Assembly: GCF_017305435.1 (NCBI RefSeq)
Contig: NZ_JAFKIP010000006.1
Coordinates: 124,001 to 188,000 of the forward strand
DNA length: 64,000 nt
Origin: Microbacterium sp.
GTDB taxonomy: Bacteria; Actinomycetota; Actinomycetes; Actinomycetales; Microbacteriaceae
Direction of reading: 5' to 3'
Both the position numbers and the translations under genes were made by a program. This document shows positions 1 to 64,000 of the stretch, piece by piece. Each line of letters starts with the position of its first letter. The first letter of the stretch is position 1. The notes below the pieces were generated by a model. The model was not told the origin of the DNA, made no database searches, and was given only the letters and a program-made list of their open reading frames with translations.

Positions 1-38
1 TCCTGCCAGGCGCCGACGCCCCGCCGTCACCACCGCCG

Positions 39-989
39 TCACATGTCGGCGGGGGTCCACTCCGAGACCTCGTCGAGGTCGGCGACCTCGGCCGCCGTGA
101 GCTCCGTCGTCGCGCCCGCGAGGAGGTCCGGCACCTGGGCGAGCTTCGACGCCGACGCGATGGGGGCGACGACCGTCGGCTTCGCGCGCAGCCACGCAAG
201 GGCCGTCGCCGCGATCGAGACGCCGTGCGCATCGCCGACGCGCTCCAGCACCTCGAGGATCTGCAGCCCCTGCGGCGTCGCGTACGTCGCGGCCTGGCCG
301 GCGCGCGGCGACGCCTGATCCTCCGGCTCGGTCGACCGGTACTTGCCGGTGAGGAACCCCTTCGCGAGCGAGAAGTACGGTACGAGCGAGAGCCCCAGCT
401 CCTCCGCGACCGGGACGATGTCGTTCTCGGTCTCGCGGTGGACGAGGTTGTAGTGCGGCTGGATCGCGACGGGCTCCGAGACGCCGAGGTCCCGCGCGAT
501 GCGCACCCACTCGCGGATCCGATCGGCGGAGTAGTTCGACACCGCCGTGTACCGCACGAGACCGTCGGAGACGAGCTGCCCGAAGGCGGCGACGGTCTCT
601 TCCAGCGGCGTCTCGGCGTCGTCGAAGTGCGCGTAGTAGAGGTCGATCGACTCGACGCCGAGGCGCTCGAGGGATGCCTCGGCCGCTGCCCGCACGTTCG
701 CCGCGGCCAGTCCCTTGAACTGGGGATGCTGGCTGACCTTCGTCGCGACCGTCAGGCCCGTGTGATGCCGGCTCGCGAGCCACGCGCCGAGGATGCGCTC
801 GCTCTCGCCGCCTTCGTGGCCGGGCACCCAGGCGCTGTACGAGTCGGCCGTGTCGATGAAGTTGCCGCCGCCGGCGTGGAACGCGTCGAGGATGGCGAAG
901 GAGGCGTCACGGTCGGCCGTCCAGCCGAACACGTTGCCGCCGAGGGCGAGGGGGAAGACGTCGAGGTCGCTCGTGCCGATGCGGGTCAT
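39..989 (-). CDS. Aldo/keto reductase
   Basis: Predicted NADPH-dependent oxidoreductase of the aldo/keto reductase superfamily, probably cytosolic, reducing an unidentified carbonyl substrate. From the chosen ATG (989) the protein is 316 residues, normal for a TIM-barrel AKR. The tetrad is visible as Asp46 (FIDTAD), Tyr51, Lys84 (ATKVSQ) and His121 (YYAHFDD). An upstream in-frame ATG at 1022 would add 11 residues that do not look like AKR sequence; GGAG lies just before the chosen start. It is transcribed away from the small membrane-protein gene at 1046. The substrate cannot be told from sequence. Confidence 0.9.
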
Positions 990-1045
990 ACTCCGATCCA
1001 AGCACGGCACGCCCCGGCGCATTCCCCGCCGCGTACAATCACGTC

Positions 1046-1345
1046 ATGTTCGGTGCGGCGGTGATGTGGGTCTTCCTCTTCTCCCTCATCGCGCTGCCCG
1101 TGTACTTCGTCTGGTACGCGTGGGACACCGCGCGCAGGCGGCGCCGTGGCGAGTCGATCTCGCGCCCTTCGGGCGGCTCATTCGGTTTCGACGAGGTCTG
1201 GCGCCCCACCGCCGCTGAGGCGCAGGCCGTCTGGGAGGCCGAGCAGATCACGCCCGCTCCCGCACCGACGCCGCGCGACGGCCCGGGCGTCATCACGGGC
1301 GGCCGCATCGTCATCGAGACCGGCCTGCGTCCACCGGCGCGCTGA
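1046..1345 (+). CDS. Small single-pass membrane protein, function unknown
   Basis: A 99-residue protein with one N-terminal hydrophobic helix (about residues 5-25), then an Arg-rich stop-transfer stretch (RRRRR near 31-35) and a Pro/Ala-rich cytoplasmic tail. I do not recognise a family beyond small actinobacterial hypothetical membrane proteins. A TACAAT hexamer at 1034-1039 sits 7 nt before the ATG and no Shine-Dalgarno is visible, so the transcript may be leaderless. Codon use matches the neighbours and supports a real gene. Confidence 0.7.
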
Positions 1346-1362
1346 CGCGCGCCACGCCCGCG

Positions 1363-1433
1363 GAGTTTCGGGCGCGTAAAGCGACCGAAACTCGATTCGC
1401 GAGAGCTTCGGGCGCTTGAGGAGACCGAAACTC
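1363..1433. repeat. Two tandem copies of a palindromic intergenic element
   Basis: Two hairpin units about 40 bp apart follow the small membrane-protein gene. Unit 1 pairs GAGTTTCGG (1363-1371) with CCGAAACTC (1385-1393). Unit 2 pairs GAGCTTCGG (1403-1411) with CCGAAACTC (1425-1433), one arm carrying a single change. The loops both contain GCGC. It looks like a dispersed genomic repeat rather than a simple terminator, since there is no T-run. Confidence 0.6.
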
Positions 1434-1519
1434 GGCCGAGTGCGACTGTGTGCAGGCATCCGGATGCCGCGGCATCCATTCACGGGAATGGAACGCTCGG
1501 GCGTACGGTTGCAGTCATC

Positions 1520-2548
1520 ATGCAACGCTTCGGAACACTCTCGTTCGGACACTACGGACCGCTCGGCGGCGGGCGCGAGCTGACCGCCGGAGACTCGCTC
1601 CACCAGGCGATCGACCTCGCCCAGGGGATGGACGAACTGGGCGCGAACGGCGTCTACTTCCGCGTGCACCATTTCGCGCGTCAGCAGGCCTCCCCCATGC
1701 CGCTGCTCGCGGCGATCGCCGCGAAGACCGAGCGCATCGAGATGGGCACGGGCGTCGTCGACATGCGCTACGAGAACCCGCTGTACCTCGCCGAGGAGGC
1801 CGCGGCCGTCGACCTCATCTCCGACGGGCGACTGGCGCTGGGCGTCAGCCGCGGGTCACCCGAGACGGTCGTGCGCGGGTACGAGAAGTTCGGCTACACC
1901 GCTGAGGACCCGCGCGGCGCCGACCTCGCACGCGAGCACTTCGACCTGTTCTGGCGCGCGATCGGAGGCGAGGGCATCGCCGAACGCGACCCGAACTCCC
2001 CGTTCGGCGGCGGCAACGGGCTGCAGCGCATCGAGCCGCAGTCCGCGGGGCTGCGCGATCGCATCTGGTGGGGCGCAGGGTCCCGCGACACCGCCGAGTG
2101 GGCGGGCCGGATGGGCCTCAATCTCATGTCGTCGACCCTCGTCACCGAGGCCGACGGGCGCCCGTTCGACATCCTGCAGGCCGAGCAGATCGACCGCTTC
2201 CGGACGGCGTGGAACGAGGCCGGGCACACCGGCACGCCGCGCGTGTCGGTGAGCCGTTCGGTGTTCCCCATCACGACCGCCGAGGACGAGCTCTACTTCG
2301 GGCACAGCCAGGAGGGCGACGGGATCGGCTACATCGACGGCTTCCGCTCGACGTTCGGCAAGACCTACGCGGCATCCCCCGACGTCCTCGTCGAGCAGCT
2401 GCAGCAGGATGCCGCCGTCATGAGCGCCGACACCCTCATGCTGACGATCCCGAGCCAACTCGGCGTCGCGTTCAACCTGCACATCGTCGAGGAGTTCGCG
2501 AAGCACGTCGCGCCCGCCCTCGGATGGAAGCCGAACACCGAGAAGTAG
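1520..2548 (+). CDS. LLM-class flavin-dependent oxidoreductase (luciferase-like)
   Basis: A 342-residue bacterial-luciferase-fold monooxygenase, predicted to use reduced flavin (FMN or F420). The sequence has the typical N-terminal strand (FGTLSFGHYGPL), the VYFRVHHFARQQ segment, and the MGTGVVDMRYENPLYLAEEAAAVDLISDGRL block typical of the family. The start ATG at 1520 was chosen because the 24 residues encoded upstream are not family-like. A TACGGT hexamer lies just upstream and no clear Shine-Dalgarno is present. The P-loop gene follows after 10 bp and may be co-transcribed. The substrate is not predictable. Confidence 0.88.
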   Translation: MQRFGTLSFGHYGPLGGGRELTAGDSLHQAIDLAQGMDELGANGVYFRVHHFARQQASPMPLLAAIAAKTERIEMGTGVVDMRYENPLYLAEEAAAVDLISDGRLALGVSRGSPETVVRGYEKFGYTAEDPRGADLAREHFDLFWRAIGGEGIAERDPNSPFGGGNGLQRIEPQSAGLRDRIWWGAGSRDTAEWAGRMGLNLMSSTLVTEADGRPFDILQAEQIDRFRTAWNEAGHTGTPRVSVSRSVFPITTAEDELYFGHSQEGDGIGYIDGFRSTFGKTYAASPDVLVEQLQQDAAVMSADTLMLTIPSQLGVAFNLHIVEEFAKHVAPALGWKPNTEK

Positions 2549-2558
2549 ACTCCGCGTC

Positions 2559-3194
2559 ATGCTCGGCGCGCGAGACCCCCTTCCGATACGCCCGCGACGG
2601 ATCCTCGTCGCGGGCGTATCAGGTGTCGGGAAGACGACACTCGCACGGCGACTATCCGGCATCCTGGACATCCCGCACACCGAGATCGACGCGCTCTTCC
2701 ACGGCCCGGACTGGACACCGCGTGCGTCGTTCGCAGACGACGTGCGCGCCCTCATCGCGCGCGACGCGTGGATCACGGAATGGCAGTACTCCGACGCCCG
2801 CCCTCTGCTCGCCGAGCGCGCCGACCTCCTGGTGTGGCTCGATCTGCCCTACCTCCGGGTGACCCTGCCGCAGGTCGTGCGGCGCACGGTGCGCCGCCGG
2901 TGGCGACGCGAGGAGCTGTGGAACGGCAACCTCGAGGGGCCGCTGTGGGCCTTCTTCACCGACTCTGAGCACATCGTCCGGTGGTCCTGGTCGACTCGGC
3001 GGACCTACGCACCTCGGGTCGCGGCGCTCCGCGTGGAGCACCCTTCCCTCACGATCGTGCGTCTGCGGACACCGGGCGACGTCGAGGTCTGGCTCGGCGC
3101 CGTGGCGGCCGGGGAGCGCCGCCGTCACGACGATCCGTCGCCGCCCACGATCAGTCGGAAAGATTCGCATACGACGGGCATGTCCGGTTCGTAG
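2559..3194 (+). CDS. P-loop NTPase, adenylate-kinase-like / topology-modulation-like
   Basis: A 211-residue P-loop protein with Walker A GVSGVGKT at residues 19-26, followed by the helix LARRLSG and the motif IPHTEIDALFHGPDWTP typical of the FlaR/topology-modulation group of small kinases. RRTVRRRWRREELWNGN in the middle resembles the lid region of these proteins. The last 70 bp overlap the 3' end of the convergent ASCH gene, so the C-terminal 20 or so residues (low complexity) may be a read-through tail. Its substrate is unknown. Confidence 0.8.
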   Translation: MLGARDPLPIRPRRILVAGVSGVGKTTLARRLSGILDIPHTEIDALFHGPDWTPRASFADDVRALIARDAWITEWQYSDARPLLAERADLLVWLDLPYLRVTLPQVVRRTVRRRWRREELWNGNLEGPLWAFFTDSEHIVRWSWSTRRTYAPRVAALRVEHPSLTIVRLRTPGDVEVWLGAVAAGERRRHDDPSPPTISRKDSHTTGMSGS

Positions 3195-3595
3195 CCGCGC
3201 GGCCCCTCGGAGTGCTCGGTCCAATACCGCTTGTGGACCTCCCGCCACGACGAGAGCGTGCGGTCGCGCTCGCCCTCGGCGAATGCGTGGGCCGCCGCCA
3301 CCTCGTCGAACGGCACGACGACGACATCGGTCGTCTCGATGAGCGCGCGCGGCGCACCCATGCCGTCGAGGATGATGCTCAGTTCGCCGGCCTGCGGCAG
3401 CGCATCGCCCGAGAACTCGTAATCCCACACGGAGGACGCCGTCGCCGTCTTCGTCCCCGCGAGGACGAGCTCCAGTAGTCCGTCGGCGTGCTCGCGCGTC
3501 GCGCCGAACGCCCATGCCGAAGGCGTCTCCTCGGGCAGGCCGGCCACATCCGCTCGGCACCGCTGCCAGAACTCCGCGATCGCGTCGGCACTCAC
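3125..3595 (-). CDS. ASCH domain-containing protein
   Basis: A 156-residue protein of the ASCH superfamily, a small beta-barrel with a PUA-like fold thought to bind RNA or modified nucleotides. Visible family features are FWQRCRADVAGLPEETPSAWAFG near the N-terminus, LVLAGTKTATASSVWDYE (the GxKxxT motif near residues 44-49), and the C-terminal EGERDRTLSSWREVHKRYWTE block. Its 3' end overlaps the convergent P-loop gene by 70 bp. Some homologues are amidohydrolases of acetylated cytidine, so an enzymatic role is possible but not shown. Confidence 0.85.
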   Translation of the reverse strand: MSADAIAEFWQRCRADVAGLPEETPSAWAFGATREHADGLLELVLAGTKTATASSVWDYEFSGDALPQAGELSIILDGMGAPRALIETTDVVVVPFDEVAAAHAFAEGERDRTLSSWREVHKRYWTEHSEGPRGYEPDMPVVCESFRLIVGGDGSS

Positions 3596-3633
3596 CCACC
3601 CAGCGTACGGCGCCGAACGGTCAGCGCGTGGCC

Positions 3634-3731
3634 GTTCATAACTCCTTCGAATCGGCGCAGGCCACGCCGGCCTCCCCCGGAAACACGCGGTTCTCCGGCG
3701 CCACGCCGCACGGATCGAAGGAGTTGTGCAC
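3634..3731. repeat. Long inverted repeat, about 98 bp, intergenic
   Basis: AACTCCTTCGA (3640-3650) is repeated inverted as TCGAAGGAGTT (3715-3725), with partial pairing continuing outward to 3634 and 3731. The 64-bp centre is GC-rich and has internal CCGG-bounded self-complementarity. It fills the gap between the ASCH gene start and the stop of the membrane esterase gene. It looks like a mobile or dispersed palindromic element rather than a terminator. Confidence 0.55.
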
Positions 3732-3753
3732 GGGCCGGGCGCCGCTCACCCGC

Positions 3754-5049
3754 TCAACCCGTCGAGAGCCCCAGCAATGGATACAGGACGGCGAATCCTT
3801 CGATCAGGCCGCCCTTGAGAGCGTCGCCCGTATGCCCCGCGCCGGGAACGTCGTAGCGCACGACGGTCATCCCGACGCTCTTCGCCGCCGCGGCGACGCC
3901 GTCCGCCGCCGCGATGTACTCGGGATCGTCGGCCCCTGCCGTGAAGATCGCGGTCATCCCCTGGAACGTGCCCGCGGGCGCCGCGGCCATGATGTTCACC
4001 GGCTTGGATGCCTCGAATGCCGCCGCCGAGCCGCCGTAGATGATCTTGGTGATGTTCTCGACCTGCTCCGACCCGCCGTACGGCTCGCCCGACACGCTCA
4101 GGATGTTCTTCCACAGCTGCGGCGAGCGCACCCCGAACGTGAGCGCACACCCGCCCCCGTTGGAGTAGCCCGCGATCGTCCAGTAGGCCGGATCGTCGAT
4201 GATGTTCAGGTTCGCCTTCGCCCACGCCACGACGTCCACACTCACGTACGTGCGGGCGTTGCCGTAGGCCGCAGAATCGGCGCACGCCGTGTCGGCGCCC
4301 GAAGCCCCCAGCTGGTCGGCGACGATCACGATCGGCGCGAGGCCGTCGTGCTGGGATGCCGCGGCATCCAGCACGTCGCTGATCACGGTCGGGTCGGGGT
4401 TGCCCGGGTGCCCCATCATCATGATGACGAGAGGAAGCGCGGGGGCGTTCGGGACGAGAGCGGCGGGAGGCAGGTACACCCCGGCGGGGCGCGCGTCGAA
4501 CCCCGACGCCGTCCCCGGGATGACGGCGCTGCCGCGCTGGCCTTTCGCCGGCATCCCTTCGGGAGCCGTCCAGGTCGCCGACAACGGCTGCGCCGGTGCA
4601 CCCTGCAACTCGGCGGGCGGCGTCGGGAGCGTGATCGGCGGGCGATCGGGCAGGCCGAACACCGAGCCGAGCGTCGGATCGAGGCCGAACGTCGCATTGA
4701 TCGCGACCGCCCCGGCCAGCGCGAACGCGATCGCCGCGACGACGGACACGACCGCACGCCACACGCGGGCGCCGACGATGCCGCCGAGGGCGAACCCGAC
4801 GAGGGCCAGCGCCCCCGCGCTCCACCACAGCACGAAGTCGGGCAGGTCGTCGCCGAACGCCTTCGTGAGGTTCGCGACGAGGACGGCGATCGTCGCGGCG
4901 CCCGCCCCCAGCGCGGCCCCGATGATCGCGGCCTGAACCGAGCGCAGCCGCCATCGCCGCGCGAGGAGGACGACGAGCAGCACCGCCGCCACGGAGTACA
5001 CGATGACGGGAAAGGGGCCGCCGATGATCTGCAGCTCCCAGATGTACAT
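3754..5049 (-). CDS. Membrane-anchored alpha/beta-hydrolase (esterase-D-like)
   Basis: A 431-residue protein with four predicted transmembrane helices (about 13-30, 38-60, 72-94, 98-119) followed by an extracytoplasmic esterase domain. The hydrolase part shows a nucleophile elbow GYSNGGG with Ser296 and a late His in GAGHTGD near residue 405, as in putative esterases related to feruloyl esterase, esterase D and mycolyltransferase. The combination of a four-helix anchor with a secreted-type esterase is common among actinobacterial esterase family proteins. The substrate may be a cell-envelope ester, but that is inference. Confidence 0.82.
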   Translation of the reverse strand: MYIWELQIIGGPFPVIVYSVAAVLLVVLLARRWRLRSVQAAIIGAALGAGAATIAVLVANLTKAFGDDLPDFVLWWSAGALALVGFALGGIVGARVWRAVVSVVAAIAFALAGAVAINATFGLDPTLGSVFGLPDRPPITLPTPPAELQGAPAQPLSATWTAPEGMPAKGQRGSAVIPGTASGFDARPAGVYLPPAALVPNAPALPLVIMMMGHPGNPDPTVISDVLDAAASQHDGLAPIVIVADQLGASGADTACADSAAYGNARTYVSVDVVAWAKANLNIIDDPAYWTIAGYSNGGGCALTFGVRSPQLWKNILSVSGEPYGGSEQVENITKIIYGGSAAAFEASKPVNIMAAAPAGTFQGMTAIFTAGADDPEYIAAADGVAAAAKSVGMTVVRYDVPGAGHTGDALKGGLIEGFAVLYPLLGLSTG

Positions 5050-5147
5050 GAGGTGACACTAGACCACGGAGAGTGAGCGCCCGGTGAGCGCACGAACGGT
5101 GCTTTCCGAGACACCTGATCAGACCACTGGCGCGAAAGGGGAAAGCC

Positions 5148-5786
5148 GTGAATAATAGTGGTATGACCACAGGTCGCCCGGCGGGCTACAGCGCCATATC
5201 CAGCTACTCACGCGTCGAGATCCTGCACCTCGTACAGGATCGTCCGAATCGCACCGTCTCCGAGCTCGTCTCGGCCACGAAACTCCACCCCAACACCGTG
5301 CGCGAGCACCTGCAGCGCCTCATGGACGACGGCTACGTCGTCTCAGAGACCGAACACCGCACGACGCGCGGCCGTCCGCGCGTGCTCTACTCCGCGAGTG
5401 ACGGCGTCACGGCTTGCAGTCCCGTCCAGCGGCGCAAAGCACGCGACGCCGCCGAACGCGGCGACCTGATGCGCCGCGTCCTTCCCGGATCCGCTCCCGA
5501 GCTCGACACCGCCGCACTCCACCAGATTGACGCACTCGTCGAAGACCTCGAAGGGGCGGGGTTCGACCCCGTCGTCGACGAGAGCGAGCTGACGGTGGAG
5601 CTCACGCCGTGCGCGCACGCGTCGTCGCAGGCATCCCACCGGGAGACCCTCTGTAGCGTGCACCTGAGCATCATGCAGAGCGTGCTCAGCTCGGCCGACG
5701 GTCCGCTGTCGGTCGACGGCATGCGCTCATCGTGCGACCCGCGCGAGTGCATCGTCCAGCTGCTGCACGCGTCGCAGAAGGCCTGA
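5148..5786 (+). CDS. HTH regulator with four-cysteine C-terminal domain, upstream of cyd genes
   Basis: A 212-residue winged-helix regulator (HTH about residues 21-60, wing TTRGRPRVLY 72-81). The C-terminal domain carries Cys155, Cys169, Cys196 and Cys201 plus His172, arranged as in SufR-like ArsR-superfamily regulators that bind an Fe-S cluster. The GTG start was chosen because AAAGGGG lies 5 nt before it; an ATG at 5163 is the alternative. It lies 109 bp before cydA on the same strand, which suggests redox or NO-responsive control of cytochrome bd. The Fe-S assignment is inferred from cysteine spacing, not shown. Confidence 0.8.
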   Translation: MNNSGMTTGRPAGYSAISSYSRVEILHLVQDRPNRTVSELVSATKLHPNTVREHLQRLMDDGYVVSETEHRTTRGRPRVLYSASDGVTACSPVQRRKARDAAERGDLMRRVLPGSAPELDTAALHQIDALVEDLEGAGFDPVVDESELTVELTPCAHASSQASHRETLCSVHLSIMQSVLSSADGPLSVDGMRSSCDPRECIVQLLHASQKA

Positions 5787-5895
5787 CCTCCCAGAACCTG
5801 CGCATGGGTTTATTCACGGCCCACCCCCTCCTGCGCTGAGAAAGACCTGTGTACCTTCAGTCACAAGGAAGACCCACCTCCGGGGAAGGACTGCG

Positions 5896-7341
5896 ATGGA
5901 CTTCTTGGACCCGCTCCTGCTCGCACGCTGGCAGTTCGGCCTCACCACCCTGTACCACTTCATCTTCGTGCCGCTCACGCTCGGGATGTCGTTGTTCGTC
6001 GCGATCTTCCAGACGATCTGGCACCGCACCGGCGATGTGAAGTGGCTGCACCTGACGCGCTTCTTCGGGAAGATCTTCCTGATCAACTTCGCGATGGGCA
6101 TCGTCACCGGCATCGTGCAGGAGTTCCAGTTCGGCATGAACTGGTCGAGCTACAGCCGCTTCGTCGGCGACGTGTTCGGCGCTCCGCTCGCCTTCGAGGG
6201 CCTCATGGCCTTCTTCTTCGAGGCGACGTTCATCGGACTGTGGATCTTCGGCTGGAACAAGCTGCCGCGCCGCGTCCATCTCGCGACGATCTGGATCACG
6301 GTCGTCGGCACCTGGCTCTCGGCCTACTTCATCCTCGCCGCGAACGCGTTCATGCAGAACCCCAAGGGCTACCAGATGTCCACCGAGGGGCACCGCGCCG
6401 AGATGGCCGACTTCTGGGCGGTGCTCACCAACCCCGTCGCCCTCACGCAGTTCCCGCACACGATCTCCGCCGCGCTCATGTTCTCCGCCGGCGTGATGAT
6501 CGCCGCAGCGGCCTGGCACCTGTCCCGCAAGCAGCATGACGAGACGATGCGCCCCGCCCTGAAATTCGGTCTGTGGGGCATGATCATCGGCTTCGTGTGC
6601 GTCTTCCTCTCCGGTGACCAGCTCGGCCTCGTGATGGTGCAGACCCAGCCGATGAAGATGGCCGCCGCCGAAGCGCTGTTCAATACGGCGTGCGGGCCGG
6701 ATGCCTCGTTCTCGCTGTTCTCGATCGGGACGCCCGACGGCACCGGCGAGGTCTGGTCGCTGCGCGTGCCGTACGCCCTCGCCTTCCTCTCCACGCACGA
6801 CTTCAACGGCTGCGTCGAAGGCATCAACGATCTCAACGCGCTCTACACGAACGAGATGTTCCCGCAGTTCGCCGACCAGGTCGGCGGCAACTTCGCCCCG
6901 ATCCTCTGGGTCACCTACTGGGCGTTCCGCTGGATGATGGGCTTCGGCGTGCTCGCGACGGCGATCGCGGTCGTGGGGCTGTGGGTCACCCGCAAGGGCG
7001 CGAAGCGTCCCGTCGCCGGTTGGATGTGGAAGATCGCGATCTGGCAGGCGCCGCTCGCCCTCCTCGGCATCCTCGTCGGCTGGATCTTCACCGAGATGGG
7101 CCGTCAGCCGTGGATCGTCTTCGGGCTCATGCTCACTCAGGACGGGGTCTCCCCCAACGTGCCGGGGTGGACGGTGCTCATCTCGCTCATCGCCTTCACT
7201 CTCATCTACCTGGCGCTCGCGATCGTCGAGTTCGGTCTCATCTTCAAGACCGTGCGCGAAGGCCCCGCGCCGCTCCCCGGGCCCGATGACCCCGATCCCG
7301 CCGACCTCGCCGTCGAAGAGACGCCTTCGACGGTCTACTAG
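5896..7341 (+). CDS. cydA: Cytochrome bd ubiquinol/menaquinol oxidase subunit I
   Basis: Subunit I of cytochrome bd, the membrane oxidase that couples quinol oxidation to O2 reduction at low oxygen. It has 481 residues with about nine transmembrane helices. Family landmarks are the N-terminal LLARWQFGLTTLYHF (haem-ligand His region), FPHTISAALM (second haem His) and GRQPW in the quinol-binding region. The Q-loop is short, as is usual in Actinobacteria. It is followed by cydB after 8 bp, with a stop-GGAG-ATG arrangement suggesting translational coupling. No convincing sigma-70 promoter was found in the 109 bp upstream. Confidence 0.97.
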   Translation: MDFLDPLLLARWQFGLTTLYHFIFVPLTLGMSLFVAIFQTIWHRTGDVKWLHLTRFFGKIFLINFAMGIVTGIVQEFQFGMNWSSYSRFVGDVFGAPLAFEGLMAFFFEATFIGLWIFGWNKLPRRVHLATIWITVVGTWLSAYFILAANAFMQNPKGYQMSTEGHRAEMADFWAVLTNPVALTQFPHTISAALMFSAGVMIAAAAWHLSRKQHDETMRPALKFGLWGMIIGFVCVFLSGDQLGLVMVQTQPMKMAAAEALFNTACGPDASFSLFSIGTPDGTGEVWSLRVPYALAFLSTHDFNGCVEGINDLNALYTNEMFPQFADQVGGNFAPILWVTYWAFRWMMGFGVLATAIAVVGLWVTRKGAKRPVAGWMWKIAIWQAPLALLGILVGWIFTEMGRQPWIVFGLMLTQDGVSPNVPGWTVLISLIAFTLIYLALAIVEFGLIFKTVREGPAPLPGPDDPDPADLAVEETPSTVY

Positions 7342-7349
7342 GAGCTGAC

Positions 7350-8381
7350 ATGGATCTCGCAACTCTCTGGTTCTTCATCGTCGGCGTGCTCTTCGTCGGG
7401 TACTTCGTCCTCGACGGGTTCGACTTCGGCGTCGGCATGTCGCTGCCGTTCCTCGGCAAGGACGAGGTCTCGCGCCGCCAGGTGATCAACACGATCGGCC
7501 CGGTCTGGGACCTCAATGAGACCTGGGTCATCGTGGCGGGCGCGTGCCTGTTCGCGGCCTTCCCCGAGTGGTACGCGACCCTCTTCAGCGGGTTCTACCT
7601 GCCGCTGCTGCTCATCCTCCTCGCGCTCATCCTCCGCGGCGTCTCCTTCGAGTACCGCCACCAGCGCGACGACATCCGATGGAAGCGCCGCTTCGACTGG
7701 ATGATCACGATCGGCTCGGTCGTGCCCGCCCTCCTCTGGGGCGTCGCGGTCGGCAACATCGTGCAGGGCGTGCCGATCGATGCCGACAAGAACTTCACCG
7801 GGTCGCTGTTCACGCTCCTCAACCCCTACGGGCTGTGGGTCGGAGTGACGACGCTCCTCCTGTTCTTCCTGCACGGCGTCTACTTCGTCGGGCTCAAGAC
7901 CGACGGACAGGTGCACCACGACGCGCAGGCGCTCGGTAAGAAGCTCGCGATCCCGACCGTGATCTTCGCGGCCGGCTGCGTCGTGTGGACGATCGCGATC
8001 GCCGCCGGCCGTGACGCGCCGCTGCTGTGGGCCGTGATCGCGTGCGGAGTCATCGCCGCGGTGGCACTCCTGGCATCCGTCGCCTTCAACTGGGTGGATC
8101 GTGACGGTCGCGCGTTCGCCGCGGGCGCCGTGACGATCGTGTTCGCGGTGCTGACGCTGTGGCTGGCGCTCTTCCCCTACGTCATGCCGGCCTCGAACGA
8201 CCCGGCGAACAGCCTCACGATCGCGAACGCCTCGTCGACCCAGATGACGCTCGAGATCATGAGCTGGGCGGCGCTCGTCTTCCTTCCGCTCGTGCTCGCC
8301 TACCAGGCCTGGACGTACTGGATCTTCCGCAAGCGTGTCACCCGCACGATGATCGAGAAGGCCGAGGCCTCCGCGCACTGA
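7350..8381 (+). CDS. cydB: Cytochrome bd oxidase subunit II
   Basis: Subunit II of cytochrome bd (343 residues, about eight transmembrane helices). The start LATLWFFIVGVLFVGYFVLDGFDFGVGM is the family signature, as is GPVWDLNETWVIVAGACLFAAFPEWYATLFSGFYLPL. It partners CydA in the cytoplasmic membrane. It follows cydA by 8 bp with GGAG in between and precedes cydD by 109 bp. The C-terminal IFRKRVTRTMIEKAEA tail is cytoplasmic. Confidence 0.97.
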   Translation: MDLATLWFFIVGVLFVGYFVLDGFDFGVGMSLPFLGKDEVSRRQVINTIGPVWDLNETWVIVAGACLFAAFPEWYATLFSGFYLPLLLILLALILRGVSFEYRHQRDDIRWKRRFDWMITIGSVVPALLWGVAVGNIVQGVPIDADKNFTGSLFTLLNPYGLWVGVTTLLLFFLHGVYFVGLKTDGQVHHDAQALGKKLAIPTVIFAAGCVVWTIAIAAGRDAPLLWAVIACGVIAAVALLASVAFNWVDRDGRAFAAGAVTIVFAVLTLWLALFPYVMPASNDPANSLTIANASSTQMTLEIMSWAALVFLPLVLAYQAWTYWIFRKRVTRTMIEKAEASAH

Positions 8382-8490
8382 GCGTGTCTCCGTTCGTCGG
8401 ACCGGCGGGGCGGGAGTCGCCCACCGGTGCACGAGGGTCGGCACCCGCACCACGGTCCCGACGAACGACGCGGTAGGGCAGGATCGAAGC

Positions 8491-10275
8491 ATGGCACCCG
8501 ACCCGGCACCGACGCGCGTGCGCCCGGTGGATCCGCGACTCCTGCGGTATGCCGCCGCGTCGCGAGGGTTCTTCGCCCTCATCGCGGTGATCGGCGCGGC
8601 GCAGACCGCCGTCGTCGTCGCCTTCGCGTGGCTGCTGACGCAGGCCATCACGCGCGTGATCGCGGGGACGTCGTGGGCGGAGCTCACCGGCATCCTCGCC
8701 GCACTCGGCGCCGTCGCAGCCGCGCGCGCCGTGCTGCTGTGGGCGCGGGAGTCGCTCTCGGCCCGGGCATCCGCGCGCGTGCAGCTGCAGCTGCGCGAAC
8801 GGCTCGTCGCCGCCGTCGGCGCACTCGGTCCCGGCTGGCTCGCGGGGCGCAACACGGCGCAGCTCGCCGTCACCGCCGGCCGCGGCCTCGAGGCCCTCGA
8901 CGCCTACTTCGGGCGTTACCTCCCGCAGCTCGTGCTCACGGTGATCGCGACGCCCGTGCTCGTCGCGGTCATGTGGTGGCAGGACTGGGTGTCGGGGCTC
9001 ACGGTTCTCATCACCCTCCCCCTCATCCCGCTGTTCATGGTGCTGATCGGCCTCGCGACGCGCACCGTGCAGCAGAAGCAGTGGCGGACCCTCGGTCAGC
9101 TCGCGGCGCGGTTCGCCGACACGGTGCAGGGGCTCGCGACGCTCAAGGTCTTCGGTCGCCAGCACCGCGCGGCATCCTCGATCGAGAAGGTCACCGACGC
9201 CTACCGCGGCGAGACGATGCGGGTGCTGCGCGTGTCGTTCCTCTCCGGATTCGCCCTCGAGCTCCTGGCCTCCATCTCGGTCGCGATCGTCGCCGTGTCG
9301 ATCGGCTTCCGCCTGCTCGACGGGTCGCTGACCCTCACGGTGGGCCTCTTCGTCCTGCTCCTCGCGCCCGAGGCGTACCTGCCGCTCCGCCAGGTCGGCG
9401 TCCAGTTCCACGCCGCCGCGGAGGGCGTCGCCGCCACCGACGACGTGTTCGGCGTGCTCGACGAGGCGACGGACGCCCCCGCCGCCGCACCGCGGACACA
9501 GGCGTCGGGGCGGGTGGGTTCCGGGCGGGTGGGTTCCGGGCGGGTGGAGGTCCGCGACGCGCGCGTCCGTCGCGGCGACGTCCTGATGCCGCCCGTCTCG
9601 TTCACGGCGATGCCCGGCACCGTCACCCTCATCGAAGGACCGAGCGGCTCGGGCAAGTCGAGTCTCCTCGCCGCGCTCCGGGGAGCTGCGGCGTACGAGG
9701 GCCGCGTGACGGTCGACGGGATGCCGCTGGCCGAGCTGTCCGCGCCGGAGTGGCTGGCGTGGGCCGGTCAGCAGCCCGGCCTCATCGCCGGGACGATCGG
9801 CGACAATGTCGCCCTCGGCGACCCGTCGGATGTTGACCCGTCGGATGTTGAGGAGATGACGGATTCTGAGGACGAACCCGAGGCATCCGATCCTCAGAAT
9901 CCGTCATCTCCTCAGAATCCCGCGGCGCGGCGGGCCACGATCGTCCGCCGCGCGCTGCACCTCGCGCAGGCGGGCGACCTCGACCCCGCGCGCGAGCTCG
10001 GCGTACAGGGGGCGGGCCTGTCCGGCGGGCAGGCGCAGCGCGTTGCCGTCGCCCGCGCCCTGTACCGGCACCTGCGCGGTCTCGCGGCGGTCGTCGCCCT
10101 GGACGAGCCGAGCTCTGCGTTGGATGCCGAGACCGAGGATGCGCTGTGGCGCGCCGTCCGGGGTGTCGCCGACGAAGGCGCCACCGTCCTCCTCGTCTCG
10201 CACCGCCGGTCGGCCCGCGCGATCGCCGATGTGGTCGTGACGCTCGCCCCCCGCACGGCGGAGGTGGTGGCATGA
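8491..10275 (+). CDS. cydD: Thiol reductant ABC exporter subunit CydD, with in-frame repeats
   Basis: Half of the heterodimeric CydDC ABC exporter needed to assemble cytochrome bd. It has 594 residues: six transmembrane helices (about 25-320), then a nucleotide-binding domain with Walker A GPSGSGKS, signature LSGGQAQR and Walker B VVALDEPSSALD. Two oddities are visible. The linker has tandem GRVGS pentapeptides from a 15-bp DNA duplication. The helical subdomain between the GTIGDNVAL segment and the signature has an acidic, Pro-rich insert (residues about 445-480) encoded by another 15-bp duplication and a 24-bp perfect inverted repeat. All keep the reading frame. Its stop overlaps the cydC start (ATGA). 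Confidence 0.95.
   Translation: MAPDPAPTRVRPVDPRLLRYAAASRGFFALIAVIGAAQTAVVVAFAWLLTQAITRVIAGTSWAELTGILAALGAVAAARAVLLWARESLSARASARVQLQLRERLVAAVGALGPGWLAGRNTAQLAVTAGRGLEALDAYFGRYLPQLVLTVIATPVLVAVMWWQDWVSGLTVLITLPLIPLFMVLIGLATRTVQQKQWRTLGQLAARFADTVQGLATLKVFGRQHRAASSIEKVTDAYRGETMRVLRVSFLSGFALELLASISVAIVAVSIGFRLLDGSLTLTVGLFVLLLAPEAYLPLRQVGVQFHAAAEGVAATDDVFGVLDEATDAPAAAPRTQASGRVGSGRVGSGRVEVRDARVRRGDVLMPPVSFTAMPGTVTLIEGPSGSGKSSLLAALRGAAAYEGRVTVDGMPLAELSAPEWLAWAGQQPGLIAGTIGDNVALGDPSDVDPSDVEEMTDSEDEPEASDPQNPSSPQNPAARRATIVRRALHLAQAGDLDPARELGVQGAGLSGGQAQRVAVARALYRHLRGLAAVVALDEPSSALDAETEDALWRAVRGVADEGATVLLVSHRRSARAIADVVVTLAPRTAEVVA
9511..9547 (+). repeat. 15-bp tandem repeat inside cydD
   Basis: Two perfect 15-bp copies (9511-9525 and 9526-9540) and a partial third copy to about 9547. 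Each encodes five residues (RVGSG), lengthening the linker between the membrane and nucleotide-binding domains without breaking the frame. The array resembles slipped-strand duplication. Confidence 0.85.
9821..9914. repeat. 15-bp tandem repeat plus 24-bp perfect inverted repeat inside cydD
   Basis: Positions 9821-9835 and 9836-9850 are identical 15-mers encoding repeated DPSDV-type residues. From 9849 to 9872 the DNA is the exact reverse complement of 9891-9914, separated by an 18-nt loop. The right arm also continues into a direct repeat of TCCTCAGAATCC (9891-9902 and 9909-9920). The element lies within the ATPase domain coding region and is translated in frame. It looks like a palindromic element tolerated or captured by the gene. 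Confidence 0.85.
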
Positions 10276-11960
10276 CGGCCCCCGCGGTGACCTCCGCCGA
10301 GATCCTCCGCCGCGCGATGCCGCCGCTGCGCCGGTTCTGGGCGGGTGCGGCGTCGGGCTTTCTGTCCGAGGCATCCGCCGTCGCGCTGCTCGCGTGCAGC
10401 GCGTGGCTCATCGTGCGGGCGAGCGAGCAGCCCGCCGTGATGTACCTGTCGGCCGCCGTCGTCGGCGTCCGCGCGTTCGCGCTCAGCCGCGCCGCGTTCC
10501 GCTACACCGAGCGTCTCGCGAGCCACGACGCGGCGCTGCGTCAGCTCGCCGTCACCCGCACCGACCTCGTGCGCCGGCTCATCCCGCTCGCGCCGGACGG
10601 ACTCGCCCGCACGCGCCGCGGCTCCGTGCTCGGTGCGCTCGTCGACGACGTCGACGAGCTGCAGAACCTGCCGCTGCGGGTGGTCCTCCCGCTCGTATCC
10701 TCGGTCACTGTGGCGATCGGGGCGGTCGTGCTCGTCGCGTTCGTGTGGTGGCCGGCGGCGCTGACGCTCCTCGGATGCCTCGTGCTCGCCGCGCTCGTCG
10801 CGACCGGGTGGGGCTGGGCCGCGGGCTCGCGCGCGGAGCGGCGCATCGCGCCGCTCCGCGCGCGTCTCGCCGACGCCGTGCTCGATCACCTCGCGAGCCT
10901 CGACGTGCTCGTCGCCTACGGCGCCGAGCACGCCAGCGCCCGCCGCATCGCGGACGCCGACGCAGAGCTCCGGCGCGCCGTGACACGGCGCGCCGGAGCG
11001 CAGGCCGGGACGACGGCGCTCGTCTCCCTCGCGGCCGGCGCCGCCTCGCTGGTCGCCGTGCTCGTGACCGCGCCCGCCGTCGGTGACGGCACCCTGACCG
11101 GCCCGGCGTTCGCCGTGGCGGTGCTCGTGCCGATGGCCGTCTTCGAGGTGTTCGCCGCCGTGCCCGCAGCTGCGGCGGCGTGGCGGCAGGTACGGGCGGC
11201 GGCGGAGCGGATCGCGGCATCTCTCCCGGAGGAGGTGCCCGCCGGCATCCCGTCCGAGAGCGTTCCTGCGCCCACCGGTGCCGCTCCCCCGCTCGGCGAG
11301 GGACTCGCGCTGCGCGGCGTTTCGGCGTACTGGCCGTTCGCGGGCGACGGCGACCGTGAGGCACTGCACGGGGTCGACCTCACCGTCGCGCCCGGCGAGC
11401 GCGTGCTCGTCGTCGGATCGAGCGGCGCCGGCAAGACGACGCTCGCGCACGTGCTGCTGCGGTTCCTCTCGCCCTCCGAAGGCCGGTACTCGCTCGGCGG
11501 CACGGATGTGGCGACCCTGAACCCCGACGACGTGCGCCGCACCGTGGGCCTGTGCGAGCAGCAGCCCATGCTCTTCGACGAGGACATCCGGCAGAACCTG
11601 CTCTTCGCGCGTGACACGGCGACGGATGCCGAACTCGAGGCCGTGCTCGAACGCGTCGGCCTCGGCGAGTGGCTGCGCGAGCGCGGCGGCCTGTCGGCGC
11701 GCGTGGGCGAGCGCGGAGCGCTCGTCTCGGGTGGGCAGGCGCAGCGCATCGCCCTCGCCCGCGCGATCCTGCACGGCTTCCCCGTGCTCGTCCTCGACGA
11801 GCCGACCGCGGGCGTCGACGCCGATGCGTCCGACGCTCTGCTAACCGACCTCCTCGGCGCGGTCGCGCCCGAACAGGCGATCGTGCTGATCTCGCACGTC
11901 GCCGTCCCGGACGGCCTGGTCGACCGGACGGTCCGGCTGGCGGCCGGCTCCGTCGTCTGA
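10272..11960 (+). CDS. cydC: Thiol reductant ABC exporter subunit CydC
   Basis: Second half of the CydDC exporter, 562 residues from the ATG at 10272, which overlaps the cydD stop by 4 bp. It has a six-helix membrane domain (about 15-310) and an ATPase domain with Walker A GSSGAGKTT, signature VSGGQAQRIALARA (Val in place of the usual Leu) and Walker B VLVLDEPTAGVD. A longer frame starting at 10146 is an artefact of overlap with cydD. CydDC exports cysteine/glutathione-type reductants in other bacteria and is required for bd oxidase assembly. A weak 7-bp hairpin follows the gene (11944-11970). Confidence 0.95.
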   Translation: MTAPAVTSAEILRRAMPPLRRFWAGAASGFLSEASAVALLACSAWLIVRASEQPAVMYLSAAVVGVRAFALSRAAFRYTERLASHDAALRQLAVTRTDLVRRLIPLAPDGLARTRRGSVLGALVDDVDELQNLPLRVVLPLVSSVTVAIGAVVLVAFVWWPAALTLLGCLVLAALVATGWGWAAGSRAERRIAPLRARLADAVLDHLASLDVLVAYGAEHASARRIADADAELRRAVTRRAGAQAGTTALVSLAAGAASLVAVLVTAPAVGDGTLTGPAFAVAVLVPMAVFEVFAAVPAAAAAWRQVRAAAERIAASLPEEVPAGIPSESVPAPTGAAPPLGEGLALRGVSAYWPFAGDGDREALHGVDLTVAPGERVLVVGSSGAGKTTLAHVLLRFLSPSEGRYSLGGTDVATLNPDDVRRTVGLCEQQPMLFDEDIRQNLLFARDTATDAELEAVLERVGLGEWLRERGGLSARVGERGALVSGGQAQRIALARAILHGFPVLVLDEPTAGVDADASDALLTDLLGAVAPEQAIVLISHVAVPDGLVDRTVRLAAGSVV

Positions 11961-11983
11961 ACCGAGCCGGTCGGGGGCAGCCG

Positions 11984-12589
11984 TCAGAGCTCGCGTCCGA
12001 ACGCGACGACGTCCTCGTGCGAGGGGATCCGCGTGAAGCCGACGCGCGGATAGAAGGCGATCGCGCCGGCGTTGCGGACGTCGGCGGCGAGGTGAAGCCC
12101 CGTCACGCCGCGCGCCCGCAGCGCGCCCGTGAGCGTGTCGATCAGGCGGCGCCCGAAGCCCTGACCCTGCAGCTCGGGCAGGAGGTCGATGTGGAGGTGT
12201 GCCGGGTAGGTGTCGCCGAAGGGCTCCGCGCCGCCGCGGCGCCCGTACGCATACGCGACCGTGCCGTCCTGTCGCGTCCGCTCACCGACCGGCGCAGACG
12301 GCATCGGCCAGCGCTCGGCGAATTGCGGCCACCAGTGCACGGCGAACCAGTCCTCGAAGGCGCGGGTGTCGTCGGTGCCGACCACGTAGCCGACCACGCG
12401 GCCGTCGTCCGCCTCGACGACGAACGCCAGGTCGGGATGCCGCGCCGCGTAGGGCAGCACGAACACCGCGCCCCACAGGTCGTCGTCGGCGAAGACACCG
12501 GTGGCGTCGGCTCCGGCATCCGCCGTGCGCAGGCAGATGTCCGACAGCGCGGCCTCGTCGCCGGGGCGGAAGGGGCGGATGAACGGCAC
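11984..12589 (-). CDS. GNAT family N-acetyltransferase
   Basis: A 201-residue GNAT fold protein. The N-terminus IRPFRPGDEAALSDICLRT is typical, and the acetyl-CoA loop is seen as LPELQGQGFGRRLIDTL, fitting the Q/RxxGxG/A pattern. FYPRVGFTRI near the C-terminus is the usual strand-6/7 hairpin. It is convergent with cydC and only 9 bp downstream of the frameshifted SDR gene. The substrate is unknown. Confidence 0.88.
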   Translation of the reverse strand: MPFIRPFRPGDEAALSDICLRTADAGADATGVFADDDLWGAVFVLPYAARHPDLAFVVEADDGRVVGYVVGTDDTRAFEDWFAVHWWPQFAERWPMPSAPVGERTRQDGTVAYAYGRRGGAEPFGDTYPAHLHIDLLPELQGQGFGRRLIDTLTGALRARGVTGLHLAADVRNAGAIAFYPRVGFTRIPSHEDVVAFGREL

Positions 12590-12598
12590 GCGCCCAGT

Positions 12599-14169
12599 CT
12601 AGGAGCGGTCCGCGCCGCCGGACGCTTCGCCCGCGGCCTGCGCGTCGGCCTCGGCGGTCGCCGTGATGCGTTGCGCCATCCCGCGGAAGATGAACCCGTG
12701 GAAGGGCAGCACCGCGAGCCAGTACAGCCGCCCCGCGAGCCCGGACGGGAAGAACACGGCGCGCTGCCGGTACACCGACCCGCCGCCGGCGTCCGGCTCA
12801 CAGGCGAGATCGAGCCAGGCGAGGCCCGGCACCCTCATCTCGGCCCGCAGCCGCAGGAGCTTGTGGGGCTCGACCTTCTCGACCCGCCAGAAGTCGACGA
12901 CGTCGCCGACCGCGACCCGCGACCTGCTGCGCCGGCCCGAGAGAGCCCGACCCCGCCGACCAGGCGGTCCATCCACCCGCGGATCGCCCACAGCACAGGT
13001 GCCGAGTACCACCCGTTGACGCCGCCGATCCCGGCGATGACCGCCCACAGGTCCTCGACCGGCGCGGGAGTGCGCGCGACCCGCACATCGGTGAAGACGG
13101 TCCGTCCCGCCCATTCCGGGTCGGACGGCAGCGGATCGGACGGGATGCCGGTGACCTCGGCATCCTGCCAGCTCGTCTCCACCGTGTCGGCCTCGACGCG
13201 ACCGAGCGCGAGGGCGACCGCTCGCCGATACGGCGTGAGGCCGCCGTCGGGAGGCGGGATGAGCGCGTCGACGTCGTGGTCGTCCATGACGCAGTCGTGC
13301 TGCAGCGACGCGATGAGGGGGCGCGCGATCGCCCGCGGCACGGGCGTCACGACGTTGACCCAGTGCGAGGCCAGCCCCGGGGTGAGGACGGGGAGCGCCG
13401 CGATCGGCCGCTGCGGCAGCCCCGCCTCGACGGCGTAGCCGTTCATCATCTGTCCGTACCGCAGGACGTCCGGCCCGCCGATGTCGACGGCGCGATTGAC
13501 GTCGGGGGCGACGCGCGCCGCGCCCAGCAGGTAGTGCAGCACATCGCGCACGGCGATCGGCTGGATGCGATTGCGCACCCACTTCGGTGCGGGCATGTAC
13601 GGGAGCACATCGGTGAGGTGCCGGATCATCTCGAACGACGCCGACCCCGACCCGATGACGACGCCCGCCTGCAGCTCGAGCGTCGGCACGCCGCTCTGCA
13701 GAAACGTCTCGCCCACCTCGACGCGCGATCGCAGGTGCGGGCTCAGCGGTACGCCTTCCGGATGGAGGCCGCCGAGGTAGACGATGCGCCGGACGGACGC
13801 CGCCGATGCGGCCGATGCGACGGCGCGTGCCGCAACGAGATCGGCCCGCTCGAACCCCGCCCCCTGACCCATCGAGTGGATGAGGTAATACAGCACATCG
13901 ACGTCGGCGCAGGCGCGCTCGAGCGCCGCGGTATCCGTCGCCGCGCCTTCGACGACGTCGACGGCGTCCGCCCATTCGAAGGCGGCGAGCCGTGCCGGAT
14001 CGCGCACGAGGACGCGCACGCGGTACCCCGCCGCGACGAGGCGCGGCACGAGCCGTCCGCCGATGTAGCCCGTCGCCCCGAGGACGAGCGCGCGGGGCGC
14101 GGTGCCATCCGCGCGGGGCACGGCGACGAGCGCCTCCTCGCGCCCGGTCGGGGTCGTCAGCTCGCTCAT
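12599..14169 (-). pseudogene. NAD(P)-binding SDR protein with DUF2867 domain, single frameshift
   Basis: The N-terminal part (from ATG 14169) is an atypical short-chain-dehydrogenase domain with LVLGATGYIGGRLVPRL (Rossmann glycine motif) and DVDVLYYLIHSMGQG. The C-terminal DUF2867 part (VGDVVDFWRVEKVEPHKLLRLRAEM through PFHGFIFRGMAQRI) lies in another frame, ending at 12599. The break falls near 12937-12949, in the CT-repeat tract before GRRSRS. Adding one base restores a family-like length between GGVGL and VGDVVDFW. Both halves are intact otherwise, so this is either a recent inactivation or a one-base sequencing error. Full-length homologues are about 490-520 residues. Confidence 0.85.
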
Positions 14170-14250
14170 GCGCCGAGCGTACGACGGCGAACGGGCGGGG
14201 GCGACGGGCTTGCGCCCCGGCATCCGCCGGGGTAGCCGAGCCGGTCGCCG

Positions 14251-14290
14251 TCAGCGCCTCCCGGTGCCTGTCAGCGCCTTCCGGTGCCGA
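14251..14290. repeat. 20-bp tandem duplication at the 3' end of the HerA-like gene
   Basis: Two near-identical 20-bp units (14251-14270 and 14271-14290, about 3 differences) straddle the stop codon of the HerA-like ATPase gene. The second unit encodes its last residues (GTGRR). It may be a local duplication of the gene end. Confidence 0.6.
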
Positions 14291-16190
14291 ACATCCCGCG
14301 GATGACCGAGTTCAGGATCGTCTGCGTCGTCTTGGAGTTCAGCACCTGCTCGAGCGGCGACGCGTCGGCCTTCCGCGTCGTGCGGGTGCGTGACGTGCCG
14401 CCGGAGGCCTTCATGAGCCGGTCGTACTCCTTCTGTCGCTCCTTCTCGGCGGCGGCTTCGGCCTTCTGCGCCGCGGCCTGCTGCTTGGCGAGCTCCTTGT
14501 CGGTCTCGGCCTGCGCCTTGGCCGCAGCCGCGGCCTCCTCCGCCTCGGCCGCGGCGTTCATCTTCGCCGTGAGGATCTCGCGCGCCGACTCCCGATCGAT
14601 CGGCGTGCCGTAGCGCGGCAGGAGGCTGGATGCCGCGACGGCGGCGTCGATCTGGGCGTCCGGCGTCGGGGACATGAGCCCCTGCGGTGCGCGCAGGCGC
14701 GTCCACGCGACCGGGGTCGGGGCGCCCTTCTCGCTCATGACCGTGACGATCGCCTCGCCCGTGCCGAGCTCCTGCAGCGTGCGCTCGAGGTCGTACCCGC
14801 TCTTCGGGTAGGTGCCCACCGTCGCCCGCAGGGCCTTGGCGTCGTCGGGGGTGAAGGCGCGCAAGGCGTGCTGCACACGCGAGCCGAGCTGGCCGAGAAC
14901 GTCGGAGGGGACGTCCTTGGGCGTCTGCGTGACGAAGAACACGCCGACGCCCTTCGAGCGGATGAGCCGGACGGTCTGCACGATCTGCGCGAGGAAGTCC
15001 TTCGAGGCATCCCGGAACAGCAGGTGCGCCTCGTCGAAGAAGAAGACGAGCTTCGGCTTCTCGGGGTCGCCGACCTCGGGCAGGATCTCGAACAGCTCGG
15101 CGAGCAGGTACATGAGGAACGTCGAGAACAGCGCGGGCTTGTCGGCGACGCCGGGCACCTCGAGGAGCGAGATGACCCCGCGGCCGTCGGCGGCCAGACG
15201 CAGGAAGTCGTTGACGTCGAACTCCGGCTCGCCGAAGAAGACGTCGGCCCCGCCGTCGGCGAACGTGATGAGTTCGCGCAGGATCACTCCCGCCGTCGCG
15301 GCCGACAGGCCGCCCAGGTTCTTCAGCTCCGCCTTGCCCTCGTCGCTCGTAAGATAGGTGAGCACGGCGCGGAGGTCCGACAGATCGACGAGGGCGAGAC
15401 CGTTCGCGTCGGCGTAGTGGAAGACGAGGCCGAGGCTCGATTCCTGCGTCTCGTTGAGGCCGAGGACCTTGCTCAGCAGCAGCGGCCCGAACCCCGAGAC
15501 CGTCGCACGCACGGGAACACCCTTGCCGACGCCGCCGAGGGCGAAGAACTCGACGACGGATGCCTCGGGCTTCCAGTCCTGGCCGAGGGCGCGCGTGCGG
15601 GCGAGCAGCTTGTCGCTCGACTCCCCCGCCGTCGCCATGCCGGAGAGGTCGCCCTTCATGTCGGCTGCGAAGACCGGCACGCCCTTGTCGGCGAGCTGCT
15701 CGGCGAGACCCTGCAGCGTGCGGGTCTTGCCGGTGCCGGTGGCGCCCGCGACGAGCCCGTGGCGGTTCAGCATGCCGAGCGGGATGCGGATCTGCGCGCT
15801 CGGCAGCGGATCCCCGTTCATGAGCGCCCCGAGATCGAGCGTCTCCCCTTCGAAGGCGTACCCCTTCGTGATCGCCGCGATGTCCGCGTCACCGAGCGGG
15901 CCGGTGCTGTCGGACGCGACCGGCGCCGGAGCGGCCTCCGCCGGCGCGGCGTCGGTCGGGGCGTCATCTGCCGGCGCGTCCTCCGCCACGGAGGCAGCAG
16001 ACGGCGCGGCCGACGCCTCCGGCGGTGCGGCAGGCGGGGTGGATGCCGCTCCGCTCTCCGAGGCGGCGCGGGCCGCCTCGGCTTGCGCTGCGGCGAGCGC
16101 GGCCTTGGCCTGGGCGAGCTTCAGCGCCGCCTCGGCGGCTTCGGCCTCGGCCTGCAGACGGGCGAGCTCGGCGTCATCGGGAGCAGTCAT
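14271..16190 (-). CDS. HerA-like helicase/ATPase (DUF853)
   Basis: A 639-residue ATPase of the HerA/FtsK superfamily, DUF853 type. It starts with an Ala/Glu-rich coiled coil (residues about 5-45) and a Pro/Ala/Asp-rich linker (50-95). The ATPase core has Walker A GATGTGKT (149-156), Walker B FFFDEAHLLF, and the FFVTQTPKDVPSDVLGQLGSRVQHALRAFT segment typical of DUF853 proteins. A second coiled coil (about 535-590) precedes the tail. The family is predicted to translocate DNA or act in repair, but the cellular role in Actinobacteria is not established. It stands alone between the SDR gene and a PAP2 gene. Confidence 0.9.
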   Translation of the reverse strand: MTAPDDAELARLQAEAEAAEAALKLAQAKAALAAAQAEAARAASESGAASTPPAAPPEASAAPSAASVAEDAPADDAPTDAAPAEAAPAPVASDSTGPLGDADIAAITKGYAFEGETLDLGALMNGDPLPSAQIRIPLGMLNRHGLVAGATGTGKTRTLQGLAEQLADKGVPVFAADMKGDLSGMATAGESSDKLLARTRALGQDWKPEASVVEFFALGGVGKGVPVRATVSGFGPLLLSKVLGLNETQESSLGLVFHYADANGLALVDLSDLRAVLTYLTSDEGKAELKNLGGLSAATAGVILRELITFADGGADVFFGEPEFDVNDFLRLAADGRGVISLLEVPGVADKPALFSTFLMYLLAELFEILPEVGDPEKPKLVFFFDEAHLLFRDASKDFLAQIVQTVRLIRSKGVGVFFVTQTPKDVPSDVLGQLGSRVQHALRAFTPDDAKALRATVGTYPKSGYDLERTLQELGTGEAIVTVMSEKGAPTPVAWTRLRAPQGLMSPTPDAQIDAAVAASSLLPRYGTPIDRESAREILTAKMNAAAEAEEAAAAAKAQAETDKELAKQQAAAQKAEAAAEKERQKEYDRLMKASGGTSRTRTTRKADASPLEQVLNSKTTQTILNSVIRGMFGTGRR

Positions 16191-16199
16191 GCCTGAAGC

Positions 16200-16838
16200 C
16201 TAGCGAGCGCGCCGCTCGCTCTCACGGGTCAGTATCGGCGTGAGTGCCGCCGCGACCAGGAGCGCGAAGCCCGCGCCCACGAGCGCGCCTCCGACGGTGT
16301 CGCTCAGCCAATGCGCGTGCACCTGTGTCCGGCTGAAAGCCATCGCGAACACCCAGGCCGCGCCGACGATCGCGACCCAGAGGCGCGGCGCGAGAACGAC
16401 CGCGATCACCGCGATCGTCGCGGCGTTCGCGGTGTGGCCGGAGGGGAACGATCCGTGGTCGGAGACGACGATCATGTCCTCCGGGCGCGCCCGACCGAAC
16501 GTCGCCTTGAGGATCTGCACGCCCGCCGCGCTGGCTGCGGAGGCCACGAGCACGAACGCCGCGCCCCACGGGCGCCGCAGGGCCAACAGCACCGCGGCAC
16601 CGCCGAGCGGCACGACGAACGTCGCGAACCAGCCGCCGCCGAGGAAGTTCATCGCGAGCGACGCCGGCTGCAGGAACACGAAGAACGAGACGACGCCGTT
16701 CCACCAGTCGTCGAGATCGACGTCGGCTTCGACCGTGACGAGGATGCCGAGGGCGAACGCGCACACGACGAGCACCACCCCGATCACCGCGCGCTGCAGG
16801 GCGATCGTCGTGGCGTGTTCGTCGGGCGGCGTCGTCAT
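16200..16838 (-). CDS. PAP2-family membrane phosphatase
   Basis: A 212-residue integral membrane phosphatase with about six helices. All three PAP2 motifs are present: KATFGRARPED (KxxxxxxRP), SFPSGHTAN (PSGH), and SRTQVHAHWLSDTVGG (SRxxxxxHxxxD). These proteins dephosphorylate lipid phosphates such as phosphatidate or undecaprenyl pyrophosphate on the outer face of the membrane. It lies 9 bp downstream of the HerA-like gene start and may have its own promoter. Substrate is inferred only from family. Confidence 0.92.
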   Translation of the reverse strand: MTTPPDEHATTIALQRAVIGVVLVVCAFALGILVTVEADVDLDDWWNGVVSFFVFLQPASLAMNFLGGGWFATFVVPLGGAAVLLALRRPWGAAFVLVASAASAAGVQILKATFGRARPEDMIVVSDHGSFPSGHTANAATIAVIAVVLAPRLWVAIVGAAWVFAMAFSRTQVHAHWLSDTVGGALVGAGFALLVAAALTPILTRESERRAR

Positions 16839-16883
16839 CGCCCCATTGTGCCCGACCGGCTTCCGTCGAGGCTCAGTGGCGAT

Positions 16884-18206
16884 TCAGGGCGCGAGGCGCG
16901 CGACCGTCCGCGGCCGCACGACGAGCCACAGCGACAGGAAGCCGACGACGGCGCAGCCGATCATGACGACGGCCATCGTGGTCGCCGTGATCCCGGCATC
17001 CTTCGCGATCCACCCGACGAGCGGCGAGATGATCCCGGCGACGCCGAAGTTACAGGCGCCGATGAGGGATGCCGCGGTGCCCGCCGCCTTGCCGTGTCGG
17101 TCGAGCGCGAGCACCTGCACGCACGGGAAGGTGAACCCGCACGCGGTCATGAAGACGAAAAGCGGCACCATCGTTCCCCAGAGCCCCGCGCCCAGCTGAT
17201 CCAGCACGACGATGGCCGTGGAGGCGAGGACGAGAACGGCCGTCGACCACGCGAGCACCCACTGCGGCCCGAACCGCGCCGCGAGCCGCGACGCGACCTG
17301 CACGCCGACAACGACGCCCACGGAATTGACGGCGAAGAGCACCCCGTACTGCTGCGGGTCGAAGCCGTAGCCCTCCTGGAAGAGGAACGGCGACGCCGAG
17401 AGGTAGGAGAACAGCCCGCTGAAGGTCATCCCGCCGATGATGAGCACGCCGATGAACACGCGGTCGCGCAGGACGCTGCGGTAGCGCTGCAGCACGGTCG
17501 CCCCGCCCTTCTCCTGCCGGCGCGCGACGGGGAGCGTCTCGGGCACGATCACGATCGCCGAGACGAGCATGACGAGTCCGTATGCCGCGAGCACGACGAA
17601 GATGCCTCGCCAGGGCATGATCGCGAGGAGGGCCGAGCCGATGAGCGGTGCTGCGACGGGGGCGACGCCGGAGACGAGGGCGAGGCGGCTCAGCATCACG
17701 ACGAGCCGACGACCGCCGAAGAGGTCGCGGACGATCGCCATGGCGACGACGCCGCCCGCGGCGGCGCCCATCCCCATGAGCACCCGGGCGACGCTGAGCA
17801 GCTCGAGCGAGGGGGCGAGGGCGGCGCCCGTGCTCGCGACGACGTGCAGCGCGGTGACCGACAAGAGCGGGATGCGCCGACCCACCTTGTCGCTGAGCGG
17901 ACCGACGATGAGCTGCCCGAGCGCGAACCCGATCATCGTGCCGGTGAGCGTCAGCTGGATCGCCGCGGCGGTCGTGTGGAAGTCGGCCTGCAGGACGGGG
18001 AAGGCCGGCAGGTAGAGATCGATCGTGAATGGGCCGAGAGCGGTGAGGGCCCCGAGCAGGATGATGTAGACGACACGGCGCGACGTCGTGATCGCGTCGC
18101 CCGGGTGCAGCACGATCGGTGCGGTGGAGGGCGAGGAGGAGCGGTCGATGTCGCGCACGGGGGTCCCGTCGATGAGGGGGTGGGAGCTCGAGGAGCGGTG
18201 ACGCAC
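16884..18206 (-). CDS. Bcr/CflA-type multidrug MFS transporter
   Basis: A 440-residue major facilitator with 12 predicted helices after an N-terminal cytoplasmic tail of about 45 residues. The motif LGALTALGPFTIDLYLPAFPVLQADF and the loop GPLSDKVGRRIPLL (MFS motif A) identify the DHA1 Bcr/CflA group, which exports drugs such as bicyclomycin, chloramphenicol or sulfonamides using the proton gradient. It is divergent from the DUF3105 gene across 137 bp. The exact start within the hydrophilic N-terminus is uncertain. Confidence 0.9.
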   Translation of the reverse strand: MRHRSSSSHPLIDGTPVRDIDRSSSPSTAPIVLHPGDAITTSRRVVYIILLGALTALGPFTIDLYLPAFPVLQADFHTTAAAIQLTLTGTMIGFALGQLIVGPLSDKVGRRIPLLSVTALHVVASTGAALAPSLELLSVARVLMGMGAAAGGVVAMAIVRDLFGGRRLVVMLSRLALVSGVAPVAAPLIGSALLAIMPWRGIFVVLAAYGLVMLVSAIVIVPETLPVARRQEKGGATVLQRYRSVLRDRVFIGVLIIGGMTFSGLFSYLSASPFLFQEGYGFDPQQYGVLFAVNSVGVVVGVQVASRLAARFGPQWVLAWSTAVLVLASTAIVVLDQLGAGLWGTMVPLFVFMTACGFTFPCVQVLALDRHGKAAGTAASLIGACNFGVAGIISPLVGWIAKDAGITATTMAVVMIGCAVVGFLSLWLVVRPRTVARLAP

Positions 18207-18211
18207 GAATC

Positions 18212-18240
18212 TCGAAACGATTCGGCGAGCTTTCTATGAT
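18212..18240 (+). promoter_or_regulatory. Possible sigma-70 promoter for the DUF3105-DUF305 genes
   Basis: TCGAAA (18212-18217) and TATGAT (18235-18240) are separated by 17 bp, giving a good -10 and a moderate -35. Transcription would start near 18247, about 97 nt before the DUF3105 ATG. Assignment rests on consensus match only. Confidence 0.45.
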
Positions 18241-18343
18241 ATTGCCGACAGTGATGCGCGAGCCGCCCCGCCGGCATATTCGTCTGCATAGGATCGGATC
18301 ACCGGCGACGTCCGCGCCGGAATCCCGAGCCGAGATCACGCAC

Positions 18344-19063
18344 ATGACCCCGACTTCACAGCCCCCCTCCCCGAAGCGCGCGAGCGGCAACCCCGCAACG
18401 CAGGCGCGAATCGACCTCACCGTCAAGCAGCAGCGCGAACTCCAGAAGCAGGAGAAGCTGGCGGAGTACCAGCGCCAGCTCGCGAAGCGCCGCCGCAGCC
18501 GGCTCACGTGGTGGGTCGTGGGGGGCGTGGCCGCCCTCACGGTCGTCGGCGTCGTCGCGGCATCCCTCATCTTCGCGCCGGCCCCTGCCCCCACCTACGA
18601 GGCCGGGGGCACCGGCGCCACGATCGACGGCGTCGAGACGTTCACGAACGAGACCCGTCACGTCGAGGGCACGGTGGACTACCCGCAGAACCCGCCCGCG
18701 GGCGGACCGCACAACCAGTATTGGCTGAACTGCGGTGTCTACGACCGGCCGCAGCAGAACGAGTACGCCGTGCACTCACTCGAGCACGGCGCCATCTGGG
18801 TGACGTATGACGCCGCGCAGGTCTCGGGCGACGAGCTCGCGACGCTCCGCTCTCACCTGCCGTCGACCTACACGATCCTCTCACCGTACGAGGGTCTGCC
18901 CGCCCCCATCGTCCTGAGCGGCTGGAACACGCAGCTGCAGCTGCAGGATGCCTCCGATGCGCGCATCCCCGCGTTCTTCGAGGAGTACTGGCGCAGCCAG
19001 AACGTGCCCGAGCCGGCGGCGGCCTGCACCGGGGCGATCGACGGGCCCGGCAAGCAGTCGTGA
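18344..19063 (+). CDS. DUF3105 membrane protein
   Basis: A 239-residue protein with a charged cytoplasmic N-terminal coiled-coil-like region (KQQRELQKQEKLAEYQRQLAKRRR), one transmembrane helix (WWVVGGVAALTVVGVVAASLIF) and an extracytoplasmic DUF3105 domain. The hallmark block is visible: YPQNPPAGGPHN, WLNCGVYDRPQQNEYAVHSLEHGAIWVTY, rich in His, Cys and Tyr that could bind metal. The ATG at 18344 is preferred over an upstream ATG at 18236 whose extra residues overlap the promoter. The DUF305 gene starts inside its stop codon (GTGA). Function unknown; metal handling is suspected from the pairing. Confidence 0.85.
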   Translation: MTPTSQPPSPKRASGNPATQARIDLTVKQQRELQKQEKLAEYQRQLAKRRRSRLTWWVVGGVAALTVVGVVAASLIFAPAPAPTYEAGGTGATIDGVETFTNETRHVEGTVDYPQNPPAGGPHNQYWLNCGVYDRPQQNEYAVHSLEHGAIWVTYDAAQVSGDELATLRSHLPSTYTILSPYEGLPAPIVLSGWNTQLQLQDASDARIPAFFEEYWRSQNVPEPAAACTGAIDGPGKQS

Positions 19064-19737
19064 GCCCCTCGGACGGCGACGCCCCCGAACGCGCCCTGCC
19101 GCCGTGGTGGGCGGTGCTCCTCGTCGCCGTGGCTGTCATCGCGCTGGCGTTCGCGATCGGGCGTTTCTCGACGTTCGGCGCGAGCGGAGCCGCAGCGCTC
19201 CCCGGCACCGACTCCCCCGAGGCGGGCTTCGCGCGCGACATGCAGGTGCACCACGGCCAGGCCGTCGAGATGGCGATGGACATCTACCGCACCACCGAGA
19301 GCGAGGACGTGCGCGTGCTCGCGTACGACATCGCCACGACGCAGTCCGCGCAGAAGGGCGAGTTCTACGACTGGCTCGTGAAGTGGAACCTGCCGCAGTC
19401 CGGCGGCCCGCTCATGGCCTGGATGGCCGCGGCCCCGTCCGGTCATGAGCACGTCACGACGCTGAACGCCACCGAGGCCGAGCTCAGGGCGCAGATGGGG
19501 ATGGCGACGGACGGCGAGCTCGCGGCGATGCGCGCGGCGACGGGCACGGATGCCGACTGCCGCTTCCTCACCCTGATGATCCGCCACCACGAGGGCGCGA
19601 TCCCGATGGCCCAGGCGCTCGTCTCTCTCGGCAGCGAGCCGCGCGCCCTGCAGGTGGCGCAGAGCGTCATCGCGACGCAGTCCGCGGAGATCGACCTCAT
19701 GACCTCGCTGCAGAAGTCCCTCGCCTGCACGCCCTGA
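19060..19737 (+). CDS. DUF305 protein, predicted metal/copper-associated
   Basis: A 225-residue membrane-anchored protein beginning at a GTG that overlaps the DUF3105 stop by 4 bp. One N-terminal helix (about 13-35) is followed by a DUF305 domain made of two ferritin-like halves, each with its His motif: FARDMQVHHGQAVEMAM and FLTLMIRHHEGAIPMA. DUF305 proteins are often encoded beside copper-handling genes and the paired HH motifs suggest metal binding. Translational coupling with DUF3105 argues that the two act together at the cell surface. Confidence 0.88.
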   Translation: MSPSDGDAPERALPPWWAVLLVAVAVIALAFAIGRFSTFGASGAAALPGTDSPEAGFARDMQVHHGQAVEMAMDIYRTTESEDVRVLAYDIATTQSAQKGEFYDWLVKWNLPQSGGPLMAWMAAAPSGHEHVTTLNATEAELRAQMGMATDGELAAMRAATGTDADCRFLTLMIRHHEGAIPMAQALVSLGSEPRALQVAQSVIATQSAEIDLMTSLQKSLACTP

Positions 19738-19755
19738 CGCGCGGCGCTCGCGGTG

Positions 19756-22605
19756 TCAGCCCGCGTGGAGCACGGGGCGGAAGAAGCGGGTTCCGGGCGG
19801 CAGCCACAGCGCCGCGATGACCGCGGTGTGCAGCACGATCTGCGCGATCGACCAGCCGCTGAAGTCGTGCGTCTCGATGAGGCTCCACACCTGCAGCGCC
19901 ATGAGGATCGCGGCGAGCGCCGTGACGAAGACCCGCGACAGCCCGCTGCCGCGTCCCAGGCCGGATGCCGCGGCGACGGAGAGCAGCCCGAAGAGCATGA
20001 TCCCCGACCCGATGAGGGAGACCTCGACCACTTCGCCTTCCGCGACGTCGTACCGACTGAGGAGGAACAGGAGCCCGAAGAGCGCACTCGCGAGCCCGCC
20101 GAGGTAGACGAGTACCACGGCGATCGCGACCGGCACAGGCCGACGTGCTCGCTCCACGGGGTGACCGGCGAGCGCGTGCGTGCCGCCCGCGGCTTCGGTG
20201 CGCGCGACGTAGCGCCGCTGGATCGCGCGGATGACCTCGATGAGGACGATCGCGACGATGCCGTAGAGCGCGATCACGAACGCCGTGTCCTGCCCGGGGT
20301 CGACGAGCACGAAGAAGCTCCGCGCGAGCGGAACGCTGAAGATCACGACGAGCGCGATGAACATCGCGCCGACGACGGCGCCCTTGTAGCGGTTCAGCGG
20401 GCGGGCGAGCGCACCGAGGATCCAGATTCCGACGACGGCGAGGATGATGGTCGCGCCGGTGCGCAGCTGGTCCACATCGACGCCGCCGCGCACCGTCAGC
20501 GTGTAGAAGGTGAGGGTCAGGGCGACGACGACACCGGCGGGGATCGCGAAGCTCAGCGATCGCCGGAGGAAGCCGGGGATGTAGCGCTGCGCATTCGGCA
20601 TGAGCGCGAGGAAGAACGCGGGGATGCCGATCGTCAGCCCGTCGGTGATCGAGAGCTGCCGGGGCAGGAAGGGGAACTCCAGCACGAGCACGCCGAAGAG
20701 GACCGCGAGGAGCGTCGCGTAGACGGTCTTGGTGAGGAAGAGCATCGAGACCCGCTCGATGTTGGCGATGACCTGCCGCCCCTCGGCCACGACGTCGGGC
20801 AGATGCGAGAACTTGCCGTCGAGGAGCACGATCCGCGCGACCGCCTTCGTCGCGGGCGATCCGGAGTTCATCGCGATGCCCATGTCGGCGGTCTTGATCG
20901 CGAGGGCGTCGTTGACCCCGTCGCCGGTCATCGCGACGGTGTGCCCACGCGACTGCAGCGCTTCGACCATGCGCTTCTTCTGATCGGGCGTCACGCGCCC
21001 GAAGACGAGGTTCTGCTCCAGCACGTCGGCGAGCGCGGCGTCGTCCTCGGGGAGGGTGCGCGCGTCGTAGCCCTCGGCGGCATCCAACCCCACCTCACGC
21101 GCGATGGCGGCGACGGTGCGGGGATTGTCGCCCGAGATCACGCGGATGCCGACGCCCTGCTCCTGGAAGTAGGCGAGCGTCTGCGCGGCGTCGCTGCGGA
21201 CCTTCTCGCGGAAGGTCAGCACGGCGGCCGGACGGACACCCTCCGGCAGCTGCTCGTCCTCCGCCTGCGACGCGGTGAGGGATGCCGGAGCGAACCCCAG
21301 CACGAGAGTGCGACGCCCCGACGCGGCGCGGTCGATCACGATCGAGCCGAGCGGGTCCGCGGCATCCGTCGCGGCGGCGCCGAAGATCATCTCGGGAGCC
21401 CCCAGCACCCAGGTGCCGTCTGCGCCGGCGAACGACACCGCGCTCCACTTGCGCGCCGACGAGAACGCGATCGTCTCGGCCGCCTCCCGCGCGGGTTCGT
21501 CGCCGAACGGCTCCTGCAGCGTGCGCGCGGTCGCGTTCGCCTCGGGCGCCCGTCCGTACCAGCCGAGCGTCTCCCGCCACCCCGGCGTCTCGGTGAGCAC
21601 GGTGACGTCGCCGTAGGTGATCTCTCCCTCGGTGAGGGTGCCGGTCTTGTCGAGGCAGATGACGTCGACGCGCGCGAGCCCTTCCACCGCGGGGAGCTCG
21701 TTGACGAGCACCTGCCGGTTCGCGAGACGCGCAGCGCCGACGGCGAAGGTGATCGAGGTCATGAGGACGAGTCCCAGCGGGATCATCGCTGTCAGCGACG
21801 CGATCGTGTTGACGACGGCCTGTACCCATGTCCCGGTGTGCCACGCCTCCGCCCAGCCGCCCGCGGCCTGCATCTGCGCGTTCAGGACGAGCAGGCCCAC
21901 GGGACCGATGGCCCAGCCGACCCAGGTGAGCACGCGATTGATCGAGTCGCGCAGCTCCGACCCCACGAGCGAGAAGCGCTTCGCCTCGTCGGCGAACGTG
22001 TTGGCGTAGGAATCGGCGCCCACGCGCACGACCTGGGCCGCGCCGTCGCCGCCGACGACGATCGAGCCGGAGAGCGCGTCGTCGCCCTCGTGCTTGTCGA
22101 TCGCGTCGGCCTCGCCCGTGAGCATCGACTCGTCGATCTGCAGGCCCCGTGTGGACAGGACCCGGGCGTCCGCGGGCAGCTGGTCGCCGGCCCGCAGAAC
22201 CAGGATGTCGCCGAGGACGACCTCGCCGGGCGGGATCTCGCTCTCCACGCCGTCGCGGCGGACGCGGGCGCTCGCCGCGTTGAGGAGGGCGAGCCGGTCG
22301 AGCGCGGCCTTCGCACGGAACTCCTGCACGGAGCCGATGATCGCGTTCGCGATCGCCGCGAACCCGAAGAGGGCATCCTGCCAGCGGCCCAGGACGAACA
22401 GGATGCCGAAGCACGCGAACACGATCCCGTTGAAGAGGGTGAAGACGTTCGCGCGGATGATGCTGCCCGCGCTCCGGCTCGTCTCGGCCTTGTAGGCATT
22501 GGCCTGCCCCGCCGCGGTGCGCCGTTCGACCTCCGCCGCAGTGAGGCCGCGCGTCGGATCGACGACCTCGTCGAGGGTGGCGGGAGTCGGGAACGGGGAG
22601 GCCAT
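19756..22605 (-). CDS. P-type cation ATPase, CtpE-like
   Basis: A 949-residue HAD-type P-ATPase. It has the phosphorylation motif DKTGT (Asp319), actuator TGEAD (163-167), hinge TGDGVNDALAIKTADMGIAM, and a fourth-helix motif MIPLGLVL (274-281), unlike the PEGLP of classical calcium pumps but similar to mycobacterial CtpE, reported as a calcium transporter. The protein is longer than CtpE because of an extra C-terminal membrane region of about four helices after position 800. The ion is inferred, not shown. It is convergent with the DUF305 gene and stands 32 bp beyond the sugar permease stop. Confidence 0.85.
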   Translation of the reverse strand: MASPFPTPATLDEVVDPTRGLTAAEVERRTAAGQANAYKAETSRSAGSIIRANVFTLFNGIVFACFGILFVLGRWQDALFGFAAIANAIIGSVQEFRAKAALDRLALLNAASARVRRDGVESEIPPGEVVLGDILVLRAGDQLPADARVLSTRGLQIDESMLTGEADAIDKHEGDDALSGSIVVGGDGAAQVVRVGADSYANTFADEAKRFSLVGSELRDSINRVLTWVGWAIGPVGLLVLNAQMQAAGGWAEAWHTGTWVQAVVNTIASLTAMIPLGLVLMTSITFAVGAARLANRQVLVNELPAVEGLARVDVICLDKTGTLTEGEITYGDVTVLTETPGWRETLGWYGRAPEANATARTLQEPFGDEPAREAAETIAFSSARKWSAVSFAGADGTWVLGAPEMIFGAAATDAADPLGSIVIDRAASGRRTLVLGFAPASLTASQAEDEQLPEGVRPAAVLTFREKVRSDAAQTLAYFQEQGVGIRVISGDNPRTVAAIAREVGLDAAEGYDARTLPEDDAALADVLEQNLVFGRVTPDQKKRMVEALQSRGHTVAMTGDGVNDALAIKTADMGIAMNSGSPATKAVARIVLLDGKFSHLPDVVAEGRQVIANIERVSMLFLTKTVYATLLAVLFGVLVLEFPFLPRQLSITDGLTIGIPAFFLALMPNAQRYIPGFLRRSLSFAIPAGVVVALTLTFYTLTVRGGVDVDQLRTGATIILAVVGIWILGALARPLNRYKGAVVGAMFIALVVIFSVPLARSFFVLVDPGQDTAFVIALYGIVAIVLIEVIRAIQRRYVARTEAAGGTHALAGHPVERARRPVPVAIAVVLVYLGGLASALFGLLFLLSRYDVAEGEVVEVSLIGSGIMLFGLLSVAAASGLGRGSGLSRVFVTALAAILMALQVWSLIETHDFSGWSIAQIVLHTAVIAALWLPPGTRFFRPVLHAG

Positions 22606-22637
22606 GGGCTGAGCCTAGAGCCTCCCCGCTCTCCGGA

Positions 22638-23615
22638 TCAGCCCTTCGTCGCGCCCGCGAGCAGGCCGCGCACGAAGAAGCGCTGCAGGCCGAAGAACAC
22701 GAGCAGCGGCACGATGATCGAGATGAACGTGCCCGCCGCCTGCAGGAACCACTTGTTCCCCCACGTGCCCGACAGCGAATTCAGCGATTGGGTCAGCGGC
22801 AGCGACGACGACGGCGCGAAGATCGTGGCCACGAGCAGGTCGTTCCACACCCAGATGAACTCGAGCACCGCGAAGGAGGCGAGGGCAGGCGCCGCGAGGG
22901 GCAGGATCATCCGGAAGAAGATCTGGCCATGACCGGCGCCGTCCACGCGCGCGGCCTCGATGACCTCGCTCGGGATCTCGGCGATGAAGTTGTGCAGCAG
23001 GAACACCGCGAGCGGCAGCGCGAAGATCGTGTGCGCGATCCACACGGTCGCGAAGCTGTGGTCCATGTCGCGCAGCGCGAACCCGGGGAACACCGTGACC
23101 TCGCCGATCGTGAGGCCGCGTGAGAACAGGCTCAGCAGCGGCACGAGGGCCATCTGCAACGGCACGATCTGCAACGCGAACACCGCGATGAAGGCGATGT
23201 TGCGCCCCTTGAAGTCGATCCACGCGAAGGCGTACGCGAGGAGCGACGCGACCGCGAGCGCGAAGAACACGACCGGGATGGTGATCGCGAGCGAGTTCAG
23301 GAACGACTGACCGAGGGTCAGGGCGGTCCCGCCCGAGTTCAGCGCCTCCGAATAGTTCGACAGCGTGAACGACGGATCGACGAACACCGTCCACCAACCG
23401 GTCGACTGCACGTCGGCGCCGGGGCGGAACGAGGTGACGAACAACCCGAAGGTCGGGATCGTCCAGAAGAAGGCGATGATGATCGCCGCGATCGTGGCGC
23501 CCTTGGAGGTGAGGCGCTTGCGCGCCATCGCCTCGTTCTTGCGCGTGTCGCGTGCGACCTGCCGCGCCGTGCGCGCGTCCGCGATCGGCTCGATGATGTC
23601 GACCCCGGTGCTCAT
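22638..23615 (-). CDS. Carbohydrate ABC transporter permease (AglG/MalG-type)
   Basis: A 325-residue inner-membrane permease with six predicted helices. The EAA loop appears as SEVIEAARVDGAGHGQIFFRMILPLAAPAL, which contacts the ATPase. The ATG at 23615 overlaps the stop of the upstream permease gene by 4 bp; a longer frame through the other permease is an overlap artefact. Together with the other permease and the binding protein it forms a sugar importer without its own ATPase gene, so it probably uses a shared MsiK-type ATPase. Substrate is unknown; alpha-glucosides are plausible. Confidence 0.92.
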   Translation of the reverse strand: MSTGVDIIEPIADARTARQVARDTRKNEAMARKRLTSKGATIAAIIIAFFWTIPTFGLFVTSFRPGADVQSTGWWTVFVDPSFTLSNYSEALNSGGTALTLGQSFLNSLAITIPVVFFALAVASLLAYAFAWIDFKGRNIAFIAVFALQIVPLQMALVPLLSLFSRGLTIGEVTVFPGFALRDMDHSFATVWIAHTIFALPLAVFLLHNFIAEIPSEVIEAARVDGAGHGQIFFRMILPLAAPALASFAVLEFIWVWNDLLVATIFAPSSSLPLTQSLNSLSGTWGNKWFLQAAGTFISIIVPLLVFFGLQRFFVRGLLAGATKG

Positions 23616-24961
23616 CGGATCTCCCTCTGCTTCCGGATCTGGATGACGTTGAACACGATCAGCGGCGTGACGAACAGGAACAGCACGACCGCGAGGGCGG
23701 CCGAGTGCCCGTAGCTCTGGAAGCGCTGCTGCTGGTTGACCATCTCGAACGCGAGCACGCTCGTGTTCGAGCGGCCGCCGGTCATGACGGCGACGATGTC
23801 GTAGATCTTGAGCGCCCCGATGGCGACGGTCGTGACGACCACGACGATCGACGAGCGGATGCCGGGGACCGTGACGTTGCGGAACCTCTCCCACGCGTTC
23901 GCGCCGTCGAGCTCGGCCGCCTCGTTCTGCTCCGCGGGCACCGCCTTGATGGCCGCGGAGAGGATCACCATCGCGAGCCCGGTCTGCGACCAGACGAACA
24001 CGACCATGAGCAGCAGGCTGTTCACGAGCGGCGTCACGCTCAGCCACGAGACGGGCTCGCCGCCGAAGGCCGTGACGATCGCGTTCAGGATGCCGAGCTG
24101 ATCGCCCTGGCGATAGTCGTACACGAACTTCCAGATGATGCCGGCGCCGACGAACGAGATCGCGAACGGCATGAAGATGAGGACCTTGAGGAACTTCTCT
24201 CCGCGCGCCCGGTCGATGAAGACGGCGTACGCGAGTCCGATGATCGTCGCCACGGCGGGGGCCACCAGCACCCAGATCACCGTGTTGATGACCGACCAGA
24301 ACCCCTCCGGGTTGGTGAAGACCCAGACGTAGTTCTCCATGCCGACGAAGTCCTTGCCGGTCTTGTCGAAGAACGACTGCACGAACGTGGCGATCGCCGG
24401 GTAGATGAGGCCGATGAGCAGGAGGATGACCGCGGGAGCGGCGAACAGGACGAGCTGGAACAGGTACCCCGCCCCCTCCCGCGACCGGTAGTCGAGGAGG
24501 AACAGCACCCCGCCGAGCACGACGGCGATGCCGAGGACGTAGAACACGGCGTTCTGATAGGGCCGCAGCATCATGAACGCGATCACCGGGATCGCGAAGC
24601 ACGCCACCAGGCGCAGCCAGAAGTAGAAGCGTCCGGGGCGCGGGGCGAACTCGATGAGCAGCAGGAGAAGCCCGATCACGGCGCCGAACACGACGAGGAC
24701 GATCGGGATCTGCACGAGCTGATGCTGGTTCCCGAGCCACTGGAAGAAGCTGTTCAACGAGAAGCCGAGCGTGGTCGGCGAGGTCTCGCGCGGGGTCTGG
24801 ACGATGAGGAAGATGAAGAGTGCGACGACGATGATCGCACCGACGAGCAGGATCAGGGTCGACCCGCGCGTGCCGCGTTCGTCGCGGCGGCCGGACGGAC
24901 GCGTCCCCGGCGGTTCTGCCGAAGCCGACATCGTGGGCTTCGCGGTCGTGGTCTCGGGCAT
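23612..24961 (-). CDS. Sugar ABC transporter permease with extended N-terminal membrane domain (AglF-like)
   Basis: A 449-residue permease, longer than the usual 300 because about three extra helices precede the standard six-helix core. The EAA loop is KAVPAEQNEAAELDGANAWERFRNVTVPGIRSS. This extended form resembles AglF of alpha-glucoside systems. It begins 111 bp after the binding-protein stop, with a strong hairpin between, and overlaps the next permease by 4 bp. The role in sugar import follows from family and gene order. Confidence 0.9.
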   Translation of the reverse strand: MPETTTAKPTMSASAEPPGTRPSGRRDERGTRGSTLILLVGAIIVVALFIFLIVQTPRETSPTTLGFSLNSFFQWLGNQHQLVQIPIVLVVFGAVIGLLLLLIEFAPRPGRFYFWLRLVACFAIPVIAFMMLRPYQNAVFYVLGIAVVLGGVLFLLDYRSREGAGYLFQLVLFAAPAVILLLIGLIYPAIATFVQSFFDKTGKDFVGMENYVWVFTNPEGFWSVINTVIWVLVAPAVATIIGLAYAVFIDRARGEKFLKVLIFMPFAISFVGAGIIWKFVYDYRQGDQLGILNAIVTAFGGEPVSWLSVTPLVNSLLLMVVFVWSQTGLAMVILSAAIKAVPAEQNEAAELDGANAWERFRNVTVPGIRSSIVVVVTTVAIGALKIYDIVAVMTGGRSNTSVLAFEMVNQQQRFQSYGHSAALAVVLFLFVTPLIVFNVIQIRKQREIR

Positions 24962-25018
24962 GGGGCGTGGCCTCCGTGTGCTTCTGCGGACGCGGAACGG
25001 GTGTCGTACGGGGTGTGA

Positions 25019-25057
25019 CGGTGGTGGGATGCCGGCGGCACCGGCATCCCACCACCG
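25019..25057 (-). terminator. 17-bp perfect hairpin between binding-protein and permease genes
   Basis: Positions 25019-25035 are the exact complement of 25041-25057, leaving a 5-nt loop, 15 bp after the binding-protein stop. No T-run follows. Its place in the operon suggests mRNA stabilisation or partial termination, which would make binding protein more abundant than permeases. Role is inferred. Confidence 0.65.
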
Positions 25058-25072
25058 CTCACGGGGTGTGGA

Positions 25073-26404
25073 TCAGTTGTTGTAGCCGGCCTGGATGTCG
25101 CTGAGGACCGTGGCCTGGTCCTTGCCGTCGATCCAGTCGACCATGCCCTTCCAGAACGAGCCGGAGCCGACCGTTGCGGGCATGAGGTCGGATGCGTCGA
25201 AGCGGACCGTCGTCTTCGGGTCCTGCAGCAGCGTCATCGCGTCCGTGAGGAACTCGCTGGAGGCGAGCGACGGGTCAGCGTTCTTGTTGGCCGAGATCAC
25301 GCCGCCGAGCTTGACACGCGCGTTGGCGAAGTCGGCCGACGCCATGAACTCCTGCACCTTGGCAGTCGCCTCATTGTCGTTGAACGCGGCGACGAACTCG
25401 CCACCGGCCTCGACCTGCGACTCGCCGGCCTTCGTGCCGGGGAGCACGAACGCGTAGACGTCACCGTCGGCTGCGACCTTCGGGGTCGCGCCCGCCGCCG
25501 TCTTCACGTCGAGGAAGTTCGACGAGAGGAACGACGCCTGGTGCGTCATCGGGCACGTGCCGTCGGCCACCTTCGCGGCGACGTCGGCGAACGCCGTCGA
25601 GTTGATGCTGCGCACGTCGCCGAAGCCCGCGTTGACGTAGGCCGGGTTCAGCAGGATCTTGCCGAGGGAGTCGAACGCGTCGACGATCGGCTGGTCGGTG
25701 AACTTGACGTCGCCGGCCACCCACTTGTCGTAGACATCGGTGCCCGACTGACGCAGCACGAGGTCCTCGATCCAGTCGGTTCCGGGCCAGCCCGAGGCGG
25801 TGCCCGACTCGAATCCGGCGCACCAGGGGGCGCTGCCCGTCTTCTCCTGGATCGTCTGGGTGAGAGTCAGCAGCTCATCCCAGGTCGTCGGGACCTCGAC
25901 GCCCCATTCCTTGAACTTCGCCGGCGAGTACCAGACGTAGCCCTTGACGTTGGCGAGCATCGGCGCGGCATAGAACGTGCCGTCGACCGTGCCGTACGTC
26001 TTCCAGTCCGACGACCAGTTCTCGTCCACGGCCTTGTCGACCGCGTCGGGAGCCTTGACGACGTCACCCGTGCCGATGAGGGTCTGCAGGAGACCCGGCT
26101 GCGGGACGATCGCAAGGTCGGGCGCGTCTCCACCGGTCACCTTGGTGACGATGTTGCCCTCGAAGCCCTTGTCGCCGGTGTACTCGACCTTGATGCCGGT
26201 GTCCTCGGTGAACTTGGCGAACGACTGCTGCAGCAGATCCGCCTCGGATCCGGTGATGCCGCCCGAGATGCGAACGGTCTGTCCTTCGGCCGAACCGCTG
26301 CTGTCGCCGCCGCTCGAACCCCCCTCGGCACAGCCCGCGAGCGCAAAACCAGCGACGCTGATGACGGCGATCGGAACGATCCACCGACGTTGAGTGTTCC
26401 GCAC
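25073..26404 (-). CDS. Extracellular solute-binding lipoprotein of sugar ABC importer
   Basis: A 443-residue periplasmic-type binding protein anchored as a lipoprotein: signal peptide MRNTQRRWIVPIAVISVAGF followed by lipobox ALAGC near residue 23. The mature domain fits family 1 solute-binding proteins (VRISGGITGSEADLLQQSF, DAPDLAIVPQPGLLQTL, WYSPAKFKEWGVEVPTTWDELL). The GTG at 26404 has AGGAGG six bases upstream, so the longer ATG frame is rejected. It leads the operon with two permeases and is divergent from a LacI-type regulator. Confidence 0.92.
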   Translation of the reverse strand: MRNTQRRWIVPIAVISVAGFALAGCAEGGSSGGDSSGSAEGQTVRISGGITGSEADLLQQSFAKFTEDTGIKVEYTGDKGFEGNIVTKVTGGDAPDLAIVPQPGLLQTLIGTGDVVKAPDAVDKAVDENWSSDWKTYGTVDGTFYAAPMLANVKGYVWYSPAKFKEWGVEVPTTWDELLTLTQTIQEKTGSAPWCAGFESGTASGWPGTDWIEDLVLRQSGTDVYDKWVAGDVKFTDQPIVDAFDSLGKILLNPAYVNAGFGDVRSINSTAFADVAAKVADGTCPMTHQASFLSSNFLDVKTAAGATPKVAADGDVYAFVLPGTKAGESQVEAGGEFVAAFNDNEATAKVQEFMASADFANARVKLGGVISANKNADPSLASSEFLTDAMTLLQDPKTTVRFDASDLMPATVGSGSFWKGMVDWIDGKDQATVLSDIQAGYNN

Positions 26405-26460
26405 GTGATTCCTCCTCGTTGAGTGCGTAATTCGATTGCCTGCGCATGGTGCTGTCGTAG

Positions 26461-26477
26461 GGAACCGATTCCACATC
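26461..26477 (-). promoter_or_regulatory. Operator-like site before the sugar ABC operon
   Basis: GGAACCGATTCCACATC is an imperfect palindrome with a central CG, as in LacI-family operators. It lies 57 bp before the binding-protein start. The core GATGTGGAA-CG-TT is shared (in reverse) with the site at 26571-26586. Confidence 0.55.
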
Positions 26478-26570
26478 ACCGTATTGGACTTCCTCACGGA
26501 TCGCAAGATCGGCGCGATCACGAGCAGGTAACGGCCGTTAGGAGTCGTGGGAGCGCGACCATATCAAATG

Positions 26571-26586
26571 CAAACGGTTCCACATC
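26571..26586 (+). promoter_or_regulatory. Operator-like site before the LacI-type gene
   Basis: CAAACGGTTCCACATC shares GTTCCACATC-like sequence and a central CG with the site at 26461. It lies about 48 bp before the repressor start, consistent with autoregulation. Support is sequence similarity between the two sites only. Confidence 0.5.
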
Positions 26587-26633
26587 TTTGAGGTTTTCGA
26601 CTATCGTGGGAAGGCGACTCGAGGAGGAGCCGG

Positions 26634-27653
26634 ATGGCAGGCATTGCAGAGGTGGCCGCACAGGCGGGCGTCTCGAAAGCGACGGCGAGTCGCGCATTGA
26701 GCGGTTCGGGCTACGTGTCCGACGCGACGCGTGCCCGCGTGCGGGATGCCGCGGACGCGCTCGGCTACGTCCCGTCGGCCGGCGCCGTGGGCCTGGCGAC
26801 CGGTCGCACCCAGAACATCGGCGTCGTCATGCCGTATCTCAATCGGTGGTTCTTCGCGGAGGTGCTCGAAGGCATCCAGCAGGCGCTCCTGGAACGTGGA
26901 CTCGACCTGACGCTGTACGACGCGAAGCCGGGCACGCCCGGCCGCGAGAGGATCTTCGGCGACTTCCTCGCTCGCAAGCGCTTCGACGGCCTCATCGCCG
27001 TCGGCCTCGAGCCGGTCGACCAGGAGATCGATCAGCTCACGCAGATCGGTCGGCCGATCGTCAGCGTGGTGGGCAGCGGAGAGCAGACGAGCGTGGTCGC
27101 CGTCGACGACGACCACGCGGCGCGACGTGCGACCGAACACCTCATCGAGCTCGGCCATCGAGACATCGCCTTCGTGGGCGGCTCACCGCGCAGCCACTGG
27201 GCGCACGTCGATCAGGAGCGTCTCGCAGGTTATCGCCACGCGATGCGCCAAGCCGGGCTCTCCGAGTTCGTCCGGCACGCGCACTCCGAGGTGTCGCTGC
27301 CCGGCGGCTACGCGGCGGCCGCCGACCTGCTGGGCGACACCCGCCGCCGCCCCACGGCGATCGTGGGCGTCTGCGACGAAGTCGCGATCGGGACCATCAT
27401 CGCGGCCCGTCGCCTCGGCATCCAGGTGCCGGCTTCGCTCTCGGTCGTCGGCATCGACGACCACGAGTTCGCGGAGATGTTCGCCCTCACGACGCTCCAG
27501 CAGGTTCCGCGCGAGCAAGGGGCGGCGGCCGTCGAGGTGCTGCTCGCCGAGATCGCCGAACCGGGGCGCGCGCGCACCGTCGTGCGGACGCCGGCGCGCC
27601 TCATCATGCGCAACTCCACCGCGGCGCCGCTGACGGGAAGCGCCGCCGAATGA
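26634..27653 (+). CDS. LacI-family transcriptional regulator
   Basis: A 339-residue repressor with an N-terminal LacI HTH (IAEVAAQAGVSKATASRALSGSGYVSDATRARV, residues 3-35) and a periplasmic-binding-like effector domain. The hinge helix region is DAADALGYVPSAGAVGLATGRT. GAGGAGGAG precedes the ATG. Divergent transcription from the sugar ABC operon and shared operator-like sites make it the likely sugar-responsive repressor of that importer. The effector sugar is unknown. Confidence 0.93.
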   Translation: MAGIAEVAAQAGVSKATASRALSGSGYVSDATRARVRDAADALGYVPSAGAVGLATGRTQNIGVVMPYLNRWFFAEVLEGIQQALLERGLDLTLYDAKPGTPGRERIFGDFLARKRFDGLIAVGLEPVDQEIDQLTQIGRPIVSVVGSGEQTSVVAVDDDHAARRATEHLIELGHRDIAFVGGSPRSHWAHVDQERLAGYRHAMRQAGLSEFVRHAHSEVSLPGGYAAAADLLGDTRRRPTAIVGVCDEVAIGTIIAARRLGIQVPASLSVVGIDDHEFAEMFALTTLQQVPREQGAAAVEVLLAEIAEPGRARTVVRTPARLIMRNSTAAPLTGSAAE

Positions 27654-27657
27654 CGAA

Positions 27658-27684
27658 GGCCCCCCTGCGTGATGCAGGAGGGCC
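27658..27684. terminator. Bidirectional terminator between lacI-type gene and rplL
   Basis: An 11-bp stem with one mismatch (27658-27668 with 27674-27684) and a 5-nt loop lies between the two convergent genes, a few bases after the repressor stop and about 20 bp after the rplL stop. Confidence 0.75.
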
Positions 27685-27704
27685 CTCGGAACGCGTGAGC
27701 GTGA

Positions 27705-28088
27705 TTACTTCAAGGTAACCGTCGCGCCGGCCTCTTCGAGGGAAGCCTTGGCCTTCTCGGCGGTCTCCTTGTTCGCGCCCTCGAGCACGGCCTTGGGGGC
27801 ACCGTCGACGACGGCCTTGGCCTCGCCGAGGCCGAGCGAGGTGAGCTCGCGGACGACCTTGATGACCTGGATCTTCTTGTCGCCGGCGGCCTCGAGGATG
27901 ACGTCGAACGAGTCCTTCTCCTCCTCGGCTTCAGCGGCGCCCGCGCCACCGGCGGCACCGGCAACGGCGACGGGGGCAGCGGCGGTGACCTCGAACTTCT
28001 CCTCGAACGCCTTGACGAAGTCGTTGAGCTCGACGAGGGTCAGGCCGGCGAACTGCTCGAGCAGCTCCTCAGTGGTGAGCTTAGCCAT
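27705..28088 (-). CDS. rplL: 50S ribosomal protein L7/L12
   Basis: The 127-residue stalk protein of the large ribosomal subunit, which recruits translation factors. The N-terminal dimerisation part ([29 protein letters not shown]), the Ala/Gly hinge ([22 protein letters not shown]) and the C-terminal factor-binding domain ([39 protein letters not shown]) are all complete. It follows rplJ by 49 bp, with an AGGAG before its ATG, and ends at a strong terminator. Confidence 0.98.
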
Positions 28089-28137
28089 GATGTATCTCCT
28101 AGATAGATGGGGTGTGTGGTGAAGAGATCGCCACCGC

Positions 28138-28626
28138 TCACGCGGCTTCGGCGGTCTCCAGCTTTTCGCGAAGCGCGTCGATGGTGGCGGCAGCCTTGCC
28201 CATCGTCGCCTTCATCATGCCCGCCGCCTTCGCCAGCAGAACCTCACGGCTCTCGAGCGAGGCGTACTTGTTGACCTCGTCGGCACTCAGGGCGTTGCCC
28301 TCGAAGATGCCGCCCTTGATCACCAGAAGCGGGTTGGCCTTGGCGAAGTCACGAAGAGCCTTGGCGGTGGCGACGAAGTCACCGTGCACGAAAGCGACGG
28401 CCGAGGGACCCTTGAGGTCCTCGTCCAGCGCCGTGATCCCCGCGTTGTTGGCGGCGATCTTGGTCAGCGTGTTCTTCACCACGGCGTACGAGGCGTCCTG
28501 ACGGATGCTGTTGCGCAGCTGCTTGAGCTGGGCAACCGTCAGACCGCGGTACTCGGTCAGCAGAACGGCAGCGGAGTCCTCGAAGTTCTTCGTGAGCTCG
28601 GCAACCGATGCGTCCTTGCGCGCCAT
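28138..28626 (-). CDS. rplJ: 50S ribosomal protein L10
   Basis: The 162-residue L10 protein, base of the ribosomal stalk that binds L7/L12 dimers. It starts with [38 protein letters not shown]; a longer frame to 28809 runs into the leader region and is rejected. AAGGAG lies 5 nt before the ATG at 28626. The 3' helix ([15 protein letters not shown]) is the L7/L12-binding region. It is the first gene of the rplJ-rplL operon and is preceded by a structured leader and a good promoter. Confidence 0.98.
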
Positions 28627-28832
28627 GGTCACTCCTTGGATGTGTACGTGACGCCCCAGGGTGCCGGGGCGCCGCCTCGACCACTCCCCCAACGCGAAGA
28701 AGCTCCGGCGCAAGCGCACGGAGCTTCGATTCCGGTTTCCCGGTGAATTCAGTGTCACCTGCGCGGGCCCCTGCGATGCAGAGCTTCGTCGGCGTGAGCT
28801 TTCGCGCACACCGAGACCAGCGGTCTTTGGCT
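28627..28832 (-). ncRNA. Probable L10-type ribosomal protein leader
   Basis: The roughly 206-nt 5' leader of rplJ can fold into clear hairpins. One has arms CGGUGUGCGC and GCUCACGCCG closed by a GAAA loop (about 28792-28815). Another pairs GAAGCUCC with GGAGCUUC nearer the gene (about 28704-28732). L10(L12)4 binding to such leaders represses rplJL in other bacteria. Boundaries and the assignment are inferred from fold and position. Confidence 0.65.
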
Positions 28833-28838
28833 TCGACG

Positions 28839-28867
28839 AGTCTACGCGCCGCCCGCCCGCCCGCCAA
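28839..28867 (-). promoter_or_regulatory. Sigma-70 promoter of rplJ-rplL
   Basis: Reading the minus strand, TTGGCG (28867-28862) and TAGACT (28844-28839) are spaced by exactly 17 bp, predicting initiation near 28832. The 170 bp further upstream, to the YqaJ gene at 29040, shows no gene or obvious motif. Confidence 0.75.
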
Positions 28868-29039
28868 ATCGCGCCCCGGCATCCACGTCCGGTCCTCTGC
28901 GCGCGCCGAGGTCACCCCGTCTTCTCGAGAGCGCCCGTCATTGACCGTGAAGAAGCGGCCGTCTCGGCAACATCAGGCGCTCTCGGCGAGTCGCGCGCGT
29001 CGCGCACTCACGAATCGCGTCGCGGGTTAGCCTCGAAGA

Positions 29040-29732
29040 ATGACTCCGGAGGCCTTCGCATCGCTCGCCCCGGACCTCGCCGCCCGCATCGTCGCCGATT
29101 CGCGCGATCGCGTCGGCTGGATGCGCGCGCGGTCACGCGGCATCACGGCGACGGATGTCGCACAGCTCACGAGCCACACGGCGATCGCCCGCGCCGCGGA
29201 TTCCAAGCTCGGCGGCGGGCCCGGATTCTCCGGCAACGCCTACACCGATCACGGGCGGCGGCGCGAGCCCGAGATCGCCGCGTGGGTGGCCGCGACCCAC
29301 GGCATCCAGCCGTCCTCCGCCCTGTTCCACGCCGTCGTCGAGAAGCGTCACCTGGCGACGCCCGACGGAATCGCGGTGGATGCCGAGGGCCGCGTGACCC
29401 TCGCCGAGATCAAGACGACCAACAAGACGTGGCGCTCCATCCCCCGCACCTACCTGCGTCAGGTGTGGTGGCAGCAGCACGTGCTCGGCGCCGAGCGGAC
29501 ACTCGTCGTCTGGGAGGAGCACGACGGGTTCGTCCCCGTGGGCGACGAGCCCCGCTGCGCGTGGGTCGAGCGCGACGAGCGTGAGATCGGTCAGCTCGTG
29601 CGCCTCGCGACGGAGCTCATCGACGAGCTGTACCGACGGACGATGTCGCGTCGCGGCATCCCTGTCACCACGGTCGCTCCGCCCGCCGCGCGGCCGCGCG
29701 AGCCGTTCCGCGCCCTCGCGCTCGCCGACTGA
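29040..29732 (+). CDS. YqaJ-type phage-recombinase-like exonuclease
   Basis: A 230-residue PD-(D/E)XK nuclease of the YqaJ/lambda exonuclease group. It has the N-terminal RSRGITATDVAQL block, HGRRREPEIAAW (Glu76), ATPDGIAVD (Asp109) and LAEIKTT (Glu123, Lys125) in the right order. Phage versions resect double-stranded DNA for annealing recombination. No recombinase, single-strand binding protein or phage gene lies nearby, and base composition matches the neighbours, so this appears to be a chromosomal, domesticated copy. Confidence 0.85.
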   Translation: MTPEAFASLAPDLAARIVADSRDRVGWMRARSRGITATDVAQLTSHTAIARAADSKLGGGPGFSGNAYTDHGRRREPEIAAWVAATHGIQPSSALFHAVVEKRHLATPDGIAVDAEGRVTLAEIKTTNKTWRSIPRTYLRQVWWQQHVLGAERTLVVWEEHDGFVPVGDEPRCAWVERDEREIGQLVRLATELIDELYRRTMSRRGIPVTTVAPPAARPREPFRALALAD

Positions 29733-29812
29733 CGCACGCTCACCCCGACGCCTGCCCGCCGCCTCCCTCGCGATCGCGTGGCAATGCCGTGCGATGACGT
29801 GCGGCGACCTTG

Positions 29813-29874
29813 GTTGACGTAGGTCAACGAGAGCTGTATCGTTGACCAGTCTCAACGGTTGATATCAATCAACC
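29813..29874 (+). promoter_or_regulatory. Promoter overlapped by three palindromic MarR-type operator sites
   Basis: TTGACG (29814-29819), 17 bp, TATCGT (29837-29842) makes a strong promoter for the MFS gene. Three palindromes cover it: GTTGAC-N4-GTCAAC (29813-29828), GTTGA-N6-TCAAC (29841-29856) and GGTTGAT-N4-ATCAACC (29857-29874). The common half-site GTTGA suggests a dimeric MarR repressor, presumably the gene at 31670. Confidence 0.75.
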
Positions 29875-29929
29875 ATTGCCTCTCGGCACCGTCGCCTTCC
29901 TCGTTTCGCATCACTCTCGAAGGATCCCC

Positions 29930-31663
29930 ATGTCAGCCACGCCCTCCGACGCCGCGCTGAAGCCGCGCATGAACCACCGCCAAGTGCTCGAGGCCCTCTC
30001 CGGCCTCATCCTCGGCATGTTCGTGTCGATGCTCGCCTCGACGGTCGTCTCCACCTCGCTCCCCGTCATCATCCACGACCTCGACGGCAACCAGACCGCG
30101 TTCACCTGGGTCGTCACGGCGACCCTCCTGACTACGGCGATCTCGACTCCCATCTGGGGCAAGCTCGCCGACCTGACCAACCGCAAGGTGCTCTACCAGC
30201 TCGCGATCGTGATCTTCGTCCTCGCGACGGCGGCGGCCGGGTTCTCGACCAGCCCCGAGATGCTGATCGCCTTCCGCGCGGTGCAGGGCATCGGCGCCGG
30301 CGGCCTCGCGGCGCTCAGCCAGGTGCTCATGGCCGACATCATCAGCCCGCGCGAGCGCGGGCGCTACATGGGCCTCTTCGGCGGCGTCATGGCGCTCGCC
30401 ACGATCGGCGGCCCCCTGCTCGGCGGCGTGATCACGGATGCCTGGGGCTGGCGCTGGAACTTCTTCGTGTCGCTTCCGGTGGCGATCATCGCGCTCATCC
30501 TCGTGCAGGCGACGCTCCACGTGCCCGCGCGCCCCAAGAAGAAGACGAGCATCGACTACGTCGGCATCGTGCTGCTCTCGGTGGCGGTCGGGATGCTGCT
30601 GATCTGGGTCACCAACGCCGGCACCACCGTGTCGGGCGACTGGGCGGATGTCGCGAACAACAACGACTGGTGGAGCCTCAACACGGTCCTCATGGTCGGC
30701 GGCGCGATCCTCGCCGCCGTCCTGTTCATCATCGTCGAGCTGCGCTCCAAGGAGCCGCTCATCCCGTTGAGCCTGTTCCGCAACCGCACCTTCACCCTGT
30801 CGGTGATCGCCTCGATCGCCACCGGCATCGCGATGTTCGGCGCGTCGGTCTTCCTCAGCCAGTACATGCAGCTCGCCCGCGGCGCCACGCCCACCGAGGC
30901 CGGGCTCATGACGATCCCGATGATCGGCGGCCTGCTGATCTCATCGATCGGCGTGGGGGCGCTCGTGACCAAGTACGGGCGCTGGAAGCCCTACCTGATC
31001 GTCGGTTCGGTGCTGCTGATCGCCGGCTCCTTCCTGCTGTCGACCATCCACTACGACACCGACTTCTTCCTCGTCTCGGTCTACATGTTCCTGCTGGGTG
31101 CCGGCGTCGGCATGACGATGCAGAACCTGGTCCTGGTCGTGCAGAACACGACGCGCCCCGAGGAGATCGGCGTCGCGAGCTCGGGCGTCACGTTCTTCCG
31201 CAGCCTCGGCGGCACGATCGGCGTGTCGGTGATGGGCGCTGCCCTCGCGGCACGCGTCGTGGACCTCGTCGCCGAGCGCAAGGACGACATCACGGCTGCG
31301 ATCATGAGCCTCGGCGACAAGGCGCAGTACTGGGGCGAGCAGCTCCAGTCGGGCGCCCTGCCGAAGGTCTCGGAGATGCCGGAGGCGCTGCGCGTCGTGT
31401 TCGAGGACATCTATGCGAACGGCATCTCACACTCGTTCCTCATCGCGGTGCCCTTCGCCGTGCTCTCGCTGCTCGCGATCGTGTTCCTGCCCAACAAGTC
31501 GCTGACGACCATGACCACCACCGAACGCATCCAGGCGAGCGAGGCCGACCTCGCGACCGTCTCGGTGCCCGAGGCCATGGCGACGCTCGCGGCGACCGGT
31601 TCGGTGCGCGTGCAGACCAATGCCGACGGCGCCGCCCCCACGGACGACGACACCCGGTCGTAG
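29930..31663 (+). CDS. DHA2-family MFS drug exporter
   Basis: A 577-residue major facilitator with about 14 predicted helices, the QacA/EmrB type of proton-driven multidrug exporter. Family marks are LSGLILGMFVSMLASTVVSTSLPVII in helix 1, WGKLADLTNRKVLYQ (motif A) and RAVQGIGAGGLAALSQVLMADIISPRERGRYMG (motifs B/C region). The ATG at 29930 has GAAGGA upstream; the frame's earlier start at 29876 lies within the operator area. The MarR gene follows after 6 bp, so the two form an autoregulated exporter operon. Drug specificity is unknown. Confidence 0.92.
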   Translation: MSATPSDAALKPRMNHRQVLEALSGLILGMFVSMLASTVVSTSLPVIIHDLDGNQTAFTWVVTATLLTTAISTPIWGKLADLTNRKVLYQLAIVIFVLATAAAGFSTSPEMLIAFRAVQGIGAGGLAALSQVLMADIISPRERGRYMGLFGGVMALATIGGPLLGGVITDAWGWRWNFFVSLPVAIIALILVQATLHVPARPKKKTSIDYVGIVLLSVAVGMLLIWVTNAGTTVSGDWADVANNNDWWSLNTVLMVGGAILAAVLFIIVELRSKEPLIPLSLFRNRTFTLSVIASIATGIAMFGASVFLSQYMQLARGATPTEAGLMTIPMIGGLLISSIGVGALVTKYGRWKPYLIVGSVLLIAGSFLLSTIHYDTDFFLVSVYMFLLGAGVGMTMQNLVLVVQNTTRPEEIGVASSGVTFFRSLGGTIGVSVMGAALAARVVDLVAERKDDITAAIMSLGDKAQYWGEQLQSGALPKVSEMPEALRVVFEDIYANGISHSFLIAVPFAVLSLLAIVFLPNKSLTTMTTTERIQASEADLATVSVPEAMATLAATGSVRVQTNADGAAPTDDDTRS

Positions 31664-31669
31664 CGGGCG

Positions 31670-32167
31670 ATGTCCCTCGACGATGCCGGGCCACGCACCG
31701 ACGCGGTGCATGACGGCGACGCTCTCCGGTCACGCACCGATGCGGTGCGTGACCTGGAGGGCGAGCTCAGCGAGTTGATCTCGCGCATGCGGCGTCTGTT
31801 GATGGAGAACGCCCAGCGCGTCAGCCCGGGCATGCTCCCCGGCGCCTACAAGGTGTTCACGACGATCGCGCGTCGGGAGCGCATCTCCCAATCGGCCCTG
31901 GCCGAGCACCTCGTCGTCGACAAGGGTCAGCTCAGCCGCACCGTGCGAGAGCTCGAGCAGCTCGGCCTCATCCGACGCGACCCCGACCCCGACGACGGGC
32001 GCGCGAGCATCCTCTCCCCCACCGCGCTCGGCCTCGACCGCCTCGCACACGCGCGCGCACCGCAGGAGGACACCCTCGTGAAGGCGCTGGACGGATGGCC
32101 CGTCGACGACATCCAGAACCTCACGAGACTCCTGCACGCCCTCACGACGAGCACGCTGCCGCACTGA
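31670..32167 (+). CDS. MarR-family repressor
   Basis: A 165-residue winged-helix regulator with SQSALAEHLVVDKGQLSRTVRELEQLGLIRRDPDPDDGRASILSPT, the MarR recognition helix and wing. It lies 6 bp after the MFS exporter and probably represses that operon through the GTTGA palindromes at 29813-29874. The N-terminal 25 residues are encoded by a 39-bp-period repeat (31692 and 31731) and are not MarR-like, so the true start could be later. Confidence 0.88.
   Translation: MSLDDAGPRTDAVHDGDALRSRTDAVRDLEGELSELISRMRRLLMENAQRVSPGMLPGAYKVFTTIARRERISQSALAEHLVVDKGQLSRTVRELEQLGLIRRDPDPDDGRASILSPTALGLDRLAHARAPQEDTLVKALDGWPVDDIQNLTRLLHALTTSTLPH
31692..31753 (+). repeat. 39-bp-period direct repeat at the start of the marR-type gene
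   Basis: A 23-bp sequence at 31692-31714 recurs with two changes at 31731-31753, exactly 13 codons apart. Each copy contains the palindrome GCACCG-N3-CGGTGC. It may be coding duplication (RTDAV repeated) or an operator pair inside the reading frame. Confidence 0.6.
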
Positions 32168-32277
32168 CCTTCTCGACCCGGTAGCACCCGCGTAACACGT
32201 CGGAGACAAATCCGCGCTTGACTGGGTCGCACCCCAGGCATCCTGCTGGCGACGACGACACGCGGAAGGACACGCTC

Positions 32278-33309
32278 ATGAAGTTCCGGCCGCTGCGCCT
32301 CGCTTCCGTCACCGACTCCACCCCCGCCGAGCCGATCGCGGTGCCCGAGGAGATGCGCGCCGTCGTCTTCGACGCCCCGGGCGACGCCGATGCGCTGCGT
32401 GTGACCGCGACGCCGACGCCCGCACCCGTGCTGAGCGAGGTGCTCGTGCGCGTGATCGCCGCCGGCGTGAACCCGATCGACGCGAAGACGCGGTCGGGGG
32501 CGGGCCTGAGCGCCGCGATCGAGGGGTACCCGAGCACCTTGGGGTTCGACTTCAGCGGCGTCGTCGTGACGTCGCCGTACGAGACGCATCCCTTCCCCGT
32601 CGGCACGGAGGTGTTCGGCATGGCCGCCTTCCCTCGCTCGGGCGGGAGCTACGCCGAGTACGTCGTCGCCCCGACGCTGTCCGTCGCCCGCAAGCCCACA
32701 TCGCTCTCGCACGTCGAGGCCGCGGGGGTGCCGTTGGCGGCGTTGACCGCGTGGGGGCTCGTCGTCGAGACCGCGCACGCGCACGAGGGGCAGCGGATCC
32801 TCATCCACGCCGGCTCCGGCGGCGTCGGTCACTTCGCCGTCCAGCTCGCCGCGTACTTCGGCGCGCACGTCACCGCGACCGGATCCGGCCCGAACCTCGG
32901 ATGGCTGCGCGAGCTCGGGGCATCCGTCGTCATCGACCGCCTCACGACCAGGTTCGAGGATGTCGTCGGCGAGGTCGACGTCGTCATCGACCTCGTCGGC
33001 AACACCCACGACACCACCGGGTCGCGCTCGATCGGGGTCATCCGCCGCGGGGGCCTGTACGTGCTCGTGCCGACGGGCTCGTGGCCGGGATACGCCGAGG
33101 CCGCAGCGGCTGCCACGGTGCGCGCGACGTCGTACAAGGTGACGCCGGACGGCGTCGTGCTGGCGACCCTCGCGCGGCTTCTGGACTCGGGCGCGATCCG
33201 CGTGTTCGTCGACCGCGTGTTCCCGCTCTCCGAGGCCGCCGCCGCGCACCGCGAGCTCGAACAGGGGCACACACGGGGGAAGATCGTGCTGTCGGTCGCT
33301 GAGGCCTGA
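32278..33309 (+). CDS. Quinone-oxidoreductase-like NADP-dependent dehydrogenase (MDR superfamily)
   Basis: A 343-residue medium-chain dehydrogenase/reductase without the structural zinc cysteines, hence of the quinone oxidoreductase type. The GroES-like half starts with MRAVVFDAPGDADALRV and the nucleotide-binding motif is HAGSGGVGHFAVQLAAYFGAHVTATG. GGAAGGA stands 8 bp before ATG 32278, so the earlier ATG is rejected. It probably reduces quinones or enones with NADPH. It stands alone between the MarR and the LysG-type genes. Confidence 0.88.
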   Translation: MKFRPLRLASVTDSTPAEPIAVPEEMRAVVFDAPGDADALRVTATPTPAPVLSEVLVRVIAAGVNPIDAKTRSGAGLSAAIEGYPSTLGFDFSGVVVTSPYETHPFPVGTEVFGMAAFPRSGGSYAEYVVAPTLSVARKPTSLSHVEAAGVPLAALTAWGLVVETAHAHEGQRILIHAGSGGVGHFAVQLAAYFGAHVTATGSGPNLGWLRELGASVVIDRLTTRFEDVVGEVDVVIDLVGNTHDTTGSRSIGVIRRGGLYVLVPTGSWPGYAEAAAAATVRATSYKVTPDGVVLATLARLLDSGAIRVFVDRVFPLSEAAAAHRELEQGHTRGKIVLSVAEA

Positions 33310-33318
33310 CGCGTCTCG

Positions 33319-34197
33319 TCAGCGCAGCACCCGCCGCCCTTCCGCGACGACGTCCTCGGCGACGGCGTCGAGCAGCGTCGACCGCAGGTTCCACTGCTGC
33401 CAGTACAGAGGCACATCGATCGCGGGCCCGCCGAGGGCGACCAGCGTCCCGTCCGCGATCCCCGGCCGCGCCTGCCTCTCCGGCAGCAGCGCCCAGCCGA
33501 GACCGAGGACCGTCGCCGCGGCGAAGTCCTGCGACGCGGGCACCCGGTGGCGCGGCGGCGACGACGGGTCCGCGCCCTGCGCGACGAGCCAGCGTGACTG
33601 CAGATCGTCGCGGCGGTCGAAGTCGACGAGCGGAGCCCGGGCGAGGGCGTCTGGGCTCACCCCTCCCGCGAAGTGCGCGCGCACGAACGCGGGTGCCGCG
33701 ACCGCCTCGTACCGGAGGACGCCGAGCGCCTGCACGCGGCATCCCGCCACCGGCTCGGCACGCGACGTCACCGCCGCCATGACGACGCCCTCCTCGAGGA
33801 GGCCCGCCGTGAAGTCCTGATCGTCGCGGTGGAGGTCGAAGACCACGGGATGCCGGGCGCACAGCCGCGCGAGAGGCGGGAGGAACCAGGTCGCGAGCGA
33901 GTCGGCGTTGACCGCGAGCGGGATGCTCGTCCGGGCGGCGGCGGCCCCGAGCTCGATCGCGGCATCCTGCGCGAGCAGGTCCAGCTGACGGGCGAAACGG
34001 ACGATCGGATGCGCCGCGGGCGTCGCGCGCAGGGGCTTCGATCGTACGAGCAGGACGCGACCGAGCTCGGCCTCGAGCGCCCGGATGCGCTGGCTGACGG
34101 CCGACGTCGTGATGTGCAGGCGCTCCGCCGCCGCCTCCATGCTCCCGGCATCCAGCACGGCGGCCAAGGTGGTCGCGCCCACCGCGGGAATCCGCAT
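33319..34197 (-). CDS. LysR-type regulator, ArgP/LysG-like
   Basis: A 292-residue LysR-family activator with an N-terminal HTH (TLAAVLDAGSMEAAAERLHITTSAVSQRIRALEAELGRVLLVRS, residues 8-50) and a periplasmic-binding effector domain. The sequence is typical of ArgP (IciA)/LysG, which activate lysine/arginine exporters when the amino acid accumulates. The ATG at 34197 was chosen because the extra 59 upstream residues cover the divergent lysE promoter region. It is divergent from the LysE-type exporter gene 72 bp away, as in Corynebacterium. Confidence 0.92.
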   Translation of the reverse strand: MRIPAVGATTLAAVLDAGSMEAAAERLHITTSAVSQRIRALEAELGRVLLVRSKPLRATPAAHPIVRFARQLDLLAQDAAIELGAAAARTSIPLAVNADSLATWFLPPLARLCARHPVVFDLHRDDQDFTAGLLEEGVVMAAVTSRAEPVAGCRVQALGVLRYEAVAAPAFVRAHFAGGVSPDALARAPLVDFDRRDDLQSRWLVAQGADPSSPPRHRVPASQDFAAATVLGLGWALLPERQARPGIADGTLVALGGPAIDVPLYWQQWNLRSTLLDAVAEDVVAEGRRVLR

Positions 34198-34269
34198 GAT
34201 GAAGCCCTTCTTCACCGAATGAAAGAATCTGAACTGGACTGTATCAACCGCCGACCCTAACGTCGAGAC

Positions 34270-34959
34270 GTGCTCTCCCCCTTCCTCGCCGGCCTCGGTC
34301 TCGGTCTCTCGCTCATCGTCGCGATCGGCGCGCAGAACCTGTTCGTCCTGCGGCAGGGCATCCGGCGAGAGCACGCCGTCGCGGTCGCGCTCGTGTGCGC
34401 GCTGTCCGACGCCGCGCTGATCGCGGTGGGGGTGTCAGGGCTCGGGGTGCTTCTGCACGCCGCACCCTGGCTGATCGACGCCGTGCGCTGGGCCGGCGCC
34501 GCGTTCCTCGCGGTCTACGCACTGATCGCCGCACGTCGGGCGCTGCGCGGGAACGGGGAGACGCTGGATGCCGCGGCGCCGGCCGTCGCCTCCGACGCCC
34601 CGATCACGGCCACACCACTCGCCGGCGCCGGCTCCCCGCGGTCGACGGCGACCCGCCCACGGGCGGCCTCTCGACTGGCGCCCGTGCTCCTCACGTGCCT
34701 CGCGCTGACCTGGCTGAATCCGCATGTCTACCTCGACACCGTGTTCCTGCTGGGCTCGGTCGCCGCGACGCACGGCGACACGCGGTGGGTGTTCGCCGCG
34801 GGAGCCGTGGTCGCGTCTTTCGGATGGTTCTTCGCGCTCGCGCTCGGCGCACGATCGCTCAGCCGGTGGCTCGCCACGCCCCGCGCGTGGCGGATTCTCG
34901 ACGGCGTCATCGCGGTCGTGATGCTCGCGATCGCGGTGAACCTCGTCTGGCCGCACTGA
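34270..34959 (+). CDS. LysE/ArgO-family basic amino acid exporter
   Basis: A 229-residue membrane exporter with six predicted helices. Family motifs are GLGLGLSLIVAIGAQNLFVLRQGIRREH at the N-terminus and LTWLNPHVYLDTVFLLGSVA in the middle. The start codon is GTG at 34270. A hydrophilic Ala/Pro/Thr-rich loop of about 45 residues (about 95-135) is longer than in E. coli ArgO. With the divergent LysG/ArgP-type activator it forms the classic lysine/arginine overflow export pair. Its 72-bp control region contains AT-rich TGTATCAA but no certain promoter. Confidence 0.92.
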   Translation: MLSPFLAGLGLGLSLIVAIGAQNLFVLRQGIRREHAVAVALVCALSDAALIAVGVSGLGVLLHAAPWLIDAVRWAGAAFLAVYALIAARRALRGNGETLDAAAPAVASDAPITATPLAGAGSPRSTATRPRAASRLAPVLLTCLALTWLNPHVYLDTVFLLGSVAATHGDTRWVFAAGAVVASFGWFFALALGARSLSRWLATPRAWRILDGVIAVVMLAIAVNLVWPH

Positions 34960-34994
34960 CCGCTCTGGCCCAGCACCGCGGGACGGTTCGCCGC

Positions 34995-35333
34995 TCAGCC
35001 CTCGATCTGTGCCTTGCGAGCAGCGACCAGGGCGCGGATCGTGTCATCAGGCAGCGGCTCGGTGAATCGGATCGTCCCCTTCGCGTGGTCGACGCCATCC
35101 AGCAGCGGCAGGATCTCGACGATCGCGGCGGGGCTGAACGGGTACACACCGAAGTGCGCCTTCGCGCGCATCACCGATAGCAGGGACTTCCCCCGGTAGG
35201 TGAGCGCCGGCATCCCGTAGCCGAGCCCCTGCTCCGCGTCGGGCACCACGCTCCGCGCCACCGCATAGGTGTGCGCGATGATCGCCGCATCCTCCGGAGC
35301 GAGCGTCGCAAGATAGTCGTCGATGGTTCCCAT
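34995..35333 (-). CDS. DUF1801 / YdhG-like protein
   Basis: A 112-residue protein with a frataxin-like DUF1801 fold. Visible marks are IDDYLATLAPEDAAIIAHTYAVARSVVPDAEQGLGYGMPALTYRGKSL and FGVYPFSPAAIVEI. Some relatives are annotated as iron chaperones, but biochemical evidence is thin. The ATG at 35333 is preferred because the longer frame runs through the acylphosphatase gene on the other strand. The two genes are divergent across 45 bp. Confidence 0.88.
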   Translation of the reverse strand: MGTIDDYLATLAPEDAAIIAHTYAVARSVVPDAEQGLGYGMPALTYRGKSLLSVMRAKAHFGVYPFSPAAIVEILPLLDGVDHAKGTIRFTEPLPDDTIRALVAARKAQIEG

Positions 35334-35378
35334 GCCGGCATCCTTCCAGTTCCCGCCGCTGCGCGACAGGATGAAGGG

Positions 35379-35654
35379 ATGAAGCGCGTGCACGCGATGG
35401 TCTCGGGCGACGTCCAGGGCGTCGGCTACCGCTATACGCTGCAGCAGGTTGCGCGCCGCGCGAGAGTCACCGGGTGGGCGCGGAACCTCCGCGACGGCCG
35501 CGTCGAGGCGGAGCTCGAGGGCGAGGATGCCGCGGTCGACACGGTCCTCTCCTGGATGCACGACGGGCCGCCCGCCGCCCGCGTCACCGGGGTCGACACG
35601 GCACGGATCGCGCCCCTCGGCGACACCGGTTTCGAGATCCGCCGCGACGGCTGA
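35379..35654 (+). CDS. acyP: Acylphosphatase
   Basis: A 91-residue acylphosphatase hydrolysing carboxyl-phosphate bonds of acyl phosphates. The catalytic loop GDVQGVGYR and the catalytic Asn in GWARNLRDGRVEAELEG are both present. The ATG at 35379 has AAGGGATG-type spacing behind GACAGGATG; earlier in-frame starts overlap the DUF1801 gene. It is convergent with the nitronate monooxygenase gene and shares a small hairpin with it. Confidence 0.93.
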   Translation: MKRVHAMVSGDVQGVGYRYTLQQVARRARVTGWARNLRDGRVEAELEGEDAAVDTVLSWMHDGPPAARVTGVDTARIAPLGDTGFEIRRDG

Positions 35655-35674
35655 GCCAGAGGGAAGCTCAGCCG
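35648..35674. terminator. Hairpin between convergent acyP and nitronate monooxygenase genes
   Basis: CGGCTGAGC (35648-35656) pairs with GCTCAGCCG (35666-35674) across a 9-nt loop. It overlaps the ends of both genes and probably terminates both transcripts. Confidence 0.55.
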
Positions 35675-36704
35675 GGCAGCCCGGCGGCGAGCTCGGCGAA
35701 GACGTCTGCCGCGTCCTCCCGGGTCGCGAGCGCGGCCGACTGCCCCGCCCATTGGCTGACGAGGTCGCTCCGTCCCTGCGCGGCGGCGGGGGTGCGGAAC
35801 TGTCCCGTGAGCCAGTTCTGCGCGGGGAACGGCAGGATCTCCTCGGCTTCGAGGAGCGTCATCGCCCGGTTCGGGATGCCGCGGGCGAGGCGCCCGCTCA
35901 TCGCCCGCGTCAGGCGCGTGGTGTCGTCGCGGGATGTCGCGATCGCGGCGCGGTGGCCGACGGATGCCGCGGACTGCCGCGTGCGCAGGAACGCCGTGCC
36001 GACCTGAACCCCCGACGCCCCAGCGCGAACGCGGCCGCGACGCCCCGGCGATCGGCGATCCCGCCGGCCGCGATGACGGGGGCGGAGACCACATCGACGA
36101 CTTGAGGGACGAGCGCGATGGTCCCGATCAGGGCGGATTCGGCCGGGCCGAGGAAGGACACGCGGTGTCCGCCCGCCTCGAACCCCGTCGCCACGATCGC
36201 GTCGACGCCGGCATCGTCGAGCGCCTGCGCCTCGGCCACGGTCGTGGCGGTGCCGACGACGGCGATGCTGCGCTCGTGGGCCGCGTCGACGAGAGCGGCC
36301 CCCGGAACGCCGAAGACGACGCTCAGCACCGCCGGGCGGGCCTCGAGCACGGCGGCGAGCTGCTCGTCGATGGGCGGGAGGAACCGGGCCGGCTCTTCGG
36401 GCGGCGCGACGCCGAGCTCGACGAACACGGGCCCGAGGGCCTCGCGCAGTGGCGCGATATCGACGGCATCCGGCGTCGCCTCGTCTCCCGTAGGCACCCA
36501 GAGGTTGACGGCGAACGGACGGTCGGTCGCTTGCCGGAGCCGCGAGACGGTGTCCGTGATCCGAGCCCCGTCGTAGCCGTACAGACCGTACGACCCGAGC
36601 CCGCCCGCGTTGCTGACGGCGGCGGTGAGCTCCACGCTCGAGAGCCCGCCGAAGGGCCCCAGGACGAGGGGGTACCGGATGCCGAGGACGTCGCTGAGGG
36701 TCAC
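35668..36704 (-). pseudogene. Nitronate monooxygenase, single frameshift
   Basis: FMN-dependent enzyme of the NMO/2-nitropropane dioxygenase family. The N-terminal 230 residues (MTLSDVLGIRYPLVLGPFGG through VDVVSAPVIAAGGIADRRGVAAAFALG) are in one frame. The conserved continuation ASGVQVGTAFLRTRQS, and the tail through LPFPAQNWLTGQFRTPAA to FAELAAGLPG, is in another. The shift sits at the C4 run 36018-36021 (G4 on the coding strand): one more G restores ALGASGVQVGTAF exactly. Either a homopolymer sequencing error or a very recent mutation; the reconstructed protein is about 345 residues, a normal length. Confidence 0.88.
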
Positions 36705-36733
36705 GGTCCGACGTTACCCCCGAGGACGACGAA

Positions 36734-36759
36734 GGGGCCCCACCCGAAGGTGGAGCCCC
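36734..36759 (-). terminator. Terminator after rplA
   Basis: An 11-bp stem with one mismatch (36734-36744 with 36749-36759) closed by a UUCG tetraloop on the transcribed strand, 15 bp beyond the rplA stop. Confidence 0.8.
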
Positions 36760-36774
36760 TGTCGTAGAGCGAAC

Positions 36775-37464
36775 TCAGGCGAGCGAGTTGACGTCCAGCG
36801 GGATGCCGGGGCCGAACGTGGTCGACACGGCGCCCTTCTGGATGTAACGGCCCTTGGAGCTCGAGGGCTTCAGGCGCACGATCTCCTCGAGCGCGGCCTT
36901 GAAGTTCTCGTCCAGCTGCTCGGCCGAGAACGACGCCTTGCCGACGACGAAGTGCACGTTGGCGTGCTTGTCGACGCGGAACTCGATCTTGCCGCCCTTG
37001 ATCTCCTCGACGGCCTTGGCCGGGTTGGGGGTCACGGTGCCGGTCTTGGGGTTCGGCATGAGGCCACGGGGGCCGAGCACCTTACCCAGACGACCGACCT
37101 GGCCCATGAGCTCGGGCGTCGAGACGGCTGCGTCGAACGCGGTCCAGCCACCGGCGACCTTCTCGATGAGCTCGGCGCCGCCGACCTCGTCCGCACCCGC
37201 GGCGATGGCGGCCTCGGCGGCCGGACCCGTCGCGAACACGATGACGCGGGCGGTCTTGCCCGTGCCGTGCGGCAGGATGACCGTGCCGCGAACCATCTGG
37301 TCCGCCTTGCGCGGGTCGACGGCCAGCTTGAGCGCGACCTCGACGGTGGAGTCGAACTTGGTCGAGCCGGTTTCCTTCGCGAGGTTCACCGCCTCGGTGG
37401 ACGTGTAGAACTTGTCGCGGTCGATCTTCGCCGCGGCTGCTTCGTAAACCTTGGACTTAGCCAT
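36775..37464 (-). CDS. rplA: 50S ribosomal protein L1
   Basis: A 229-residue L1 protein of the ribosomal L1 stalk, which moves deacylated tRNA from the E site. The sequence is full length: [32 protein letters not shown] at the start, [21 protein letters not shown] and [19 protein letters not shown] in the middle. It follows rplK by 13 bp and ends the secE-nusG-rplK-rplA set with a strong terminator. Confidence 0.98.
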
Positions 37465-37477
37465 GTCGTTCTCCCCC

Positions 37478-37909
37478 TCAGTCCTCGACCGTGATGCCCA
37501 TGGAGCGGGCGGTGCCGGCGATGATCAGCGAGGCGGCCTCGATGTCGTTCGCGTTCAGGTCGGGCATCTTCGTCTCGGCGATCTGACGGACCTGGTCCTT
37601 GGTGAGCTTCGCGACCTTGACGGTGTGCGGGGTCTTCGAGCCCTTCGCGACGCCGGCGGCCTTCTTGATGAGCTCCGCCGCGGGCGGGGTCTTCAGGATG
37701 AACGTGAAGCTGCGGTCCTCGTAGACGGTGATCTCCACGGGGATGACGTTGCCGCGCTGCGACTCGGTCGCGGCGTTGTACGCCTTGCAGAACTCCATGA
37801 TGTTGACGCCATGCTGACCGAGCGCGGGGCCGATCGGCGGCGCCGGGTTGGCGGCACCGGCGTTGATCTGAAGCTTGATCAGGCCGGTCACCTTCTTCTT
37901 CGGTGCCAT
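37478..37909 (-). CDS. rplK: 50S ribosomal protein L11
   Basis: A 143-residue L11 protein, part of the GTPase-associated centre and target of thiostrepton-type antibiotics. The start [45 protein letters not shown] is canonical, including the Pro-rich loop. The ATG at 37909 has GAGAGA upstream; the longer frame adds unrelated residues. It is separated from nusG by 226 bp that contain a strong palindrome and so may have its own promoter. Confidence 0.98.
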
Positions 37910-38053
37910 TCTCTCTCTCCTTTTCGAGCGCCTTCCGGCCGGAGCCGCGGGGCGCGCTTCCACGCCTCAGGCCATTCCTGAAGGTGGTGGGGATGCCGCG
38001 CGACAGGCGCGCAACCGGACTATTCTACCCGATCCCGCACCCTCGGCATCCAT

Positions 38054-38126
38054 GTCCCAGAAAAGGCTGGTTCAGAGCCTCTGAACCAGCCTTTTGTGGG
38101 ACGACTCTCGCCCCGAGTGGGACGAG
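38054..38126 (-). repeat. 73-bp palindromic repeat element doubling as nusG terminator (copy 1)
   Basis: A 49-bp near-perfect palindrome (38054-38102) is bounded by GTCCCA and TGGGAC. Its core (38061-38095) has perfect 17-bp arms flanked by A4 and T4 runs, so it can terminate in both directions. A second TGGGACGAG starts at 38118, 21 bp after the first TGGGAC. The same layout recurs at 47118-47190. It begins 10 bp after the nusG stop codon. Confidence 0.8.
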
Positions 38127-38135
38127 GAAGAGCCG

Positions 38136-39212
38136 CTACTGCTTGGTGACCTGGTCGAACGAGAGCTCGACGGGGGTCTCGCGCTCGAAGAGCGAGACGA
38201 GGACGGTGAGCTTGCCGCGCTGGGCGTCGATCTCGCTGATCGATCCGGGGAGCCCGGCGAACGAGCCCTCCTTGATCGTGATGGTCTCGCCGATCTCGAA
38301 GTCGACCTCGGTGATGACGGTGCGCGCCTGGGTCGCCGCGCCCTTCGCCGCACCCTTGGCGGGAGCGGCCTCGGTCACCTGGACGAGCGACTTGAGCATG
38401 TTGAACGCCTCTTCGAAGCGCAGCGGCGTCGGGTTGTGGGCGTTGCCCACGAAGCCCGTGACGCCGGGCGTGTGCCGCACGACAGACCAGGTGTCCTCGT
38501 TGAGCTCCATGCGCACCAGCACGTAGCCGGGGATGCGCACGCGATTGACCATCTTGCGCTGGCCGTTCTTGATCTCGACGACGTCCTCCATCGGGACCTC
38601 GATCTGGTAGATGTCCTCTTCGACCTCGAGCGTGTTCTTGCGCTGCTCGATGTTGGCCTTCACCTTGCGCTCGAAGCCTGCGTACGAGTGGATGACGTAC
38701 CACTTGCCCGGAAGGGACCGCAGCTCCGCGCGGAACGCGTCATACGGGTCCGCCTCGGCGGCGTCCTCGTCGGCTTCGGCCTCGTCGACGACGTCAGCGG
38801 CAGCATCCACCTCGGCGACGAAGTCCTCGTCGAGGGCGGGAGCGTCGGGCTCGCCGTTCACGTCGGGGCCGTCGTAGGGGGCGACCTCGTCAGCGGCGGC
38901 CGCAGCGGCCTCCGCCTCCTCCTCGGCGAGCGAGTCGTTCAGCACCTCGGCGGCTGCTTCGGCCTCGGCCGCCTCGTCGATCTCCAGTGCGTCGTTCACG
39001 ATGGCGTCTGCCTCCGGGTCGTCGATGTCGATGTCCTCGTCGTCGCCGGCATCCTCGTCCTCGTCGTCCACGACGTGGACGGCAAGGTGCTCGGCGGGGG
39101 CCGACGAACGCTCCTCCTCGGCGAGGATGTTGCCCTCCTGGGCCTCGTCGTCCTCGCTGGACTGCTCTGCGGCGGTCGCCCAGTCGGCGTCGTCGGTGTA
39201 CTTCTCAGGCAC
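38136..39212 (-). CDS. nusG: Transcription termination/antitermination factor NusG with acidic N-terminal extension
   Basis: A 358-residue NusG. The C-terminal 200 residues are canonical: NGN domain (KWYVIHSYAGFERKVKANIEQR, PGYVLVRMELNEDTWSVVRHTPGVTGFVG) and KOW domain (FEIGETITIKEGSFAGLPGSISEID). The first 155 residues are almost entirely Asp, Glu and Ala, a low-complexity acidic extension known from actinobacterial NusG but long here. NusG links RNA polymerase to Rho or the ribosome. It follows secE and precedes rplK in the usual order. Confidence 0.96.
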   Translation of the reverse strand: MPEKYTDDADWATAAEQSSEDDEAQEGNILAEEERSSAPAEHLAVHVVDDEDEDAGDDEDIDIDDPEADAIVNDALEIDEAAEAEAAAEVLNDSLAEEEAEAAAAAADEVAPYDGPDVNGEPDAPALDEDFVAEVDAAADVVDEAEADEDAAEADPYDAFRAELRSLPGKWYVIHSYAGFERKVKANIEQRKNTLEVEEDIYQIEVPMEDVVEIKNGQRKMVNRVRIPGYVLVRMELNEDTWSVVRHTPGVTGFVGNAHNPTPLRFEEAFNMLKSLVQVTEAAPAKGAAKGAATQARTVITEVDFEIGETITIKEGSFAGLPGSISEIDAQRGKLTVLVSLFERETPVELSFDQVTKQ

Positions 39213-39262
39213 GTGGATTCTCTTCCATCGGGGGTGGGGCGCAGCGGCGGGGATGCGCGCGC

Positions 39263-39538
39263 TCAGCGCGGGACGCCGAAGACGACGTTCACCACCCAGG
39301 TGAAGAGCAAGTCGAGGCTGTACACGATCGCCATCATGACGACGACGAAGCCCAGCACGACCAGGGTGTACTTGACGAGCTCCTGCCGGGTCGGCGTGAC
39401 GACCTTGCGGAGCTCTGCGAACACCTGGCGGATGAAGAGGGCGATCCGCTGGAAGAAGTTCAGCTTCTTCTCACGGGGCGCGCCGCCCGCGGGGACGACT
39501 TCGCCGTGCGCCTCTTCCTGGACCATGTACCCACCCAT
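39263..39538 (-). CDS. secE: Preprotein translocase subunit SecE
   Basis: A 91-residue SecE, the essential clamp of the SecYEG channel. It has the amphipathic helix FFQRIALFIRQVFAELRKVVTPTRQELVKYT followed by one transmembrane helix (VVLGFVVVMMAIVYSLDLLFTWVV). Position between tRNA-Trp and nusG is the conserved arrangement. Either Met1 or Met5 could be the start. Confidence 0.96.
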   Translation of the reverse strand: MGGYMVQEEAHGEVVPAGGAPREKKLNFFQRIALFIRQVFAELRKVVTPTRQELVKYTLVVLGFVVVMMAIVYSLDLLFTWVVNVVFGVPR

Positions 39539-39605
39539 GCGAACTGCTCGGACTGCTTCCGCGCCAGCGTCTGCTGGCGCGCTCTGTCAACACAACGCTG
39601 ACGCG

Positions 39606-39678
<73 letters not shown>

Positions 39679-39828
39679 AGAGATCCGGGGGATCTCGGGG
39701 TGAAGTCCTCCCCTTCCGATGCGACCCCGTTCACGATGATCTCGTGTGGGCACGGCGAAAGAATGCAGACTTCAACTGCACTGTCCAGTGTACGTCATGG
39801 GCGCTGGGGTCGCGAACCCGGCGACGCC

Positions 39829-40266
39829 TCAGTACTGCTGGATGCCGTAGCGATCGGGCTCCTCGCCACGCAGGAAATCGCGCCCGGAAAGAGACGTCGG
39901 CACGATGCGGACGTAGTTGTACTTCACCGTCGGAATCCACGGAGTGAGGGGCAGCCGGTCGGCCGCGGCGACCTCGTCAGGGTCGTCGAGACGCTGCGCG
40001 GATCCGCGGACGACGATGCTCCAGGCATCCGTCGACGTGTACTCGTCGACCTCGAACAGAACCTCGTCGTTGATCGTCAGCTCGGTCAGCTTGCTGCCCT
40101 CGCCGGTGCGGAAGACGACGCTTCGCCCGTCGACCGTGTAGTTGACCGGGAAGATGTCCATGACATCGCCCACGCGCGTGACGAGGCGGCCGAGCTGCTG
40201 CTCCGCGAGGCGGTCCCAGCATTCGGCGTCGCTGAGCGGGGTGATGGGGTCCGGCGTGTGCTCCAT
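39829..40266 (-). CDS. Pyridoxamine 5'-phosphate oxidase-family flavin/F420-binding protein
   Basis: A 145-residue split-barrel protein. Conserved blocks are AECWDRLAEQQLGRLVTRVGDVMDIFPVNYTVDGRSVVFRTGEGSKL and DEVLFEVDEYTSTDAWSIVVRGSAQRL. Members bind FMN, F420 or haem and many are reductases of unknown substrate. It is separated from the gab cluster by a strong terminator and from tRNA-Trp by a 150-bp gap, so it is probably its own unit. Confidence 0.88.
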   Translation of the reverse strand: MEHTPDPITPLSDAECWDRLAEQQLGRLVTRVGDVMDIFPVNYTVDGRSVVFRTGEGSKLTELTINDEVLFEVDEYTSTDAWSIVVRGSAQRLDDPDEVAAADRLPLTPWIPTVKYNYVRIVPTSLSGRDFLRGEEPDRYGIQQY

Positions 40267-40283
40267 GACTCCATCCTGCCGCG

Positions 40284-40315
40284 CCGGCGGGCGGGGCGAA
40301 ACCCCCGCCCGCCGG
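40284..40315 (-). terminator. Terminator at the end of the polyamine/GABA cluster
   Basis: A perfect 13-bp GC stem (40284-40296 with 40303-40315) with a 6-nt loop, 23 bp after the stop of the succinate-semialdehyde dehydrogenase gene. Confidence 0.75.
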
Positions 40316-40338
40316 GGAAATCATGTGTGACGGCGGGC

Positions 40339-41706
40339 TCAGCCGGCGATGCGGATGAGCTTCTTGTTGACGAACTCGTCGGCGGCGAGCAGGCCCATCT
40401 CGCGCCCCGTACCGGAGCGCTTGACGCCACCGAAGGGGAGCTCCGGCGAGTCGGCGAGGACGATGTTGACGTACACCATTCCGGCGTCGATCTTGTCGGC
40501 GATGCGCTCGGCCTGGGCGGGGTCGGTCGTGAAGACGTACGAGCCGAGCCCGAACGACGTGCCGTTCGCGACCTCGACGGCCTCGTCCTCGCCCGCGACC
40601 TTGAACACCATGCCGACCGGCCCGAAGAACTCCTCGCGGTAGGCGTCCATGTCCTCCGTCACGCCCGTGATCACGGTGCCGGGGTAGTAGGCGCCGTCGC
40701 GGACCCCGCCGGTCACGACGGTCGCTCCCTGGGCGACCGCCCGGTCGACCTGCTCGGCGAGGCGCTCCGCCGCGGCGAGCGAGGAGAGCGGGCCGAGGAC
40801 GGTGTCCTCCGCGAACGGGTCGCCGACCTTGGCATCCGCCATGGCGGCCGTGAACTTCTCGACGAACGGCTCGTACAGATCCTCTGCGACGATGAAGCGC
40901 TTCGCGGCGTTGCACGACTGGCCGTTGTTGTCCAGACGCGCCTCGACCGCCATCTGCACCGCTCCGTCGAGGTCGTCGGTCGAGAGCAGGATGAACGGGT
41001 CCGATCCGCCGAGCTCGAGGGCGACCTTCTTGAGGTTGCGCCCCGCGATCTCCGCGACCGCGGCGCCCGCCCGCTCGGAGCCCGTGACCGACACGCCCTG
41101 CACGCGGCGGTCGGCGATGACGGTCGCGGACTGCTCGTTCGTCAGACGCACGTCGACGTAGGCGCCTTCGGGGAACCCGGCGTCGGTGTACATCTGCGCG
41201 ATCGCGGCCGCCGACTCGGGGCACTGCGGCGCGTGCTTGAGCAGGATCGTGTTCCCGATCGCCAGGTTGGGCGCGGCGAACCGGGCGACCTGGTAGTACG
41301 GGAAGTTCCACGGCATGATGCCGAGCAGCACGCCGAGCGGCGCCCGACGGATGACCGCCGACCCCTCGGCGAGGAGGTCGATCGGCGTGTCCGCCGTGAT
41401 CTTGTCGATGTTGTCGGCGTAGTACTCGGTGATGTCGGCGGCGAAGTCGACCTCGCCCTCGGCGGCCGCGAGCGGCTTGCCCATCTCCCGCACGATGATC
41501 GCGGCGAGCTCGTCGCGGCGCTCGCGGTGGAGCTCGGCGACGCGACGCAGGAGCGCGGCGCGCTCGGCCGGGCTCGACGTGCGCCCCCACGTGCGGAACG
41601 CATGGTCGGCGGCCGCGATCGCCGATTCCACCTCGGCGTCCGTCGCGGTCGGATACGTGGCGAGGGTCTCCCCCGTGGCGGGGTTCGTGACGGCGTAGTC
41701 GCTCAT
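40339..41706 (-). CDS. NAD(P)-dependent succinate-semialdehyde dehydrogenase, Sad/YneI-type
   Basis: A 455-residue aldehyde dehydrogenase. Catalytic Cys265 (NNGQSCNAAKR) and Glu231 (ALELGGSDPF) are present, along with MPWNFPYYQVARF for cofactor binding. The shorter length and motif match the Sad (YneI) group, which oxidises succinate semialdehyde to succinate. It is the last gene of the cluster with amine oxidase and GABA transaminase, 72 bp downstream of the other dehydrogenase. The exact aldehyde cannot be distinguished by sequence alone. Confidence 0.9.
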   Translation of the reverse strand: MSDYAVTNPATGETLATYPTATDAEVESAIAAADHAFRTWGRTSSPAERAALLRRVAELHRERRDELAAIIVREMGKPLAAAEGEVDFAADITEYYADNIDKITADTPIDLLAEGSAVIRRAPLGVLLGIMPWNFPYYQVARFAAPNLAIGNTILLKHAPQCPESAAAIAQMYTDAGFPEGAYVDVRLTNEQSATVIADRRVQGVSVTGSERAGAAVAEIAGRNLKKVALELGGSDPFILLSTDDLDGAVQMAVEARLDNNGQSCNAAKRFIVAEDLYEPFVEKFTAAMADAKVGDPFAEDTVLGPLSSLAAAERLAEQVDRAVAQGATVVTGGVRDGAYYPGTVITGVTEDMDAYREEFFGPVGMVFKVAGEDEAVEVANGTSFGLGSYVFTTDPAQAERIADKIDAGMVYVNIVLADSPELPFGGVKRSGTGREMGLLAADEFVNKKLIRIAG

Positions 41707-41778
41707 GGTGTCCTCTTCTCGGTGTCGATCTCGGTGTCGGTCTTCTCGTGCGGTTCTCGTGCGCTCGGTCGCCCGAGG

Positions 41779-43236
41779 TCAGGATGCCGGGATCAGCGTG
41801 TACTTCGTGGACAGATACTCGTGGATGCCCTCGAGCCCGCCCTCGCGGCCCATCCCGGACTGCTTGACGCCGCCGAACGGGGCGGCCGCGTTCGAGACGA
41901 CGCCGACGTTCAGCCCCATCATGCCCGTCTCCAGGCTGTCGATCATGCGGTGACCGCGCGCGAGGTCCTGCGTGAAGACGTACGAGACGAGGCCGTACTC
42001 GGTGTCGTTGGCGAGGCGCACGGCCTCGTCCTCCGTGTCGAAGGTCGCGATCGCGAGCACCGGACCGAAGATCTCCTCGCGCAGGATGTCGCTGCCGGCG
42101 GCGACCTCGGTGATGACCGTCGGCTCGAAGAACGTGCCGGGGCCGTCGATCGCCGAGCCGCCGGCGCGGACGGTCGCGCCGCGGTCCACGGCATCCTTGA
42201 CGAGCGCTGCCGTGCCCTCCACGGCCTTGCGGTCGATGAGCGGTCCGATCTGCACGCCCTCCTCGGTGCCGCGGCCGATCTTCATCGCCCTGACCCGCTC
42301 GCTCACGCGATCGGCGAACTCCTCCGCGACGGCGGAGTGCACGATGAAGCGGTTCGCCGCCGTGCACGCCTGCCCGATATTGCGGAACTTCGCCGCCATG
42401 GCGCCGTCGACCGCCTTGTCGAGGTCGGCGTCGTCGAAGACGACGAAGGGAGCGTTGCCGCCGAGCTCCATCGACACGCGCAGCACGCCCTCGGCGGCCT
42501 GGGCGATGAGCTTCTTGCCGACGGGGGTCGACCCCGTGAAGGAGAGCTTACGCAGACGCGGGTCGGCGATGATCGGCCCCGAGACGGCGCTCGAACTCGT
42601 GGTGGTCACGACGTTGACGACGCCGGCGGGAAGTCCCGCCTCCACGAGCAGCTGGACGAAGGCGAGGGTCGTGAGCGGCGTCAGCTCCGGCGGCTTGACC
42701 ACGACGGTGCAGCCGGCGGCGAGCGCCGGAGCGATCTTGCGCGTCGCCATGGCGAGCGGGAAGTTCCACGGCGTGATGAAGAAGCACGGGCCGACGGGCC
42801 GCTGGCTGACGACCATGCGGCCGGTGCCCTCGGGGTTCATGCCGTAGCGGCCGGAGATGCGCACCGCCTCCTCGCTGAACCAGCGCAGGAACTCGCCCCC
42901 GTAGGTGACCTCGCCGCGCGCCTCGGCGAGGGGCTTGCCCATCTCGAGGGTCATGAGCAGGGCGAACTCGTCGGCGCGCTCCTGCAGCAGGTCGAACGCA
43001 CGACGGAGGATGTCGCTGCGCGTGCGCGCGGGCGTCGCCGCCCAGGCATCCTGCGCGGCGACCGCGGCGTCGAGGGCACGGATGCCGTCCTCCGCGCTCG
43101 CATCGGCGATCTCGACGAGGGTGTTTCCCGTGGCCGGGTCCTGGACGGGGAAGGTGCCGTGGGAGCCGTCCACCCACTCCCCACCGATGAACAGTCCACG
43201 GGGGAGCTTCTCCAGCAGAGCGGTTTCGCTGATCAA
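41779..43236 (-). CDS. gabD: Aldehyde dehydrogenase, GabD-type succinate-semialdehyde dehydrogenase, TTG start
   Basis: A 485-residue aldehyde dehydrogenase of the GabD type. Catalytic Cys291 (RNIGQACTAANR), Glu257 (MELGGNAPF) and FITPWNFPLAMATRK are intact. It starts at TTG 43236, which has AAGGAGG seven bases upstream and overlaps the permease stop (TTGA), a strong argument for this start; the longer ATG frame runs through the permease gene. It may oxidise succinate semialdehyde or 4-aminobutanal, the aldehyde made by the putrescine-type oxidase in the same operon. Confidence 0.9.
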   Translation of the reverse strand: MISETALLEKLPRGLFIGGEWVDGSHGTFPVQDPATGNTLVEIADASAEDGIRALDAAVAAQDAWAATPARTRSDILRRAFDLLQERADEFALLMTLEMGKPLAEARGEVTYGGEFLRWFSEEAVRISGRYGMNPEGTGRMVVSQRPVGPCFFITPWNFPLAMATRKIAPALAAGCTVVVKPPELTPLTTLAFVQLLVEAGLPAGVVNVVTTTSSSAVSGPIIADPRLRKLSFTGSTPVGKKLIAQAAEGVLRVSMELGGNAPFVVFDDADLDKAVDGAMAAKFRNIGQACTAANRFIVHSAVAEEFADRVSERVRAMKIGRGTEEGVQIGPLIDRKAVEGTAALVKDAVDRGATVRAGGSAIDGPGTFFEPTVITEVAAGSDILREEIFGPVLAIATFDTEDEAVRLANDTEYGLVSYVFTQDLARGHRMIDSLETGMMGLNVGVVSNAAAPFGGVKQSGMGREGGLEGIHEYLSTKYTLIPAS

Positions 43237-44789
43237 CGTGCGGCCTCCTTCAGGCGACGGGTGCTGGCGGGGGCGTCCGTGCCGAGCGTCTCGCCTCGGA
43301 AGAAGGCGGGGCGCTTGACGAACTGCCAGATCATGATGACGATGCCGACCACGATGATCAGCATGCCGAGGACGAAGACGATCCCCACTCCCCCGACGGC
43401 GGCACCGGAGCCGTACGCCGGATCCATCGAGTCGATGAGGGTCGTGAAGAAGAGGATCGCGAGGATGATGCCGCCCACGAGCGGGAACAGGAACGTGAAG
43501 AACACGTTCCGCACCGAGTCGAACCACTGCTTGCGGAAGTACCAGACGCACGCGAACGCGGTGAGTCCGTAGTAGAAGCAGATCATCATGCCGAGGGTGA
43601 GGATCGTGTCCCACAGCGTGTTCTCGCTGACGACGCGCATCACGGCGTAGAAGGCGGAGGCCACGATCGCGGAGACGATCGTCGCGTAGCCCGGGGTGAA
43701 GAACCGCGGGCTGACCTTCGCGAAGGCCGGCGGCAGCGCGCCGTAGTGCCCCATCGACAGCAGCGTGCGGGCGGGGCCGACGAACGTCGACTGCAGGGAC
43801 GATGCGGAGCTCGTCAGGACGGCGAGCGACACGAGGAACGCGAGCGGTCCGAGGATCGGGCCGGAGAGGTGGAAGAACACGTTCTCCTGGATGCCTTCGT
43901 TGCCGAGACCGAGCTCGCCCGTGCCGACACCGGCGAACATGATCATCGCGACCGCGAGGAGCAGGTACAGCGACACGATCGTGACGACCGTCAGGGTCGC
44001 TGCGCGCCCCGGAGTCTTCTCGGGGTCCTTCGTCTCCTCGTTCATCGTGAGAGTGACGTCCCACCCCCAGAAGATGAAGATCGACAGGGACAGCCCCGCC
44101 GCGAATGCGGAGAACGAGCTCACCGCGAACGGATTGAACCAGGAGATGTCGAACGGCTGGAAGTCGAAGCCGTTTCCAGACACGGCCTCGACGATCGCGG
44201 CGACCGCGAAGAAGACGAGCACCAGGACCTGGAAGCTCACGAGCACGTACTGCAGCTTCTGCGTCGTCTGCATGTCACGGTAGGAGATCCATGTCGCAGC
44301 GAGCATGAACAGCAGGCACACCGCGATGTTGATGACGGTGTTGGATGCGAGGTCGGCGATCTCCGCGTTGCCCGTGATCTGCGAGATGAGCAGGAACAGG
44401 AAGTCGACGGCGACGCCCGCGAGGTTCGAGAGCACGAGGATCGTCGCGACGACGAGGCCCCACCCCGCCATCCATCCGATCCACGGGCCGAAGGCGCGCG
44501 ACGCCCACGTGAAGGACGTGCCCGCGTCGGGCATGCGGTTGTTGAGCTCGCGGTAGCCGAACGCCACGAGCAGCATCGGAATGAACCCGACGAGCACGAT
44601 CGCGGGGATCTGCGCGCCGACGACGGATGCCGTCGGGCCGACCGCCGCCGTGAACGTGTAGGCGGGGGCGATGCAGGAGATGCCGATGACGACGGCGCCG
44701 ATGAGGCCGATCGTGCCGGCGGAGAGACCCTTGCTGGACAGGCCCCGGTCCGATCGGTCGTCGAGGGGAACGGTTTCGGGAGGGGTCAC
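43233..44789 (-). CDS. APC-superfamily amino acid/polyamine permease
   Basis: A 518-residue transporter with about 12 predicted helices. The N-terminal KGLSAGTIGLIGAVVIGISCIAPAYTFTAAVGP motif is the APC signature (discontinuous helix 1) and SFTWASRAFGPWIGWMAGWGL follows. Start GTG 44789 overlaps the stress-protein stop by 4 bp. Within an amine oxidase/GABA cluster it most likely imports putrescine or GABA. Which one is inference. Confidence 0.92.
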   Translation of the reverse strand: MTPPETVPLDDRSDRGLSSKGLSAGTIGLIGAVVIGISCIAPAYTFTAAVGPTASVVGAQIPAIVLVGFIPMLLVAFGYRELNNRMPDAGTSFTWASRAFGPWIGWMAGWGLVVATILVLSNLAGVAVDFLFLLISQITGNAEIADLASNTVINIAVCLLFMLAATWISYRDMQTTQKLQYVLVSFQVLVLVFFAVAAIVEAVSGNGFDFQPFDISWFNPFAVSSFSAFAAGLSLSIFIFWGWDVTLTMNEETKDPEKTPGRAATLTVVTIVSLYLLLAVAMIMFAGVGTGELGLGNEGIQENVFFHLSGPILGPLAFLVSLAVLTSSASSLQSTFVGPARTLLSMGHYGALPPAFAKVSPRFFTPGYATIVSAIVASAFYAVMRVVSENTLWDTILTLGMMICFYYGLTAFACVWYFRKQWFDSVRNVFFTFLFPLVGGIILAILFFTTLIDSMDPAYGSGAAVGGVGIVFVLGMLIIVVGIVIMIWQFVKRPAFFRGETLGTDAPASTRRLKEAAR

Positions 44790-45688
44790 TTCTTCGTCTC
44801 CTCGGCGGGCGGGGCGGTGAGAATGGTGGTGCGGGGCACGACGATCACCGGCACCGTGATCTCCTTGAGCATCTTCGCCGCGGTGGATCCGAGGAACAGG
44901 CGCCGCGGCTGCGCGAGACGGCTCGAGCCCACGAGGACGACCTCGCCGCCCTGCCATTCGAGGTGCGCGACGGCGTCTTCGATGCTGTCGCCGGCGGCGA
45001 CCACGACATCCACGTCGAGCCCCGCGGGCAGCTTCGCCTGCGCGGCGGCGAGCACCTCGTCGGCCGCGGTCGAGGTGGAGATGCGGATGGCGGCCGTGTC
45101 GGCGGTGGCCGGAAGGTCCACCGGCAGCAGCGACAGGAGGCGCACGGGCACACCGGCGGCCTCCGCGAGCCGGGCGGTGGCGCCGATCAGGGCGTCGGCG
45201 CCTGGACGCGTGCCGATCGCGACAGTGAGACGCGTGATGCCCGTCTCGGCCGCGACCTTGCGCGCGTCGCGCGGGACGAGCACCACCGGGACGTCGGAAG
45301 AATGGAGCAGCTCGGTCGTCGTCGTGCCGAGGCGGTGCCTGCCGCGCGAAGCGCCGTCGGCCGCGCCCACGACGATGAACGCGGCATCCAATCCGTCGGC
45401 GATCTCGACGAGGCCCTCGGCGAAGGACTCGGCCGCGCGCACGTGCGCGTGCGCGACGACATCGGCGGGGATGCGGTCGATCGCCGCAGCGATCCACTGC
45501 TGCGCCTGGTCGCGGAGGTGCCGGTCGTACCCCGCGTCGGGCGGGGTGATGACACTGCGGTCGGCGCGGGGCAGGATGATCGCGACGTCGAGGACGGCCC
45601 CGATCGCCGCCGCCAGACGGGCGGCGAACGCGACGGCATCCCGCCCGGTCTTGGTGGCGGTGTAGCCGACGACGATATGAGCGCTCAC
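44786..45688 (-). CDS. Universal stress protein, tandem UspA domains
   Basis: A 300-residue protein with two UspA domains. The first begins IVVGYTATKTGRDAVAFAARLA and ends in the ATP-binding-like stretch VGAADGASRGRHRLGTTTTELL. The second begins TRLTVAIGTRPGADALIGATARLAEAA and ends VLVGSSRLAQPRRLFLGSTAAKML. The GTG start overlaps the amine oxidase stop and its own stop overlaps the permease start. A stress protein embedded in a transporter operon is common in Actinobacteria and may regulate the permease. Confidence 0.9.
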   Translation of the reverse strand: MSAHIVVGYTATKTGRDAVAFAARLAAAIGAVLDVAIILPRADRSVITPPDAGYDRHLRDQAQQWIAAAIDRIPADVVAHAHVRAAESFAEGLVEIADGLDAAFIVVGAADGASRGRHRLGTTTTELLHSSDVPVVLVPRDARKVAAETGITRLTVAIGTRPGADALIGATARLAEAAGVPVRLLSLLPVDLPATADTAAIRISTSTAADEVLAAAQAKLPAGLDVDVVVAAGDSIEDAVAHLEWQGGEVVLVGSSRLAQPRRLFLGSTAAKMLKEITVPVIVVPRTTILTAPPAEETKK

Positions 45689-47085
45689 GCGCGCGCCTGG
45701 AGGATCTGGGATGCCACGAGGCGCCCCATCCGGATGGCGCCGTCAACGTGCTGGTACCCGGCGCCGGCGAGGTCGCTGCACGCGAGGTGGATGGGGCCGA
45801 TCGCCTCGCGCAGGCGCGCGCCGTAGCGCGAGAGGCCGCCGAGGTCGAAGCTCGCGGCATAGGCGCCGCGGGTCCACTCCTCGCTCCCCCAGTCGCTCTC
45901 GAAGTAGACGACGGGGTTCAGCGCCTCGGGACCGTAGTAGTGCGACAGCGACTCGAGGATGCGCTGCTTGCGCTCTTCGGCGGAGAGCTCGAACACGCCG
46001 TCGGCGTTGAGGTCGCTGACGAAGCCGACGAGAGTGCCGCGCTCGTCGCCGTGGTTGGTGTTGTCGTACGCCTCGTGCGAGAGCTCGTACGGGCTGAATG
46101 CCGTGCCCGACAGGCCCTGCTCACGCCAGAACGGACGGTCGTAGACGGCGTGCACCTTGATGACGAAGCCCATCGAGATGTGCTGGTGCATCTGGTGCTG
46201 CAGGCGCGGGAGCGCCGGCACGAAGGAGATGCGGTCGTACAGCACCGGCGCGAGGGCGAGGATCGCGTGGCGCGCCCGCACCGTGAGCCCCGTGCTGCCG
46301 TCGGTCGTCGCCGTCCCGGTGACGCCCGTCGTGGGCGAGGTGGTGACGGTGACCCCGGCATCCGACCATTCGATCGTGCGCACGGCCTGGCTCAGGAAGA
46401 CGTCGTCGCCCAGGCGCTCGGCGAGGAGGATCGGCACCTGCTGGAGGCCTCCCACGACGCGCTTGTCGAGGATGAAGTCGGCGTCGACGAGGTGCGAGTA
46501 GCTGCCGGCGGATGCCGCCATGAGGAGCGATTCGAGCAGCGAGATCGCGTGGGTCGGCTTCGTGAGCATCGCGGAGCCGGTCGCGAAGGCGAGGTTCCGC
46601 ACCGCCTCGTCGTCGTCGGTCTGGCGGCGGAGCCACTCCTCCCACGAGATCGCGTCCCACTCGGCGGCCTTCGGGTGCGCCCAGGGACGGTCGGGGTCGA
46701 TCTCTGCGACCATCGCGTCGAGAAGCTCGGTGACCCGGGCGATCGCCTCCTCGGTCTCGGGGGCGACGGGGAACATCTCCCCCGTGAAGCGGTGCGCGGC
46801 CCCGTCCGGACCGACGTACACGCTGTCGCCGTCGCGGTAGCGGCTGAAGGTGTCGAGGCCGAGCTCGTCGACCGTCTCGATGAGCGCGTCCTGGTCGGGC
46901 GAGATCCACTGCCCGCCGATCTCGAGCATCGCGCCGTCGATGACGTCGGTCCACAGCCGTCCGCCGACGCGGTCACGCGCTTCGAGCACCGCGACCGACA
47001 GACCGGCCTTCTTGAGCTGGTTCGCGGCGGTGAGGCCCGCGGCCCCCGCGCCGACGATGACGACGTCTCGTGTGATCTCGGTCAT
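45685..47085 (-). CDS. puo: Flavin amine oxidase, putrescine-oxidase-like
   Basis: A 466-residue FAD-dependent amine oxidase with the dinucleotide motif VIVGAGAAGLTAANQLKKAGLSVAVLEARDRVGGRLWT near the N-terminus and the C-terminal FAD block DLAGAGYQHVDGAIRMGRLVA. Length and sequence resemble actinobacterial putrescine oxidase, which makes 4-aminobutanal, ammonia and H2O2. ATG 47085 has AGAGGAG upstream. Its neighbours (GABA transaminase, aldehyde dehydrogenases, permease) support a polyamine role. Tyramine or another amine remains possible. Confidence 0.85.
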   Translation of the reverse strand: MTEITRDVVIVGAGAAGLTAANQLKKAGLSVAVLEARDRVGGRLWTDVIDGAMLEIGGQWISPDQDALIETVDELGLDTFSRYRDGDSVYVGPDGAAHRFTGEMFPVAPETEEAIARVTELLDAMVAEIDPDRPWAHPKAAEWDAISWEEWLRRQTDDDEAVRNLAFATGSAMLTKPTHAISLLESLLMAASAGSYSHLVDADFILDKRVVGGLQQVPILLAERLGDDVFLSQAVRTIEWSDAGVTVTTSPTTGVTGTATTDGSTGLTVRARHAILALAPVLYDRISFVPALPRLQHQMHQHISMGFVIKVHAVYDRPFWREQGLSGTAFSPYELSHEAYDNTNHGDERGTLVGFVSDLNADGVFELSAEERKQRILESLSHYYGPEALNPVVYFESDWGSEEWTRGAYAASFDLGGLSRYGARLREAIGPIHLACSDLAGAGYQHVDGAIRMGRLVASQILQARA

Positions 47086-47117
47086 TGCTTCTCCTCTGAA
47101 GGCGGGGCGGGCATCGT

Positions 47118-47190
47118 GTCCCAAAAGTGGCTGATTCTCGGTGGAGAAATCAACCGAAAGTGGGACGAGGTCGGTCGTAAGTGGGACGAG
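47118..47190 (-). repeat. 73-bp palindromic repeat element (copy 2)
   Basis: A 49-bp imperfect palindrome (47118-47166) bounded by GTCCCA and TGGGAC, with a second TGGGACGAG at 47182. Overall length and the 21-bp step between the two TGGGAC words are exactly those of copy 1 at 38054-38126, though the cores differ. It lies 23 bp after the GABA transaminase stop. Confidence 0.75.
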
Positions 47191-47212
47191 GGGGATGCCG
47201 GAGCGGCAGCGG

Positions 47213-48562
47213 TCAGTGGGATTTCAGGGCGGCCGCGACGACGTCGAGACCCTCGTGCAGGAGGTGGTCGGGCATCGACAGCGGCGGCAGGAAGCGGATG
47301 ACGTTGCCGTAGGTGCCGCACGTGAGGACGATGACGCCCTCCGCGATCGCGGCCTTCGCGACCGCGGCCGTGAGGGCCGCGTCGGGTGCCCCCGTCGCAG
47401 GGTCGACGAACTCGGCGGCGACCATCGCCCCGTGCCCGCGGATGTCGCCGATACGCGGATCCTCGGACTGCAGCGCGTCGAGTCGGGAACGGAGGATCGC
47501 TCCGAGCTCCTCGGCACGCTGGATGAGACCGTCGTTCTCGAACGCATCGATGGATGCCACGGCCGCCGCGCACGCGACGGGGTTGCCGCCGTACGTGCCG
47601 CCGAGGCCGCCGCCGTGCGTGGCATCCATGATCTCGGCGCGTCCGGTGACCGCCGCCAAGGGCATGCCCCCCGCAATGCCCTTGGCGGTGGTGATCAGAT
47701 CGGGGACGATGCCGAACAGCTCGCTCGCGAACATCGCACCCGTGCGGGCGAAGCCGGTCTGCACCTCGTCGGCGATGAAGACGACGTCGTTGGCGCGACA
47801 CCAGTCCACGATCGCCGAGAGGAATCCGTCGGCGGGGACGATGAAGCCGCCCTCGCCCTGGATGGGCTCGATGATGACCGCGGCGAGGTTGTCGGCGCCG
47901 ATCTGCTTCTCGATCGTGGAGATCGCCTTGGCCGCCGCCTCCGGCCCGGAGAGCCGGTCGCGGAACGGGTACGAGGCGGGCACGCGGTACACCTCGGAGG
48001 CGAACGGGCCGAATCCGCTCTTGTAGGGCATCGACTTCGCGGTGAGGGCCATCGTGAGGTTGGTGCGGCCGTGGTAAGCGTGGTCGAACGCGACGACGGC
48101 CTGGCGACCGGTGAACTTGCGTGCGATCTTGACGGCGTTCTCGACCGCTTCGGCGCCCGAGTTGAACAGGGCCGACTTCTTCTCGTGATCGCCCGGCGTC
48201 AGGCGGTTGAGCCGCTCGGCGACGGCGACGTACGACTCGTACGGCGAGATCATGAAACACGTGTGCGTGAACTGCGCCACGGCATCCTGAACCGCCTGCA
48301 CCACGGCGGGGTGGGCGTTGCCGACGCTCGTGACAGCGATGCCCGATCCGAGGTCGATGAGGGAGTTGCCGTCGGCATCGACGACGACACCGCCGCCAGC
48401 GGCGACCGCCTCGATCGGCACGGTGTGCGAGACGCCGGCCGAGACGGCGGCGGCCTTGCGTGCGAGGAGCTCCTGCGAACGCGGGCCGGGGATCGCGGTG
48501 ACGAGGGAACGCTGCTGCGGGAGGGTGGGTCCGCCGAGGAGGGTGGTCGACATCGAGCTCAT
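47213..48562 (-). CDS. gabT: 4-aminobutyrate--2-oxoglutarate transaminase
   Basis: A 449-residue class III PLP aminotransferase that converts GABA and 2-oxoglutarate to succinate semialdehyde and glutamate. The PLP lysine is Lys294 in TTAKGIAGG, with SGAEAVENAVKIAR and FIADEVQTGFARTG (Asp265) as further PLP-binding marks. It is the first gene of the minus-strand cluster, next to the palindromic operator. The first ATG lacks a Shine-Dalgarno; Met4 is an alternative start. It supplies succinate semialdehyde for the dehydrogenases downstream. Confidence 0.94.
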   Translation of the reverse strand: MSSMSTTLLGGPTLPQQRSLVTAIPGPRSQELLARKAAAVSAGVSHTVPIEAVAAGGGVVVDADGNSLIDLGSGIAVTSVGNAHPAVVQAVQDAVAQFTHTCFMISPYESYVAVAERLNRLTPGDHEKKSALFNSGAEAVENAVKIARKFTGRQAVVAFDHAYHGRTNLTMALTAKSMPYKSGFGPFASEVYRVPASYPFRDRLSGPEAAAKAISTIEKQIGADNLAAVIIEPIQGEGGFIVPADGFLSAIVDWCRANDVVFIADEVQTGFARTGAMFASELFGIVPDLITTAKGIAGGMPLAAVTGRAEIMDATHGGGLGGTYGGNPVACAAAVASIDAFENDGLIQRAEELGAILRSRLDALQSEDPRIGDIRGHGAMVAAEFVDPATGAPDAALTAAVAKAAIAEGVIVLTCGTYGNVIRFLPPLSMPDHLLHEGLDVVAAALKSH

Positions 48563-48603
48563 GGTCGGGAGCGTATGCGCGCTCGCGGACGTCGCACATC
48601 CGC

Positions 48604-48640
48604 CGCGGTGTACATTCTGAACACCACGAAGTACACCGCG
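48604..48640. promoter_or_regulatory. Palindromic operator between gabT and the PucR-type gene
   Basis: CGCGGTGTAC (48604-48613) is perfectly complementary to GTACACCGCG (48631-48640) with 17 nt between. A further half-site, GAACACC, lies inside (48619-48625). Placed centrally in the 111-bp divergent spacer, it is the likely binding site of the PucR-type regulator. AT-rich TCTATATCAG (48641-48650) may be the regulator's -10 region. Confidence 0.75.
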
Positions 48641-48673
48641 TCTATATCAGCGCGGAACAGATCGGACACCCGG

Positions 48674-50266
48674 ATGCCTGCCACCGACCCCCAGCCGACG
48701 CTCCGGGCGCTCCTCGCCCGCCCCGACCTGGGTCTGCGCCTCGCGTCGGACGAGGACGCACTGGCCCCCGACGCCCTCGACACGCCCCTGCGCTGGGTGC
48801 ACTCATCCGACCTCGCCGACCCGACGCCGTTCCTCGCCGACGACCTGCTGCTCCTCACGACGGGCACGCAGTTCAAGACCGTCTCCGGGTCCGGCGACCC
48901 CGCCGCCCCCGCCGACGCGTACGTCGCGCGGCTGCGCGCGCGCGGCGTCCGCGGCCTCGGCTTCGGTACCGAGGTGGTGCGCGACGGCATCCCGCCCGCG
49001 CTCGTCGCGGCGTGCCACGACGAGCGGATGCCGCTGTTCGAGGTGCCGTACCGCACCCCCTTCATCGCGCTCGCGCGCGCCAACGCCGAGGCGATCGCCG
49101 CGCAGGCCTACGCCCGACGGACGTGGGCCCTGTCGGCGCAGCGCGCGATCTCGCTCGCGGCGCTGCGCCCCGACGGGCTCGGCGCCACCGTCGCCGAGCT
49201 CGCCAAGCAGCTGGATGCCTGGGTGGGCCTGTATGACGCCGCGGGCGTGCTCACCGCGAGCAGCGGCGTCCGGGGTGGAGCCGGCACGGATGACGGGGCC
49301 GACGGGGACGCCTCGGCCAGCGGCGGCGAGCTCGCCGCCGCGATCGATGCGGAGGCGGGGGCGGTCCTGCGACGCGGCGCCCGCGCCGCGTCGCAGTTCG
49401 AGGTGTCGGGAACCCGCGTGACGCTGCAGACCCTCGGCCGCGGCGGGCACCTGCGCGGACTCATCGCGATCGCGGGCGCCGAACTGGACCTCGAGGGCCG
49501 CAGCGTCGTGACGGCCGTCATCGCCATGGCGGGGCTCGCCCTGGAGCAGAACGTGGGGCTCGGGCGGGCACGCGCGGCGCTCCGCGGCGCGCTCGTGCAG
49601 GCGCTGCTCGCCGGCGATGCACAGCTCGCGCGACGCGTGTCGCGCGAGCTGTGGGGCCCGCTCCCCGCCGCTCCGATCGTCGTGGCCGCCGCGCCTCTCG
49701 CGCCGGGCCGGGCGGATGCCGCGACCGACTGGCTCGAGCTCCGCGCCGCCGAGCGGCGCGGAGCCCTCTTCCACGGCCGGGGGCCGGACGGGCACGTCAT
49801 CGTCGTTCCGGCCGCCGACGTCGACACGCTGCACACGTTCGCGCGGTTGTTCGACACCGCCGTGGGGTCGGGCGACCCCGTGGACTACCCGGGGTTCGCG
49901 CGGGCGTACGAGCAGGCGACGGTGGCGGCGCGGCGCGCCGCCACCGGCGAGGTCGCCGCGTTCGCACGGGCGACCGAGGGCGGCGTCTTCGCCGCCCTCG
50001 GGACGCCGGAGGGCCGAGCGCTGGCGCAGGCGCGGCTGCAGCCTCTCCGCGCGCACGACGAGGCGCACGGCACGGTGCTCACCGAAACCGTACGGACGTG
50101 GCTCGCCCACGATGCCCGCATCGACGAGGCGGCGCAGGCCCTCGGCATCCATCGCCACACCGTCCGCGCACGCGTCGCGCAGGCGCAGCAGGTGCTGGGC
50201 GTCGATCTCGCGTCGTTCCCCGCCCGTGCGGAGCTGTGGGCGGCGCTCGTCGCGCTGGCCGACTGA
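48674..50266 (+). CDS. PucR-family regulator of the GABA/polyamine cluster
   Basis: A 530-residue regulator with an N-terminal PucR sensing domain (LRALLARPDLGLRLASDEDAL ... GFGTEVVRDGIPPALVAACHDERMPLFEVPYRTPF), a GAF-like middle and a C-terminal HTH (WLAHDARIDEAAQALGIHRHTVRARVAQAQQVLGVDL). PucR proteins control purine or amine catabolism and usually respond to a pathway metabolite. Divergence from gabT and the shared operator make it the probable regulator of this cluster. The ATG 48674 is chosen; the long frame upstream runs antisense through gabT. Confidence 0.9.
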   Translation: MPATDPQPTLRALLARPDLGLRLASDEDALAPDALDTPLRWVHSSDLADPTPFLADDLLLLTTGTQFKTVSGSGDPAAPADAYVARLRARGVRGLGFGTEVVRDGIPPALVAACHDERMPLFEVPYRTPFIALARANAEAIAAQAYARRTWALSAQRAISLAALRPDGLGATVAELAKQLDAWVGLYDAAGVLTASSGVRGGAGTDDGADGDASASGGELAAAIDAEAGAVLRRGARAASQFEVSGTRVTLQTLGRGGHLRGLIAIAGAELDLEGRSVVTAVIAMAGLALEQNVGLGRARAALRGALVQALLAGDAQLARRVSRELWGPLPAAPIVVAAAPLAPGRADAATDWLELRAAERRGALFHGRGPDGHVIVVPAADVDTLHTFARLFDTAVGSGDPVDYPGFARAYEQATVAARRAATGEVAAFARATEGGVFAALGTPEGRALAQARLQPLRAHDEAHGTVLTETVRTWLAHDARIDEAAQALGIHRHTVRARVAQAQQVLGVDLASFPARAELWAALVALAD

Positions 50267-50298
50267 GGTCCGGGAGCGCCGGCCGGGACTCGCCGCTG

Positions 50299-51276
50299 AT
50301 GCGCTTAGATGACGACATGGATCCGAACCGCGCCGTGTTCGACCCCGAGTTGAAAGCGGCCCTCGCCGTGGTCGGCGGGCTCTTCCCGCCGACGGTGACC
50401 CCGGAGCTGATCCCGTTCATGCGGCGCTCCTACGCCTCCCCTGCGCGCAGCGACATCCTCGCGGCGCACCGCATCCGCATCGAGGACCTGCACTACCCGG
50501 GGCATGAGGGCGCTTCGATCGCCGCGTCGGTGATCTCTCCCGAGGATTCGGCGCAGCCTCTCCCGGCGCTGCTGATCTTCCACTCCGGCGGCATGATGTT
50601 CGGCGATCGCTTCAGCGGCCTCGACGAACCGCTGCAGTGGGTCGAGCGGTATGGGATGCGGCTCATCAGCGTGGAGTACCGGTTGGCGCCGGAGCACCCT
50701 GATCCGGTGCCGTTCGAGGACTGCTACGCCGCCCTGGAGTGGGTGGGAGCGAACGCACGGACGCTCGGAATCCGCACCGACCGGCTCGCGGTGGTGGGGG
50801 CGAGCGCCGGCGGCGGGCTCGCGGCCGGCGTCGCCCTGGCCGCGCGCGACCGCGGTGGGCCGCACCTGTGCGGGCAGCTGCTGGACTATCCGATGCTCGA
50901 TGACCGGGGTCTCACCGCTTCCACGTACGCGTTCGACGGGGTCGGCGTGTGGGACAGGGTCAGCAATGAGACGGGGTGGGCGGCGCTGCTCGGTGGGCGC
51001 GTCGGTGGCGAGGAGGTCAGCGCGTATGCGGCGCCTGCCCGCGCCGAAGACCTGTCCGGACTGCCGCCGACGTTTCTCAGCGTGGGCGGCGCGGAGATCT
51101 TCCGCGACGAGACGGTGGCGTACGCGCAGGCGCTCTGGGAGGCGGGGGTGGAGACCGAACTGCACGTGTGGCCCGGTGCCTTCCACGCGTGTGACATCTT
51201 CGCCCCGCACGCCTCGATCTCTCGCGCCATGATCCACGCTCGGCGCGACTGGGTCGAGCGGACACTGGCGCGGTAG
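50299..51276 (+). CDS. Alpha/beta hydrolase of the hormone-sensitive-lipase group
   Basis: A 325-residue esterase/lipase. It shows LLIFHSGGMMFGDRFSG (HSGG where most have HGGG, the oxyanion-hole loop), nucleophile elbow GASAGGG, ISVEYRLAPEHPDPVPFEDCYAALEW typical of family IV, and a late His in PGAFHACDIF. Met7 (50317) is an alternative start. It is 32 bp after the PucR gene, so co-transcription is possible, but a role in amine metabolism is not implied. Confidence 0.88.
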   Translation: MRLDDDMDPNRAVFDPELKAALAVVGGLFPPTVTPELIPFMRRSYASPARSDILAAHRIRIEDLHYPGHEGASIAASVISPEDSAQPLPALLIFHSGGMMFGDRFSGLDEPLQWVERYGMRLISVEYRLAPEHPDPVPFEDCYAALEWVGANARTLGIRTDRLAVVGASAGGGLAAGVALAARDRGGPHLCGQLLDYPMLDDRGLTASTYAFDGVGVWDRVSNETGWAALLGGRVGGEEVSAYAAPARAEDLSGLPPTFLSVGGAEIFRDETVAYAQALWEAGVETELHVWPGAFHACDIFAPHASISRAMIHARRDWVERTLAR

Positions 51277-51323
51277 GCTCCCGCGCGTCATGCTGGACGA
51301 GCCGTACGCGAAGGAGGGCACGG

Positions 51324-52358
51324 GTGCAGGAGCTGCTGGGGCGCTTACGGGCCCTTGATCCCACGGCCAGTCAGAGCCTGCGCGTCATCGCGTGCTTCGA
51401 CGAGCTCATGACCGGCGGCGTGGGCAGCCGCGGGCTGCTCAGCGCTGCGGCCGCCCTCGCCGGGCGACCGGTGTCGCTCCGCCGCGACGGACGCCTCACC
51501 CGCATCGACACCCGCGGGCACGAGCTGACGGACCCGGGGCCCGGTGGCGCGACCGTCACCGTCGGCGCCGATACCGCCGTCTGGATCGATGATGACGGCA
51601 CGGGGGTGCACGCCAACGATGCGCTGATCCTCGAGCGACTCGCCCTCGCCCTGCGCATACGCGACGACGACGCGGCTCCCACGCGCCGCGACCTCGCCGT
51701 GATCTTCGACGCCGAGGCACCGCTCGCCGACCGCCTCGACGCCGCATCCCGTCGAGGGCTCTCCCCCACCCGCCGATACCGGGCCGTGGCCGCGCCCCTG
51801 TTCGCGACGTGGCGGGTGCACCCGACCGGGCCCGAGGACGTGCAGACGACCGCCCACGGCCCCGTGCACGCCGCGATCATCGAGGCGGATGCACCGGTGG
51901 ATGCCACCCCGCTCGGCATCGGAACGGCCGCCGCCCCGGAAGACCTGTGGTTGTCGCTGCGCACGGCGGTGATCGCCTTGCGTCTGCACGGCCCGCACGG
52001 TCTTGACGGAGGCGACGGCCCGTCCCACGCCGACGATCTGGGAGGGCTGGCCGAAGTGCTGGCCTCCCTTCCCTCCCGAACCCGGGCGGACAGCGACGGC
52101 GATGCGCTGGATGCCGTGATGCGTCACCCCTGGGGAGCGTCGACTGTCGACGCCCTCGTACGCACCTCGTCGGTTCGCGAGGCGGCGCGCGCGGCCGGCA
52201 TCCATCACTCCACGATGTCGACGCGCGTAGACACGGTCATCGCCGAGCTCGGCTTCGACCCGCTCGACGGTCTCGGACGCACCCGGCTGGGCCTGGCCTT
52301 CCTCATCTGGCGGCTGCGGACCTCGCGCGTCCTGGAGCTGCCCGCACCCTCCTCCTGA
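51324..52358 (+). CDS. PucR-like HTH regulator without a recognisable sensor family
   Basis: A 344-residue protein whose C-terminus (MRHPWGASTVDALVRTSSVREAARAAGIHHSTMSTRVDTVIAELGFDPLDGLGRTRLGLAFLIWRL) is a PucR/CdaR-type HTH. The N-terminal 250 residues lack a clear GAF or PucR sensor signature. GTG 51324 has AAGGAGG six bases upstream. It precedes the MetX-like hydrolase on the same strand by 115 bp and may regulate it. Ligand unknown. Confidence 0.8.
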   Translation: MQELLGRLRALDPTASQSLRVIACFDELMTGGVGSRGLLSAAAALAGRPVSLRRDGRLTRIDTRGHELTDPGPGGATVTVGADTAVWIDDDGTGVHANDALILERLALALRIRDDDAAPTRRDLAVIFDAEAPLADRLDAASRRGLSPTRRYRAVAAPLFATWRVHPTGPEDVQTTAHGPVHAAIIEADAPVDATPLGIGTAAAPEDLWLSLRTAVIALRLHGPHGLDGGDGPSHADDLGGLAEVLASLPSRTRADSDGDALDAVMRHPWGASTVDALVRTSSVREAARAAGIHHSTMSTRVDTVIAELGFDPLDGLGRTRLGLAFLIWRLRTSRVLELPAPSS

Positions 52359-52473
52359 GCACCCGCCAAACGTCTGATCCGGACGAGGCATCTGCGTCGT
52401 TTCGTCGGTGGCCGGCGCCCTCCCCTCCCGGGATGCTGGTGAGCACTATCCCGACCACGATGAGGTGGAACCG

Positions 52474-53529
52474 ATGATCGACAACCCGTATTACTCCCCC
52501 GCCGTCCACCAGGACTACACCCTGGTCTCGATCGGCGCCCTCGACCTCGAAGAGGGAGGGACGCTCCCCGACGTGCAGCTGGCCGTCCGCACCTGGGGAA
52601 CCCTGAACGAGGCGAAGGACAACGCGATCTTGATCCCGACCTGGTACTCCGGAACGCACCAGATCTGGGCCGATGCCTACGTGGGCGAGGGCCACGCCCT
52701 CGACCCGGCGAAGTACTTCATCGTCTGCGTCAACCAGATCGGAGGCGGCCTGTCGACGTCTCCGCACAATGCCGAGGATGCCGTGTCGATGTCGAAGTTC
52801 CCGAAGGTGCGCATCGGTGACGACGTCGTCGCGCAGGAACGACTGCTGCGCGAGCACTTCGGGATCGAACGTCTGGCGCTGGTGGTGGGCGGCTCGATGG
52901 GAGCGCAGCAGACCTACGAATGGGCGGTCCGCTTCCCCGAGAAGGTCCGCCGCGCCGCCCCGATCGCCGGCACCGCGAAGAACACCCCGCACGACTTCCT
53001 GTTCACCGAGACGCTCAACGAGCAGATCTGGTCGGACCCGGGCTGGAACGGCGGTGAGTACGCCTCGAACTCCGAGGTGGCGGACGGCCTGACCCGCCAC
53101 GCCCACCTCTGGGCCACGATGGGCTTCTCCACGGAGTTCTGGAAGCAGGAGAAGTGGAGCGCACTGGGGTTCGCGTCGAAGGAGGAGTTCCTCACGAACT
53201 TCCTCGAGCCCTACTTCACGGCGATGGACCCCAACGACCTGCTCGCCATGGCGTGGAAGTGGCAGCGCGGCGACGTCTCCCGGCACACGGGCGGCGACCT
53301 GGCCGCGGCTCTGGGCCGGATCACCGCGAAGACCTTCGTGATGCCCATCTCGGAGGACATGTTCTTCCCCGTGCGCGACTGCGCCGCCGAGCAGGCCCTC
53401 GTTCCGGGGAGCGAGCTGCGAGTCATCGACGACGTCCATGGGCATCTCGGGCTCTTCGCCGTCGACCCCGGATTCATCCCTCAGGTGGACGCGCTGCTCG
53501 GGGAGCTGCTCGCGTCCCCGGCCGACTGA
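52474..53529 (+). CDS. MetX-like alpha/beta-hydrolase-fold protein
   Basis: A 351-residue alpha/beta-fold protein of the homoserine O-acetyltransferase-like group. The nucleophile elbow is GGSMGAQQ (Ser141), the Asp is in PISEDMFFP and the His in DDVHGHLGLF. True MetX proteins have GGSMGGMQ and a helical lid, so the different elbow and the genomic setting (no met genes) suggest another acyltransferase or hydrolase role. The ATG at 52474 is preferred to a start 66 bp upstream. It is likely controlled by the regulator just upstream. Confidence 0.82.
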   Translation: MIDNPYYSPAVHQDYTLVSIGALDLEEGGTLPDVQLAVRTWGTLNEAKDNAILIPTWYSGTHQIWADAYVGEGHALDPAKYFIVCVNQIGGGLSTSPHNAEDAVSMSKFPKVRIGDDVVAQERLLREHFGIERLALVVGGSMGAQQTYEWAVRFPEKVRRAAPIAGTAKNTPHDFLFTETLNEQIWSDPGWNGGEYASNSEVADGLTRHAHLWATMGFSTEFWKQEKWSALGFASKEEFLTNFLEPYFTAMDPNDLLAMAWKWQRGDVSRHTGGDLAAALGRITAKTFVMPISEDMFFPVRDCAAEQALVPGSELRVIDDVHGHLGLFAVDPGFIPQVDALLGELLASPAD

Positions 53530-53576
53530 GCTCCGGACGGGGACGCGGCTCGCGCACGGTGACCCGTGCCGGGCCG

Positions 53577-54410
53577 TCAGCCGGCGAGCGCCGCGTAGGC
53601 GTCGGCGGCCTCCGCGACGCGGTGGTTGTAGTCGACGGACGGATTGTAGGCATCGACGGCGCGGATCCATGAGGACGGATCGGTGAGGTCGCCGCCGGCA
53701 CGACAGAGATAGTCCGCCGCCGTCAGCGCCGCGTCGTCGATCGAGTCCACATCCGCTCTCCCGTCGCCGTCGCCGTCACGCCCGTCGCGCGTCCACGTGT
53801 CGGGGATGAACTGCATCGGGCCGAGGGCTCGGTCCCAGATGGGATCACCGTCGAGCACGCCGCCGTCGGTGTCGGCGACGGCGAGCGAGGAGGTGCCGTC
53901 GAGCGGGATGCCGATGATCCGTGGTCGTGCGACGCCGTCGGCCCCGATCGCACCGCCGAAGATCGTCCCGTGCGCCGACTCCACCTCGCCGATCGCCGCC
54001 AGTGTGTTCCAGCCGAGCCCACACCCGGGGTGCACGCGCTGAATCCGCAAGGCGGCGCCGGCGTAGGCGGCGAGAGCGCGCGGTGGGATGCCGGTGCGCG
54101 CCGCGGTCCGCCTCACCCACGCCGGGTCGGCGAGCGCGGAGACCGCCTGCGCGCCAGGCGCTCGTGAGACCACCGGCAACGGCGTCGGGGACGACTCAGT
54201 GGAAGCGTCCGTGCCGGCGGGCACTCCCGTCGCCGAATCGGGTGGGTGCTCGCCGGGCCACGACGCCCACAGCGCACCGGCGAAGGTCGCGAGCGCCGCG
54301 ATGACCAGGACGCCGCTGAGGGCCGCCGCTCGCCGACGCGGCCGACGTGCGGCGACGGCCCCGCCGAGACTCGGATCCGGGACGAGCAGACGGGTGAACT
54401 CGTCGTTCAT
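53577..54410 (-). CDS. MltB-like lytic transglycosylase coupled to the ABC operon
   Basis: A 277-residue membrane-anchored muralytic enzyme: cytoplasmic N-terminus, one helix (about 29-50), then a Thr/Pro-rich linker and an SLT-type catalytic domain. The probable catalytic Glu144 is in AAIGEVESAHG; GPMQFIPDTW and DGRDGDGDGRADVDSIDDAALTAADYLC are typical of MltB-type enzymes that cleave peptidoglycan glycan strands. Its ATG overlaps the metal-type permease stop by 4 bp, so it is translated with the surface-repeat ABC operon. Such coupling suggests wall remodelling linked to that system. Confidence 0.88.
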   Translation of the reverse strand: MNDEFTRLLVPDPSLGGAVAARRPRRRAAALSGVLVIAALATFAGALWASWPGEHPPDSATGVPAGTDASTESSPTPLPVVSRAPGAQAVSALADPAWVRRTAARTGIPPRALAAYAGAALRIQRVHPGCGLGWNTLAAIGEVESAHGTIFGGAIGADGVARPRIIGIPLDGTSSLAVADTDGGVLDGDPIWDRALGPMQFIPDTWTRDGRDGDGDGRADVDSIDDAALTAADYLCRAGGDLTDPSSWIRAVDAYNPSVDYNHRVAEAADAYAALAG

Positions 54411-55273
54411 GCGGCACGTGCCCGTCGCCGTCCGACGCGCCCCCAGAGCCCCTGACGGGGGCCGAGCAGCACGGCGACGAGGAACATCCCCAGCAGCACG
54501 AGCACGATCGTGCCGCCGACCGGCAGGTCCCACGACCACGACACGTACAGCCCCCCGACGGCGGCGACCGCGCCGATGACCGGCCCGAGCGCCATCATGA
54601 CCGCGAGGCGGTCGGTGAGCATCCTCGCGGTCGCGGCGGGTGCGATCAGCAGAGCCAGGACGAGCACGTTGCCGATCGTCTGCACGCTGATGACGACCGC
54701 AAGGGTGACGAGCACGTACAGCGCGAGGTCGATCCAGAACACCGGAACGCCCAGCGCCCGAGCGGACTCGCGGTCGAGGCTCGTCGCGACGAAATCCTTG
54801 TGCAGTGCGAACATCGCGACGAGGACGATGAGCGCCGTGATCGCCACGACCCAGATGTCCTCGTCGCGGATGCCGGTGATGGAGCCGAAGAGGAACTGCT
54901 GCAAGGATCCCGCGTAGCCGGGGGCCTGCGAGATGACGACGATCCCCAGCGCGAAGGCTCCCACGAAGAAGATGCCGATGACCGAGTCCTCCTTCAGTCG
55001 CCGGTTCTGGGAGAACACGGCGACCAGCACGGCCGTGACGACGCCGGCGATCGTCCCGCCGAGGACGAGGTCGCCGGAGAGGACGAAGGCGATCGCGAGG
55101 CCCGGGAAGACGGCGTGCGCCACGGCATCCCCGATGAAGGCCATGCCCCGCAGGACCACGAAGGTGCCCACGACGCCGCAGACCAGGGCGGAGACGACCG
55201 CCACGAGCAGCGCTTTCGGCAGGAACGCCAGCTGCGGGTTGACCAGGTCGGCGAGGAAGTCGAGCGGGTTCAT
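54407..55273 (-). CDS. Anchored-repeat-type ABC transporter permease (ZnuB-like)
   Basis: A 288-residue membrane permease of the zinc/manganese (ABC-3) family with about eight to nine helices. FLPKALLVAVVSALVCGVVGTFVVLRGMAFIGDAVAHAVFPGLAIAF is the family's opening, and SVQTIGNVLVLALLIAPAATARMLTDRL its later conserved block. The ATG 55273 overlaps the ATPase stop; a 566-residue frame through the ATPase gene is rejected. It belongs to the actinobacterial set in which a metal-type transporter is encoded with repeat-containing surface proteins (TIGR03770-type). Confidence 0.92.
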   Translation of the reverse strand: MNPLDFLADLVNPQLAFLPKALLVAVVSALVCGVVGTFVVLRGMAFIGDAVAHAVFPGLAIAFVLSGDLVLGGTIAGVVTAVLVAVFSQNRRLKEDSVIGIFFVGAFALGIVVISQAPGYAGSLQQFLFGSITGIRDEDIWVVAITALIVLVAMFALHKDFVATSLDRESARALGVPVFWIDLALYVLVTLAVVISVQTIGNVLVLALLIAPAATARMLTDRLAVMMALGPVIGAVAAVGGLYVSWSWDLPVGGTIVLVLLGMFLVAVLLGPRQGLWGRVGRRRARAA

Positions 55274-56022
55274 CGCACCGCCTCGAGAATCCGGAGGAAC
55301 GCGCTGTCGGTGCCGACCCCGAAGGTCCGCGCCCAGATCTCCGTCTCGCCGGCGACGACGCGGGGCTCTCCGTCGGCCACGATCGTTCCGGCCAGGAGGG
55401 CGATGCGCCCGCACGTCGCCATCGCGCCGACGATGTCGTGGGTCGTCATCAGCACGGCGCGACCGGATGCCGCGAGCTCCGCGAACAGCTCGGTGAGCAG
55501 CTCCTGCGTCGGCAGGTCGAGGCCCGTGAACGGCTCGTCCAGCAACAGCACCTCGGGGCGGAGGGCGAGGGCCCGGGCGACCAGCACGCGCTGACGCTGC
55601 CCGCCGGAGAGCTGCCCGATCGGGCGCTCGGCCAGAGGGGCGAGCCGCACGAGGCGGAGGGCTTCGCCGACCGCTTCCCAGTGCTGCCGCCCCGGCCGGC
55701 GCACCGGCCCGATGCGGCGCACCAGTCCGGTCATGATCGCGTCGGCGACCGTGATCGGGAAGTCCCACGCGACGTCGTGACGCTGGGGCACGTAGCCCAC
55801 GGGCGAGCGCCCGGGGCGCACCCGCCTGCCGGCCACGTGCACCGATCCGTGCTGCGGCCTCAGCAGGCCCAGCGCCGTGCGCAACAGCGTCGTCTTGCCG
55901 GCGCCGTTGGGGCCGATGAGTCCCACGAGCTCGCCCGCCGACACCGTCAGGGACACTCCGTCCAAGACACGCCGGCCGGCCAGCTCGACGACGACGTCCG
56001 TCAGCTGCAGCGCCGCCGTCAT
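55270..56022 (-). CDS. Anchored-repeat-type ABC transporter ATP-binding protein (ZnuC-like)
   Basis: A 250-residue ABC ATPase with Walker A GPNGAGKT (37-44), Q-loop VPQRHDVAWDFPITV, signature LSGGQRQRVLVARAL, Walker B VLLLDEPFTGLD and switch His in TTHD. The VAWDFPITV stretch is characteristic of Zn/Mn-type importers. It overlaps its neighbours on both sides by 4 bp. It energises the permease at 54407 for uptake of a metal or metal complex, by family analogy. Confidence 0.94.
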   Translation of the reverse strand: MTAALQLTDVVVELAGRRVLDGVSLTVSAGELVGLIGPNGAGKTTLLRTALGLLRPQHGSVHVAGRRVRPGRSPVGYVPQRHDVAWDFPITVADAIMTGLVRRIGPVRRPGRQHWEAVGEALRLVRLAPLAERPIGQLSGGQRQRVLVARALALRPEVLLLDEPFTGLDLPTQELLTELFAELAASGRAVLMTTHDIVGAMATCGRIALLAGTIVADGEPRVVAGETEIWARTFGVGTDSAFLRILEAVR

Positions 56023-57032
56023 GATGCCTCCTTCGTCTCGGCGCCGGGGCGACGGTCAGGTGCAACAGCGGCCGTGGCATCCGCCCGCAGCGCTTCACGG
56101 CGCGCACGTCGGCCGCGGACGATCACGACGACCGCCCCTGCGACGATGGCGACCGCGACCGCGCCGATCGCGCCCGCGAGGATCGGGACGAGCGGATCGT
56201 CGTCGGATGCCGGGGCGGCAGCCGCGGGCGGGCCCTGCTCGGAGCCGGTCCAGGTCGCCCCCAGCGCGGCATCCACCGGCGTCTGCGAACCGACGGCGAA
56301 GCGGATGCGGCGGGTGTCGGAGACCGTGGCGCCGCCCTGCAGCGTCGCCTCGGCGGTCAGCTCGACGAGGTAGACGCCGGGTGCGGTGAAGACCCAGTTC
56401 GCGTGGGTGTGGGTGTTGACGTCCACCCAGACCGATTGCGGTTCGGGGGTCCGCGAGTCCCACAGCACCTGGGGTGCCCCGAACGAGCCGGACTGCAGGT
56501 ACACCGACATCGCCCCCGGCCCCTCGACGGCATCGAGGGTCAGGGTGATGCCGCGGTCGATACGGGCCATGACCTCGGGGTCCTGCGTGTTCCAGCCGAC
56601 CCAGACGACGTCGGGGTTCTGCGTCTGCGGCACGACCCACACCGTCGACCCCGGCTCGGCACCCAGGAAGGCGTACGCGGCGTCGTCCGGGGCCGTCAGC
56701 TGCGCGGCGTCGACGACCTGGAGCACCGTCTCGTCGGGGTAGCGCCACACGCTCGTCAGCGACGGATCGACCTTCGCGACGTCGTCGTGGATGAGGAACG
56801 TCCAGGAACCGTCCACGAAACGCGGCCCCATGTCGACGTGTCCGCTGCTGAGGGTGCGCGCGCCGCGCACGACGGCCTCGTCGGCCGCGATCGTCTGATC
56901 GAGGTTCGGATCATCGCCTTCGGCGGCGGCATGGGCGGCAGGGCCGGCGCTCAGCAGGGCGCCCGCCACCAGCAGACCGGCCAAGACCCGGCGGCGAAGG
57001 GCCGCACGGGTGGAGACGGGGGCGACTCTCAT
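56019..57032 (-). CDS. Surface-anchored repeat protein (choice-of-anchor M)
   Basis: A 337-residue exported protein: signal peptide (about 1-35, ending near AAHAAAEG), one actinobacterial surface-repeat domain, a short linker and a C-terminal helix (about 285-308) followed by RGRRARRE. The repeat begins LSSGHVDMGPRF and ends NTHTHANWVFTAPGVYLVEL, the His-rich TIGR03769-type motif. No LPxTG sortase signal is visible, so the helix itself is the likely anchor. It sits between the substrate-binding protein and ATPase genes with 4-bp overlaps, suggesting it presents substrate to the transporter. Confidence 0.88.
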   Translation of the reverse strand: MRVAPVSTRAALRRRVLAGLLVAGALLSAGPAAHAAAEGDDPNLDQTIAADEAVVRGARTLSSGHVDMGPRFVDGSWTFLIHDDVAKVDPSLTSVWRYPDETVLQVVDAAQLTAPDDAAYAFLGAEPGSTVWVVPQTQNPDVVWVGWNTQDPEVMARIDRGITLTLDAVEGPGAMSVYLQSGSFGAPQVLWDSRTPEPQSVWVDVNTHTHANWVFTAPGVYLVELTAEATLQGGATVSDTRRIRFAVGSQTPVDAALGATWTGSEQGPPAAAAPASDDDPLVPILAGAIGAVAVAIVAGAVVVIVRGRRARREALRADATAAVAPDRRPGAETKEAS

Positions 57033-58648
57033 GGCTGGGGGTCCTCTCGGGGGGCGGTGCCGAGGCAGTCGGCGAGCGAACGCGCGTTGGCACGGATGAG
57101 ATCGAGGTAGGTGCGGACGTGCGCGTCGAAGGTGTCGCCGTAGATCGGGCAGATCGCGACACCTTCGGCGCGAGCGACATCGGCGAGGGTCGTGGAGCGC
57201 GCGGCGAGATTCGGTTCCACGAACACCGCGGGAACGTGCAGCGAGCGGATGGTGTCGGCGAGGCGTCGGCGGTCGGCGAGCGAGGGCTCGGTCGCGGGGT
57301 TCGGCGTCACGAAGCCGGCGATGCGCAGGTCGTAGGCCTGCGCGAGGTAGCCGAACGCGTCGTGGGTCGTCACGAGCCAGCGCCGCTCGGGCGGGATCGC
57401 GGCGATCGTCTCTCGGACGACACGGTCGGTGTCGTCGAGTTCGGCGAGGTAGCGGTCGGTGTTGCGCGCGTACTCCGCGGCCCCGGCGGGATCGACCTCG
57501 ACGAGCGTGTCGCGGATGAGCTGGACGTAGGCCATGACGTTGCGGACGTTCTGCCAGAGGTGCGGATCGATCTCGCCGTGGATGTGCCGGCCGAGCACCG
57601 CCTGGGCGAGCTGATACACCCGCTCCCCCGGGCGTCCGAGGAAGGCGAAGTCCGATCCTCCCGGGATCTCCTCCTGCGCCTTCGCCGGCACCTCGATGAC
57701 GATGCGGGCGGGGTCGAGGTCCTGCTGGGTGTGCTCGCCGCCGCCGTCGGGGTCGTACCGGATGCGCATGCGACGCGTGTCGAGATCGGCGGTCACGTCG
57801 GCGTGGCCTTCATCGAGGACGACGGCGCCGTCGATCGACGCGCGCGAGGGATCGACGCCGACGGCGAAGGTGTACGTCGCGGCGGCGAGGTCGATCCCCG
57901 GCGATGACGGGGTCAGCCGCAGGCTCGCGCGGAGGTCGAGCGTGTAGACGCCCGGCTCGGTGAACGCCCAGGAGAGATGGCTGTGCGCGTCGACGGGCAG
58001 CTCGATCGTGTCCGGACGGGCGCCCCCGAAGCCGTCGGCCGAGTCGATCATGACGTCGGTGTCGCCGAACGTGCCGGTCAGGTACGCGAACGCCTTACCC
58101 GGGCCCGTCATCCCGGTCGCCTCGAGGACGACCTGCGAGGCGCGCGTCGCGCCCCACTGCCGGCCGTCGCCGTGGACGCGTGCGCCGAGCCAGACCGTGT
58201 CGAGCCCGGCATCCTCGACCAGCGGGATGAGCTCCGCCGCGTACTTCACCGACTCCTCGGCGAGCGAGACGTTCGGCGCTCCCGGACGGAGGTTGGCGTC
58301 GAGGGTCTTGATGATGCCGTGCTCCTCCAGCAGCGCATAGTTGCTGAACGCGGCATCCGCGTAGACGACGTTGCGCGCGTCGCGCAGGGTGGGCGCGTAT
58401 TCGTGCGGATCGGCTCCGTCGCGCACGAGGGATGCCACGCGCACCCGCTCTCCCCCCACGTGGCCGACCAGGTCGGCGAGCAGGGGCGTCGTGGTCACGA
58501 CCTGCACGCGATCGTCGGCGTCGCTGAGCGCGGGCGCGGCGGCGCAGCCGGTCACCGTGAGGGCGATGACGACGGCGGCCGCCGCGCATGCCGTGCCACG
58601 GCGCGACGGCGTGGCGCCCGTCCCACTCGGGCGGTCCGTCCCCGTCAT
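57029..58648 (-). CDS. ZnuA-like substrate-binding lipoprotein with nested surface-repeat domain
   Basis: A 539-residue lipoprotein (lipobox VTGC, Cys35). Residues about 48-148 and 345-530 form a cluster A-I metal-binding fold with candidate ligands His82 (DPHEYAPT), His363 (GEIDPHLWQ), Glu478 (VFVEPN) and Asp505 (IYGDTFD). Between them, about 150-345, lies an inserted surface-repeat domain with PVDAHSHLSWAFTEPGVYTLDL and LDEGHADVTADLD. ZnuA/PsaA proteins are usually about 310 residues; the insert explains the excess. Matches the TIGR03772-type anchored-repeat binding protein. The metal is unknown. Confidence 0.9.
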   Translation of the reverse strand: MTGTDRPSGTGATPSRRGTACAAAAVVIALTVTGCAAAPALSDADDRVQVVTTTPLLADLVGHVGGERVRVASLVRDGADPHEYAPTLRDARNVVYADAAFSNYALLEEHGIIKTLDANLRPGAPNVSLAEESVKYAAELIPLVEDAGLDTVWLGARVHGDGRQWGATRASQVVLEATGMTGPGKAFAYLTGTFGDTDVMIDSADGFGGARPDTIELPVDAHSHLSWAFTEPGVYTLDLRASLRLTPSSPGIDLAAATYTFAVGVDPSRASIDGAVVLDEGHADVTADLDTRRMRIRYDPDGGGEHTQQDLDPARIVIEVPAKAQEEIPGGSDFAFLGRPGERVYQLAQAVLGRHIHGEIDPHLWQNVRNVMAYVQLIRDTLVEVDPAGAAEYARNTDRYLAELDDTDRVVRETIAAIPPERRWLVTTHDAFGYLAQAYDLRIAGFVTPNPATEPSLADRRRLADTIRSLHVPAVFVEPNLAARSTTLADVARAEGVAICPIYGDTFDAHVRTYLDLIRANARSLADCLGTAPREDPQP

Positions 58649-61600
58649 GAGGCCGGGCGGCGCCGTCGCACCGAGACCACTCCGGCTCCGACGCCCGCGA
58701 CCAGCAGCAGACCGCCGAGCACACCGAGGAGCACGGGCACGGGGCTCGCGGCGACCTCCTCACGCTCGAGCGGCGCGTCCGGTCCGGCGATGCGTGCCGT
58801 GCCGGCCGATCCGGACGAGCCGGCAGCAGCGGCCGCGGCCTCGGCGGCGGCCTGTTCCGCGGCGCGGCGGGCGGCATCCTCGTCGTCGGCGGTGAGGAGG
58901 GCAGCCGAGATCGCGCCGCAGCCGCTTCCGCCCGCGACGGCCTGCGCCGGGTCGATGTCTCCGACGGCGACGGTCACCGTCGCGGTGTCGCTCGATCGTT
59001 CGCCCGAGGGCAGGCTCACCGTCTGCGTCATCCGCAGCCGGTAGACGCCCTGCTCGCTGAACGCCCAGTTCGCATGCGCGTGAACCCCGAGCGGGATGCG
59101 GTACGACGACCCCGCGCCGTCCAGCACGACGCTCTGCACACCGCCGAAGACTCCCGAGGTGTACACGGTCACCCGGCCGGGGCCGGCGACGGCATCCAGG
59201 GTCCAGTCGACGGGGCCCGCGGCGTTCGCTCCGCTCAGGGCCTCGGTGTTCCAGCCCACCCAGATGAGGTTCGGATTCTGGGTCTGCGGCACCTGCCAGA
59301 CGATCTGCCCCGCCGCGCCGACCGCGCCGTAGCCGGCGGGCAGCTGCTGGCGCGCGGACGGCTTCAGCCAGAGCACGACGTCGGCGGGATCGCGGTACAC
59401 CTTCGCTCCCGACGAGTCGTCGCCGACGAGCGAGCGGAGGCCGCCCCCGACGATGCGGGAGGCATAGTCGATGTGCCCCGACGAGAGGATCGTCGCTCCC
59501 GCGACGCACTGGGCGGCAGCGACCTGGCGGACGGCCGGTGTCGTGTCGCCGACCGGCACCGGAACAGGCACGCCGATCGGCGGCGCCGTGACGACCGTGA
59601 GCGCGTCCCACCCGATCAGCGTTCCCTCGCGCGTCGAGACGACGAGGCGGTGTCCATGGGCCGCGGCGTCGGCCGGCAGCCGCACCTGCACCGCGCCGCT
59701 CGATCCGACACGCGCCCATCCGAGCCAGCGCGGCTCGGCGGCGGCGCCCGCGGCGCCCCACAACCACACCGAGACCCAGTCTCCGGCGCGCTCGCGCGCC
59801 ACCTGCACGGTGACGAGCTCGCCCGCGAGGAATCCGGACCGCCCGTCGAGCACGCTCACGCCGCCCTCGGAGCCCGGGGTGAGGAGCTCCTCGGCGATCG
59901 GATGCCGATCGGGTTCGGTCGGCTCACCCGCGGCGGCGGTGAAACAGCTCGCGGGGTCGGCGGCGCGCACGTCGGCCCGCCCGACGGCGATCGCCAGGGT
60001 GAAGACGGAGCTCAGCGGGCGACCGCCGGCGTGCACCGCCGTGCGCTCGAAGCCGAGGCAGTACAGCCCCTCGGCGCTGAACGCCCAGGTGCCGTGCACG
60101 TGGACGTGCTCGGCGATGCGGACGGTGTCGGCCGCCGTGATGCCGTCACGGGTCGACATGAGGACCCGCGGAACCCCGAGATCGCTCTGGTACAGCGTGA
60201 ACTCGCCCGGTCCGTCGACCCGCTGCAACGACCAGTCGATGCCGGCGGGGACCAGGCCGCGGTCGATGAGCTCGCTCGACCATCCCGGCCAGATCAGTCC
60301 GTCCTGCTGTGTCTCGGTGACCTGCCAGAGGGCTGCGCCCGGTGCCCCCAGGAACCCGAACGCCGGCGCCCCGGGCACGCTCGTCTGCGCCTCCGGCCGG
60401 AGCTGGATGACGGTGCGGGCCGGGTCGCGGTACACCGGCTCACCGTCGGTGTCGTCTTTCACGACGGTCGCGAGAGCCCCGGCATCCAGCCGCGAGGCGA
60501 TGTCGACGTGACCGGCCGTGAGGATCGTCGCGCCGGATGCCGTGAGGCTGCGGTTCGGTACGTCCCAGACGGCGGGCTCGGGGTCGGGCGTGCCCGGGTC
60601 GACGGGCGTCGACCCCTCCCCGCCGGCGGCGCACGGGGTCACGGATGCCGCGTCGACGCCCGCCGCGAGGGTCAGCGTCTTCGTGATGTGGAAGGTCTGA
60701 CCGGCGGCGGTCGTTCCCGACCACGTGAGGGGCACGCAGTAGACGCCGGCGGCGTCGACGGTGTGCGAGCTCGCGAATCCGTAGCGCGGATGCAGGATGG
60801 CTTCACGGCTCTCGCGCTGTGCGCGGGTGTCGAGCGCGGTGGCGAACTGGTCGGAGATACGCCCGGCATTCAGCCAATAGTTCCCGGGACCGCGGACGTC
60901 GCCGAGGTGCAGTGTGACGTCGCCGGTGAGGCCCGGGGCGTCGATCGCGGTGGCGATCCGGTCCGACATCGACCAGGTGTCCCCGCCCCGCGCGAGCGCC
61001 AGCACGGTCTTCTCGGGATCGCGGTAGTCGGCGCCCGAGCCGACGGGGCGGCGGAGTGCCGCGACGACGTCGACGGCACCGCCGCGCTCGACGAGCTCGA
61101 GCCCGCTGGTCGAGGCATTCCCGGCGACGGATGCCGCGCTGACGACCGTCTGCTCGGCCGACACGCTGCCCACCGGCTGCGCCGGGGGCGCCTCGACCGG
61201 TCGCGTGCGCTCGCAGGGCTGTACCTGGGAGAGGTCGACGTCGCCCACGACGACGGTCAGCAGGCCCTGCGCGGAGCGGTCGAGGCCGGTGGTCTCCTCG
61301 TGGATGCGGGTCTCGATCGCGAGGCAATATCGACCCGCCGCCGTGAACGCCCAGTTCTCGTGGATGTGCGTACGCCCGACCGGGAACCACGACGACGTGT
61401 CGGTGCGCGAGTTGAGGTAGTGCCTGGCTCCCGACCACACGACGACGTCACCCGGGCCCTCGAGCTTCGACACCCGCCAGGTCGCGTCGCGATCGGTGTA
61501 CCCCACGGGCAGCTTGAGCATGCTCAGGCCCGGCCAGATCGTCTTGTTCTGGTAATTCGAGCCCTGTGTGAAGCCGTAGTAGGTCGTCCCGGGCACTCCG

Positions 61601-63492
61601 ATGAAGCTGACGTCCTGTATAGCGTCGGGCTCGGGAACGCGGAAGGTCGCGAACTCGCCACGCCCCACCCACACGGCGTCGCGCAGCGGGGTCAGCTCGT
61701 CGCCCTCGCCGTCGCCCGTGGCGATCTGCAGCGAGCCGTCCGGCGTCAGACGCGGGGCCAGGTCGAGGTGGTTCTTCAGGAACCAGGTGACCGAGGGGTC
61801 GAGCTGCTCGCTCCCGCCCGGATCGGTGGGCTGGCCCGGCCCGTCGTCGTCCGACTGCTGCGTGCAGGGAGTGACGGCGGCGGGGTCGATCCCGACGGCG
61901 AACGTGAAGGTGGCATGCGCGCGCGTCGCCTCGGACGCGCCGGCCAGCGTGGTGCCGGCGCGCACGCCGACGCAGTAGACACCGGCGGCCGAGAAGGCGA
62001 ATCCGGTCGCCGGGCTGCCGATGAACTCCTTCTCGTTCGTGTGGAACTCACCGTCCCGCGGGTACACGAACTGCGTCTCGGTGCGCCCGCCCGGGCGACT
62101 GTCCCAGAAGGCGGCGCCCGATCCGTCCCCGCCGAGGCTCCCGTAGGAGTCGGAGTACCGGTACGTGGCGACGTAGCCGTCACCCGTCGTCGAGGCGCCG
62201 GTCATCGTGAACTCGATCCCTTCGGAGGTCTCCGAGAGTTGACCCCAGTCCATGAAGGAGGCGTCGAGATCCAGCACGAGATCGTTCGGCAGCGTCGATC
62301 CCGCCCACGGCGTGTAGACGCCCGCGGAGCGCCACAGCGTCGCACCCGGCGCCGCGATCCGCTCCCAGTCGCGGAAGGTGGGACTCGACGGCGAGAGCCC
62401 GGTCGCGGGCCACTGCGTATCGCGGGCGGGGAGCGAGAAGACGACGTCGGCGGGATCGTGGGCGACGGCGCGACCGCGATCCGATGTGACGACGTCGAGA
62501 CGGATGCCGTCCCGGTCCTCGCGCGTCGACAGCAGCGCGACCCCCGCGTCGATCACGGTAGACCCAGGCGCAGCCTGCTCGGGTTCCGGCGCGTACACCG
62601 GGAACTCCGCGGGTGGCGCGCAGGGCTCGATCGTCGCCGCATGCGCGTCGCCCACGGCGACCGTCAGCGTCAGATCGGCGTTCAGGAACGCGCCGTCTGA
62701 GCGCTGGAAATGCGTGGCCAGGGGAACGCAGACCCGACCCGGCTCGAGGAACGCGAGGCTCACCGGCAGCAGTCCGCCCTCGCCGCCGGTCGTCCGGAAC
62801 CATGGTTGGCCGGCCTGACGCTGCGTCGTACCGCCGAACTCGACACCGCCGGGGAGCAGCGCGGCGACCGGGTCGCCCGGCGCGAGGCCCAGTCGCGTGT
62901 AGATCGGGCCGAGCCAGCCGAACGGGTCGAAGGCCGCGTCCTCGGGGACCGCCGAGGTGTCGACGACGAGCGACAGCGGGTTGGTCTCAGCCCCACCGCC
63001 GGCGGTCCGGTAGACATCGCCGTGCGACGGGTCGATGCGCTCCCACGTGTCGCCTCCGTCCGCGTCGCCGGGCCACGGCTCGGCGTGCGGTACGCGCAGC
63101 ACCGTGGTCGCGGGGTCGAGGCGTGCACCGGACTCGTCGAGGAGGTAGTGGACGAGGCGGTCGTCCTCGATGGCGCTCACGATGCGCACCTCCCCCTCCG
63201 AGATGACAGTGCGTCCGTCTTCGGCGGCCCCCTCGGCGCGAGCCGCCGGCGGCGTCTCGAGGGTTGCCGCGGCATCCGCCTCGTGTACCGGGGGCACGGG
63301 CTGCTCCGGGGTGGTGGTCGGTTCCTCCGTCGGCGTCGGCGTCGCGGCGGGCGTTGCGCTCGGCACGGCTGCGGGGGTCGCGGTGGCAACGGGATCCACG
63401 GCGTCGGGCTCGGCCGCCTGCACGGGGGCCAGCGAAACCAGCACGAGGGCGGCGGCCAGCACGGACGCGGTGAGGGAGGGAAGCGTGCGCAT
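58645..63492 (-). CDS. 1615-residue surface protein with six anchored-repeat domains
   Basis: A very large exported protein (TIGR03773-like): signal peptide (about 1-27, ending VQAAEP), a Pro/Thr linker (to about 62), then six degenerate repeat domains, a Cys-containing stretch and a C-terminal helix (PVPVLLGVLGGLLLVAGVGAGVV) with RRRR after it. The best repeats start ILTAGHVDIASRL and ILSSGHIDYASRI and end in HVHVHGTWAFSAEGLYCL or GVHAHANWAFSEQGVYRL. Repeats 1-5 have one Cys in a G-x-Y/V-C motif and one after the repeat, probably disulfides. No LPxTG motif. First gene of the operon; weak ribosome-binding site. Function unknown. Confidence 0.88.
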   Translation of the reverse strand: MRTLPSLTASVLAAALVLVSLAPVQAAEPDAVDPVATATPAAVPSATPAATPTPTEEPTTTPEQPVPPVHEADAAATLETPPAARAEGAAEDGRTVISEGEVRIVSAIEDDRLVHYLLDESGARLDPATTVLRVPHAEPWPGDADGGDTWERIDPSHGDVYRTAGGGAETNPLSLVVDTSAVPEDAAFDPFGWLGPIYTRLGLAPGDPVAALLPGGVEFGGTTQRQAGQPWFRTTGGEGGLLPVSLAFLEPGRVCVPLATHFQRSDGAFLNADLTLTVAVGDAHAATIEPCAPPAEFPVYAPEPEQAAPGSTVIDAGVALLSTREDRDGIRLDVVTSDRGRAVAHDPADVVFSLPARDTQWPATGLSPSSPTFRDWERIAAPGATLWRSAGVYTPWAGSTLPNDLVLDLDASFMDWGQLSETSEGIEFTMTGASTTGDGYVATYRYSDSYGSLGGDGSGAAFWDSRPGGRTETQFVYPRDGEFHTNEKEFIGSPATGFAFSAAGVYCVGVRAGTTLAGASEATRAHATFTFAVGIDPAAVTPCTQQSDDDGPGQPTDPGGSEQLDPSVTWFLKNHLDLAPRLTPDGSLQIATGDGEGDELTPLRDAVWVGRGEFATFRVPEPDAIQDVSFIGVPGTTYYGFTQGSNYQNKTIWPGLSMLKLPVGYTDRDATWRVSKLEGPGDVVVWSGARHYLNSRTDTSSWFPVGRTHIHENWAFTAAGRYCLAIETRIHEETTGLDRSAQGLLTVVVGDVDLSQVQPCERTRPVEAPPAQPVGSVSAEQTVVSAASVAGNASTSGLELVERGGAVDVVAALRRPVGSGADYRDPEKTVLALARGGDTWSMSDRIATAIDAPGLTGDVTLHLGDVRGPGNYWLNAGRISDQFATALDTRAQRESREAILHPRYGFASSHTVDAAGVYCVPLTWSGTTAAGQTFHITKTLTLAAGVDAASVTPCAAGGEGSTPVDPGTPDPEPAVWDVPNRSLTASGATILTAGHVDIASRLDAGALATVVKDDTDGEPVYRDPARTVIQLRPEAQTSVPGAPAFGFLGAPGAALWQVTETQQDGLIWPGWSSELIDRGLVPAGIDWSLQRVDGPGEFTLYQSDLGVPRVLMSTRDGITAADTVRIAEHVHVHGTWAFSAEGLYCLGFERTAVHAGGRPLSSVFTLAIAVGRADVRAADPASCFTAAAGEPTEPDRHPIAEELLTPGSEGGVSVLDGRSGFLAGELVTVQVARERAGDWVSVWLWGAAGAAAEPRWLGWARVGSSGAVQVRLPADAAAHGHRLVVSTREGTLIGWDALTVVTAPPIGVPVPVPVGDTTPAVRQVAAAQCVAGATILSSGHIDYASRIVGGGLRSLVGDDSSGAKVYRDPADVVLWLKPSARQQLPAGYGAVGAAGQIVWQVPQTQNPNLIWVGWNTEALSGANAAGPVDWTLDAVAGPGRVTVYTSGVFGGVQSVVLDGAGSSYRIPLGVHAHANWAFSEQGVYRLRMTQTVSLPSGERSSDTATVTVAVGDIDPAQAVAGGSGCGAISAALLTADDEDAARRAAEQAAAEAAAAAAGSSGSAGTARIAGPDAPLEREEVAASPVPVLLGVLGGLLLVAGVGAGVVSVRRRRPAS

Positions 63493-63519
63493 GAGGACTT
63501 TAGAGATCGAGAGGGAGGT

Positions 63520-63557
63520 GCGGGTGGGGCCGGCGCGATCGCCCCGGCCCCACCCGC
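63520..63557 (-). terminator. 14-bp perfect hairpin between the two surface-protein genes
   Basis: Positions 63520-63533 pair perfectly with 63544-63557 around a 10-nt loop. It follows the stop of the partial gene by 8 bp and precedes the 1615-residue protein's start by 27 bp. No T-run follows, so it may attenuate rather than terminate, because little room remains for a separate promoter. Confidence 0.6.
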
Positions 63558-63564
63558 GACGGGA

Positions 63565-64000
63565 TCAGAACGTGAACCGGTAGGTGGTCGACGCGGAGAA
63601 GCCGCCGCTGCCCGGGACGGAGACCGAGACGCCGATGTTCGCGGCGCTGGAGGTGCCCGAGCCCGAGAACGTCCAGGTCAGGTGCTCGTGCCACGTCGCA
63701 CCCGCGGCAACCGACGGGGTGGTCCACGTCACCGTGCGGGCTGCGGCTGTCGCGGGGCTGTTGACGACGGTGAGCGTCCCGTTCGAGATGTTCAGGCCGA
63801 CGTTCGCCGGGATGCGGAAGGTGAAGGTCGCCGCGCGTGCGCCGGACGCGGTGTTCTGGAAGCGGATGCCGCCGCCGGCGACCGGCGTGGTCGCCGTCTC
63901 CGACTCGTCGATGACCTTGCCGCTGCCGACGGCGAACCAGGCGTCCGGCGACGTGACCGTGTCCCAGGACTCGTTCTCGTGGTCGTAGCTCTGCAGGCGA
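63565..64000 (-). CDS. 3' end of an exported beta-rich protein (partial)
   Basis: An open frame enters from the right edge and ends at TGA (63567-63565), giving about 144 C-terminal residues. The translated tail includes WFAVGSGKVIDESETATTPV, AATFTFRIPANVGLNISNG and TVTWTTPSVAAGATWHEH, then ends STTYRFTF. It is Ser/Thr/Gly-rich with alternating hydrophobics, like an exported beta-sandwich domain. No membrane anchor is visible at its C-terminus. It lies 72 bp upstream of the six-repeat protein gene and may be part of the same operon. The start and family are outside the window. Confidence 0.65.
   Translation of the reverse strand, partial: RLQSYDHENESWDTVTSPDAWFAVGSGKVIDESETATTPVAGGGIRFQNTASGARAATFTFRIPANVGLNISNGTLTVVNSPATAAARTVTWTTPSVAAGATWHEHLTWTFSGSGTSSAANIGVSVSVPGSGGFSASTTYRFTF

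What the first reader, a model, noticed from the sequence alone, without database searches (positions are those of the whole stretch)
53577..63492. Anchored-repeat ABC operon with a translationally coupled lytic transglycosylase
Six genes (six-repeat surface protein, repeat-bearing binding protein, single-repeat surface protein, ATPase, permease, MltB-like enzyme) are linked by five consecutive 4-bp overlaps (58645-58648, 57029-57032, 56019-56022, 55270-55273, 54407-54410). Surface-repeat proteins with a Zn/Mn-type transporter are a known but functionally undefined actinobacterial set. A muralytic enzyme locked into the same translational chain is what I would look at first: it suggests the system threads long proteins through, or captures substrate in, the cell wall. 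The substrate might be a metal, a metallophore or haem.
Basis: partly seen in the sequence, partly recalled or inferred. Interest (0 to 1): 0.75.

Follow-up and report, generated by a model that had tools for sequence, protein, structure and literature searches.

The report
Zinc-capture operon with wall-cutting enzyme
An actinobacterium carries a zinc-scavenging gene set, of a kind recently studied in the diphtheria bacterium, to which a cell-wall-cutting enzyme is tightly joined; the same joining recurs in other actinobacteria and may help explain how such long proteins reach or lodge in the cell wall.

Summary
The six genes and five ATGA overlaps are as described. A, B, D and E belong to NCBI's anchored-repeat ABC families and C to the same repeat type, the kind published in 2025 as the zinc system znuAECB/znuFG of Corynebacterium diphtheriae (PMC12445094), so the substrate is most likely zinc. 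New here: a seventh, first gene reaches past the window end, with a Zur-box-like site 467 bases beyond it and a strong hairpin behind the gene; the binding protein's inserted repeat is circularly permuted. The transglycosylase recurs: near the permease in 26 of 101 judged operons, directly behind it in 17, a start codon overlapping by 4 bp in 14. Where directly coupled, the long surface protein lacks a sortase signal in 10 of 10 loci of a first set and 5 of 6 of a second; counting distal copies too, the second set shows no association. I propose a Zur-controlled zinc relay whose transglycosylase opens wall glycan for sortase-less proteins. The zinc part is well supported; the enzyme's role is inference, and zinc-sparing wall maintenance is a serious rival.

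The parts
58645..63492 (-). A: 1615-aa secreted surface protein, six choice-of-anchor-M-type domains (three with HxD/HxH), C-terminal hydrophobic segment with RRRR tail, no sortase motif; TIGR03773
61255..61776 (-). M domain 3 of A with HLD...HIH
59983..60522 (-). M domain 5 of A with HVD...HVH
58963..59487 (-). M domain 6 of A with HID...HAH
57029..58648 (-). B: zinc-type substrate-binding protein (TIGR03772) with H82/H363/H429/D505 site and an inserted, circularly permuted M domain
57599..58225 (-). permuted M domain inside B: profile 71-184 at 57860-58225, then profile 1-73 at 57599-57820 (the latter match is below the family cut-off)
56019..57032 (-). C: single M domain, C-terminal transmembrane helix; counterpart of ZnuE
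55270..56022 (-). D: ABC ATPase, TIGR03771
54407..55273 (-). E: ABC-3 permease, TIGR03770
53577..54410 (-). F: lytic transglycosylase (SLT_2), N-terminal hydrophobic anchor (by eye), E144 / GPMQF / AYN motifs (motif roles recalled)
63565..64000 (-). 3' part of the extra first gene G0 (201 aa, secreted, no C-terminal anchor by eye, WHEHLTWTF); continues beyond the window to about 64170
63520..63557 (-). GC-rich hairpin between G0 and A (-45.5 kcal/mol for the 88-nt stretch, z -4.6); a stable hairpin of other sequence lies at this place in 6 of 6 compared relatives (no shuffle control for those)

Best explanation
This is a Zur-controlled zinc-capture and uptake operon. Seen in the sequence: a Zur-box-like site stands before a first gene for a small secreted protein without a C-terminal anchor, then come a long membrane-tailed protein with three HxD/HxH domains, a zinc-type binding protein that itself holds a permuted HxD/HxH domain, a single-domain membrane protein, the ATPase, the permease and a membrane-anchored lytic transglycosylase. 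Inferred: under zinc shortage the repeat proteins bind zinc outside, A reaches into or through the wall because it is fixed in the membrane at its C terminus and is several domains long, and zinc passes from repeat to repeat to C and the permuted domain of B and so to the permease. Inferred: the transglycosylase cuts glycan strands locally so that the bulky, sortase-less A protein can be pushed through or lodged in the wall; coupling to the permease keeps its dose matched.
For: Family membership and order. Published zinc/Zur repression of the counterpart cluster, zinc binding in vitro, growth role of ZnuE and wall location of ZnuF/G (PMC6711530 section 5; PMC12445094 abstract, sections 5, 10, 12 and passages). 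Zur-box-like sites within 1200 nt before to 300 nt after the opening of the first operon ORF in 31 of 43 loci versus 1 of 43 for the control pattern; outside these stretches 22 sites (3 control) in 737,750 bases. In the own genome 4 sites against 1 for the reversed control, one of the four 989 nt before A, and two FUR-family genes. Binding-protein site H82 33/34, H363 34/34, H429 33/34, D505 33/34, and HxH/HxD of the inserted domain 34/34. F directly behind the permease in 17 of 101 judged operons, with a start codon overlapping by 4 bp in 14, by 8 bp in 2, after a gap in 1. Direct-F loci have a sortase-less A in 10 of 10 (first set, against 6 of 27 without direct F) and 5 of 6 (second set, against 12 of 43).
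Against: 75 of 101 judged operons have no F nearby, and the C. diphtheriae cluster as described has none while its ZnuF still reaches the wall (PMC12445094). That paper could not show conclusively that the HxD/HxH residues themselves bind zinc in vitro. Sortase-less A proteins occur without F (4 first-set and 12 second-set loci). If distal F genes are counted, the second set shows no association (5 of 17 against 7 of 32, p 0.73). On the binding-protein tree only 4 supported independent pairs exist and the sign test cannot reach significance. The tail classes come from my own script, made after the pattern was seen, and depend on thresholds: a looser version gave F in 14 of 25 loci with a sortase-less A against 12 of 77. 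Five of the 12 first-set F loci with a sortase-less A also carry a sortase-signal repeat protein (L051, L052, L053, L114, L115). The G0 protein has no significant profile match to the M domain. 12 of 43 loci have no Zur-box-like site in the stretch searched. No expression or biochemical data exist for this organism.
Confidence: 0.5

Rival explanations
1. Zinc-sparing wall maintenance: F is a zinc-independent wall hydrolase that Zur switches on when zinc-dependent amidases and endopeptidases fail, like ShyB of Vibrio cholerae; it has no physical tie to the surface proteins.
For: F sits in a unit with a Zur-box-like site; Zur binds the shyB promoter and ShyB is an EDTA-resistant endopeptidase (PMC6381278, abstract and section headings seen); inactivating a transglycosylase rescued a zinc-starved zigA mutant of A. 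baumannii (PMC11834433, abstract seen); the own genome has a second, unlinked F relative (57% identity).
Against: It does not predict why direct-F operons have sortase-less A proteins, nor placement inside this one operon rather than alone behind a Zur box; the unlinked paralogue is also zinc-independent by family, so replacing it saves no zinc (inference).
Confidence: 0.3
2. Hitchhiking: F is an ordinary transglycosylase gene that was captured by the operon once or a few times and has no special role in it.
For: Patchy presence (26 of 101 judged loci); F relatives occur unlinked (65 of 150 family genomes have a relative at E<=1e-30); a single origin of 17 linked copies is not rejected (p-AU 0.142).
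Against: Direct linkage in five family codes plus Blastococcus, with a 4-bp overlap in 14 of 17; F also occurs one gene further on, behind an extra secreted gene with a hydrophobic C-terminal segment (by eye), in 9 loci; the tree as drawn needs 8 changes of the linked state.
Confidence: 0.15
3. The substrate is a metallophore, haem or manganese rather than free zinc.
For: The solved structures closest to B are iron/manganese binders YfeA and MntA; the FecCD family also matches E.
Against: At the third ligand position YfeA and MntA have Glu where B has His; the next solved relative 5w56 has His (ligand roles recalled, three-His site of ZnuA in PMC12445094); Zur-box-like sites; counterpart proteins bind zinc (PMC12445094).
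Confidence: 0.05

Closest known systems
C. diphtheriae znuAECB / znuFG cluster (PMC12445094, PMC6711530)
   Same: Same transporter, same single-repeat membrane protein, HxD/HxH repeat proteins, reversed motif in the binding protein, Zur control there, a sortase-less long surface protein (ZnuF).
   Different: No transglycosylase is described there (the word occurs 0 times in the main text of PMC12445094); A here is longer (six M-type domains), lies upstream in one overlap chain, and an extra secreted first gene and an intercistronic hairpin precede it.
NCBI anchored-repeat ABC families TIGR03769-TIGR03773 / choice-of-anchor M NF038134
   Same: A, B, D and E exceed the cut-offs of TIGR03773, TIGR03772, TIGR03771 and TIGR03770; A, B and C exceed those of NF038134 and TIGR03769.
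   Different: None of these models covers F or the first gene G0.
Streptococcal Pht proteins with AdcAII
   Same: Surface zinc-binding repeats proposed to feed a zinc binding protein; no sortase needed (comparison made in the discussion of PMC12445094).
   Different: Different motif (HxxHxH); no sequence relation tested here.
V. cholerae ShyB, Zur-regulated endopeptidase (PMC6381278)
   Same: Cell wall hydrolase in a Zur regulon.
   Different: Endopeptidase of a Gram-negative bacterium; I saw abstract and headings only.

Membership tests
Anchored-repeat zinc ABC transporter (znuAECB kind) | TIGR03770, TIGR03771, TIGR03772 over curated cut-off in one operon with TIGR03773/M-domain proteins | tested here: met
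Anchored-repeat zinc ABC transporter (znuAECB kind) | HxD/HxH motif in the single-repeat membrane protein, reversed in the binding protein | tested here: met
   present in the window; HxH in 28 of 28 C and 34 of 34 B proteins aligned, HxD in 27 of 28 (one gap) and 34 of 34
Anchored-repeat zinc ABC transporter (znuAECB kind) | Zur control | tested here: inconclusive
   Zur-box-like site in front of the unit and in 31 of 43 relatives; no binding or expression data
Anchored-repeat zinc ABC transporter (znuAECB kind) | zinc uptake | not testable with these tools
   needs transport or growth assay
MltB-type lytic transglycosylase | SLT_2 match over the gathering score | tested here: met
   32.7 bits against 24.3
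MltB-type lytic transglycosylase | TIGR02283 MltB_2 over its curated cut-off | tested here: not met
   36.7 bits against 248.45; so not a TIGR02283 member
MltB-type lytic transglycosylase | catalytic Glu and GxMQ-type motif conserved | tested here: met
   E144, G197, P198, Q200, F201, Y255, N256 invariant in 12 of 12 linked relatives; roles recalled
Sortase-anchored surface protein | LPxTG-like motif before the C-terminal hydrophobic segment of A | tested here: not met

The most novel reading that the evidence does not exclude
F is the dedicated partner that attaches sortase-less A-type (ZnuF-type) proteins to the wall, not merely a hole-maker: the transglycosylase reaction could end on a protein group instead of on the MurNAc C6 hydroxyl, giving a covalent glycan-protein link that would explain the reported sortase-independent, detergent-resistant wall attachment of ZnuF.
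Probability: 0.05. Interest if true: 0.9.

Novelty: new variant of a known kind. Interest (0 to 1): 0.5.

Why it matters
How ZnuF gets into the wall without any of six sortases is stated as open in PMC12445094. A recurrent, tightly coupled transglycosylase beside sortase-less relatives gives a gene to delete and a clear readout. It would also, as far as I know, extend Zur control of wall hydrolases from the Gram-negative cases of PMC6381278 to actinobacteria.

Tried and rejected

Rows dropped: L060 (permease below cut-off) from all counts; L113, L235 and L293 as not judgeable for F (contig ends, or no permease seen). Among the 101 judged, L093, L249 and L263 have under 2 kb behind the permease, so a distal F could be missed there, and L058 has the permease and ATPase but no binding protein. 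In one search, 7 first-set and 11 second-set loci without a visible A protein or with too short a contig were left out; L113 was left out, and L058 has no B for it. Of the 61 order genomes with a match, 52 were fetched, 5 were already held and 4 (G803, G851, G926, G1020) were left out.
Full report
Observation. On the minus strand the six ORFs are intact at the stated coordinates and each of the five junctions reads ATGA. A, B, D and E exceed the curated cut-offs of TIGR03773, TIGR03772, TIGR03771 and TIGR03770; C is a choice-of-anchor M protein. F matches Pfam SLT_2 above its gathering score and MltB-type solved enzymes weakly (7qvd, E 1.5e-5), but is far below the TIGR02283 cut-off. By eye it has an N-terminal hydrophobic anchor. 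Its E144, GPMQF and AYN signatures are invariant or nearly so in 12 operon-linked relatives (meaning of the signatures recalled).

Repeats. NCBIfam sees three M domains in A. Profile-profile comparison with A orthologues supports three more: d2 (probability 98), d4 (97, over 88 columns) and d1 against d2 (99; against the M profile itself only 65). Only domains 3, 5 and 6 have HxD...HxH. A ends in a hydrophobic segment and RRRR tail without a sortase motif. In B the M profile matches as 73-184 (71-184) followed by 1-73, and the predicted strands of B (mean pLDDT 85.1) follow those of C (85.5), as I read the two lists, in the order second half then first half. So the 'reverse order' motif reported for ZnuA in PMC12445094 (section 5) is best read as a circularly permuted M domain set into the binding protein. 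I could not measure distances in the models.

What is known. led to PMC6711530 (abstract and section 5 with its sub-sections read) and PMC12445094 (abstract, sections 5, 10, 12 and passages read). There the counterpart cluster is zinc and Zur repressed, ZnuE is needed for full growth in low zinc, ZnuE, ZnuF and ZnuG bind zinc in vitro (the part played by the motif residues in binding was not settled), and ZnuF is firmly in the wall although it lacks a sortase signal and needs none of six sortases. So the core of this finding is known. A transglycosylase is not mentioned in the main text of PMC12445094. Among the papers listed (5 of 5; 5 of 5; 10 of 56 listed; none found; 10 of 20 listed), no title or abstract start joins this system with a transglycosylase; that is a statement about those listings in one open-licence library.

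Zinc. In 34 aligned B proteins the ZnuA-type site is H82 (33), H363 (34), H429 (33), D505 (33), and the permuted motif is H222, H224, H282, D284 in all 34; in 28 C proteins HxD is present in 27 (one row has a gap) and HxH in 28. YfeA and MntA, closest by sequence among solved structures, have Glu at the third ligand position; the next, 5w56, has His (ligand roles recalled).

Regulation and an extra first gene. The pattern TGANAAYNRTTNTCA (built from recalled actinobacterial Zur boxes) with at most one mismatch occurs at 31 of 43 operon starts, the reversed control at 1 of 43; elsewhere in the same loci 22 sites (3 control) lie in 737,750 bases. The own genome has 4 sites against 1 control site: one before this unit, two on contig C3 by metal-type ABC genes, near a FUR-family gene, and one at C4:334811 that I did not follow. 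The window itself has none. The site for this unit is at C4:188467-188481, 467 bases past the window end and 989 nt before A. Between them lies G0, 201 aa, with a signal peptide and no C-terminal anchor by eye, and WHEHLTWTF; relatives at the same place in L117, L118 and L119 score 181-202 bits. In L050, L104 and L105 the first gene behind the site also codes for a small secreted protein without an evident anchor, with HxD and HxH, but homology of G0 with the M domain is not significant. In all seven loci a stable hairpin of differing sequence follows the stop codon of this first gene (window: -45.5 kcal/mol, z -4.6; no shuffle control for the other six). I read it as a device that makes more first-gene protein than A, which is inference.

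Is F part of it? TIGR03772 is uncommon: 27 of 394 class genomes, 9 of 149 genus genomes, 61 of 396 order genomes, 11 of 245 genomes of G175's family; these samples overlap. I examined the window, 43 loci and 60 further loci: 104, of which 101 could be judged. F is directly behind the permease in 17 (10 in the first set; 7 in the second) and one gene further on in 9 (L051, L107, L114, L247, L255, L256, L257, L259, L260). A start codon overlapping the permease stop by 4 bases is available in 14 of 17, by 8 in 2, and 22 bases behind it in 1. The 17 fall in family codes f1, f8, f34, f49 and f59. Named cases found through F itself: directly coupled in Nocardioides sp. SYSU D00065 and Blastococcus haudaquaticus, behind an extra gene in two Gulosibacter. 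F relatives are common elsewhere (65 of 150 family genomes), but with one to three copies per genome in that list, direct neighbourhood in 17 of 101 is far beyond chance (estimate, not computed).

Which partner? In the first set I noticed that F goes with a long surface protein whose tail has no sortase motif: 12 of 16 loci with such a protein have F, 1 of 26 without (Fisher p 1.9e-6, relatedness ignored). Applied to the second set, the rule 'any F nearby' failed (5 of 17 against 7 of 32, p 0.73), because six loci of one genus code keep F behind another secreted gene with a hydrophobic tail and have a sortase-type A. The narrower rule for directly coupled F held: 10 of 10 in the first set (p 2.3e-5), 5 of 6 in the second (p 0.015); the exception, L290, has an apparently disrupted A frame. 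The narrower rule was put to the second set after the wider one had failed. The tree-based pair test has too few pairs. So this is a lead, not a proven rule.

Mechanism. Steps with sequence or published evidence: zinc-type transporter, zinc-binding repeat type, Zur-like site, coupled transglycosylase. Inferred: a relay of zinc from outer repeats to the binding protein; local glycan cutting for the sortase-less protein. The strongest rival is zinc-sparing wall maintenance (ShyB-like, PMC6381278, abstract and headings seen).

Verdict. Observation confirmed, interpretation partly supported, core already known, the coupled transglycosylase with sortase-less partner a new variant worth a deletion experiment.

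Noticed in passing
L059:11158-13920: In a 1.4-Mb family member the permease reading frame continues into an M-domain protein (920 aa open frame, E 312 and A 153 bits): a possible permease-repeat fusion.
   Followed up: no
window 63520-63557 and L117, L118, L119, L050, L104, L105: A stable hairpin of different sequence but same place stands between the first gene and A in all seven loci.
   Followed up: partly
L117, L118: A orthologues are open, stop to stop, over 2372 and 2349 codons, longer than in the window.
   Followed up: no
G000:C4:53949-54551 (L016): Unlinked F paralogue, 57% identity, between an aspartokinase-like and a phosphate-type ABC ATPase gene (names by eye).
   Followed up: partly
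G000:C3:93000-101600 (L049): A second metal-type ABC gene group with a FUR-family regulator and two Zur-box-like sites.
   Followed up: partly
L107, L247, L255, L256, L257, L259, L260: Loci of one genus code (g93) keep a different secreted gene with a hydrophobic tail overlapping the permease, with F behind it.
   Followed up: partly
L290: The long surface protein gene appears frame-disrupted beside an open F frame.
   Followed up: no
G803: Three TIGR03772 matches on three short contigs of one assembly.
   Followed up: no
G000:C4:334811-334825: A fourth Zur-box-like site in the own genome, neighbours not examined.
   Followed up: no
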